Shown here piece by piece: positions 1-36,604 of a DNA stretch of 36,604 nt (its first letter is position 1; every line of letters starts with the position of its first letter). Under the pieces are notes generated by a model that saw only the letters and a program-made list of their open reading frames with translations, did no database searches and was not told where the DNA came from. Both the position numbers and the translations under genes were made by a program. The stretch is from Clostridia bacterium (GTDB lineage Bacteria; Bacillota; Clostridia; Oscillospirales; Butyricicoccaceae). The stretch is from NCBI GenBank assembly GCA_017559995.1, contig JAFYPP010000084.1, positions 1 through 36,604 on the forward strand, read 5' to 3'.

Positions 1-3000
1 GCCACCGCCGACGGAGCACCAGCCCCAGCCGGTGCCGCCCAGGAACTTGCCGTTCCCGTTGAAGTAGCCGGTGACGGGCAGATCGGGCAGATCAAAGGGG
101 AAGGCGGGCGCGGCCACGAACTCCAGGGTGGCAGCGAACTTCCAAACGTGGTTGTTGTCCGGGTCGGTGACGTCAATGCCGGCGGCCAGGATCTCGCCGT
201 AGGTCATTTCCTCTACGGTGAGGGAGCCGTCCACCATGGAAACGTTCATGGGCGTCAGGCCCAGGGTGTAGGCAAAGGTGCCGTCGGTGCCGGGTTCCAC
301 CGTCACCGTGCGGCTGGTGGAAACAAAGCCCTGGGCGATGGCGGAAACGGTGATGTCGCCCACGGGGACCACCACGGTGGCCTTGCCGTCCTCGCCGGAG
401 ACCAGAGAGGTCTCAAAGACGGTGACACCGTCCTCGTTGGCGGCGGTGATCCGGATCTCGGCGTCGGCCACGGCGGGCGTGCCGGAAACGTAAGCGTTGA
501 CGGTGGTGACGGTGATCAGCGCGTGATCGGCGTCGGCCGCGGTCACGTCGTAGACCGTCATGGCGGCGGTGGCGGTGCCCACGTTGCCGCAGGCATCGGT
601 GACCGTCAGTACGACGGTGTAGGTGCCGGCCGCGGCGTAGGTGTGCTTGCACGCGGCGCCGTTGCCGGTGGTGCCGTCACCGAAGTTCCAGGCGTAGGAC
701 ACGATCTCGTCGTTGTCGGTGGAGTTGACGGCGGAGAAGGCAAAGGGGATACCGGCCGCCGCGGTGAGGGTCTCGGGCTGCAGGACGGCCACGGGAGGTT
801 CGGTCTCACGGGGAGCGGAGGTGACGGAGAGGACGGCACTGGCCTTTTCGGCACCGTAAACGTCACGGGCCACCACCACGAAGTACTGGGTACCGGAGGC
901 GGGGATGGCGGCGGAGCATTCACCGGTGCTGCCCTTGACGGCAGAGGTGACATAAGCGCGGTCGCCGCCGGCGGCATTGGTCTGATACAGGACGAAATCC
1001 TTCAGGGTTTCGGTGTCGCCGCCGTAGGTCCAGGTGAAGTCGGCACGCTTATAGTCGGCGGAAACCGAGACCGCGGGCGCCACGGGGGCGGTGTAGGGCG
1101 AGATGGTGACGGTGCGGATCAGTTCGGCGGGCTGGTTGGCCGCGTAACCGGCGGACACGTCGTTGATGCTGTCGTCATACACCTGGGCGCGGATCTCGTA
1201 GGTACCCTTGGTGATGCCTGCGGGAATGGTCCAGTCAAAGGCAAAGACGGTGTTGTTGGTGATGCCGCTCACGGGGATCTCGGCGATCTCGATCCACTGG
1301 GAGGCGCCCTTCAGCCTGTAAGAGAAGACGGCCTTTGCCAAACGGTAGTTGTCGGCGGCGGTGATCTTGAGGGTGACCGACTTGCGGAGACCCGCATTGG
1401 CACGGGGCAGCATATCGCCGATCTCGGGGGATTCGGTGTCGGGGACAAAGGAACCGCTGACGGTCTTTTCGGCGGCGCTCTCGTTGCCGTACACATCCAC
1501 GGCGGTGACATAGTAGTAATAGGTCACGCCTGCGTCGGCGGTCTTGCCGTCATCGTAATAACCGACGGAGCTCAGCTGGCGGATGATCTCGAAGGGGCCG
1601 TCGGCATCGGTGGCGCGGTAGACGCGGAAGTGCAGGAAGTCGGAGGGCAGGCTGTAGTCGGTGCCCCAGTTCACGAAGATGTAGCGGCTGGTGGAAGAGA
1701 GGGTGACACCAGTGGGCACCGCGGGAGGCGTGTTGTCCACGTTGATGTTGAAGATCCGCTCACCCTCGTTGCCGCGGAGGTCGGCGGCGACTGCCTTGAC
1801 GGTGTAGTTGCCGCTGGGCAGCCGGGAAGCGTCCCAGGTGGCGGAGGCATAGCTGCCTTCGCTGCTGCCGAGCAGGGTGAACCGGTCGGAACCTTCGGCG
1901 GCCCAGTAGAGGGACACCGAGGCCACGCTCACGTTGTCGCTGGCGCTGGCGGTGACGAGGATATCCTTGCCGCCGTAGGTCTGGCCTGTCACGGGGGTGG
2001 TGTAGGTGATCACGGGTGCTTCGGTCTCGCCGCACAGGGTGACGTTCTGCACGTCGCTGTAGGCGGTGGCGCTGCCGTCGGTGACAGCGAAGCGCACTTC
2101 ATAAATGCCCGTGGGCAGATAGCCCAGCACATCGCCGGAAATATCCCAGCTGCCGGTGAAGTAGTTGGCATCCGAGATGCCGGCGCTCATGGGGGCGGAG
2201 GTCCAGGTCTGGCTGCCCTGGGCACGGTACTCCATGGACATGGTGATGGCGGGAGCGTAACCCTCCTGTGCCTTGAATCTGGCCCAGACGTCGATGCTCT
2301 TGAAGGCCTGGTCTTCCAGCACATAGCTGTCTGCCAGATCGGCGGTGCTGTCAAACTCCAGCACCATGGTGGACAACTGGGCGGCGGCGGAGTGCGCGGA
2401 CAGGTTGCCGCGGCCGTCCACGGCCTGAACGGTATACGTATAGGTTCCCATATCCAGACCGCTGTCGGTCCACTCCAGATTGGAGGTGTTGGCGATCTGT
2501 TCGCCGTCACGGTAGATGTTGTAGCTTGCCACGGCGATGTTATCGGTGGCGGCCGTCCAGCCGAAACGGATGGAGGTGGTGGTGTGGGATCTCGCGGTGG
2601 GGATGCCGGGGGCAGTGGGAGGTACGTCGTCGGCCTTGAGGATGACCACGGACACCGGCTCGCTGCGGAAGATGGTGCGGCCGTCCACTGCGTAGAAATA
2701 CAGCTCGTAGCTGCCCTTGGGCAGATAGCCGTCCTTGTCGCTGCCGGAGATGTCCCAGTTGCCGGTCAGGCTCAGGCTGTTCAAGGTGCCGTAGGTCCAC
2801 TCGGCGTCCTCGCCGGCAAGGCGGAACTCAAACCAGGCCTCGGTGAGGTAGGGCGTGTAGCCCTCGGTATCGGCGGTGACGGTGACCGACAGGGGGATGC
2901 GCTTGCCGGGATAGGCATCCACGATATAGGCGCTTTCCAGGCTGGGGGTCACGATGAGGTCCACCGTGGTGATCTCTGCCGCAGCAGAGGCGACAGACAG

Positions 3001-6000
3001 GTTGCCCGCCTTGTCACGGGATTTGACGGTGAAGGAATAGTCGGTGCCGGGCAGCAGATCATCGGCAGTATAGGACAGGGTGTCCGCGCCGTCCAGCCGC
3101 ACCAGTTCCTCGCCGTTGCAGTAGACCACGTAACCCATGATGCCGATGTTGTCGGTACCTTCGGTCCAGGCCAGCTCCACGGAGGCGGTGGTGACGTTGG
3201 AGGCGGTGACCGATTCGGGAGCGGTGGGAGGCACCTGGTCGGCGGTGGAAACGGTGAGCTCGCCCATGTTGCCGGCCTTGTCCACCGCGCGGACGGTGAA
3301 GAAGTTGCCGTCATCGGCGGAGGCGGCAACGCTGTAGGTGCGGGAGGTGGCGGAAACGTTCTTGCTCAGCACCACGTTGTTCTTCAGGATCACGAAGTGG
3401 TCGATTTGGTCGTTTTCGCACACCCAGCGCAGGGTGGCCGCGTTGGTGTCGCCGAAGGTGAAGTTGACGCTTTCGATCACCGGGGCCACGGTGTCCACGT
3501 AGAAACCGAAGTCGGTGGCGGCGGTGACGCCGCTGTCATCCTCCACGGTGAAGGCGTGATAGTCGTCGGCCAGTCCGGTGAGATCCACGGTGAAATAACC
3601 GTAGGTGTTGGCGGTGGCGGTGGCCACGGTGCCATCATAGTTGGATACGGTGACGGTGCTGCCGGGGGTGGCGTAGCCGTACAGGGGATAGGTGCTGCTG
3701 TTCCAGTAGACGTCCTCGTAATAGTAGTCCTGCTCGCGGAACTGGGGCAGGATGATCTCGTCGGGATTGCCGAAGATCAGCATACGCTCCACCACTTCGC
3801 TGACCACGTCGTTGATCTGATCCACCAGATAGAACCGGACGGTCTCGCAGTCCTGCAGGTCGTATTCGTAGGATTCGGAATCCAGCAGGTCGGTGGCGTA
3901 CAGGTACAGGGAACGTTCCTCTTCCACAGGAACGTCCTCTACCGCGGGAATATCCTCTACCGCGGGAATATCCTCTACCGCGGGAACGTCCTCTTCCATG
4001 GAGACGACCTCTACCGCAGGGATGCCCACGGCCTCCACGTCAGTGACGGCGAAGCCGTAGCAGGGATCGCTGGAGCGGGAGGTCTCCATGACGATGGTCA
4101 CCGTGTCGCCGGGGACGGTGGGGGTCTGGCCGGCTATGTCATCGGTGTAGTAGGAATAGAAAGAATCAATGAACTCCTTCTCATCGCCGGAACCGGAGTA
4201 CAGATAGAGGCGGGCACTGTCCTTCAGGTCGGTGGCAGGGGAGAAGGTCAGGCGGAGGCTGGTGGCCCCCTCTTCGGTGTAGGTCCAGGTCTGTTCGTAG
4301 CGATTGCTGTAATTATCGTCGCTGGCCACATAGACGAAGGGGTGGGCGGACTCCAGACCGTGTACGGCAGGGGGATACAGGCCTGTGGGCTGACCCTTGC
4401 CGACATAGTTCAGGGGGATGGTCTCCGTAGCGCCGTAGGAGGTCTCTACCTCCATCACCGGCCGGAAATAGGGCGTTTCCGTACCGATGGTGACCTGCAG
4501 CATACGGCTGCCGTAGATGCCCTGGATGTCCTCGGGAACGACGAGTTCCAGCGGCTCCTCGGAGTTGTAGTACCACAGTTTGAAGGTCAGGACCTCACTT
4601 TCGGTGAGCTCGTCGGTGGTCTGCAGCTGGGCGTAGACCGTCTTTTCGCCGTAACCGGCAGACAGGCTGAACGCGCTGCGGGCAGCGGAGACGTATTCCT
4701 CTTCGGCCAGCAGCGCCAGATCCTCGGAGGCGCGGATACGGGTGTAAGCGCCGCCGTTGAGAATGGAGAAGGCGTACCAGCCGCTGAAGTTGGACGCGGT
4801 CAGCCTGCTGTCATAGATGTCGTAGATCTCCACGACGGGCAGACTGTTGTCGAGCACCTCATAGGAAGCGTTGCCCAGGGGCTTTCCGTTGAGCCACAGA
4901 CGCAGTTCGTAACTGCCGACGGGCAGATCCAGCGCCTTGACCAGTTCCATATCGCAGCGCAGATAGGTGTCGCCGTCCTCACTTTCCTCGTAAGTCAGGG
5001 TGATGGGCGTTTCGGTGAGACAGGTATATTCGTTGTAGAACTTGCCGGTATACACACCGTCGGCAGGCAGACCCTGGCCATAGATCAGGCCGGACTCTTC
5101 CAGAGTGCCGTTGACGGTGGGGAACAGCACGACTTCAGGCTCGCGGACGGAGAACCAGTTCACATCCTGTCCGTTGTACTGCACGGCATAGTAACCGGCG
5201 GTCAGGGGGGCGTTCAGGGTCAGGTCCGCGTAATACTGATAGTAACCGTCAGCCCAACGGCCGTTGGTGAGGGCCGTACCGGTAAAGGTCTCGTCGGTAT
5301 CCTGGTTGTAGAAGACCAGATTGGTGATCTTCGACAGATCGTCCATGGTGATGTTCAGCAAATCGCGGGTGTAAAAATTGACCGCCAGAGCGGTGTCTCC
5401 CGGTTTGGCATAATAGCCTGCGATGTGGTAGGCTTCATCAGTCGAAAAATCGGGCAGGATGGCATCGGTGACATAGAAGCCCAGCTCACAGTCAAGGACA
5501 TCGAGATCGCTGTCTCTGTCGGTGAACAGCAGGTAGTATCTCTCGCCGGGGATGAACTCCTGAAAATCTTCGGCGTCCAGCGTCCACACAAAATCCTTGT
5601 GACCGCTGTACTCGCTTTCGGTGCCGGTGAGCAGGCCGCTGGTCAGCAGGGTGTCGCCATCTTCGTTGCAAATGGTCAGCGTACCCTTACCGGAGGAGTT
5701 GATGGCATGAATGGTGATGGGGAAGATGCCCAGGTTGGGGGCAAAGGAGCTGGTCCGGGTGTTGTTGTCCCGATGGGAAAAGGGGATGCTGATGCTCCAG
5801 CTCAACGAGGAGAGGACACGGATATCTTCGATGTATTCACCGTTGAAATACAGTTCGTACCACCCCGTGGGAAGGGGCTTGGCGAAACGGAAATCGGCGC
5901 TGATCTCAAAGAAGTAGGCGTCGTAACGCAGTTCTTCGAAATCGGTGGTGCGGGCAACTTCCTCGCCGTCACTGTTCACCAGCGTCATCAGGTCACCGCC

Positions 6001-7290
6001 CCGCTGGTACAGGGTGGAGTTGTAACCGGTGAGCGTGGCGGTCCACTGGGTGGCGCTGGCACTGATCCGGGCGATGCCGGAAAGATAGAGGTCACCCGTG
6101 CCGCCGCTGGACAGGTTGTAGTAGGGGTTTTCCAGCGAGGTGGACCGGCGGCTGCCGCTGCCCCAGGAGACCTCCACGTAGAACCAGGAGTCCATGGAGG
6201 TCATAGGCTCCGGGTTGCCGGTGCGGGTCAGCGTCAGTTCCACCTTGCCGCTGTCGGAAATGGTGCCCGTCCACTGGGCCAGCTGGACAGGGGCGTTGTC
6301 GTTAGTGGAAACGGTGACGGTGTAGTTCTCGGTGGTGTCCCTGTTGGAGAAAACCACATCCTCCTCGCTGCGCTGCGCGTCCTTCACCGTGAGACCCTCG
6401 ATTTGGATGGAGGGGGTGCGGACGGTGTTGGTAACGGAGGAAACGGCGCTGTAGAGGGCCTGTTCACCGGAGTAGGAGATCTGCAGGGTATAGGTCACGC
6501 CGTTTTCCAGGGTGCAGCCGTCCGCCAGGAGCATCTCTTCGTACAAGTTCCAGCGGAGAACGCCGTTGCTTTCGTACACGTTGAAATCCCGGTACCGATT
6601 GGAGGAAGTGCCCACCACGTTGCCGTCGGCATCCACCATGGTAAAAGTGAGGGCGTCCAGATCTTCCTCGGACTGGAAACCGTACAGCGACAGGGAGAGT
6701 TCCCAGCTGGCAACGCCGCTGTAGAAGTTGCTGACGGAAGCGGAATCGATCAGAAGCGCGTCGGAACCGACGATCTCGATGGTGCCGCTGCAGGCGTAGA
6801 TGTCGTTGCCGGCGTACAGCCGCAGGGTATAGACACCGGCGGGAAGCTGGGTCAGATCCTGCTCGGCGGAGGATTCAAACTCGGTGTGCTGAATGCAGTA
6901 GCAATCTCTGTCAAGATCGGAATCCCAACGGGAAACGTAGTTCACGGCAAGACTGGTGGCTGCAACGTTGCCGTCGCTGTCCACCATCTGCAGAACGCCG
7001 TTTTCCTCGGGCATGGAGTCGATGGGGTCGCCCTGGTCATCCAGAATGTATACGTAGGAGTAGGACCGGAATTCCGTACTGCCCTGATAGACGAACACGC
7101 CGCCTTCAGGGACCACATTGGGCGAAACCGACGCCAACGGGGCTTCGGCGCCCAGAGGCTCGGCGCTTTCCAGCACGGGCAGTTCGATCACCTGCTGGGG
7201 CAGGTCGGCGTCGTCGGACGCAAAGACCTGTGCGGGAACCAATCCCGCCAGCATGGCGATCGTCAAAAACACGCTTAACAATCGTTTCAT
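1..7290 (-). CDS. Giant secreted multidomain surface protein (FN3/Ig-like/PKD repeats), 3' end outside window
   Basis: The reading frame is open from an ATG at 7290 to the left edge: 2430 codons without a stop. The N-terminus MKRLLSVFLTIAMLAG followed by VPAQVFA-SDD is a clear signal peptide, so the protein is exported. The first ~1090 residues are beta-rich repeats rich in Tyr and Gly that I do not recognise. An acidic hexapeptide repeat lies at ~1090-1126. FN3 domains follow at ~1351-1431 (starts VPPTAPESVTASN), ~1556-1641 (VPPTAPGIPTA) and ~1851-1948. An Ig-like domain sits at ~1756-1849, a PKD domain at ~2165-2247 (YAWNFGDG core) and a carboxypeptidase-regulatory-like beta domain at ~2260-2340. 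No catalytic domain or cell-wall anchor is visible; the C-terminus is missing. An adhesin or scaffold role is inferred. The RBS is GAGGG, and a promoter lies upstream. The gene sits just downstream of an ECF sigma/anti-sigma pair, a plausible regulator. Confidence 0.9.
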   Translation of the reverse strand, partial: MKRLLSVFLTIAMLAGLVPAQVFASDDADLPQQVIELPVLESAEPLGAEAPLASVSPNVVPEGGVFVYQGSTEFRSYSYVYILDDQGDPIDSMPEENGVLQMVDSDGNVAATSLAVNYVSRWDSDLDRDCYCIQHTEFESSAEQDLTQLPAGVYTLRLYAGNDIYACSGTIEIVGSDALLIDSASVSNFYSGVASWELSLSLYGFQSEEDLDALTFTMVDADGNVVGTSSNRYRDFNVYESNGVLRWNLYEEMLLADGCTLENGVTYTLQISYSGEQALYSAVSSVTNTVRTPSIQIEGLTVKDAQRSEEDVVFSNRDTTENYTVTVSTNDNAPVQLAQWTGTISDSGKVELTLTRTGNPEPMTSMDSWFYVEVSWGSGSRRSTSLENPYYNLSSGGTGDLYLSGIARISASATQWTATLTGYNSTLYQRGGDLMTLVNSDGEEVARTTDFEELRYDAYFFEISADFRFAKPLPTGWYELYFNGEYIEDIRVLSSLSWSISIPFSHRDNNTRTSSFAPNLGIFPITIHAINSSGKGTLTICNEDGDTLLTSGLLTGTESEYSGHKDFVWTLDAEDFQEFIPGERYYLLFTDRDSDLDVLDCELGFYVTDAILPDFSTDEAYHIAGYYAKPGDTALAVNFYTRDLLNITMDDLSKITNLVFYNQDTDETFTGTALTNGRWADGYYQYYADLTLNAPLTAGYYAVQYNGQDVNWFSVREPEVVLFPTVNGTLEESGLIYGQGLPADGVYTGKFYNEYTCLTETPITLTYEESEDGDTYLRCDMELVKALDLPVGSYELRLWLNGKPLGNASYEVLDNSLPVVEIYDIYDSRLTASNFSGWYAFSILNGGAYTRIRASEDLALLAEEEYVSAARSAFSLSAGYGEKTVYAQLQTTDELTESEVLTFKLWYYNSEEPLELVVPEDIQGIYGSRMLQVTIGTETPYFRPVMEVETSYGATETIPLNYVGKGQPTGLYPPAVHGLESAHPFVYVASDDNYSNRYEQTWTYTEEGATSLRLTFSPATDLKDSARLYLYSGSGDEKEFIDSFYSYYTDDIAGQTPTVPGDTVTIVMETSRSSDPCYGFAVTDVEAVGIPAVEVVSMEEDVPAVEDIPAVEDIPAVEDVPVEEERSLYLYATDLLDSESYEYDLQDCETVRFYLVDQINDVVSEVVERMLIFGNPDEIILPQFREQDYYYEDVYWNSSTYPLYGYATPGSTVTVSNYDGTVATATANTYGYFTVDLTGLADDYHAFTVEDDSGVTAATDFGFYVDTVAPVIESVNFTFGDTNAATLRWVCENDQIDHFVILKNNVVLSKNVSATSRTYSVAASADDGNFFTVRAVDKAGNMGELTVSTADQVPPTAPESVTASNVTTASVELAWTEGTDNIGIMGYVVYCNGEELVRLDGADTLSYTADDLLPGTDYSFTVKSRDKAGNLSVASAAAEITTVDLIVTPSLESAYIVDAYPGKRIPLSVTVTADTEGYTPYLTEAWFEFRLAGEDAEWTYGTLNSLSLTGNWDISGSDKDGYLPKGSYELYFYAVDGRTIFRSEPVSVVILKADDVPPTAPGIPTARSHTTTSIRFGWTAATDNIAVASYNIYRDGEQIANTSNLEWTDSGLDMGTYTYTVQAVDGRGNLSAHSAAAQLSTMVLEFDSTADLADSYVLEDQAFKSIDVWARFKAQEGYAPAITMSMEYRAQGSQTWTSAPMSAGISDANYFTGSWDISGDVLGYLPTGIYEVRFAVTDGSATAYSDVQNVTLCGETEAPVITYTTPVTGQTYGGKDILVTASASDNVSVASVSLYWAAEGSDRFTLLGSSEGSYASATWDASRLPSGNYTVKAVAADLRGNEGERIFNINVDNTPPAVPTGVTLSSTSRYIFVNWGTDYSLPSDFLHFRVYRATDADGPFEIIRQLSSVGYYDDGKTADAGVTYYYYVTAVDVYGNESAAEKTVSGSFVPDTESPEIGDMLPRANAGLRKSVTLKITAADNYRLAKAVFSYRLKGASQWIEIAEIPVSGITNNTVFAFDWTIPAGITKGTYEIRAQVYDDSINDVSAGYAANQPAELIRTVTISPYTAPVAPAVSVSADYKRADFTWTYGGDTETLKDFVLYQTNAAGGDRAYVTSAVKGSTGECSAAIPASGTQYFVVVARDVYGAEKASAVLSVTSAPRETEPPVAVLQPETLTAAAGIPFAFSAVNSTDNDEIVSYAWNFGDGTTGNGAACKHTYAAAGTYTVVLTVTDACGNVGTATAAMTVYDVTAADADHALITVTTVNAYVSGTPAVADAEIRITAANEDGVTVFETSLVSGEDGKATVVVPVGDITVSAIAQGFVSTSRTVTVEPGTDGTFAYTLGLTPMNVSMVDGSLTVEEMTYGEILAAGIDVTDPDNNHVWKFAATLEFVAAPAFPFDLPDLPVTGYFNGNGKFLGGTGWGWCSVGGG
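3915..4022 (-). repeat. 18-bp tandem repeat encoding acidic hexapeptides
   Basis: Six consecutive 18-bp units lie inside the giant gene. The two central units (3951-3968, 3969-3986) are identical and the outer ones diverge. On the coding strand they give variants of VPAVED / IPAVED, a Pro/Val/Glu/Asp linker between the N-terminal repeats and the FN3 region. The period is a multiple of three, so a change in copy number would keep the frame. Confidence 0.9.
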
Positions 7291-7346
7291 AAAAAACCCT
7301 CGTTTCTCTCGGAATATTCACATAATATTCACAAATGGACACCTTC

Positions 7347-7375
7347 ATTTTATTCCTTATCCGCCGGATTTGCAA
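7347..7375 (-). promoter_or_regulatory. Sigma-A-type promoter of the giant surface protein gene
   Basis: On the minus strand TTGCAA (7375-7370) and TAAAAT (7352-7347) are separated by 17 bp. The start codon is about 57 nt downstream. Two direct copies of TGTGAATATT occur in the leader (about 7313-7334), a possible regulator site. Confidence 0.6.
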
Positions 7376-7410
7376 GGGAAAGCCGCCGAAATCTGCGGTG
7401 TTTTTACAGC

Positions 7411-7436
7411 AAAACGGGACGCACACTGTGCGCCCC
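7411..7436 (-). terminator. Probable terminator after the anti-sigma gene
   Basis: On the minus strand an 8-bp GC-rich stem (with one G-U pair) and a 5-nt loop are followed by a short TTTT run. It lies just after the anti-sigma stop codon and separates that gene from the giant gene's promoter. The T-tract is weak. Confidence 0.5.
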
Positions 7437-7451
7437 GCCAAGTTGACAGAA

Positions 7452-8345
7452 TTATTTTTGCAGTCGATACAGGCTTACGGCAGACACGAATATGCCAAGG
7501 AGCGCTGCTGCCGTCAGCAGGATAAAGGCCAGATCCTGCAGCAGAAAATAACTGGTTCCGTCGGTGCCTTTGACCAGAAGATGGGCCAGAAAATAGCTGA
7601 AAAATCCCAATGTCACCGACAGCAGGGTGGCGCCGGCGGCTTTGCCGCGAAGGGCCAGCCACAGGACTCCGAACAGTCCCGTAAGAGCCAGCGATGCCAG
7701 GAAATAATAATTGAGGGTCAGACGGGGCAGCAGAAGGACGCCGCCGCTGGGGTTGGTGACGGTAAAGGGCCCTTTTAGAAGGGTGAGCTTCCCACCGCGG
7801 GAGTGATCGCAGTAATAAATGTACCGGACGTCCTTGGAACGGGCGGTATAGACCGTTCCGGAGCGGTCCAGTTTTGCCGCCCGCAGCCAGGGGCTGGTAT
7901 AGGCGGTGATGGACATGCTTTCGGAGCCGGTTTCGTTGTAAAAGTATTCCACAAGATAATCCACGCCGGATTCGCTCTTGGAGGTGACGGTCACCGTGAG
8001 CCGTCCGTCTTCGGCTTTCGCCACGGAGAAAAGGCCCTTGATGTAAGGTGTGCCCTCGGGTGCCGTCATGCGGCCCAAAACGGTGAAGGCCATGGCCGCG
8101 ATCAGGCAGCCGGTCAGCAAGCACCACAGCAGGGTATGCTTTCGCAGCAGCTGCTTCATCAGCAGCAGAGGTACGGCGTCGGTCAGTGCGGTCATCGGTC
8201 TGGCATCCCGCAGTCCTTCCAACGTCTGTTTGCAGGCGTCACATTCCTGCAAATGCGCTTCTACCAAAGCGCGGCTTTCTTCCCCGGCAAGATCCTCGGC
8301 ATACAGGGGAAGCAGATCCTGGATCACAGAACAGGGCGTTTTCAT
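7452..8345 (-). CDS. Membrane zinc-type anti-sigma factor (zf-HC2 domain)
   Basis: The 297-residue protein begins with a short cytoplasmic zinc-finger module: Cys5, then His31-x3-Cys35-x2-Cys38, the HxxxCxxC pattern of ZAS/zf-HC2 anti-sigma factors. A transmembrane segment follows at ~73-93, then an extracytoplasmic region of ~110 residues (~94-205) and three further hydrophobic helices near the C-terminus. The start overlaps the upstream sigma-factor stop by ATGA, and an AAGGAGGAA ribosome site sits inside the sigma gene, so the two are translationally coupled. By family knowledge it should bind and hold the ECF sigma factor at the membrane and release it on a signal. The signal is unknown. 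The extra C-terminal helices are more than a minimal single-pass anti-sigma factor has. Confidence 0.85.
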   Translation of the reverse strand: MKTPCSVIQDLLPLYAEDLAGEESRALVEAHLQECDACKQTLEGLRDARPMTALTDAVPLLLMKQLLRKHTLLWCLLTGCLIAAMAFTVLGRMTAPEGTPYIKGLFSVAKAEDGRLTVTVTSKSESGVDYLVEYFYNETGSESMSITAYTSPWLRAAKLDRSGTVYTARSKDVRYIYYCDHSRGGKLTLLKGPFTVTNPSGGVLLLPRLTLNYYFLASLALTGLFGVLWLALRGKAAGATLLSVTLGFFSYFLAHLLVKGTDGTSYFLLQDLAFILLTAAALLGIFVSAVSLYRLQK

Positions 8346-8833
8346 GGCAGTTCCTCCTTTTGCAGTTTTTTGCGGGCGCGGTGATAGGTGACACAGGCCC
8401 AGTTTTCCGTTTTGCCGAACAGCCCACCGATCTGCCGGAAACTGAGCTCTCCCAGCGCCCGTAATAGGAATACTTCCTTATAAGGTTCCTCCAGACGGTG
8501 GAGGCGGGCGTAAAGGTCCATGGCGTCCTCCGCGCGCTCGGCGGTAAGGGCGGGATCGGTATCTTCGGCGGCGGGATAGGCCGCGGCGTCATCCAGCGGC
8601 TGTGCGTCCTGCCGGGTACGGTAGTGGTCGGAGAGAAGGTTGCGGGCGATGGCACACAGCCAGGTGCCCGGGTCGCTTTCACCGCGGAAACTGTGGACCC
8701 CGCGCAGCGCCCGGAAAAAGGTGTCGGCAGTCAGCTCCTCCGCCAGGTGGTGGTCGCCGCACCGGGACAGCAGATAATGATAGACCTGGCCGAAATAGGC
8801 CTTGTAAACGCGCTCGAACAGATCCTGCGTCAC
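8342..8833 (-). CDS. ECF-type RNA polymerase sigma factor
   Basis: The 163-residue protein has the two sigma-70 domains of ECF factors. Region 2 spans ~8-45 (YKAYFGQVYHYLL, then LAEELTADTFFRAL) and region 4 spans ~120-158 (LRALGELSFRQIGGLFGK, then a YHRARKKL recognition-helix end). Start: GTG at 8833, preceded at close range by AAGGAGGTGAT. The ATG at 8838 is in another frame and stops after two codons, so GTG is preferred. The anti-sigma gene overlaps its stop by 4 nt. A candidate ECF-type promoter just upstream suggests autoregulation. The targets cannot be read directly; the adjacent giant surface protein gene is a reasonable candidate. Confidence 0.92.
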   Translation of the reverse strand: MTQDLFERVYKAYFGQVYHYLLSRCGDHHLAEELTADTFFRALRGVHSFRGESDPGTWLCAIARNLLSDHYRTRQDAQPLDDAAAYPAAEDTDPALTAERAEDAMDLYARLHRLEEPYKEVFLLRALGELSFRQIGGLFGKTENWACVTYHRARKKLQKEELP

Positions 8834-8859
8834 CTCATCACCTCCTTTTCACCCAATTA

Positions 8860-8885
8860 GACGGGAAAATACGGAAAATCTTACA
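8860..8885 (-). promoter_or_regulatory. Candidate autoregulated ECF promoter
   Basis: Minus strand: TGTAAG (8885-8880), a 16-bp spacer, then CGTC (8863-8860) followed by TAA. ECF promoters often have a TGAAC-like -35 and a CGTC -10 at this spacing. It lies in the ~50 bp between the upstream terminator and the sigma gene's ribosome site. Confidence 0.45.
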
Positions 8886-8912
8886 AAAAACGGACGGGAA
8901 GATCCCGTCCGT
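8885..8912 (-). terminator. Rho-independent terminator of the polysaccharide operon
   Basis: Minus strand: an ACGGACGGGA / TCCCGTCCGT stem with a short loop followed by TTTTTT, beginning 10 nt after the stop of the FrhB-like gene. It isolates that operon from the sigma gene. Confidence 0.9.
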
Positions 8913-8921
8913 TCCTCATTA

Positions 8922-10085
8922 TTAAAATTTCAGCAGCCGCTTCAGTTTGCCGGCCATGCGCAGGGCAAGGTCGCCGGCGGCGTTGGGCTTGGGCAGCAGC
9001 TCGTCCACCAGCGCGGAAAAATCCTCGTCACGGTATCGGTGCAGGAAGGTGCTGCGGTTTTCCTCGTCGTACTTTGCCGACTGGAGGGCGGCGGGATTTT
9101 GCTCCATGCAGCGGCGGGCGTCCACCTGCTGGGTCTGCATGGCGGGGGCCAGCTCCTGCCACAGGGCAAGGGCCTTTTCGGAATGCACCAGCACGATGGA
9201 GGTGCCCTTGTTGTCGCTCATGGAGGGCACCTGATCCCAAACGCCCCAGTAATCACCCAGGGTGATGTCGGCGCAGCGGGTGAGACCCTTGCAGGAGCAT
9301 CGGTGGCAGGAGGGCCGCAGGCACAGATCGCCCACGAAGGCCCGGATATAGGGATCCTGCCGGTTGGAGGCCAGATAATTTCTGCCGTAGGGCCAGCGGA
9401 TATCCACCGAATAGGTGCTCCAGCCGCTGTCCTTGCACCGCAGATTGACGGTGATAGGGCGGTGGCCGTCGCTGATCTGCTCGCTCTTGTAGGCCAGATA
9501 GCGCTCCCAAACAGCGGGAGAGGGCACGCCGTGGCACACCAGATCCACCAGCAGCAGGTTGGGGTCCTCTTTGCCCAGATAGGAGCGCAGACCGGCCACC
9601 TGACAGGGGGTGCCGGAAAACAGCACCTTGCGGCCCAGCGCCAGCTGCTCCTTCACCCGGCGGAAGGTGTCGCCCAGATCGCTCTGGGCGTATTTGGCGC
9701 CCCGAAAGGTGGTGAGCATCTCGGGAGTCTCCACCATGCGGTGCTCCACCTTGAAGTCGGCGTCATAGGCCGCGCCGAACACGGCGCCGCCCTGCTCCAG
9801 TGTGTGGCGGGCCAGCAGGGTGAACACGCCGCCGGAAGTGCTCAGCTCCCGGACGGAGTTATCCTTGTTCCTGGCAGCGAAAGCATCGGGGATGGGGTGG
9901 GTGTCGGGGGCGGAAAGCACCGGGCAGACTTTGGCGCACAGACCGCACTCCACGCAGCGGACGGTGTCCACCTTGGGACGGCGGAAACCCTCCGGATCCT
10001 GCACCATGGTGATGCAGTCGTGGGGACAGGCCGCGGCACAGGCGGTGCAGCCGGAGCATAAATTGGTATCGCAAAGACGGGCCAT
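8922..10085 (-). CDS. FrhB-like iron-sulfur oxidoreductase (coenzyme F420 hydrogenase beta-subunit family)
   Basis: The 387-residue cytoplasmic protein starts with two ferredoxin-type [4Fe-4S] motifs: Cys10-x2-Cys13-x2-Cys16-x3-Cys20 and Cys44-x2-Cys47-x2-Cys50-x3-Cys54. The FrhB-type body follows, with SGTPCQVAGLRSYLG near residue 200 and a later Cys cluster ending ADITLGDYWG. Members of this family in bacteria that do not make F420 are common in exopolysaccharide clusters beside pyruvyl transferases, where they are thought to be flavin/Fe-S redox enzymes acting on a sugar or its modification. It is the last gene of a three-gene operon, 21 bp after the pyruvyl transferase gene. ATG at 10085 with GGAGGG upstream. 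The exact substrate is unknown. Confidence 0.85.
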   Translation of the reverse strand: MARLCDTNLCSGCTACAAACPHDCITMVQDPEGFRRPKVDTVRCVECGLCAKVCPVLSAPDTHPIPDAFAARNKDNSVRELSTSGGVFTLLARHTLEQGGAVFGAAYDADFKVEHRMVETPEMLTTFRGAKYAQSDLGDTFRRVKEQLALGRKVLFSGTPCQVAGLRSYLGKEDPNLLLVDLVCHGVPSPAVWERYLAYKSEQISDGHRPITVNLRCKDSGWSTYSVDIRWPYGRNYLASNRQDPYIRAFVGDLCLRPSCHRCSCKGLTRCADITLGDYWGVWDQVPSMSDNKGTSIVLVHSEKALALWQELAPAMQTQQVDARRCMEQNPAALQSAKYDEENRSTFLHRYRDEDFSALVDELLPKPNAAGDLALRMAGKLKRLLKF

Positions 10086-10106
10086 GAAATGCCCTCCGTT
10101 TCTGTG

Positions 10107-11282
10107 TTATTGGTTTGCCAACGAGGCGATGGCATCGGCCACCGACCAGGCCTGACGGATATAGTCGGGGAGCTTGGCGTCCAGCAGGGCGCGCAGCTCG
10201 CCCTCCCGGGCGAACAGGGCGGAAAATGCCTCGGCAAGGGCGTCCTCACGCTCCAGACCCTGCACCGGCACCACGTAGCCCTCGCTTTGGCCGAACAGGT
10301 CGGCGGCGATGCCCCGGGCCTTCACCGAATAGCCGCACACCAGCGTGGGCACGCCGGTGGAATAGGCGGCGATGGTGGAGTGGGTACGGGCGCCCGCAAA
10401 GAACCGCAGGCGGGAAATGAGAGCCTTTAGATCCTTGCAGTTGGCGTCGGGTACCAAAAACACCCGGCCGGTGGCCCTGTACTGCTCGTACAGGGCGGTG
10501 AGGGGCTGGCGGTCGTCGCCGCCCTCCCACACCACGTGGGGCACCAGCGCAACCTGCAGGTCGGTGGTGCTGAGGATGCGCTCCACCAGCGTCTGATAGT
10601 TCTTCATGGCGATGCCGCCGGACTTTTCGCTCTGCATGATGAGGGGGCTGAGGTTGATGCCCACGGCGTTTTCGGGAACCAGGCCGGCAACGGCGGGGGC
10701 GCTGCCGCAGGGCAGCAGGAAGGCGGAGTCGGGGGCGTAGATGACATTGGTCATGCCGGCCTTGCGGCAGGCGTCATAGGTGATGGCCTCCCGGGCGGTG
10801 ATACGGGTGAAGCACTTGAGGTGGTCTGCGAGGCCCTTTTCCAGATCGACGGGCTCCAGCGAGGCGCCCAGCAGCAGGTAGGGCTTGCCGGTGGCGGCGA
10901 TGAGGTTGTCCAGGGCGTAGTACCCCACGCCCATCTGGTAGCAGTAGTTGTCACCGCCGATGGCCACCACCAGGTCGGCATCCTTCAAAAGCTGGCGGAA
11001 CTGTCCGGTGACGGGCAGCTTGGAGGCTTTGGCAGGGCCCAGCAGCCGTTTTTTGGCGTGGTAGGCCAGATTGTGCAGGGAGAACTTTCCGGGCAGGCCG
11101 CGGAGACCGGCGAGGGTCATCCCGCTGTCACGGAGATACAGCTCGTCGTCGCCCAGACGGTAAGAATACAGAGTGATGACGGCGCCGGGAAAGGCCTTGC
11201 GCAGAAGCATCTCGGCGGTGCGGGCCAGTGCCTCGCAGCCGTGGTTGCCGCTGCCGCCGTGCTGACAGAGCAGAATATTCAT
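10107..11282 (-). CDS. Polysaccharide pyruvyl transferase family protein
   Basis: The 391-residue protein begins MNILLCQHGGSGNHGCEAL, the glycine-rich start typical of the polysaccharide pyruvyl transferase (CsaB-like) family. This family transfers pyruvate from phosphoenolpyruvate to a sugar as a ketal, or acts on related cell-surface glycans. The C-terminal half has FAGARTHSTIAAYSTGVP, the usual conserved block of this fold. An upstream in-frame TTG at 11300 overlaps the AAAGGAAG ribosome site, so ATG at 11282 is the start. It lies 14 bp after the flippase gene and 21 bp before the FrhB-like gene, the usual trio in surface-polysaccharide loci. The substrate is not evident. Confidence 0.85.
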   Translation of the reverse strand: MNILLCQHGGSGNHGCEALARTAEMLLRKAFPGAVITLYSYRLGDDELYLRDSGMTLAGLRGLPGKFSLHNLAYHAKKRLLGPAKASKLPVTGQFRQLLKDADLVVAIGGDNYCYQMGVGYYALDNLIAATGKPYLLLGASLEPVDLEKGLADHLKCFTRITAREAITYDACRKAGMTNVIYAPDSAFLLPCGSAPAVAGLVPENAVGINLSPLIMQSEKSGGIAMKNYQTLVERILSTTDLQVALVPHVVWEGGDDRQPLTALYEQYRATGRVFLVPDANCKDLKALISRLRFFAGARTHSTIAAYSTGVPTLVCGYSVKARGIAADLFGQSEGYVVPVQGLEREDALAEAFSALFAREGELRALLDAKLPDYIRQAWSVADAIASLANQ

Positions 11283-11296
11283 GGAATGACTTCCTT

Positions 11297-12820
11297 TCAA
11301 CGGATCTTTTTCAAAAGGGAACGGGCGATGCCTTTTTCATAATCGCCCAGGATGAAGCGCCAGCAATAGGGGAGGTAGACCAGCGAAAACAGGCCGATCT
11401 TTGCAAACAACACCAGCCAGCCGCCGGCAGGCAGCAGCAGGTTGAGGGCGACGGCTGGCAGGGCCAGGGGCAGGGTGCGGAGGGTGACGGAGGCGGCCAT
11501 TTTCCAGTAGGCAGGGATGTCCAGGCCGATCTTTTTCCAGTAATACCAGTTCATCATGGCGTACTGGCCGGCAAAGAGGGCCAGCGTGGTGCCGACGGCG
11601 GCGCCCACACCCTCCCAGCGCATACACAGGGGGATGGAAACGGCCACGTTGAGGATGGCCAGCACCAGATAGCTCACCGAGCGGAACCGATGGCGGTTCA
11701 TGGCCTGGGTGATGGTCATGCCTACGTTCTGGGACAGAGGCACGATGCCGGGCACCATGATGATGGCGGCGATAACAAAGGCCCGGGTGACTTCCGCGGC
11801 GGAAAGGCTTCCCGCCGTCAGCAGGCCGATAAACTGCCGGCCAAAGGCCAGAAAGCCGGTGAGCACAAAGGACAGCAGCACATACTGCAGCCGGCCGATG
11901 CGCAGAAACAGGGGAGAGAACTCCCTGCCCGTGGCGCCCTCGGCGTACATCCGGGTGACCTGGGGCAGAAACACGCCGGAAATGGCGGTGGACAGCTGCT
12001 GGAAGGAGCCGTTGAACTGCACGCCTACGGTGTAGACGGTGACCGACGCCGTGCCGCACAAAGCGCCCAGCAGGAACTTGTCGGTGCTGGCGTACAGCTG
12101 GTCGATGAGGATGTTGAGAAAAATAAAGAAGGAGAAGGCGAAAATGCTCTTCAGCATGGCCGGGTCGGGGCGGCCGAAGGCCAGCCGTACCTTCATCCTG
12201 CCCACGCAGTACCAGGCCAGGAACAGCTTCACGGCCACCGACACCACGGTGGTGACCGCCGCCATGGCGAAGGACTTGTGGCCCATCAGCAGCACCAGCA
12301 GGATGCCGCCGTAGGTCAAAAGCGTGCTGACGATGTTGGCGCCTTTGGCAAAGGCGAACCGCTCGTGGGCGGTGATGAGGGAGGAAAACACGCTGAGGGG
12401 CAGGGACAGGGCCAGATTGACCACCAGCACCGACAGCACCCGGCCCAGGGTATCCAGCTCGGCGGGGGTGAACTTCTGCCCGAACAGGGCGGGCAGGAAC
12501 ACGCCGGCCAAAGCCAGACCGATGGCCAGAGCCACCAGACCCAGCGCCAGATACATCAAAAGGAAGGCGCCGGCGCATCGGTCGGCGGTATCCTGTTTTC
12601 CTTCGGCACGATATTTTACATAAAACCGCACCAGCGTCTGGCCGAAGCCAAGATCCAGCATGGTGAGGAAGGCGATGACCGCCGTGGCCACCGAATAAAC
12701 GCCGTACTCGCTCTGGCCCAGATAGTGCAGCATGATGGGAGTATAAACGATGCCGATGCACACATTGAGCATCAGCTGCACATAGGACAGCAGGGTTCCG
12801 GCCCGTTTTTGATCTCGCAT
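11297..12820 (-). CDS. Oligosaccharide flippase, Wzx/MOP superfamily
   Basis: The 507-residue integral membrane protein has about 14 predicted hydrophobic helices. Its start (RAGTLLSYVQLMLNVCIGIVY) and TM2-TM3 region (YLGQSEYGVYSVATA, then LDLGFGQTLVRFY) are characteristic of polysaccharide exporters. Role: moving lipid-linked saccharide across the cytoplasmic membrane. The frame is open 52 codons further upstream, but ATG at 12820 has GGAAAGGAAG at proper spacing and follows the promoter, so the shorter start is used. It is the first gene of the operon with the pyruvyl transferase and FrhB-like genes. No glycosyltransferase or polymerase gene is adjacent, so the glycan must be assembled by genes elsewhere. 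Confidence 0.88.
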   Translation of the reverse strand: MRDQKRAGTLLSYVQLMLNVCIGIVYTPIMLHYLGQSEYGVYSVATAVIAFLTMLDLGFGQTLVRFYVKYRAEGKQDTADRCAGAFLLMYLALGLVALAIGLALAGVFLPALFGQKFTPAELDTLGRVLSVLVVNLALSLPLSVFSSLITAHERFAFAKGANIVSTLLTYGGILLVLLMGHKSFAMAAVTTVVSVAVKLFLAWYCVGRMKVRLAFGRPDPAMLKSIFAFSFFIFLNILIDQLYASTDKFLLGALCGTASVTVYTVGVQFNGSFQQLSTAISGVFLPQVTRMYAEGATGREFSPLFLRIGRLQYVLLSFVLTGFLAFGRQFIGLLTAGSLSAAEVTRAFVIAAIIMVPGIVPLSQNVGMTITQAMNRHRFRSVSYLVLAILNVAVSIPLCMRWEGVGAAVGTTLALFAGQYAMMNWYYWKKIGLDIPAYWKMAASVTLRTLPLALPAVALNLLLPAGGWLVLFAKIGLFSLVYLPYCWRFILGDYEKGIARSLLKKIR

Positions 12821-12865
12821 AGAGCTTCCTTTCCGTTGATCATAAAAAAGGTCACAGATATTATA

Positions 12866-12894
12866 ATTATAGGGTATGCACAAATGCGTGTCAA
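12866..12894 (-). promoter_or_regulatory. Promoter of the polysaccharide operon
   Basis: On the minus strand TTGACA (12894-12889) and TATAAT (12871-12866), both perfect consensus, are separated by 17 bp. The flippase start is 45 nt downstream. Confidence 0.88.
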
Positions 12895-12944
12895 GGGAAA
12901 GGGGCGGCGATGTGCAGTATTTCTGGCAAAAGAGTGCTTTGTGC

Positions 12945-12972
12945 TTGACAATAAACCGTTGTGCGTTATAAT
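12945..12972 (+). promoter_or_regulatory. Promoter of SBP1
   Basis: TTGACA (12945-12950), a 16-bp spacer and TATAAT (12967-12972) form a consensus promoter, divergent from the flippase promoter. The transcript leader is about 65 nt. Confidence 0.88.
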
Positions 12973-13045
12973 ACAATCAATACAGCAACTGGAGAGTCTG
13001 TTGTGCAAAATGAACCAAATCCGCAAAAGAAAAGGAGATGCAACC

Positions 13046-14893
13046 ATGAGTAAAAAGTTGATCGCCCTGATGATGGCCGCATTTATGCTGCTGTCCCTGG
13101 CCGCTGCCTGCGGCAACAAGGAGCCTGCTCCCACCACTCCCGCAGCCACTACCCCCGCCGCTACCACTCCCGCGGCCACTCAGCCCGCTGCCACCCAGCC
13201 TGCTGAGACCGCAAAGAAGATTTTCTACACCTACCTGTCTACCGAAGTGGACACTATGAACGGTATGGGCACTGTCCAGACTGCCAATGACACTCCTCTG
13301 TCCTGGTGCCATTCTTACCTGTGGCGTGCCGTTCCCAATGAGGACGGTATGGGCTACCACTACATTCCCGACCTGGCCGCCGATATGCCCAAGCAGATCG
13401 ACGAGCTGACCTGGGAGTTCTCCATCCGTGAAGAGGCCAAGTGGTCCAATGGTGATCCCATCGACGCCGAAACCGTCATGTACACCTTCAAGACCATCCT
13501 GGATCCTACCATGACCAACGCCATGGCTACCTTCCTGGCTGATAACGAAATCACCATCAAGAACGCTTACGACTACATGCTGCAGGGCACCGAAGGCCAT
13601 CCCGATGTGGTTGCCTGGGAAGATGTCGGTATCAAGAAGATCGACGATCGCACCGTCCAGATCACTGTCGAGACCCCCGTTACCGAGCAGGCTTTCTGCA
13701 CCCACTTCATCAGCCGCGCCAACCAGCTGGTCCATCCCGAACTGTTTGAGCAGTGCCTGAGCTCTGACCGTCTGACCACCACCTACGGTTCCGATCTGGA
13801 TCACTGGATCGGCGCTGGTCCCTACATCTTCGAGAAGTGGGAATATGACAACATCCATATCTACACCAAGAACGAAGATCACTGGCTGGCCGACTACTTC
13901 AACTATGACGAAGTCCAGGTCCGTATCGTTCCCGAAATGAACGCCCGCGTGCAGCTGTTCGAATCCGGTCAGCTGGACTCCTTCTCTCCCGATGCCAACA
14001 CCATCGAGACCTACATCGATGACCCCCGTATGGTCGACTACCCCTCCATCATGGTCTATGACTATGATATCAACGTGAAGAACCCCGAGAACCCCCTGTC
14101 CGGCAACAACAACTTTGAAAAGGCTCTGTACCATGCTATGGATCGCGAGACCATCGCCCGCGACATCTACGGTTACATGAAGCCCACCGGTACCTACATC
14201 AACGGTATGGCCGGCGCTCTGTCCGAGAGCGGTCTGTGCTACCGTGATTCCAAGTACGGCCAGGAAGTTTGGGATATGATCGAAAGCTGGAGCGCCGAAG
14301 GCGAAGTCTGCGGCTACAACCCCGAGCTGGCTTACGATTACCTGATGAAGGCCTACGCCGATGTGGGTCTGCCCGAGGATTATGTGACCACCGTTAAGGT
14401 CATGGTTTCCGAGTCTGCCCAGACCATGCAGAAGAGCGCCGAGCTGTTCATGGAAGAATGGCCCAAGATCTTCCAGGGCAAGGTCAAGGTCGAAACCTTT
14501 ATGGTCGCTTCCGGTATGTCCCTGGATATGATGGAAATGCATCCCGAGAGCTGGGACATCGTTGAGATGGACTGGGGCCGCAGCCTGTCCCGTACCCTGC
14601 CCTATCAGGTGTACTACTACCACACCAAGGATTACACCGCCCGTCCCACCTACACCTACACCGATCGTTTCGAGGAGCAGTTCGCTGCCTGTGAAGCTGT
14701 GAAGAGCGGCGATTACGAGACCATCCTCCAGGAGAGCCAGAAGCTGGAGATCATCGCTCTGGAAGACGTCATCACCATCCCCGTGGTCCAGGGCGTCAAC
14801 TACGAGCTGTTTGCCGACCGTCTGCAGCTGCCCATGAAGCAGTATGTTCCCGGCTTCGGTTGGGGCTCCATGTTCGGCGACATCGTCGAGTAA
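13046..14893 (+). CDS. Peptide/nickel ABC transporter substrate-binding lipoprotein (SBP family 5), SBP1
   Basis: The 615-residue lipoprotein has a basic start (MSKK), a hydrophobic segment and the lipobox LAAAC with Cys22 as the lipidation site. A flexible Thr/Pro/Ala linker (~28-52) repeats TPAAT-type units. The mature domain is family 5 (OppA/DppA-like) with the typical WEFSIREEAKWSNGDPI segment near residue 130. It binds oligopeptides or related ligands outside the membrane and delivers them to an ABC permease. It is monocistronic with its own promoter and terminator and has no permease next to it. It resembles the SBP2 and SBP3 proteins encoded at 24923 and 32845, sharing blocks such as RIVPEMNAR and YVPGFGWG, so it may feed the same permease. 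ATG at 13046 has AAAGGAGA upstream; longer upstream reading frames are fortuitous. Confidence 0.92.
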   Translation: MSKKLIALMMAAFMLLSLAAACGNKEPAPTTPAATTPAATTPAATQPAATQPAETAKKIFYTYLSTEVDTMNGMGTVQTANDTPLSWCHSYLWRAVPNEDGMGYHYIPDLAADMPKQIDELTWEFSIREEAKWSNGDPIDAETVMYTFKTILDPTMTNAMATFLADNEITIKNAYDYMLQGTEGHPDVVAWEDVGIKKIDDRTVQITVETPVTEQAFCTHFISRANQLVHPELFEQCLSSDRLTTTYGSDLDHWIGAGPYIFEKWEYDNIHIYTKNEDHWLADYFNYDEVQVRIVPEMNARVQLFESGQLDSFSPDANTIETYIDDPRMVDYPSIMVYDYDINVKNPENPLSGNNNFEKALYHAMDRETIARDIYGYMKPTGTYINGMAGALSESGLCYRDSKYGQEVWDMIESWSAEGEVCGYNPELAYDYLMKAYADVGLPEDYVTTVKVMVSESAQTMQKSAELFMEEWPKIFQGKVKVETFMVASGMSLDMMEMHPESWDIVEMDWGRSLSRTLPYQVYYYHTKDYTARPTYTYTDRFEEQFAACEAVKSGDYETILQESQKLEIIALEDVITIPVVQGVNYELFADRLQLPMKQYVPGFGWGSMFGDIVE

Positions 14894-14912
14894 TTTCCCT
14901 GCTTAAACGTAA

Positions 14913-14941
14913 AGACCCTGCCTTCGGGCAGGGTCTTTTTT
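14913..14941 (+). terminator. Terminator of SBP1
   Basis: A perfect 10-bp stem (AGACCCTGCC / GGCAGGGTCT) closed by a TTCG tetraloop and followed by a T run. Confidence 0.95.
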
Positions 14942-14952
14942 CGTCCGTGGGG

Positions 14953-14981
14953 TTGACAAACGGGCAGAACGGTGCTATAGT
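14953..14981 (+). promoter_or_regulatory. Promoter of the padR-DUF2812 operon
   Basis: TTGACA (14953-14958) and TATAGT (14976-14981) are separated by 17 bp. Confidence 0.85.
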
Positions 14982-14984
14982 CTG

Positions 14985-15003
14985 TATATCGGAAGCCGAT
15001 ATA
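14985..15003 (+). promoter_or_regulatory. Perfect palindromic operator candidate for the PadR regulator
   Basis: TATATCGG and CCGATATA are exact inverted copies separated by 3 nt, starting 4 nt after the -10 box and therefore spanning the likely transcription start. PadR proteins are dimeric winged-helix repressors that commonly bind AT-rich palindromes in their own promoters, so autorepression is the natural reading. Confidence 0.6.
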
Positions 15004-15046
15004 ACGGCAAAGGATATAACGACGACCGAGTGAAAGGAGGGCGCTT

Positions 15047-15364
15047 ATGCCCAATCCCGCACTGACCGAAGGGGTTTATTATATTTTGTTATCCCTGCTG
15101 CAGCCGCTCCACGGTTACGGCATCATTCAAAACGTGGATGGGTTGTCCGGCGGCCGGGTGCGGCTGGCGGCGGGTACCCTGTACGGCGCTATCAACACGC
15201 TGCTGGAAAAAGGCTGGATCATCGCCCTGGAAGGGGAGGCCGACAGTCGCAAGAAAGAATATGTCATCACCGATCTTGGCCGTGAAATGCTGACGAACGA
15301 ACTGCGGCGGCTGGAGGAACTGGTGAGCAACGGCAAGCACCTGATGGGAGGGATTGAACGATGA
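15047..15364 (+). CDS. PadR-family transcriptional regulator
   Basis: The 105-residue protein is a short PadR winged-helix repressor. The N-terminal helix-turn-helix (EGVYYILLSLLQPLHGYGI) leads into the recognition region and wing, with the characteristic VRLAAGTLYGAINTLLEKGWI and KKEYVITDLGREML. It binds DNA as a dimer; the short C-terminal helix (RRLEELVSNG) would form the dimer interface. ATG at 15047 follows AAAGGAGG. The next gene (DUF2812) overlaps its stop by 4 nt. PadR/DUF2812 pairs are widespread in Firmicutes and usually respond to membrane stress or antimicrobials, but the inducer here is not known. Confidence 0.93.
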   Translation: MPNPALTEGVYYILLSLLQPLHGYGIIQNVDGLSGGRVRLAAGTLYGAINTLLEKGWIIALEGEADSRKKEYVITDLGREMLTNELRRLEELVSNGKHLMGGIER

Positions 15365-15900
15365 GAAAGACGATCCGCAAATGGTTTTGGGTCTGGGACT
15401 TTGACAAGGAAGAACAGTGGCTCAACGACATGGCCGCCCAGGGTCTGGCGCTGGTGGATGTGGGTTTTGCCCGCTATGTGTTTGAGGAATGTGAACCCGA
15501 CGCCTATCAGGTGCGGCTGGAACTGCTGGAAAATGTGCCCTCCCACGCCGAAAGTCAGCAGTACATCGCCTTCGTCGAGGAGACGGGCGCGGAGCAGGTG
15601 GGTCGGTTCTGCCGCTGGGTCTATTTCCGCAAAAAGACCGCCGACGGCCCCTTTGATCTGTATTCCGACCTGGCCTCCCGCATCAGGCACCTCCGGCGCA
15701 TCGTGACGCTGATCCTGCCCATCAGCGCGGTCAATCTGTTCATCGGCATTATCAATGTGGTCAACGCCGCCTCCACCGGCATCTGGGTGGCCAAGGTGGG
15801 ATACCTCAACCTGGTGATCGGCATCCTCGGCTGCGCCGCTGCCCGGAAACTGATGAAAAAGCGCAAGTGTCTGGAGGACGAGTCGCAGATCTTCGAATAA
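15361..15900 (+). CDS. DUF2812 membrane protein, partner of the PadR regulator
   Basis: The 179-residue protein has an N-terminal DUF2812 domain (RKWFWVWDFDKEEQWLNDMA, then QGLALVDVGFARYVFEE) followed by two hydrophobic helices at ~116-138 and ~143-160 and a basic C-terminus. The gene is co-transcribed with padR through an ATGA overlap and ends before a bidirectional terminator. The domain's molecular function is not established; the consistent pairing with PadR suggests a sensor or effector in the same response, at the membrane. No transporter gene is in this operon, unlike many PadR loci. Confidence 0.8.
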   Translation: MRKTIRKWFWVWDFDKEEQWLNDMAAQGLALVDVGFARYVFEECEPDAYQVRLELLENVPSHAESQQYIAFVEETGAEQVGRFCRWVYFRKKTADGPFDLYSDLASRIRHLRRIVTLILPISAVNLFIGIINVVNAASTGIWVAKVGYLNLVIGILGCAAARKLMKKRKCLEDESQIFE

Positions 15901-15906
15901 AACAAA

Positions 15907-15930
15907 AAAGCACCCCGTTTGGGGTGCTTT
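15907..15930. terminator. Bidirectional terminator between DUF2812 and purC
   Basis: A 10-bp perfect stem (AAAGCACCCC / GGGGTGCTTT) with a GTTT loop and T runs on both strands, between two convergent genes. Confidence 0.92.
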
Positions 15931-15944
15931 TCGTTTTGGTTGAT

Positions 15945-16631
15945 TTACTGGATCTTGGCCAGGATCATCTTGGCGCAGTCGATCTGGTTGGGACTGTTGC
16001 CATTCTCGTCCTTGACACGCCAGATATCGGGAGTGATCTCGTCGGCGACGTAGATCTTGCCGCTCTCGTCGTAACCGACCTCGATCTTGAAGTCGATCAG
16101 CTGTAGGTTCATGCCGGCCAGTTCCTTCTTCAGGACTTCGCCGACCTTCACCAGGATCTCCAGAGCCTGGTCAAACTGGCCTTCCTTCAGCATGCCCTTC
16201 ATGATGCACAGACGCTCGGTGATCAGGGGATCGCCCTGGGCGTCGCTCTTCAGGGTGACTTCGCAGTAGGGGGGCTCAAAGGGGATGCCCTGCTCCAGGT
16301 CAAAACGACGGCACATAGAGCCGGCGGTGAAGTAGCGCAGAACGAACTCCAGCTTGGGAACGGTCAGATTGCGGACCTTCATCAGGCCCTGGTCCAGATC
16401 GGAGCCCAGGTAATGGGTGGGGATGCCGTTCTTTTCCATCAGCTCGAAGAAGTACTTGGAAACGGCCAGGCCAACCTTGCCCTTGCCTTCCACGCTGCCG
16501 CCGACGGAGTTGGAGCCGGGATCGAAGACGCCGTTTTCACCGGTAGCGCTGTCCTTGAAGAACAGATGCACCACGTTGGTGGCTTCGTCCAGCATAACGT
16601 TCTTGGTCTTGCCCTCGTAAAGTGTTTTCAT
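15945..16631 (-). CDS. purC: Phosphoribosylaminoimidazole-succinocarboxamide synthase (SAICAR synthetase)
   Basis: The 228-residue protein catalyses the ATP-dependent ligation of aspartate to CAIR in purine synthesis, in the cytosol. Family marks are YEGKTKNV at residues 5-12, GSNSVGGSVEGKG near 40, and the signature pair LIDFKIEVG and DEITPDIWR near the C-terminus. The length is near the ~235 residues usual for PurC. ATG at 16631 with AAAGGGGA eight nt upstream. It is a single-gene unit with its own promoter and shared terminator; no other pur gene adjoins it, unlike the usual purine operon. I see no guanine/xanthine or ZTP riboswitch in its leader. Confidence 0.95.
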   Translation of the reverse strand: MKTLYEGKTKNVMLDEATNVVHLFFKDSATGENGVFDPGSNSVGGSVEGKGKVGLAVSKYFFELMEKNGIPTHYLGSDLDQGLMKVRNLTVPKLEFVLRYFTAGSMCRRFDLEQGIPFEPPYCEVTLKSDAQGDPLITERLCIMKGMLKEGQFDQALEILVKVGEVLKKELAGMNLQLIDFKIEVGYDESGKIYVADEITPDIWRVKDENGNSPNQIDCAKMILAKIQ

Positions 16632-16694
16632 GTTGAAGATCCCCTTTCAGGTAGTATCGAAAAATCAGAAAACGTTGGTATTTTTAACGGAAAT

Positions 16695-16723
16695 ATTATA
16701 GCAAACTCAAAAAAAGATGGCAA
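16695..16723 (-). promoter_or_regulatory. purC promoter
   Basis: Minus strand: TTGCCA (16723-16718), a 17-bp spacer and TATAAT (16700-16695) preceded by TGC. The leader is about 60 nt. Confidence 0.75.
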
Positions 16724-16772
16724 CAGGTTGAAACCAAAAAATGAAATTTCGTCAGAAAAAACAGGCAAAACG

Positions 16773-16801
16773 TTGCGGAAGTGGCCCATTCGTGGTAAAA
16801 T
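16773..16801 (+). promoter_or_regulatory. Promoter of the CadD-like gene
   Basis: TTGCGG (16773-16778), a 17-bp spacer and TAAAAT (16796-16801), divergent from the purC promoter. Confidence 0.6.
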
Positions 16802-16838
16802 GTTGTGGAATTTCACAAAGAAATGAGGAGGAATAACC

Positions 16839-17384
16839 ATGTGGGAAGCCGCTCTGGCTGCGGCTGCCGCTTTTGTGGCCACCAATCTTGACGATCTGCT
16901 GGTGCTGATGCTGCTGTTCGGGCAGGCGCAAGGCGCGCGTGAGGGGCGGAAGATCTGCCTGGGACAGCTGCTGGGCATCGGTTTTCTCACGGCGGTGAGC
17001 ATCCTCGGCGCGCTGGGTCTGGGGATGGTTGCCGACCGGCACCTGCGGCTGCTGGGCCTTGTGCCTGTTTTCCTTGGCCTGCGGGCCCTTTGGCACCGGG
17101 AGGACGGGGAAGAGGCTCCCTCCGCGGTGGGGGTGCTGTCTACCGCCATGCTGACGGTGGCCAACGGCGGCGACAATCTTGGTGTTTATATCCCGCTGTT
17201 CGCCGGGTTCTCTTTGGGGCGGCTGGCGGTGTGCGCAGGGGTGTTCGCTGTGATGACCCTGCTTTGGTGCCTGCTGGGCAGCCGTCTGGCGGCGCTGCCC
17301 CGGGTGAAGGCCGCCATCCTGCGGTACAAGGATATGCTGGTGCCCGCGGTGCTCATCCTGCTGGGCGTGACCATCCTGTTTTAA
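16839..17384 (+). CDS. CadD-family cadmium resistance/metal transporter
   Basis: The 181-residue membrane protein has five to six hydrophobic helices. Two conserved blocks of the Cad (CadD-like, LysE-related) family are present: FVATNLDDLLVLMLLF in TM1 and TVANGGDNLGVYIPLF near residue 110. The paired acidic/Asn residues in the two halves are the likely ion path. The family exports cadmium or related divalent cations, though many members have no tested substrate. ATG at 16839 follows GAGGAGG. No metal regulator gene (cadC/cadX) adjoins it, which weakens a specific cadmium role. Confidence 0.8.
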   Translation: MWEAALAAAAAFVATNLDDLLVLMLLFGQAQGAREGRKICLGQLLGIGFLTAVSILGALGLGMVADRHLRLLGLVPVFLGLRALWHREDGEEAPSAVGVLSTAMLTVANGGDNLGVYIPLFAGFSLGRLAVCAGVFAVMTLLWCLLGSRLAALPRVKAAILRYKDMLVPAVLILLGVTILF

Positions 17385-17448
17385 CTGTACGTTTTATCGC
17401 CCTTGATACGTGCTATGCTGATACCGTAAACCAAAGGAGGTATCGCAT

Positions 17449-17568
17449 ATGTACCAAGTAAAATATGTGTTCGGACATTATAATGTATACGCCCCCTCGG
17501 GAAGATTTTTGTTTTCGGCCGATACCGAAAGCGAAGCCTGGGACGAGCTGGAGGCCCTTTCGGAATAA
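17449..17568 (+). CDS. Small 39-residue protein of unknown function
   Basis: An ATG at 17449 is preceded by a perfect AAAGGAGG eight nt upstream and opens a 39-codon frame ending TAA at 17566. The peptide begins MYQVKYVFGHYNVYAPSG, continues FLFSADTES and ends with an acidic segment (WDELEALSE). It has no signal peptide or transmembrane helix. The alternating hydrophobic/polar start looks like a small beta-hairpin followed by a helix. It lies alone between the CadD-like and MATE genes. A possible extended -10 element (TGC-TATGCT, about 17411-17419) precedes it. I do not recognise the family with certainty. Confidence 0.6.
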   Translation: MYQVKYVFGHYNVYAPSGRFLFSADTESEAWDELEALSE

Positions 17569-17572
17569 GGAG

Positions 17573-17603
17573 TTGACAGCGGCAGGGGAGGCTGTGCTAT
17601 AAT
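17573..17603 (+). promoter_or_regulatory. Promoter of the MATE transporter gene
   Basis: TTGACA (17573-17578) and TATAAT (17598-17603) are separated by 19 bp, longer than ideal, but the -10 is extended by TGC. It starts directly after the stop of the 39-residue ORF. Confidence 0.65.
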
Positions 17604-17638
17604 CTTCCCCGTATCGATCCAGGAAAGGACTTGTTATT

Positions 17639-18964
17639 TTGCAATTGGAAGGAAAGAGCCTGCGCTCTGATTTCATTCGTTTCCTCACCGCCTCGGCGGC
17701 GTCGCTGATGGTGTTTTCCCTGTATTCCATGGTGGACGGTCTGCTGGTGTCTCTGGGCGTCAACGAGTACGCCATGAGCGCCGTCAATCTGGCCATCCCC
17801 TATACCAACGCGCTGTTTTCTCTGGCGGTCATGTTCGCTGTAGGCTCCTCCACCATCATCGCCATCCATTTGGCCCAGGGCCGCAAGGATGAGGCCGACA
17901 GCCTGTTCTCCCAGAACTTTTTCCTGCTTTTGGGCGTGGGCATCGTGATCTCCGCGGTGGTGCTGCTCTTCCGGGAATCTTTTGCCAAATTGCTGGGCGC
18001 CGATGAAGTGACCATGGAGTACGTCAAGCAGTATCTGCTGGGTCTGGCACCCTTCAGCGCCTGCTTCATCATCTCCTATAATCTGGAGGTCCTCATCAAG
18101 ACCGACGGCTTCCCCAAACTGGCGGTAATCACCGTCACCACCGGTGCCGTGGCCAACCTGATTCTGGACTATATCGCCATCTTTTTGCTGGATTGGGGCG
18201 TGTTCGGCGCCGCGGTGGCCACCGGCACTTCCCAGATGCTGACCTGTGTGCTGTATCTTGCTCACTTTTTCAGCTCCAAATGCACCTTCCGGCTGCGGAA
18301 GTTCAAGCTGGATCTCCGCATCCTCAAGCGGCTGATCCCCATCGGCCTGTCGGACGGCGTCACCGAGCTGTGCAACGGCCTGATGATCCTGATCTTTAAC
18401 CGCACGGTGCAGAAATATCTGGGCGCCGACGGCCTGGTCACCTATACTGTCATCGCTTATATGAACACCATCGTCATCAATTTGATGATGGGCATCTCCC
18501 AGGGTATGCAGCCGCTGGTGAGCTACCGCTACGGCAAATGTGACGGCGGTTCCTGCAAAAAGCTGCTGGGCTACGGCTTGAAGACCGCCCTGCTGTTTGG
18601 CGGCGTGTGCCTGGTGGGCCTGTATCTGTTCGCGCCCCAGGTGGTGAGCGCCTACCTCAGCGAAGCGTCGCCCACGCTGGTGGCCGACAGCGTGGTGGCC
18701 TTCCGCCAGTACAGCTTTTCCTGGCTGCTGGTGGGCTTCAACGTGGCCATCGGCGGCTTCCTCACCGCGGTGGAGCGGCCCATGCCCGCCATCGCCATTT
18801 CCACCGGCCGGGGACTCATCGTCCAGTCGGTGGTGCTGGTGGCGCTGGCTGCCGTTACCCGGGGCGCCGGCCTGTGGTTCGCGCCGGTGCTGGCGGAGAT
18901 CCTGGTGCTGGCCATGGCGGTCGTGTTCCTCAAACGCAACTTAAAACAGATGCATATGCTGTGA
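17639..18964 (+). CDS. MATE-family efflux transporter
   Basis: The 441-residue membrane protein has about 12 hydrophobic helices arranged as two homologous halves, as expected for MATE exporters. Typical blocks are ASAASLMVFSLYSMVDGLLV, SSTIIAIHLAQGRKDEA and GISQGMQPLVSYRYG. It is expected to expel cationic drugs or metabolites using a Na+ or H+ gradient; the substrate is not predictable. The start is a TTG at 17639, nine nt after AGGAAAGGA; no ATG or GTG start is available near that ribosome site. Monocistronic, with a strong terminator. Not a flippase of the polysaccharide type, since the sequence blocks fit MatE. Confidence 0.92.
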   Translation: MQLEGKSLRSDFIRFLTASAASLMVFSLYSMVDGLLVSLGVNEYAMSAVNLAIPYTNALFSLAVMFAVGSSTIIAIHLAQGRKDEADSLFSQNFFLLLGVGIVISAVVLLFRESFAKLLGADEVTMEYVKQYLLGLAPFSACFIISYNLEVLIKTDGFPKLAVITVTTGAVANLILDYIAIFLLDWGVFGAAVATGTSQMLTCVLYLAHFFSSKCTFRLRKFKLDLRILKRLIPIGLSDGVTELCNGLMILIFNRTVQKYLGADGLVTYTVIAYMNTIVINLMMGISQGMQPLVSYRYGKCDGGSCKKLLGYGLKTALLFGGVCLVGLYLFAPQVVSAYLSEASPTLVADSVVAFRQYSFSWLLVGFNVAIGGFLTAVERPMPAIAISTGRGLIVQSVVLVALAAVTRGAGLWFAPVLAEILVLAMAVVFLKRNLKQMHML

Positions 18965-18967
18965 GAA

Positions 18968-18995
18968 AAAAGCGGTCGAAAGACCGCTTTTTGTT
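18968..18995 (+). terminator. Terminator of the MATE gene
   Basis: A stem AAAAGCGGTC / GACCGCTTTT with a GAAA loop, followed by a T-rich run. Confidence 0.93.
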
Positions 18996-19009
18996 TTAGG
19001 AAAATTCAT

Positions 19010-19038
19010 TTTACTTTCGTGCAAAAATACAGTATAAT
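19010..19038 (+). promoter_or_regulatory. Promoter of the phosphoketolase gene
   Basis: A perfect TATAAT (19033-19038) with TTTACT 17 bp upstream (weak -35). The leader is about 50 nt. Confidence 0.6.
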
Positions 19039-19093
19039 AGCAGTAAATCGTGATGTTTTTAACACTTTTTTCAATCATAAAGGAGGAACACGT

Positions 19094-21445
19094 ATGGTAT
19101 CCGAAGCCATGCTGCAAAAGCTGGACGCCTGGTGGCGCGCTTCCAATTTCCTGACCGCCGGTCAGCTGTACCTGCTGGACAATCCCCTGCTGAAGCAGCC
19201 CCTGAAACCCGAACACGTCAAGAAAAAGATCGTTGGTCACTGGGGCACCTGTCCCGGCCAGAACTTCATCTATACTCACCTGAACCGCATCATCAACCAG
19301 TACGATCTCAATATGATCTATCTGTCCGGCCCCGGCCACGGCGGCAACGCCATGGTGGCCCAGGACTGGCTGGACGGTTCCTACAGCGAGGTCTATCCCA
19401 ACATCAGCATGGATGAGGAAGGCATGAAGAAGCTGTTCAAGCAGTTCTCCTTCCCCGGCGGCATCTCCAGCCACGTGGCTCCCGAGGTCCCCGGTTCCAT
19501 CAACGAGGGCGGCGAGCTGGGCTACAGCCTGTCCCACGCCTTCGGCGCCGTGTTTGACAACCCCGATCTGATCGCCGCCTGCGTGGTGGGCGACGGCGAG
19601 GCCGAGACCGGCCCGCTGGCCACCGCCTGGCACTCCAACAAGTTCCTGAGCGCCAAGATGGACGGCGCCGTGCTGCCCATCCTGCACCTCAACGGCTATA
19701 AGATCGCCAACCCCACTCTCATGGCCCGTATCCCCAAGGACGAACTGCAGAAGTTCTTCGAGGGCTGCGGCTGGAAGCCCTACTTCGTGGAGACCGACGG
19801 CTCGGACAATATGAAGGCCCACAAGGATATGGCCGACGCCCTGGACAAGTGCGTCCGGGACATCCGCGCCGCCCAGAAGAAGGCCCGTGAGCAGGGCGAG
19901 ACCAAGCGTCCCAAGTGGCCCATGATCATCCTGCGCTCTCCCAAGGGCTGGACCGGCATCAAGGAGGCCGACGGCAAGACCATCGAGAACACCTTCCGTG
20001 CCCATCAGGTGCCCGTGGATATGTCCAAGCCCGACCATCTGCAGAAGGTGGAGGAGTGGCTGCGCTCCTACAACTTTGAGGAGCTGTTTGACGAGGACGG
20101 CGCCCCCTGCAAGATGCTGCGGGACATGGCCCCCAAGGGCGACCGCCGCATGGGCGCCAACCCCCACGCCAACGGCGGCAAGCTGCTGCGGGATCTGCGC
20201 CTGCCCGATTTCCGCAAGTACGCCGTGGACATCCCCGTTCCCGGCAGCGTGGAGGCCCAGGACATGACCGAACTGGGCGGCTACGTCCGTGACGTGCTGC
20301 GTCTCAACGCCGACGCCAGGAACTTCCGTGTTTTCGGCCCCGACGAGACCAAGTCCAACCGCCTGAACCGTGCCTTTGAGGCCACCAAGCGCAACTGGAA
20401 CGCCGAAATGGTGGAGGGCGACGAGGATCTGGATGTGGAAGGCCGCATCATGGACGGTATGCTGTCCGAGCATATGTGCCAGGGCTGGCTGGAGGGCTAT
20501 CTGCTCACCGGCCGTCACGGCTTCTTCAACAGCTACGAGGCCTTTATCCGCATCGTGGACTCCATGGCCTCCCAGCACGCCAAGTGGCTGAAGATCACCC
20601 GTGATCTGCACTGGCGTGAGGAGATCGCCTCTCTCAACTATGTCCTGTCCTCCAACGTCTGGCAGCAGGACCACAACGGCTACACCCACCAGGACCCCGG
20701 CTTCCTGGATCATCTGGCCAACAAGAAGGCCGACGTGGTGCGCCTGTATCTGCCCCCCGATGCCAACTGCCTGCTGTCCTGCTTTGACCACTGCGTCCGC
20801 AGCAAGAACTATATCAACGTGCTGGTGGCGTCCAAGCATCCCCGTCCCCAGTGGCTGACCATGGAGCAGGCCGTCAAGCACTGCACCCAGGGCATCGGCA
20901 TCTGGCAGTGGGCCTCCAGCGACGAGGGCCAGGAACCCGACGTGGTCATGGGCTGCTGCGGCGACGCCCCCACGCTGGAAGTGCTGGCCGCCGTCACCAT
21001 CCTGAAGGAGCATCTGCCCGAGCTGAAGATCCGCGTGGTCAACGTGGTGGATCTGATGAAGCTGCAGTCCGAGCACGATCATCCCCACGGCCTCAGCGAT
21101 GTGGATTACGACAGCCTGTTCACCAAGGACAAGCCTATCGTCTTTGCCTTCCACGGCTATCCCAAGCTGATCCACGAGCTGACCTCTCACCGGTCCAACA
21201 AGAACCTCCATGTCCGCGGCTATATGGAGGAGGGCACCATCACCACGCCCTTTGATATGCGCGTGCAGAACCACATCGACCGCTTCCATCTGGTGATGGA
21301 CGTGATCAAGCACCTGCCCCAGCTGGGCAACCGCGGTTCCTATCTGCTGCAGCAGATGCGGGACAAGCTCATTGAGCACAAGCAGTATATCGCCGAATAC
21401 GGTCAGGATCTGCCCGAGATCCGTGACTGGAAGTGGCAGAAGTAA
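19094..21445 (+). CDS. xfp: Xylulose-5-phosphate/fructose-6-phosphate phosphoketolase
   Basis: The 783-residue thiamine-diphosphate enzyme splits xylulose-5-P (and often fructose-6-P) with phosphate to acetyl-phosphate plus glyceraldehyde-3-P (or erythrose-4-P). Diagnostic blocks are [48 protein letters not shown] and the ThDP/Mg site [19 protein letters not shown]. The length matches the family (~790-820). ATG at 19094 follows AAAGGAGGAA; the reading frame is open further upstream only by chance. Codon use (CGT/CGC Arg, CTG, ATC) suggests high expression. It is monocistronic; no acetate kinase gene lies nearby, so the acetyl-phosphate must be used by enzymes encoded elsewhere. Confidence 0.97.
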
Positions 21446-21453
21446 CGCAAACC

Positions 21454-21480
21454 AAAAGCGCCCCGAACGGGGCGCTTTTT
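21454..21480 (+). terminator. Terminator of xfp
   Basis: A stem AAAAGCGCCCC / GGGGCGCTTTT with a 3-nt loop and T run. Confidence 0.94.
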
Positions 21481-21506
21481 CTTGCTTTTTCGGTCAAATA
21501 TGGTAC

Positions 21507-21512
21507 TATAAA
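21507..21512 (+). promoter_or_regulatory. Candidate -10 element of the coaX-like gene
   Basis: TATAAA sits 24 nt upstream of the start codon. A convincing -35 is not visible; TTGCTT 19 bp upstream overlaps the T-tract of the preceding terminator. Confidence 0.35.
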
Positions 21513-21535
21513 TATATAAAAGGGGAGGCGGTCTC

Positions 21536-22309
21536 ATGCTGTTTGTTGCCAACATCGGAAATACTGTCATCAACATCGGTGTGTTTCAAAAGGACACGCT
21601 GGTGTGCACCGCGCGTTTGTCTTCGGCCAGCGGCCGCAGCAGCGATGAGTACGCCGTCACGCTGAACGCCATTCTGGCCATGAACGGCGTGGATGCCAGG
21701 GAGATCGGCGGCGCGGTGATCGCCTCGGTGGTCAAGCCCATGAGTCCGGTGATCGGCGGCGCGGTGGAAAAACTGTTCGGCATCAAACCGCTGTTTATGG
21801 GCCCCGGCGTGCGCACCGGTCTGGATATCAAGATCGAGCGGCCCGCCGAGCTGGGCGCCGATATCGCCGCCGCCTGTGTGGGCGCGCTGGCGCTGATGAA
21901 GCCGCCCTTCGTGGTGGTGGGCTTCGGTGACGCCACCACCCTGACCCTCATTGACCGCAATTCCCGCCTGTGCGGCGTGATGATCTGTCCCGGTGCCTTT
22001 GCGGGCATCCACGGTCTGTCCCGGCTGGCTGCCGAGCTGCCGGTGATCTCGCTGGAGCCGCCCAAGGCGCTGCTGGGCAAAAACACCGTGGACTCCATGA
22101 ACAACGGCGCGGTGTACGGCACCGCCGCTATGGTGGAGGGCTTGGTGGACCGTCTGCGGGAGAGCATCGGCGAAGAACGCCTGCCGGTGATCGCCAGCGG
22201 CACCTATTGCGACATTATCCTGCCCTACTGCCGCATGGAAGCCCGCAAGGAGCCCCAGCTGGTGCTGCAGGGCCTGAAAAAGGTCTGTGAGCTGAACAGC
22301 AAACGATAA
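21536..22309 (+). CDS. coaX: CoaX-like (type III pantothenate kinase family) protein with altered active-site residues
   Basis: The 257-residue ASKHA-fold protein matches CoaX along its length: IGNT at 7-10, GPGVRTGLDIKI at 89-100, GAD at 107-109, and GKNTVDSMNNGAVYG at 181-195. CoaX catalyses the first step of CoA synthesis, ATP-dependent phosphorylation of pantothenate. However, the usual first-motif Asp (DVGNT) is Asn6 here, and the usual DFGTATT motif reads GFGDATT (129-135), so the Asp is Gly129 and the Thr is Asp132. Only the GAD Asp109 remains. It may be a weak enzyme, a paralogue with a new role, or a pseudoenzyme. ATG at 21536 follows AGGGGAGG. Monocistronic, convergent with proC. 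Confidence 0.8.
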   Translation: MLFVANIGNTVINIGVFQKDTLVCTARLSSASGRSSDEYAVTLNAILAMNGVDAREIGGAVIASVVKPMSPVIGGAVEKLFGIKPLFMGPGVRTGLDIKIERPAELGADIAAACVGALALMKPPFVVVGFGDATTLTLIDRNSRLCGVMICPGAFAGIHGLSRLAAELPVISLEPPKALLGKNTVDSMNNGAVYGTAAMVEGLVDRLRESIGEERLPVIASGTYCDIILPYCRMEARKEPQLVLQGLKKVCELNSKR

Positions 22310-22315
22310 GAAAAT

Positions 22316-22339
22316 GCCCCGACGGGTCACCGTCGGGGC
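22316..22339. terminator. Terminator between the coaX-like gene and proC
   Basis: A 10-bp perfect stem GCCCCGACGG / CCGTCGGGGC with a GTCA loop lies between two convergent genes. The T-tract is moderate on the plus strand; on the minus strand the hairpin is followed by ATTTTC. Confidence 0.85.
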
Positions 22340-22344
22340 GTTGT

Positions 22345-23139
22345 TTATTTCTTTCCCAAATTGCCGCTGGCGCCGGCCGCCGTGATCACGGCCTCCATCA
22401 CCGCGCCGCGGAAGGCGTGGTTTTCCAGCACACGGACACCCTGGATGGTGCTGCCGCCGGGAGAGCACACCTTGTCCTTGAGGGCGCCGGGGTGTTCGCC
22501 GGTCTCCAGCGCCAGCCGTGCCGCGCCGGCAACCGCCGCGGCGGCGTATTTCAGCGCCTTGGCACGGGGGATGCCGCAGGCCACCGCGCCGTCGGCCATG
22601 GCCTCCATATACAGGTCGGTAAAGGCGGGGCTGCAGCCGCACAGGGCCGAGCCGGCATCCATCAGATGCTCGGGCAGGGGATCCACGATGCCGGCAGGGG
22701 AGAGGGCCTCCACCAGCGCCTGTTCCTCCTCACCGGTCAGAAGCTCGTTTTTGCAGTACATGATGACACCGCAGCCCAGAGCCACCGGCGTGTTGGGCAT
22801 GATGCGCATGACGGGAAGGCCGCCGCCGGCCATTTCCTCGATCTGTGCCGCCGTGAGGCCTGCGGCCATGCTCACCAGCACGGGGCGATTTTCCTGCAGC
22901 TGGGGCCGCAGACCCTCCAGCAGAGTGCCCATGTCCTGGGGTTTGACGCCCAAAAACAGATAACGGCAGGAAGCCGCGGCGGTTTTGGCGTCGGTGACGG
23001 CGCACTCCAGCCGGCAGGCCAGGGCCTCTACCTTTTCGGGCGTGCGGCCGCAAAGGGTCATCCGCTGACCGCCCACACGCTTGTGTACGGCGGTGGCCAC
23101 CGCCGAGCCCATATTTCCTACACCGATAAATCCAAACAT
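22345..23139 (-). CDS. proC: Pyrroline-5-carboxylate reductase
   Basis: The 264-residue cytosolic NAD(P)H enzyme catalyses the last step of proline synthesis. It has the N-terminal Rossmann motif GFIGVGNMGSA (3-13), the conserved MRIMPNTPVALGCG near residue 110, and the C-terminal family signature PGGSTIQGVRVLE near 235. The length is as usual. ATG at 23139 follows GGAGGGA; a nearby ATG at 23146 is in another frame. It is divergently transcribed from a LysE-type amino-acid exporter, with the two promoters only a few bases apart. Confidence 0.96.
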   Translation of the reverse strand: MFGFIGVGNMGSAVATAVHKRVGGQRMTLCGRTPEKVEALACRLECAVTDAKTAAASCRYLFLGVKPQDMGTLLEGLRPQLQENRPVLVSMAAGLTAAQIEEMAGGGLPVMRIMPNTPVALGCGVIMYCKNELLTGEEEQALVEALSPAGIVDPLPEHLMDAGSALCGCSPAFTDLYMEAMADGAVACGIPRAKALKYAAAAVAGAARLALETGEHPGALKDKVCSPGGSTIQGVRVLENHAFRGAVMEAVITAAGASGNLGKK

Positions 23140-23167
23140 CGCGCATCCCTCCGGAAGGTTTTTCTAT

Positions 23168-23196
23168 ATTATAGCAAGAAACTCTACGGCCGACAA
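23168..23196 (-). promoter_or_regulatory. proC promoter
   Basis: Minus strand: TTGTCG (23196-23191), a 17-bp spacer and TATAAT (23173-23168) with TGC extension. Confidence 0.75.
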
Positions 23197-23201
23197 GTGT
23201 C

Positions 23202-23230
23202 TTGCATTTTGCGGATAAATGGAGTAAAAT
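23202..23230 (+). promoter_or_regulatory. Promoter of the LysE-type exporter gene
   Basis: TTGCAT (23202-23207), a 17-bp spacer and TAAAAT (23225-23230). The -35 lies 5 bp from the proC -35, so the promoters are back to back. Confidence 0.65.
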
Positions 23231-23266
23231 GCGGCATATATTATGTTTATATATTAAGGAGCAGTT

Positions 23267-23854
23267 ATGATCGATTTTTCCGGTATGGTGCTGTATCTGG
23301 CCGTGTCGGCTTTTACGCCCGGCCCCAATAACCTGATGTGTATGTATCTGGGCGCCACCTATGGCCTCAAGGGCAGCCGCAAGTTCATCACCGCCAGCAT
23401 GGCGTCGGTGTTCGTAAAGGCGCTTTTGTGCGGTCTGCTGAACGTGGCGCTGGCTTCCGTGATCCCCACGGTGGTGCCGGTGCTCAAGTGGGTGGGCGCC
23501 GCCTATATGCTGTATCTGGCCTGGACCATGCTGAAGGGCGGTCTGAAAAAGGAAGCGGTGGCGGAAAAACGGGGCGAGTCCACCTATTCCGCCGGCATCC
23601 TGCTGCAGCTGCTCAATATGAAAAGCTGGATCTCGGCCATCAGCGTGTTTTCCGTTTACGTGGTGCCCTATACCACCGCGCTGTGGGCGGTGCTGACGGG
23701 CGCTTCCGTCATGCTGGGCCTTTTGATCGTGGCGTCCCTCTGCTGGTGCCTGTTCGGCCGTGCCATCAAAGATCTGTACGAGAAGTACCGGCTGCCCATC
23801 AGCGTGCTGATGGCCCTTTCGCTGGTCTATTGCGCCGTGACCGCCGTTCTGTAA
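23267..23854 (+). CDS. LysE/RhtB-family amino-acid exporter
   Basis: The 195-residue membrane protein has six hydrophobic helices. The family mark TPGPNNLMCMYLGATYGLK is at residues 17-35, followed by LKWVGAAYMLYLAW near 75 and LLQLLNMKSWISAISVFS near 115. These transporters export amino acids (Lys, Thr, homoserine and others) across the cytoplasmic membrane; the substrate here is not known, but the divergent proC hints at proline or a related metabolite. ATG at 23267 follows AAGGAG. No terminator hairpin is visible directly after it, so read-through into the spore-protein gene is possible. Confidence 0.9.
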   Translation: MIDFSGMVLYLAVSAFTPGPNNLMCMYLGATYGLKGSRKFITASMASVFVKALLCGLLNVALASVIPTVVPVLKWVGAAYMLYLAWTMLKGGLKKEAVAEKRGESTYSAGILLQLLNMKSWISAISVFSVYVVPYTTALWAVLTGASVMLGLLIVASLCWCLFGRAIKDLYEKYRLPISVLMALSLVYCAVTAVL

Positions 23855-23863
23855 AAATTACCA

Positions 23864-23893
23864 TCAATAAAAACGCCGGCGGGATGCAAACTA
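23864..23893 (+). promoter_or_regulatory. Sigma-G-like promoter of the SASP gene
   Basis: TCAATA (23864-23869), a 17-bp spacer and CAAACTA (23887-23893) are close to the forespore sigma-G pattern (TGAATA / CATACTA). SASP genes are classic sigma-G targets. Confidence 0.5.
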
Positions 23894-23927
23894 TGGTCGT
23901 AATCTGAACGAAAAGGAGATAACGACT

Positions 23928-24119
23928 ATGTCCAGTAATAACGGTTATGTGAACCCCAACGCCAAGGAAGCCATGAAGCAGTTCAAGATGGAGACCGCCC
24001 GCGAGGTCGGTGTCGATCTGAAGGAAGGCTACAACGGCGACCTGACCTCCAAGCAGGCCGGCAGCATCGGCGGCGAGATGGTCCGCAAGATGATCAAGAA
24101 GTACGAAGAGACCATGTAA
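23928..24119 (+). CDS. Alpha/beta-type small acid-soluble spore protein
   Basis: The 63-residue protein coats DNA in the dormant spore and protects it from UV and heat. It shows the two family blocks: MKQFKMETAREVGVDLKEGY and LTSKQAGSIGGEMVRKMIK. The stretch TAREVG is the likely cleavage region for the GPR protease, whose gene is at the right edge of this window. ATG at 23928 follows AAAAGGAG. It is preceded by a sigma-G-like promoter and followed by a strong terminator. It is the clearest evidence that the host makes endospores. Confidence 0.95.
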   Translation: MSSNNGYVNPNAKEAMKQFKMETAREVGVDLKEGYNGDLTSKQAGSIGGEMVRKMIKKYEETM

Positions 24120-24141
24120 CCTCTGCGCAAACGCAGAAAAG

Positions 24142-24170
24142 ACGCGCGCCGATAAAGGCGCGCGTTTTTT
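24142..24170 (+). terminator. Terminator of the SASP gene
   Basis: A 9-bp stem ACGCGCGCC / GGCGCGCGT with a 6-nt loop and T run. A smaller hairpin (TCTGCG / CGCAGA) precedes it at 24122-24137. Confidence 0.94.
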
Positions 24171-24346
24171 GTCGAATAGGGCACTGGCAATTTAGATAAA
24201 ATTTAAGCCCGATAACTGGTGAAAATAACGATAACCTTCGGCGGGGTCACGGCGTGGGCAAAAATGTGGACGCAAAGCCCAAAAGGTATCTCTCCATAGG
24301 GGAAAAAGGGGCGAAAAACTTTTTTTAATTTTTTTGAAAAAAGTCG
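24171..24346. other. Non-coding gap before the tRNA promoter, with possible structured element
   Basis: No convincing gene. At 24256-24280 the strings GGGCAAA and GACGCAAAGCC resemble parts of the c-di-GMP-I (GEMM) riboswitch core, but the hairpin that should lie between them is only six nt here, so I do not call a riboswitch. At 24318-24344 an AT-rich inverted repeat (ACTTTTTT / AAAAAAGT) directly precedes the tRNA -35 and may serve as an UP element. Confidence 0.4.
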
Positions 24347-24375
24347 TTGACAAATGGGGAATGCTGTGGTAGTAT
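24347..24375 (+). promoter_or_regulatory. Promoter of the tRNA-Asp/tRNA-Thr unit
   Basis: TTGACA (24347-24352), a 17-bp spacer and TAGTAT (24370-24375), with an AT-rich block just upstream. Confidence 0.75.
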
Positions 24376-24416
24376 AAATCTTGCCCGCTGATGAGGCGAG
24401 CACGAAACAAACGAAT

Positions 24417-24493
24417 GGCCGAGTAGTTCAGTTGGTTAGAACGCTAGCCTGTCACGCTAGAGGTCGAGGGTTCGAGCCCCTTCTCGGTCGCCA
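24417..24493 (+). tRNA. tRNA-Asp (anticodon GTC)
   Basis: Acceptor strand GGCCGAG pairs with CTCGGTC (one G-U). The anticodon loop is CTGTCAC with GTC, the T-arm has GGTTCGAGCC, the discriminator is G, and the 3' CCA is encoded. 77 nt. Confidence 0.97.
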
Positions 24494-24496
24494 TTC

Positions 24497-24572
24497 GCTG
24501 CTATAGCTCAGATGGTAGAGCGCGTCATTGGTAATGACGAGGTCAGCAGTTCAAATCTGCTTAGCAGCTCCA
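24497..24572 (+). tRNA. tRNA-Thr (anticodon GGT)
   Basis: Acceptor GCTGCTA pairs with TAGCAGC. The anticodon stem CGTCA/TGACG has loop TTGGTAA giving anticodon GGT, and the T-loop is TTCAAAT. Encoded CCA. Three nt after tRNA-Asp, so one transcript. Confidence 0.97.
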
Positions 24573-24574
24573 GA

Positions 24575-24603
24575 AGCCACGCCGAAAGGCGTGGCTTTTT
24601 TTC
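24575..24603 (+). terminator. Terminator of the tRNA unit
   Basis: A stem AGCCACGCC / GGCGTGGCT with a GAAA loop and seven T residues. Confidence 0.95.
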
Positions 24604-24745
24604 GTTTTCCGGCGGCAGGGAAGGGTAAGGGAAGATTTTACAGCACTGCGAAAAATCGGAAAATGTCCAAAAATCACGGAACGGAAAATACTGGCCGGAT
24701 GGGAAAAACTGGAAAACCTGTCGGGCGATTGTTCGCCGACGCGTA

Positions 24746-24774
24746 TTGACATTTTTCCCGGGGTGCGGTATAAT
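24746..24774 (+). promoter_or_regulatory. Promoter of SBP2 and the peptide transport operon
   Basis: TTGACA (24746-24751) and TATAAT (24769-24774), both perfect, with a 17-bp spacer. An imperfect hairpin at 24719-24739 (GTCGG / CCGAC ends) abuts the -35 and could be an operator. Upstream, 24650-24716 has several short A-tracts at roughly helical spacing. Confidence 0.9.
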
Positions 24775-24800
24775 CGAGTGCATCATGGGTCAGTTCGCCC

Positions 24801-24841
24801 CTGCGCTTTTTTATGCTTATGGGGAGCATAGAAAAACGCAG
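24801..24841 (+). promoter_or_regulatory. Long hairpin in the SBP2 leader
   Basis: Two 17-nt arms (from CTGCGC to ATGCT, and from AGCATA to CGCAG) pair with one mismatch and one G-U around a 7-nt loop. There is no T-tract after it, so it is not a simple terminator. It lies ~30 nt into a ~140-nt leader and may stabilise the mRNA or regulate translation. Confidence 0.6.
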
Positions 24842-24922
24842 AACGGCTGCCTGTGCGGATGCTGCAGTACAGTGTCCTGTTTTTGATTTGTTTTTAATAT
24901 TTTTTGAAAAGGAGATGCCCCA

Positions 24923-26740
24923 ATGAGCAAGAAACTCATCGCTCTGCTGATGGCTGCCATGATGCTGCTGTCCGTCGCTGCCGCTTGCGGCAAGACCGAG
25001 ACTCCCGGCACCGAAGCCACCCAGCCCGGCGAGAACACCCCCGCTAACGACTCCACCGCTGATGCCGGCAAGGTCTACAAGACCTACCTGACTTCCGAGG
25101 TTGCTTCTCTGAACTTCCTGGATAACGTCGACGGCAACTCCAGCACCCCCTCTTCCTACGCCATGTCTCAGATGTGGAAGATGTACCCCAACGAGGATGG
25201 TACCAACTACATCTGGATCGATGACCTGGCTGTCGGCGATCCCATCCAGGTCGACGACTACAACTGGCAGATCAAGCTGCGTGAAGGCGCTACCTGGCAG
25301 AACGGCGACCCCATTAATGCCGACACCTGGATGTTTACCTTCCAGCAGCAGCTGAATCCCAAGCTGCAGATGCGTATGGCCACCTTCCTGTACGATAACT
25401 CCGTCACCATCGTGAACGCTGAGAACTATCTGATGCAGGGTTCTGAGGGCTATCCCGCTACCGTTGCCTGGGAAGAAGTCGGTCTGAAGAAGGTTGACGA
25501 GTACACCATCCAGATCACCACCGAGGATGTGCACACCGATCCCGTCACCATCAAGAAGCACTTCGACAACCGTAACAACGTGCCCGTCCATCAGGGCATG
25601 TGGGAGCAGTGCATGAGCGCTGACGGTCTGACCACCTCCTACGGTTCCGACCTGGATCACTTTGTCGGCTGCGGCCCCTACGTCTTCTCCACTTGGGAGT
25701 ATGACTCCATCCAGATCTACACCAAGAACGAAGAGCACTGGAACGCCGACAAGTACAACTTCGACACCGTCGAAGTCCGTATCGTCCCCGAGATGAACGC
25801 TCGCGTTGAGCTGTTCGAGAAGGGTGATATCTTCTCCCTGTCTCCCGACGCCAACACCATCGAGTCCTACATCGATGACCCCCGTATGACCTCTTACGGT
25901 TCTACCTCTGTCACTCACATTGACATCAACTGCAAGAACCCCAACAACCCCATCTCCGGTTCTGTCAACTACCGTAAGGCCATCTACCACGCCATCGACC
26001 GTGAGCTGGCTGCTGCCTCTATCTTCGGTCACATGGAGCCCACCGGTGTTTACGTCAACACCCAGGCTGGTATGCTGTCTGAGTCCGCTCTGACCTACCG
26101 TGATTCCGAGTACGGCAACGCCGTCGAGGCCATGGTTGAGTCCTGGGGTCCCTACGGCTACAACCCCGAGATGGCTCTGGATTACCTGAACAAGGCTCTG
26201 GCTGAGTGCAACGTTTCCGATTCTCAGCTGCCCATCACCGTTAAGTACTGCATCGACGAGGGCGACACCGAGTGGAAGGCCCTGGGCGAGTACCTGATGG
26301 AGCAGTGGCCCACCATCTTCGAGGGCAAGATGAACCTGGAGATCGTTCCCTACGCCGGTATGTCCGCTACCGACTTCAAGCTGACCGGCGATGACAAGTG
26401 GGACCTGTCCCCCAACGATTGGGCTCGTTCCATGTCCCGTACCTATCCTCATACCTGCTTCTACTACTATCTGGAGTCCTACTCCGGCCGTCCCAACAAC
26501 TACATTGTTGCTGAGTTCGACGCCCAGTTCCAGGTTTGCGAAGACGCCAAGCTGGGCGACTACGACAACCTGCTGAAGGAGACCCAGAAGCTGGAAGAGC
26601 TGTATCTGGAGTACGTCATCCACGTCCCCATGTGCCAGTCTGTCAACTACGAGCTGTTTGCCGATCAGATCGTCCTGCCCGTTAAGACTTACATCCCCGG
26701 CTTCGGTTGGGGCGGCATCTACGGTGACCTGGCTGAGTAA
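24923..26740 (+). CDS. Peptide ABC transporter substrate-binding lipoprotein (SBP family 5), SBP2
   Basis: The 605-residue lipoprotein has signal MSKKLIALLMAAMMLLSVAAAC with lipobox VAAAC and Cys22, then a short Thr/Pro/Asn-rich linker and a family 5 solute-binding domain from ~50. Marks include WQIKLREGATWQNGDPINA near 110, RIVPEMNARVELFEKGD and TYIPGFGWG at the C-terminus. It captures oligopeptides or related ligands for the permease encoded immediately downstream. ATG at 24923 follows AAAAGGAG. Codon use is strongly biased (CGT, GGT, ATC, CTG), as in abundant proteins. A stable hairpin follows the stop before oppB, which would favour excess of binding protein over permease. It is closely similar to the SBP3 gene product, and more distantly to SBP1. 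Confidence 0.95.
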   Translation: MSKKLIALLMAAMMLLSVAAACGKTETPGTEATQPGENTPANDSTADAGKVYKTYLTSEVASLNFLDNVDGNSSTPSSYAMSQMWKMYPNEDGTNYIWIDDLAVGDPIQVDDYNWQIKLREGATWQNGDPINADTWMFTFQQQLNPKLQMRMATFLYDNSVTIVNAENYLMQGSEGYPATVAWEEVGLKKVDEYTIQITTEDVHTDPVTIKKHFDNRNNVPVHQGMWEQCMSADGLTTSYGSDLDHFVGCGPYVFSTWEYDSIQIYTKNEEHWNADKYNFDTVEVRIVPEMNARVELFEKGDIFSLSPDANTIESYIDDPRMTSYGSTSVTHIDINCKNPNNPISGSVNYRKAIYHAIDRELAAASIFGHMEPTGVYVNTQAGMLSESALTYRDSEYGNAVEAMVESWGPYGYNPEMALDYLNKALAECNVSDSQLPITVKYCIDEGDTEWKALGEYLMEQWPTIFEGKMNLEIVPYAGMSATDFKLTGDDKWDLSPNDWARSMSRTYPHTCFYYYLESYSGRPNNYIVAEFDAQFQVCEDAKLGDYDNLLKETQKLEELYLEYVIHVPMCQSVNYELFADQIVLPVKTYIPGFGWGGIYGDLAE

Positions 26741-26780
26741 TCTCTTTCCACCGTCTGATTTCAACGCTTAATCTCTGAAG

Positions 26781-26819
26781 GGAGCAGTGTTGCCGTGAAT
26801 TTACGGCAACACTTGCTCC
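26781..26819 (+). promoter_or_regulatory. Intercistronic hairpin between SBP2 and oppB
   Basis: A 16-bp stem (GGAGCAGTGTTGCCGT against its complement with a one-nt bulge) with a GAATTT loop. No T-tract follows, so it looks like an mRNA-stabilising or partial-termination element, as in operons where the binding protein is made in excess. A second, weaker inverted pair (GTTTAC / GTAAAC) lies at about 26834-26858. Confidence 0.75.
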
Positions 26820-26890
26820 AGTTATAAAACGAGTTTACGCTCGAATGTTGTAAACCGATCCTTGTTTTTCATAAGGAAAAGGAGAATGTA

Positions 26891-27838
26891 ATGAAATACG
26901 TACTTGAGCGAATCGGCGCGATGCTGCTGACCCTGTTCATGGTCATGACGCTGTCCTTCATGGTCATTCGACTGATGCCGATGAGCCTTTTTGAGAACCC
27001 TGAGGTCCCGAAGGAGATCCAGGAAAAACTGGAGGATAAGTTCCATCTGAACGATCCTCTGCCCGTCCAGTACTTCTACTTCATGGAAGGTATCGTTACC
27101 GGTCTGGATTTCGGTATCTCCGTCAAGCTGCGCCCCGGCCTGGATGTTTGGGGCATCATCGTCAGCCGTCTGCCCCCGACGATGCTGATCAACTTTATCT
27201 CGCTGTTCATCTCGATCCCTCTGGGTCTGATGTTCGGTATTATCGCCGCTCTGAAGCGTAATACCTGGGTGGACAGCCTGATCTCTGTTTTCGTTATTCT
27301 GTTTATTTCCGTTCCCTCTTTCGTTTTCGCATCTCTGCTGCAGTACGTCCTGACCTTTATCTTCCCCATCTTCCCCACGCTGTACGACTCTACTGCAACC
27401 ACGCTGAGCGCCATGATGTGGTCTCTGACTCTGCCCATTATCGCTCTGTCTCTGAGCCCCATCGCTACCCTGACCCGTTATCTGCGCGGTGAGCTGATCG
27501 AAAACATTTCTTCCGACTACATCCTGCTGGCCCGCACGAAGGGTCTGAGCCGTCCTCAGGCTATTGTGCGTCACGCCTTCCGTAACTCTATGATGCCCAT
27601 TACCAGCACTCTGGTCTCTCTGATCACCGGTATCATGGGCGGCTCTCTGGTCGTTGAGAGCATGTTCGCTATTCCCGGTACCGGCGGTATGCTGGTTAAG
27701 TCTATTTTCGCGGGCGACCACTTCCTGACCGTTGCGATCCTGATCTTCTACTCTGCGATCTCTCTGGTCACCATCCTGGTCGTTGACTTGTCTTACAGTC
27801 TGATTGATCCCCGCGTGCGTGTCGGAGGTGGCAAATAA
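26891..27838 (+). CDS. oppB: Peptide ABC transporter permease, OppB/DppB type
   Basis: The 315-residue membrane protein has six predicted helices: TM1 at ~8-28, then an extracytoplasmic loop of ~70 residues, then a five-helix core. The EAA loop that contacts the ATPase is DYILLARTKGLSRPQAIVRHAFRN in abbreviated sense (starts DYILLARTKGLS, ~210-233). It forms the channel with OppC. ATG at 26891 has AAAAGGAG upstream. The stop overlaps the oppC start by one nt (TAATG). It is in the operon after SBP2, 150 bp downstream of it and separated by the hairpin. Confidence 0.95.
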   Translation: MKYVLERIGAMLLTLFMVMTLSFMVIRLMPMSLFENPEVPKEIQEKLEDKFHLNDPLPVQYFYFMEGIVTGLDFGISVKLRPGLDVWGIIVSRLPPTMLINFISLFISIPLGLMFGIIAALKRNTWVDSLISVFVILFISVPSFVFASLLQYVLTFIFPIFPTLYDSTATTLSAMMWSLTLPIIALSLSPIATLTRYLRGELIENISSDYILLARTKGLSRPQAIVRHAFRNSMMPITSTLVSLITGIMGGSLVVESMFAIPGTGGMLVKSIFAGDHFLTVAILIFYSAISLVTILVVDLSYSLIDPRVRVGGGK

Positions 27839-28989
27839 TGATTATCGACAGAAACAATCTGCCCGAAGAACTGCTGAATCTGCCCGATTCCGCATTCGAA
27901 TCTCTGCACCAGGAAGACATCAAGGACGAAAAGTTCCAGACGAAGCCCGTCGGCTTCTTCAAGGATGCTATGATCCGTCTGAGCCACAGCAAGGTTTCCA
28001 TGCTGTCCGTCGCTCTGATCGTTCTGATCATCATTCTGGCTATCATCGTTCCCAATGTCACTGGTTACACCTATGTTGAGCAGAACATTGAGCTGAAGAA
28101 CCTGCCCCCCAAGATCCCCTTCCTGTGCGAGATGGGTATCGCCGACGGCGGCCGTGTTCTGGAGAAGCGTAAGGTTGAGGCCCTGTCCGATACCAGCCGT
28201 TATCCCGAAGGCTCCATCATCCGTATCGTCAAGGAGTACGAGCTGAAGGGCGTTCCCATGTGCGACGTCGAGGTCGACGCTTACGTCTACCAGGGCGCTC
28301 CCGACGATCAGTATCACTGGTTCGGTACCGACTACCTGGGCCGTGACCTGATGACCCGTCTGTTCCAGGGTACCCGTATCTCCCTGCTGATCGCTTTCTT
28401 CTCCGTTATCACCAACTGCATCATCGGTGTTGTTTACGGTGCTATCGCCGGTTACTACGGCGGCAAGGTGGACATGATCATGACCCACTTTGCGGAGATC
28501 CTGGACGGTATGCCCTACGTGGTCGTTGCCATTCTGTTCATGATTCTGTTCGGTTCCGGTATGATCTCCATCGTTCTGGCACTGACGATCACCGGCTGGA
28601 TCGGCACTTCCCGTATGATCCGTGCTCAGTTCTACCGTTATAAGGGCCGTGAGTACGTTCTGGCTGCCCGTACCCTGGGTGTGCCCGACTCCACTCTGAT
28701 CTTCCGTCATATCCTGCCCAACTGCGTTGGCCCCCTGATCACTCGTACCATGATCGCCATCCCCGGCGCTATCTTCTCCGAGTCCTTCCTGGCCTTCCTG
28801 GGTCTGGGTATCAAGGCCCCCAACCCCTCCATCGGCGTTCTGCTGTCCAACGGTCAGGACGTTCTGCTGCAGTATCCCTACCAGGTGCTGTTCCCCGCAG
28901 TTCTGATCTCTGTTCTGATGATCGCCTTCAACCTGTTCTCTAACGGTCTGCGTGACGCGCTCGACCCCACCAAACGCGGAGAGGAGTAA
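27838..28989 (+). CDS. oppC: Peptide ABC transporter permease, OppC/DppC type, with extracytoplasmic insert
   Basis: The 383-residue permease has a ~50-residue cytoplasmic N-terminus and TM1 at ~56-72. About 85 residues (77-160) then precede the family start of the core, HWFGTDYLGRDLMTRL (160-175), and five more helices follow. The EAA loop is at 271-294 (EYVLAARTLGVP, then RHILPN). Common OppC proteins are about 300 residues; the extra length is the external segment, which carries two Cys (C97, C142) and could interact with the binding proteins. Translationally coupled to oppB; oppD begins 6 bp after its stop. Confidence 0.95.
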   Translation: MIIDRNNLPEELLNLPDSAFESLHQEDIKDEKFQTKPVGFFKDAMIRLSHSKVSMLSVALIVLIIILAIIVPNVTGYTYVEQNIELKNLPPKIPFLCEMGIADGGRVLEKRKVEALSDTSRYPEGSIIRIVKEYELKGVPMCDVEVDAYVYQGAPDDQYHWFGTDYLGRDLMTRLFQGTRISLLIAFFSVITNCIIGVVYGAIAGYYGGKVDMIMTHFAEILDGMPYVVVAILFMILFGSGMISIVLALTITGWIGTSRMIRAQFYRYKGREYVLAARTLGVPDSTLIFRHILPNCVGPLITRTMIAIPGAIFSESFLAFLGLGIKAPNPSIGVLLSNGQDVLLQYPYQVLFPAVLISVLMIAFNLFSNGLRDALDPTKRGEE

Positions 28990-28995
28990 TCAACT

Positions 28996-30063
28996 ATGGC
29001 TGCTGAAAACATGAATCGCGAAGTTGTTTTGTCGGTCAAGGACCTGAAGGTCAACTTCCGTGCTTACGGCGGTCTGGTTCAGGCCGTTCGCGGTATCAGC
29101 TTTGATCTGTACCGTGGCGAGACCCTGGCCATCGTCGGCGAGTCCGGCTCCGGCAAATCCGTTAGTATCAAGGCCATCCTGGGCATTCTGGCCAACAACG
29201 CCATTATTGCCGATGGTTCCATTATGTATGACGGCATGGACCTGACCAAGGTCAAGGAAGATACCTTCCACGAGATCCGTGGTAACCGTATCGGTCTGAT
29301 CTTCCAGGATCCCCTGTCCGCTCTGAACCCCATCATGAAGATCGGTAATCAGATCACCGAGTCTCTGCGTCTGAACCGGAAGATGAAGAAGGACGAGGCC
29401 AAGAAGGTCGCTCTGGAACTGATGAAGTCCGTCGGTATCCCCGAGCCCGAGAAGCGCTTCGAACAGTATCCCTTCCAGTTCTCCGGCGGTATGCGTCAGC
29501 GTATCGTTATCGCCATCGCTCTGGCCGGCGACCCCGAGATCCTGATCTGCGACGAGCCCACCACCGCTCTGGACGTTACCGTTCAGGCCAAGATCCTGGA
29601 GCTGATCAACCAGATCAAGAAGGAGCGCAACCTGTCCGTTATCTTCATCACCCATGACCTGGGCGTCGTCGCCAACATGGCCGACCGCGTCAACGTCATG
29701 TACGCCGGTAAGGTCGTGGAGACCGGTACCGCCGAAGAGATCTTCTTCGAGCCTGCCCATCCCTACACCTGGGCTCTGCTGTCCTCCATGCCCGACCTGC
29801 ACACCAAGGATCGTCTGGATGCCATCCCCGGCACTCCTCCCAACATGATTTATCCTCCCAAGGGCGATGCCTTCGCTGCGCGTAACGCTTACGCCATGAA
29901 GATCGACTATGAGATGGATCCCCCCATGTTCAAGATCACTGACACCCATGCTGCCGCCACCTGGCTGCTGCATCCCAAGGCTGCTGCCAACGGCATCGAG
30001 ATGCCTGCCGGTCTGAAGGCCCGTATCGAGCGTATGAAAAGGAGTGGAGCATTAAATGGCTGA
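28996..30063 (+). CDS. oppD: Peptide ABC transporter ATPase, OppD/DppD type, lacking C-terminal Fe-S cysteines
   Basis: The 355-residue ATPase has Walker A GESGSGKS (48-55), Q-loop Gln104, signature FSGGMRQR (162-169), Walker B ILICDEP (182-188) and H-loop His220. The C-terminal oligopeptide (oligo_HPY) domain follows. In many OppD/DppD proteins this domain has four Cys that bind a [4Fe-4S] cluster. Here the aligned segment reads GDAFAARNAYAMKIDYE then ATWLLHPKA, with Asp291, Asn297, Asp304 and Thr322 at the expected Cys positions. It powers uptake with OppF. ATG at 28996 has GGAGAGGAG upstream; its stop overlaps the oppF start by 8 nt. Confidence 0.94.
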   Translation: MAAENMNREVVLSVKDLKVNFRAYGGLVQAVRGISFDLYRGETLAIVGESGSGKSVSIKAILGILANNAIIADGSIMYDGMDLTKVKEDTFHEIRGNRIGLIFQDPLSALNPIMKIGNQITESLRLNRKMKKDEAKKVALELMKSVGIPEPEKRFEQYPFQFSGGMRQRIVIAIALAGDPEILICDEPTTALDVTVQAKILELINQIKKERNLSVIFITHDLGVVANMADRVNVMYAGKVVETGTAEEIFFEPAHPYTWALLSSMPDLHTKDRLDAIPGTPPNMIYPPKGDAFAARNAYAMKIDYEMDPPMFKITDTHAAATWLLHPKAAANGIEMPAGLKARIERMKRSGALNG

Positions 30064-31009
30064 TTCTCAGTATATTCTGGAAGTAAATAACCTCTGCCAG
30101 CACTTCACCTCCGGCCGCGGCAAGAAGAAGCTGACTGTCAAGGCTGTTGACGACGTCACCTTTGGTGTCCGCCCTGCCGAGACCTTTGGTCTGGTTGGTG
30201 AGTCCGGCTGCGGTAAGACCACTACCGGTCGTACCATTATCCGTCTGTATAACCCCACCGGCGGCGAGGTCCTGTTCAATGGCCGCGATATCGCCGGCAA
30301 GATGAATCCCGATCTGCGCAAGTATCTGACCGATAACATTGCCATGATCTTCCAGGATCCCATCGAGTCCCTGAACCCCAAGATGACCATCGAAGAGATC
30401 ATCGGCGAAGGTCTGAAGGTTCGCGGCATGAAGGATCAGGCCGAGATCCGCAAGATGGTCGTTGACATGCTGCGCAAGGTCGGTCTGGTGGAAGAGCATG
30501 CCACCCGTTACCCCCACGAGTTCTCCGGCGGTCAGCGTCAGCGTATCGGTATTGCCCGTGCAATTATCGTTAAGCCCAAGATGATCATCGCCGACGAGCC
30601 CGTCTCCGCTCTGGACGTTTCCGTCCAGGCCCAGGTCATCAATCTGCTGAACGACCTGAAGGAAGAAATGGGTCTGACCATTCTGTTCGTCGCCCATAAC
30701 CTGTCTGTCGTTAAGTACTTCTCTGACCGCATCGGTGTTATGTACTTCGGTCACCTGGTAGAGGTCGCCAACGGCGAAGACCTGTACAAGAACCCCCTGC
30801 ATCCCTACACCAGAGCTCTGCTGTCTGCTATCCCCGAGCCCAACCCCATCACCGAGCGCACCCGTGTCCGTATCGACTACGTGCCCTCTCGTGACCACGA
30901 CTACAGCAACGAGCAGCCCTCCATGGTGGAAGTGGAACCCGAGCACTTTGTCTACTGCTCTCCCTCTGAGCTGGCAAAGTATCGTGAGCAGATCGCTGCC
31001 AATGCTTGA
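30056..31009 (+). CDS. oppF: Peptide ABC transporter ATPase, OppF/DppF type
   Basis: The 317-residue ATPase has Walker A GESGCGKTT (48-56), signature FSGGQRQR (156-163), Walker B MIIADEP (176-182), D-loop SALD and H-loop His214. A short oligopeptide C-terminal domain (~255-317) ends HFVYCSPSELAKYREQI. It pairs with OppD. ATG at 30056 lies within the last codons of oppD with AAAAGGAG ahead of it. Its stop overlaps the amidohydrolase start by 8 nt, tying hydrolase synthesis to transporter synthesis. Confidence 0.95.
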   Translation: MADSQYILEVNNLCQHFTSGRGKKKLTVKAVDDVTFGVRPAETFGLVGESGCGKTTTGRTIIRLYNPTGGEVLFNGRDIAGKMNPDLRKYLTDNIAMIFQDPIESLNPKMTIEEIIGEGLKVRGMKDQAEIRKMVVDMLRKVGLVEEHATRYPHEFSGGQRQRIGIARAIIVKPKMIIADEPVSALDVSVQAQVINLLNDLKEEMGLTILFVAHNLSVVKYFSDRIGVMYFGHLVEVANGEDLYKNPLHPYTRALLSAIPEPNPITERTRVRIDYVPSRDHDYSNEQPSMVEVEPEHFVYCSPSELAKYREQIAANA

Positions 31010-32597
31010 TCTGCTTCTCCAAAACGGCTTAATCTGTGATGGAACCGGAACGTCGCCCTTCGTGGGCGACGTTTCCATTAGGGACGGAAAAATCGTGGAG
31101 ATCGCCCCCCACATCACCGAAGAAGCCCGTGAGACCGTCGATGTGTCCGGCCTGGTGATCGCGCCGGCCTTCATCGATATGCACTCCCACTCCGACGCCT
31201 GGTTTATGGAGGACGATCGGTGCCAGGCCAAGCTCTACCAGGGCGTGGCAACCGAAGTGGTGGGTCAGTGCGGTTCTTCTCCCTTCCCCCGAAGCGTCAG
31301 CCAGGCATCCCGCATCCGACGGGAAGCCGAGGCCGGCAAGCTGTCCGCCATGGGCGCTTACCAGGCCGGCACCTTCGCCAAGCTGCTCCGCCTGAAGGGC
31401 GACCGGAAGATGTCCACCAACCTGGTGCAGTTCATCGGCCATAACGCCGTCCGCAACGGCGTGGTGGGTCCGCTGGCCCGTCCCGCGTGGGATGACGAGA
31501 TCAAGATCTCCCGTTTCCTGCTGGGCCAGGCCATCGAGCAGGGCGTCTGGGGTATGTCCCTGGGCCTGGGCTATGTGCCCGGTCTGTTCGCCGATAAGGC
31601 CGAACTGGCCTCGCTGATGGAAATGTGCTACATCGACGACATCATGGTGTCGGTGCATATGCGCAACGAGTGCGAGCGGGTGTTTGAGTCGCTGGAAGAG
31701 ATGATCGACCTGGCCAAACTGACCAAGGTTCGCCTGCACATCTCTCATTTGAAGCTGGGCGCCAAGGAAGTGTGGGGTAAAGCGGAAGAGCTTTATAACC
31801 GCATCCGACAGGCCAATGCCGAGGGTGCCCGCATCACCGCGGACCTGTATCCCTACAACGCCTGCTCCACCGGCCTGTCCAGCCGTCTGCCCGATTGGGC
31901 ACTGGACGGCGGCGGCGCCCGCTGCGCAAAGCGGCTGGAGCGCGAGCCGGAGTTCCGTGCGCAGGTGCTGGAGTATCTGCGTCCCCGTTACCCCGAAAAG
32001 GAGGACGGCGACCGCCTGTATATCGTCGGCACCGGCGGCAGATGCCCCGACATCGACGGCAAGACGGTGGGTCAGCTCAGCGAGGAGTGGAACCTGCCCG
32101 TTCCCGAAGCCATCGTGGAGACCCTGATCCGTACCGGCTGCGACGATGATTCCATCATCACCAATATGGACGAGAAGGACGTGCTGTGGCTGCTGGGCAG
32201 AAACGATCTGGCCATCGGCTCGGACGCCTCCTGCCGTCCCTTTGATCCCGCCGCCAGCGACGGCAAGCCCCATCCCCGGACCTTTGGCACCTTCCCCCGG
32301 TTCCTGCGTCTGTGCCGCGAGCACGACCTGTGCCCGGTGGAGACCGCCGTGCGCCGCATCACCCAGCTGCCCGCGAGCATCGTGGGCCTGAACGACCGCG
32401 GTGTGCTTAAGCCCGGTATGGTGGCCGATGTGACGGTGTTCAACAAGGATACTATCACCGATACCGCTACCTTTGATGAGCCTTTCCAGAAGCCTGTTGG
32501 CGTGGAACACGTCATCATGAACGGTGTGTTCGCCCTGAAAAACGGCGAGCAGACCGAGGAACGTTTGGGAGACTATCTGCTCAAGCCTTATCTGTAA
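31002..32597 (+). CDS. N-acyl-D-amino-acid deacylase (D-aminoacylase) family amidohydrolase
   Basis: The 531-residue cytosolic metal-dependent amidohydrolase has metal-ligand candidates in the D-aminoacylase pattern: His61-x-His63 (DMHSHSD), Cys90 in VGQCGSSPFP, His219 (VHMRNE), His249 (ISHLK) and catalytic Asp408 (GSDAS). The family block PHPRTFGTFPRFL is near 423-435. The urease-like beta-sandwich is formed by both termini. The family cleaves N-acyl-D-amino acids; relatives act on D-residue dipeptides or hydantoin-like rings. There is no signal peptide, so it acts on imported substrate. ATG at 31002 overlaps the oppF stop; the ribosome site is weak, implying coupling. The longer upstream frame runs through oppF and is not used. 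A strong terminator follows. Confidence 0.88.
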   Translation: MLDLLLQNGLICDGTGTSPFVGDVSIRDGKIVEIAPHITEEARETVDVSGLVIAPAFIDMHSHSDAWFMEDDRCQAKLYQGVATEVVGQCGSSPFPRSVSQASRIRREAEAGKLSAMGAYQAGTFAKLLRLKGDRKMSTNLVQFIGHNAVRNGVVGPLARPAWDDEIKISRFLLGQAIEQGVWGMSLGLGYVPGLFADKAELASLMEMCYIDDIMVSVHMRNECERVFESLEEMIDLAKLTKVRLHISHLKLGAKEVWGKAEELYNRIRQANAEGARITADLYPYNACSTGLSSRLPDWALDGGGARCAKRLEREPEFRAQVLEYLRPRYPEKEDGDRLYIVGTGGRCPDIDGKTVGQLSEEWNLPVPEAIVETLIRTGCDDDSIITNMDEKDVLWLLGRNDLAIGSDASCRPFDPAASDGKPHPRTFGTFPRFLRLCREHDLCPVETAVRRITQLPASIVGLNDRGVLKPGMVADVTVFNKDTITDTATFDEPFQKPVGVEHVIMNGVFALKNGEQTEERLGDYLLKPYL

Positions 32598-32603
32598 AAG
32601 AGG

Positions 32604-32635
32604 AGTCCGCAGCCAGCACGGCTGCGGACTTTTTG
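32604..32635 (+). terminator. Terminator of the transport-hydrolase operon
   Basis: An 11-bp perfect stem AGTCCGCAGCC / GGCTGCGGACT with a 5-nt loop and T run. Confidence 0.95.
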
Positions 32636-32704
32636 TTTTACGTTGCGAAATGATGAAAGCATAGAAGATTATGCGACGGTTTTCTTTGGAAAATACAGGA
32701 ACTC

Positions 32705-32733
32705 TTGACTTTTGGGGATCATAGGAGTATAAT
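32705..32733 (+). promoter_or_regulatory. Promoter of SBP3
   Basis: TTGACT (32705-32710), a 17-bp spacer and TATAAT (32728-32733). About 110 nt of leader follow. Confidence 0.85.
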
Positions 32734-32800
32734 TTCTGCGTATTGTGGGCGTTTATCCCCAGCGTTGTCCACTGGTGGGAAATGCCCGCGCAAAACAATG

Positions 32801-32820
32801 GTTCTTAATGTGATAAGAAC
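32801..32820 (+). promoter_or_regulatory. Hairpin in the SBP3 leader
   Basis: GTTCTTA and TAAGAAC pair perfectly around a 6-nt loop, about 10 nt before the AAAGGAGAG ribosome site. It differs in sequence from the SBP2 leader hairpin. It may affect ribosome access. Confidence 0.45.
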
Positions 32821-32844
32821 AACATTTTGAAAGGAGAGCCCCTA

Positions 32845-34680
32845 ATGAGCAAGAAACTGATCGCTCTGCTGATGGCTGCCATGATGCTGCTGTCCGTCGC
32901 CGCTGCTTGCGGTAAGACCGAGACTCCCGCTCCCGAAGCCACTCAGCCCGCCGCTACCACCCCCGGCGCTACCACTCCCGCTGCCACTACCCCCGCTGCT
33001 GCCACCGAGAAGGTCTACAAGACCTACCTGGCTGCTGAAGTTGCTTCTCTGAACTTCCTGGACAACGTTGACAGCAACTCCTCCACCCCCGCTTCCTACG
33101 CCATGTCCCGTATGTGGATCATGTATCCCAACGAGACCGGTACCAACTATGTCTGGCACGACGATCTGGCCGTCGGCGATCCCATCCAGGTCGACGATTA
33201 CAACTGGCAGATCAAGCTGCGTGAAGGCGCCACCTTCCAGAACGGCGATCCCATCAACGCCGACACCTGGATGTTCACCTTCCAGCAGCAGCTGAACCCC
33301 AAGACCGCCTTCCGTATGGCTACCTTCCTGTACGACAACTCCGTGACCATCGTCAACGGCGCTGAGTACCTGCTGCAGGGCACCGAGGGCTACCCCGCTG
33401 AGGTCAAGTGGGAAGATGTCGGTCTGAAGAAGATCGATGAGTACACCATCCAGATCACCACCACCGACGTTCACACCGACCCCAACACCATCAAGACCCA
33501 CTTCGACAACCGTAACCTGACCCCCATCAACCAGGCTATGTGGGAGCAGTGCATGAGCGCTGACGGTCTGACCACCTCCTACGGTTCCGACCTGGATCAC
33601 TTTGTCGGCTGCGGCCCCTACTACTTCACCTCCTGGGAGTATGACTCCATCCAGATCTACGAGAAGAATCCCGAGCACTGGAACTCCGATCTGTACAACT
33701 TCGACAAGATCGAAGTCCGTATCGTTCCCGAGATGAACGCTCGCGTCGAGCTGTTCGAGAAGGGTGACATCTACTCCTTCTCTCCCGATGCCAACACCAT
33801 CGAGTCCTACCTGGATGACCCCCGTATGACCACCTACGGTTCTACCTCCGTCACCCACATCGACATCAACTGCGCCAACCCCAACAACCCCATCTCCGGC
33901 TCTGTCAACTACCGTAAGGCTCTGTATCACGCCATCGACCGTGAGCTGGCTGCTGACTCCATCTTCGGCCACATGGCTCCTTCCGGCACCTACGTCAACG
34001 AGCAGGCCGGTATGCTGTCCGCCAACGGTCTGACCTACCGTGAGTCCGAGTACGGCCAGGCTGTCACCGCTATGGTCGAGTCCTGGGGCCCCTACGGCTA
34101 CAACCCCGAGATGGCTCTGGATTACCTGAACAAGGCCATTGCTGAGTGCGGCGTTACCGATGCTCAGCTGCCCATCACCATCAAGTACTGCATCGACGAG
34201 GGCGACACCGAGTGGAAGGCCCTGGGCGAGTACCTGATGGAGCAGTTCCCCGTCATGTTCGACGGCAAGCTGGCTCTGGAGATCGTTCCTTACGCCGGTA
34301 TGTCCGCTACCGACTTTAAGAAGACCGGCGACGATAAGTGGGACCTGTCCCCCAACGATTGGACCCGCGGTATGTCCCGTACCTATCCTCATACCTGCTT
34401 CTACTACTACCTGAGCACCTATTCCGGCCGTCCCAACAACTACGTTGTTGCTGAGTTCGACGCTCAGTTCCAGGCTTGCGAAGACGTCAAGCTGGGCGAC
34501 TACGACAACCTGCTGAAGGAGACCCAGAAGCTGGAAGAGATGTACCTGGACTACGTCATCCATGTGCCCGTGTGCCAGAACATCAACTACGAGCTGTTCA
34601 CCGATAACATCGAGCTGCCCGTTAAGACCTACATCCCCGGCTTCGGTTGGGGCGCCATCTTCGGCGATCTGGTCGGCTAA
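32845..34680 (+). CDS. Peptide ABC transporter substrate-binding lipoprotein (SBP family 5), SBP3
   Basis: The 611-residue lipoprotein has the same signal and lipobox as SBP2 (Cys22) and a longer Ala/Thr/Pro linker (~30-50) like that of SBP1. The binding domain follows SBP2 closely, by eye about four of five residues identical, with long shared stretches around DDLAVGDPIQVDDYNWQIKL and SADGLTTSYGSDLDHFVGCG. Differences cluster in the linker and scattered surface or pocket positions. It has its own promoter, leader and terminator and follows the operon in the same direction, so it probably supplies the same permease under separate control. ATG at 32845 is chosen over an in-frame TTG at 32827, which overlaps the AAAGGAGAG site. 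Confidence 0.94.
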   Translation: MSKKLIALLMAAMMLLSVAAACGKTETPAPEATQPAATTPGATTPAATTPAAATEKVYKTYLAAEVASLNFLDNVDSNSSTPASYAMSRMWIMYPNETGTNYVWHDDLAVGDPIQVDDYNWQIKLREGATFQNGDPINADTWMFTFQQQLNPKTAFRMATFLYDNSVTIVNGAEYLLQGTEGYPAEVKWEDVGLKKIDEYTIQITTTDVHTDPNTIKTHFDNRNLTPINQAMWEQCMSADGLTTSYGSDLDHFVGCGPYYFTSWEYDSIQIYEKNPEHWNSDLYNFDKIEVRIVPEMNARVELFEKGDIYSFSPDANTIESYLDDPRMTTYGSTSVTHIDINCANPNNPISGSVNYRKALYHAIDRELAADSIFGHMAPSGTYVNEQAGMLSANGLTYRESEYGQAVTAMVESWGPYGYNPEMALDYLNKAIAECGVTDAQLPITIKYCIDEGDTEWKALGEYLMEQFPVMFDGKLALEIVPYAGMSATDFKKTGDDKWDLSPNDWTRGMSRTYPHTCFYYYLSTYSGRPNNYVVAEFDAQFQACEDVKLGDYDNLLKETQKLEEMYLDYVIHVPVCQNINYELFTDNIELPVKTYIPGFGWGAIFGDLVG

Positions 34681-34720
34681 TCATAGCGATTGCTGCTGAA
34701 TCAGAACTAACTGAATTAAA

Positions 34721-34746
34721 ACCCGCGCCGAAAGGCGCGGGTTTTT
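34721..34746. terminator. Terminator between SBP3 and spoIIP
   Basis: A stem ACCCGCGCC / GGCGCGGGT with a GAAA loop, a T5 run on the plus strand and T4 on the minus strand. The spoIIP stop codon begins directly beside it, so it probably serves both. Confidence 0.92.
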
Positions 34747-35739
34747 CTATTGCGCCAGAAGTACGTCGGCCAGGGTGTCGGCAAAGATCCGGGCGGCGGC
34801 AAGGGCCTCTTCCAGCGTGTTGCCGCAGGCGCCCACCTCCACCAGCATGGAGCCGGTGCGGACGTGCTGATTGAAGCGGCTGGCACGGATGGACATGGGC
34901 CGCATAATACCGGGATACAGGCTGTTCAGCCGATCGTGCAGCTGGGCCTGGAAGGTGAGATTGTCCCGCCAGTCGGGATGGCTGAGGCCGCCGGCGTCGG
35001 TGCCGGTGACAAACATCAGCTGGGCGGTCTGCTGCCCGTCCACCTCCGCCGCGGTTTTGTAATAGCTATCGCCCGCGGCGATGGCGTCCCGGTGGACATC
35101 GATGACCAGCCGGACGGTGGGGTACTGCGCTACATAGTGCTGGATGTCCTTGAGGGCCCGGTTGTAGGAACCGTTGTAGGCGGGATAATCGTTGAGGGTG
35201 GTGCTGTGCACGGCGGCAACGCCCCGGCTGTTGAGAATGTCGGCGATCTCCCGGCCCACACGCAGCATATTGGCGTCGCTGTCGGTGGTGCGATACTCCC
35301 CGGAGGGGGTGTAAGGATGGGCCTCGCTGGGGGTATAGGCCTCGGTGCCGTGGGTGTGCATGATGAGCACCTGCACACCTTCGCCGCCCAGCGTTACCGG
35401 GCTGTCCCTTCGCAAAAGGGAGGGCAGGTCGATGGCGTAATCGGTCTCGTTTTTATAATAAATGGGCCCTCCGCTGCGATATTCCGCCACATCGGCCACA
35501 TAGACCGGCTGGATGGGTGCTGCCGCCGGCTGTGTGGGCAGCGGTGCCAGGGCGGCGCTTTCCCGTACCGGGACTTCCTCCCGGGGCAGGGGAATGGCCG
35601 CGGGCTCGTCCGCGGCAGGCAGATCGGGCATCGCCGTGTCGGCGGGTCCGGGGAAAAACCGCAGCAGGATCACCAGCAGACCGCACAGCAGCAGGGGCAG
35701 GGGAGCCCCACCCTGACCTCGCCTGTTTCGTCGTGCCAT
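34747..35739 (-). CDS. spoIIP: Stage II sporulation protein P
   Basis: The 330-residue membrane-anchored cell-wall hydrolase cleaves peptidoglycan (amidase and endopeptidase in characterised homologues) during engulfment, with SpoIID and SpoIIM. It has an N-terminal transmembrane segment (~13-29), a Pro/Ala-rich linker to ~78, then the SpoIIP domain. Zinc-site marks are HTHGTEAYTPS (His128, Glu133) and DVHRDA (His217), with the late catalytic Glu in LVEVGACGNTLEEA (~299-312). ATG at 35739 follows GGGAGGTGA; an in-frame TTG at 35757 lies upstream of that site. A sigma-E-like promoter is visible. It is next to gpr apart from one inserted divergent gene, reflecting the conserved gpr-spoIIP order. 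Confidence 0.95.
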   Translation of the reverse strand: MARRNRRGQGGAPLPLLLCGLLVILLRFFPGPADTAMPDLPAADEPAAIPLPREEVPVRESAALAPLPTQPAAAPIQPVYVADVAEYRSGGPIYYKNETDYAIDLPSLLRRDSPVTLGGEGVQVLIMHTHGTEAYTPSEAHPYTPSGEYRTTDSDANMLRVGREIADILNSRGVAAVHSTTLNDYPAYNGSYNRALKDIQHYVAQYPTVRLVIDVHRDAIAAGDSYYKTAAEVDGQQTAQLMFVTGTDAGGLSHPDWRDNLTFQAQLHDRLNSLYPGIMRPMSIRASRFNQHVRTGSMLVEVGACGNTLEEALAAARIFADTLADVLLAQ

Positions 35740-35766
35740 ACCGTCACCTCCCGTCAAACAAAGGTA

Positions 35767-35795
35767 TTCCCTTTTGGTGGAAAGTATGCTATTGT
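35767..35795 (+). promoter_or_regulatory. Candidate promoter of the cysteine-rich protein gene
   Basis: TTCCCT (35767-35772), a 17-bp spacer and TATTGT (35790-35795) with TGC extension. Confidence 0.45.
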
Positions 35796-35810
35796 AAGGG
35801 AAGATTTTGA
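35781..35810 (-). promoter_or_regulatory. Candidate sigma-E-like promoter of spoIIP
   Basis: Minus strand: TCAAAAT (35810-35804), a 15-bp spacer and CATACTTT (35788-35781). This is close to the mother-cell sigma-E pattern (KMATATT / CATACAHT). It overlaps the opposing promoter. Confidence 0.4.
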
Positions 35811-35830
35811 AAGAAAGAAGGCTGTTTTTT

Positions 35831-36235
35831 ATGCTGAAAGAACATGCGACTTATTATTACATGGAAGACAATTGCAACTGCGCCGAGGCCGTTCTGCTGG
35901 CCGCCAACAAGGAGTACGGTCTGGGTCTGCCCGACGAGTGCGCCAAGCTGGTGGGCGGTTTTGGCGGCGGTATGGGCTGCGGCAACGCTTGCGGTGCGCT
36001 GTGCGGCGCCATCTCCGCTCTGGGCGCTGTCAAGATGGGCCGCCGTGCCCACGATGACCCCGCTTTCCGTCAGAAGTGCGCCCAGTACGTGAAGGGCTTT
36101 GAAGAGGCTCTGGGCCACACCCAGTGCAGCGAGCTGAAGAAGCTGCACGCCACCCAGGCCCAGCGCTGCCTGAAAACCGTGCAGGTGGCCTGCGACGTGC
36201 TGGAAAGCCAGCTGGCGGGAACCGCAAAGGAATAA
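35831..36235 (+). CDS. C_GCAxxG_C_C-type cysteine-rich putative redox protein
   Basis: The 134-residue cytosolic protein starts MLKEHATYYYMEDNCNCAEA and carries the family core GFGGGMGCGNACGALCGAI (~43-61), with Cys15, Cys17, Cys37, Cys50, Cys54 and Cys58 and later Cys near 87, 104, 117 and 125. The family (C_GCAxxG_C_C) is thought to be redox-active or metal-binding; its function is not established. ATG at 35831 follows AGAAGG at nine nt; an in-frame TTG at 35807 lies before the ribosome site. The gene lies between spoIIP and gpr on the opposite strand and ends 9 bp before the gpr stop. Confidence 0.82.
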   Translation: MLKEHATYYYMEDNCNCAEAVLLAANKEYGLGLPDECAKLVGGFGGGMGCGNACGALCGAISALGAVKMGRRAHDDPAFRQKCAQYVKGFEEALGHTQCSELKKLHATQAQRCLKTVQVACDVLESQLAGTAKE

Positions 36236-36244
36236 ACGGCCGCT

Positions 36245-36604
36245 CTAACATAGGAACTGCTCCATTTCCGCCGCCGTCATGTGCCCCTGGAGGGCCAGAT
36301 TGAGGGCATAACCCAGCACCTTGGCGCATTTCGCCACCTGCAGGTCGATGTCCTTGGGCGCCACCAGCATACCGGCCTCGGGGACTTTGTCCTTTGCCAG
36401 CTGCCCGTCGGGCATGAGATCCAGCGCCAGTGTCCGGGCCTCCACCACGGTGGGAACGCCCAGGGCGATGACCGGCACACCCAGCGTGCGCCGGTTCAGC
36501 TCCTGCCGGGGATTGCAGGCGCCGCTGCCCGGGGCGATGCCGGTGTCGCACAGCTGAAAGGTGCGGCACAGCCGGTCCAGCGACCGGGAGGCCATGGCGT
36601 CCAC
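36245..36604 (-). CDS. gpr: GPR germination protease, C-terminal part (5' end outside window)
   Basis: The frame is open to the right edge; the visible 120 codons cover the C-terminal third. Family blocks are VDAMASRSLDRL at the edge, QLCDTGIAPGSGACNPRQEL, and TLGVPVIALGVPTVVEA. GPR degrades alpha/beta SASPs on germination, so its substrate gene in this window is the one at 23928. The GTG-like codon at the right edge is internal to the protein, not a start. Followed 9 bp later by the convergent cysteine-rich protein gene; no terminator hairpin is visible between them. Confidence 0.93.
   Translation of the reverse strand: MDAMASRSLDRLCRTFQLCDTGIAPGSGACNPRQELNRRTLGVPVIALGVPTVVEARTLALDLMPDGQLAKDKVPEAGMLVAPKDIDLQVAKCAKVLGYALNLALQGHMTAAEMEQFLC

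What the first reader, a model, noticed from the sequence alone, without database searches (positions are those of the whole stretch)
21536..22309. CoaX-like protein with substituted catalytic aspartates
Asn6 stands where family members have Asp (DxGNT), and Gly129/Asp132 stand in the DFGTAT motif; only the GAD Asp109 remains. The remaining sequence is strongly conserved, so the fold is probably intact. It may be a regulatory paralogue or an enzyme with changed chemistry.
Basis: partly seen in the sequence, partly recalled or inferred. Interest (0 to 1): 0.55.

Follow-up and report, generated by a model that had tools for sequence, protein, structure and literature searches.

The report
Retired pantothenate kinase, probably a sensor
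A gut bacterium keeps a vitamin B5 kinase homologue that has lost key catalytic residues while the rest of the protein stays under selection, and it carries a gene for a different such kinase, so the old protein has probably become a vitamin-sensing regulator, as its relative in the tuberculosis bacterium has.

Summary
Confirmed: the CoaX at 21536-22309 has Asn6, Gly129 and Asp132 for Asp, Asp and Thr, and keeps Asp109. Not a sequencing error: relatives have Gln6/Gly129 or Asp6/Gly129. It is the only CoaX found in its genome, but a predicted type II pantothenate kinase (CoaW) lies on another contig. It belongs to a large clostridial CoaX clade whose genes often adjoin a PanT-like transporter gene. 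Catalytic Asp were lost repeatedly there (at least 9-10 state changes; one origin rejected), mostly where another kinase gene was found (42 of 45 degenerate copies in the family, 9 of 11 outside), though a tree-paired test was not significant. Against its nearest relative dN/dS is 0.04-0.08. Losses are strongest at the two catalytic Asp; GPGxxTG, GxD and IxPG glycines and Asp109 stay. Best reading: a pseudokinase kept as a pantothenate-responsive regulator, parallel to M. tuberculosis CoaX (PMC12288473). Binding and activity are untested, and panT is missing here. By-product: a covarying hairpin with two bulged A's, like the published pan motif, precedes panT elsewhere.

The parts
21536..22309 (+). 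coaX, degenerate type III pantothenate kinase homologue (257 aa), of the clostridial CoaX clade that often adjoins panT
21551..21553 (+). codon 6, Asn in place of the first catalytic Asp (DxGNT)
21860..21862 (+). codon 109, Asp of GAD, retained (kept in 52 of 56 degenerate copies)
21920..21922 (+). codon 129, Gly in place of catalytic Asp
21929..21931 (+). codon 132, Asp in place of Thr in the GTAT loop
19019..21445 (+). phosphoketolase, upstream neighbour; also just upstream of coaX in 6 of 6 genus relatives compared
21454..21479 (+). terminator-like hairpin between phosphoketolase and coaX (pattern match only)
22313..22342 (+). terminator-like hairpin after coaX, found on both strands (pattern match only); in three genus relatives panT follows coaX, here it does not
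22345..23139 (-). proC, convergent downstream neighbour; found beyond coaX in 5 of 6 genus relatives compared

Best explanation
A pseudokinase. A CoaX of the clostridial clade that often shares a locus with the importer gene panT was freed from catalysis once its lineage had another pantothenate kinase (here CoaW). It lost the two Asp and loop residues that (as recalled from CoaX structures) hold ATP phosphates and metal, but kept the fold, Asp109 and the motifs of the pantothenate side. It is most likely kept because it binds pantothenate and passes that signal to a partner that adjusts vitamin supply or CoA synthesis. Shown: the substitutions, a second kinase gene, recurrence, purifying selection against the nearest relative, predicted fold, kept motifs, frequent panT neighbourhood in relatives. 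Inferred: no kinase activity, pantothenate binding, regulatory output. Unknown: the partner in this species, where no panT of this type was found.
For: Only PF03309 match in its genome; CoaW elsewhere (best PDB hit type II PanK 4nb4, E 8.8e-17, residues 52-269); no type I hit. States at 6/109/129: 37 of 37 intact-type copies read are DDD (of 49 listed); 45 of 62 copies of the other type are not DDD. Another kinase gene (second CoaX or CoaW) was found in 42 of these 45 genomes and for 9 of 11 degenerate loci outside the family; of 21 intact loci tested 14 had none found (type I not searched there). G000 against G075: 65 synonymous and 15 amino-acid codon differences, dN/dS 0.083 (NG86) or 0.039 (YN00); none of the 15 in codons 70-210 against 35 synonymous (block chosen after looking). 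In 56 degenerate copies the intact consensus residue is kept at D6 14%, D129 39%, G8 71%, G131 73%, T132 75%, but D109 93%, G91 and G95 98%, G107, G153, T184, G222 100%. AF2 94.4, top fold CoaX. ECF S component next to CoaX in 46 of 61 family loci and 38 of 75 named loci; two members searched had as best solved relatives 6zg3 and 4rfs, PanT by recall. Genus g4 keeps Asn6 copies (10 of 10) without adjacent panT but mostly with panC (10 of 12 genomes), as a pantothenate sensor not bound to PanT could. Precedent: M. tuberculosis CoaX is described as no kinase but a pantothenate-responsive regulator (PMC12288473, two passages).
Against: No binding or activity data. No panT of this type was found in G000, G075, G077 or G079, nor beside the g4 copies, yet CoaX is kept, so panT cannot be its only target. 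27 of 56 degenerate copies are changed at only one of the three positions and may keep some activity. Seventeen of 62 family copies are still DDD, nearly all with another kinase gene present. The tree-paired test of loss against a second kinase had 5 pairs on starred branches and was not significant. L117 and L146 are degenerate with no other kinase found; completeness not given. dN/dS in more distant genus pairs is higher (NG86 0.19-0.61; YN00 failed for most pairs). Conserved residues outside the phosphate loops are also lost in part: G181 58%, P176 45%, L3 45%, T30 64%, V185 71%, T35 77%, P67 80%.
Confidence: 0.55

Rival explanations
1. Weak or altered enzyme: still an ATP-dependent kinase with other metal ligands or another substrate, Asp109 as base.
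For: Asp109 kept in 52 of 56 degenerate copies; 27 of 56 changed at only one of the three positions.
Against: In the window both other Asp are gone and the phosphate loop carries a new acid, Asp132. Residues at 6 (N, I, A, Q, S, H, E) and 129 (G, C, S, I, T, L, A, E, Q, N) vary and do not converge on one new set. Position 6 is N in G000 and Q in its 94% identical relative.
Confidence: 0.15
2. Subunit that pairs with the active kinase, as in the apicomplexan PanK1/PanK2 complex.
For: Heteromeric PanK complexes exist (PMC8366970, passages including the abstract); adjacent intact and degenerate CoaX genes in L135, L143, L177 and coexistence with an intact-type CoaX in most genomes of genera g2-g6.
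Against: Here the only other kinase gene found is CoaW, of a different type; a mixed type II/III dimer is not known to me (recall).
Confidence: 0.15
3. Relic on its way out, without function.
For: Some genera with CoaW have no CoaX found: g13-g15 none in 9 genomes, g9 none in 6 of 7. Higher NG86 dN/dS in distant genus pairs.
Against: dN/dS 0.04-0.08 between G000 and G075 and 0.05 (YN00) or 0.21 (NG86) between G000 and G077; open frame; found in 8 of 9 genomes of the genus, next to phosphoketolase in 6 of 6 relatives compared.
Confidence: 0.1
4. Assembly or contamination artefact.
For: MAG of 114 contigs with 5.4% contamination.
Against: Same neighbours and the same kind of substitutions in separately assembled relatives.
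Confidence: 0.02

Closest known systems
Type III pantothenate kinase CoaX (B. anthracis 2h3g, T. maritima 3bex; PF03309)
   Same: Full-length homology, predicted fold TM 0.90/0.93 to 2h3g, GAD Asp and substrate-side motifs
   Different: Two of three catalytic Asp and the GTAT Thr replaced; another pantothenate kinase gene in the genome
Mycobacterium tuberculosis CoaX (9b78, 9cku)
   Same: CoaX homologue reported inactive as kinase, in an organism with another PanK, gene beside panC and panD (PMC7770189 passages); tied to pantothenate supply
   Different: Keeps the Asp of VDFG and acts on the depupylase Dop and PanB; Pup system is actinobacterial (recall). The clostridial losses are at other residues and in a clade often linked to a transporter gene
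Apicomplexan PanK1/PanK2 and human PANK4
   Same: Pantothenate kinase homologues with incomplete catalytic sets that are kept
   Different: Type II family, eukaryotic, heteromeric complex or other role (PANK4: recall)
pan motif RNA (for the hairpin before panT in relatives)
   Same: Stem with two conserved bulged A's, some in tandem, before pantothenate genes (PMC2864571, one passage)
   Different: These stand before panT and are mostly single; no pan match among Rfam hits at E up to 10 in 9 loci (I did not check that the pan family is in that library)

Membership tests
Type III pantothenate kinase (CoaX) | Full-length Pan_kinase profile and fold | tested here: met
   (TIGR00671 subfamily 163.5 bits, cut-off 58.2)
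Type III pantothenate kinase (CoaX) | Three catalytic Asp (6, 109, 129 here; roles recalled) | tested here: not met
   N6, D109, G129
Type III pantothenate kinase (CoaX) | NCBIfam equivalog cut-offs | tested here: not met
   Best PRK13321.1 205.9 bits against 233; all 24 equivalog models shown are below cut-off (intact relatives were not run as a control)
Type III pantothenate kinase (CoaX) | ATP-dependent phosphorylation of pantothenate | not testable with these tools
   needs assay
Pantothenate-sensing pseudokinase (M. tuberculosis CoaX type) | CoaX fold with another PanK gene in the genome | tested here: met
Pantothenate-sensing pseudokinase (M. tuberculosis CoaX type) | Binds pantothenate and a regulated partner; trimer of dimers | not testable with these tools
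   for the Mtb protein only
PanT (pantothenate ECF S component), the neighbour in relatives | PF12822 match and closest solved chains PanT | tested here: inconclusive
   PF12822 in 7 of 7 S components run; best solved chains 6zg3 and 4rfs for 2 of 2 run, PanT by recall; no NCBIfam S-component cut-off reached; substrate not tested
pan motif RNA (hairpin before panT) | Match to a curated Rfam model | tested here: not met
   9 loci, E up to 10, none
pan motif RNA (hairpin before panT) | Stem interrupted by two conserved bulged A's upstream of pantothenate genes | tested here: met
   on 32 leaders that I chose

The most novel reading that the evidence does not exclude
In Clostridia, dimeric CoaX is itself the pantothenate-responsive protein that binds the pan-type hairpin beside the ribosome-binding site of panT and sets transporter translation; catalysis was dispensable for that role, which explains why kinase-dead CoaX persists next to the hairpin and panT, and in the window genome it acts on a target elsewhere.
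Probability: 0.12. Interest if true: 0.8.

Novelty: new variant of a known kind. Interest (0 to 1): 0.5.

Why it matters
Such a protein is likely to be named 'type III pantothenate kinase' and counted as the enzyme in metabolic models. The data show recurrent loss of catalytic residues in one bacterial order with the protein retained, so vitamin B5 models of these gut bacteria should look for CoaW or another CoaX. It offers many naturally changed CoaX proteins, with intact sisters, for testing what the non-catalytic role of CoaX is, which in the papers I could search is described in mycobacteria only.

Tried and rejected
Degeneration by GADR loss: rejected, Leu/Met/Ile there is common in intact relatives. 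One origin of the substitutions: rejected (27 degenerate of 55 rows that I chose, group named after seeing the tree, simpler model, p-AU 4e-8). Simple dependence on panT: weakened. One search, with the G078 protein as query, found none in G000, G075, G077, G079; the query finds the G073 and G074 genes at only E 1e-20, so distant ones could be missed. The five S components listed for G000 were fetched; the best scored 33 bits with my panT-linked profile, against 206-214 for the linked genes of the genus. For G075 four of eight listed were fetched; for G077 and G079 none. Pantothenate synthesis as the context here: panC not found in the nine genus genomes. Link of loss with a second kinase: not significant when related rows are paired; in that call L158 was coded as lacking another kinase, which is wrong (an intact copy, L254, was read). 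Rfam identity of the hairpin: no match at gathering or E up to 10. The hairpin model finds nothing convincing in the window (best E 0.32). Structural papers on CoaX were not held, so the roles of Asp6, 109 and 129 are recalled.

Full report
The ORF at 21536-22309 translates to 257 aa, a full-length match to Pan_kinase, but below the cut-off of all 24 NCBIfam equivalog models shown for type III pantothenate kinase (no control with intact relatives). Against B. anthracis CoaX the changes are D6N, D129G and T132D; Asp109 stays. That these three Asp are catalytic in CoaX is recalled; the structure papers were not held.

The genome. The window is the whole of contig C78 of a 2.0-Mb, 114-contig assembly, 97.35% complete, 5.37% contamination. 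The nearest named relatives are uncultured Clostridia, mostly from ruminant gut, the first a sheep-rectum MAG with 94% identity. The genome has one CoaX, one type II pantothenate kinase and no type I hit. The type II protein aligns over residues 52-269 with S. aureus PanK and keeps an EF motif (that its Glu is catalytic is recalled). No panC was found in the nine genus genomes, so the vitamin is presumably imported.

The family. Of 87 genomes 64 have CoaX; most genomes of genera g2-g6 have two copies. One copy is high-scoring: 37 of the 49 listed were read and all are DDD at the three positions (sorted by a motif). The other scores like ours. CoaW occurs in 28 of 87 genomes, in genera g1, g7, g9, g10, g11, g13, g14 and g15, and in none of g2-g6, g8 and g12; the single g12 genome has neither. 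So genera with the intact-type CoaX lack CoaW, and the window's genus carries CoaW in 7 of 9 genomes and no intact-type CoaX.

Which lineage. On a quick tree of 126 of 179 aligned rows, without the three catalytic columns (SH-aLRT only), the 8 intact-type family rows included form one clade (100), apart from a clade of 110 rows (100) that holds the 39 family rows of the other type and 71 CoaX of other Clostridia. The 39 are not one clade: the window's genus groups with L112-L115, g7 with L158, g9 and g10 with L116, L133, L125 and L153, while 27 rows of g2-g6 and g8 group together; g11 is a long branch. CoaX of this clade sits beside an ECF S component in 38 of 75 named loci (L180 among them is family genome G033, and several loci are cut short) and 46 of 61 family loci (the 15 without are all 10 of g4, four of g1 and G026, whose contig ends). 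Seven S components run hit PF12822; two run against solved chains hit 6zg3 and 4rfs best, PanT by recall. I take linkage to panT as old in this clade. In the genus, phosphoketolase lies upstream of coaX in 6 of 6 relatives compared, MATE in 5 and proC in 5; panT follows coaX in G073, G074 and G078, not in G000, G075, G077 and G079. As L112-L115 also have it, panT was probably lost in the latter.

Recurrent loss. States at 6/109/129 in 62 family copies of this type: 17 DDD and 45 changed, in 13 patterns (one row, G076, is partial); in 77 other rows 66 DDD and 11 changed. The fewest changes between intact and degenerate are 10, 9 when only rows with known second kinase are counted and 8 on 55 chosen rows; these counts do not give direction. 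One origin is rejected. Another kinase gene was found in 42 of 45 degenerate family genomes (not in G033, G077, G079, which are 78-88% complete) and for 9 of 11 degenerate loci outside (4 CoaW; 5 another CoaX that is DDD). Not for L117 and L146. Seven of these 11 have the S component at the locus; L117, L146, L158 and L159 do not. Of 21 intact loci tested, 14 showed neither CoaW nor a second CoaX. Pairing on the tree left five pairs on starred branches and no significance, so the link is a pattern, not a proof.

Selection. G000 and G075 differ at 65 synonymous and 15 amino-acid codons, dN/dS 0.083 or 0.039; more distant genus pairs give NG86 values of 0.19-0.61, and YN00 failed for 12 of 15 pairs. 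None of the 15 lies in codons 70-210, where 35 synonymous changes lie (Fisher p 7e-5, block chosen after looking; against G077 the block shows no such bias). Codon 6 is AAC in one and CAG in the other. The gene is not decaying in this pair, while position 6 changes freely.

What is kept. Of the columns at least 93% conserved in 66 intact copies, the 56 degenerate copies keep D6 in 14%, D129 39%, G8 71%, G131 73%, T132 75%, while G91, G95, G107, D109, G153, T184, G195 and G222 stay at 93-100%. Some columns elsewhere fall too: P176 and L3 45%, G181 58%, T30 64%, V185 71%, T35 77%, P67 80%. The losses are strongest in the two phosphate loops; the kept motifs are, as I recall from CoaX structures, on the pantothenate side and core. 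AF2 gives mean pLDDT 94.4 and Foldseek puts CoaX 2h3g first.

Mechanism. A CoaX without two catalytic Asp, under selection, in a clade tied to a pantothenate importer, is best read as a pantothenate-binding regulator. M. tuberculosis CoaX is described so: not a kinase, it binds Dop, and pantothenate switches its effect on PanB depupylation (review PMC12288473, two passages; inactivity also PMC7770189, passages). Genus g4 keeps Asn6 copies with no adjacent panT, and 10 of 12 of its genomes have panC, which fits a sensor that is not bound to PanT. I did not test binding. Searches of the open-licence library for a published account of degenerate clostridial CoaX showed none in their listings.

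The RNA. Between coaX and panT in relatives lies a hairpin next to the ribosome-binding site. In 32 leaders that I chose from 80 distinct ones, and with a structure that I wrote from them, 98.3% of cells pair, 8 of 11 pairs change on both sides, and two bulged A's are invariant. Not every leader shows it. A model built from the 32 gave 81 hits at E up to 1e-3 in 80 of the 160 sources searched (the 32 match by construction; L109-L111 repeat L078, L075, L074). All 81 lie at a panT 5' end: 42 within 84 bases of the start of the panT profile match and 39 overlapping it, since the profile includes translated leader. This fits the published description of the pan motif (PMC2864571, one passage), though Rfam gave no match. 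None is in the window.

Noticed in passing
L041:3832-3873, L072:5630-5669, L132:1989-2030 and about 75 other places; not in the window: Covarying hairpin with two invariant bulged A's next to the ribosome-binding site of panT in many Clostridia; resembles the pan motif but has no Rfam match. A second copy in tandem in L173 and, weakly, L183; a weak one before coaX in L118 (3877-3906, E 0.034).
   Followed up: partly
L135, L143, L177: Adjacent CoaX genes after panT, one intact and one degenerate (Gly109, or Asn6/Asn129).
   Followed up: partly
L146:3796-4557: CoaX with all three Asp replaced (E, N, Q) and no other pantothenate kinase found in a 1.4-Mb assembly of unknown completeness.
   Followed up: partly
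window 15945-16631: Short PurC-like protein (228 aa) below the purC cut-off (139.1 against 189.9 bits).
   Followed up: no
window 24417-24569: Two adjacent tRNA genes.
   Followed up: no
genera g2-g6 loci, upstream of coaX: A small protein precedes this CoaX in 42 of 61 loci; the one member run is of the putative ABC-transporter type IV family PF06541.
   Followed up: no
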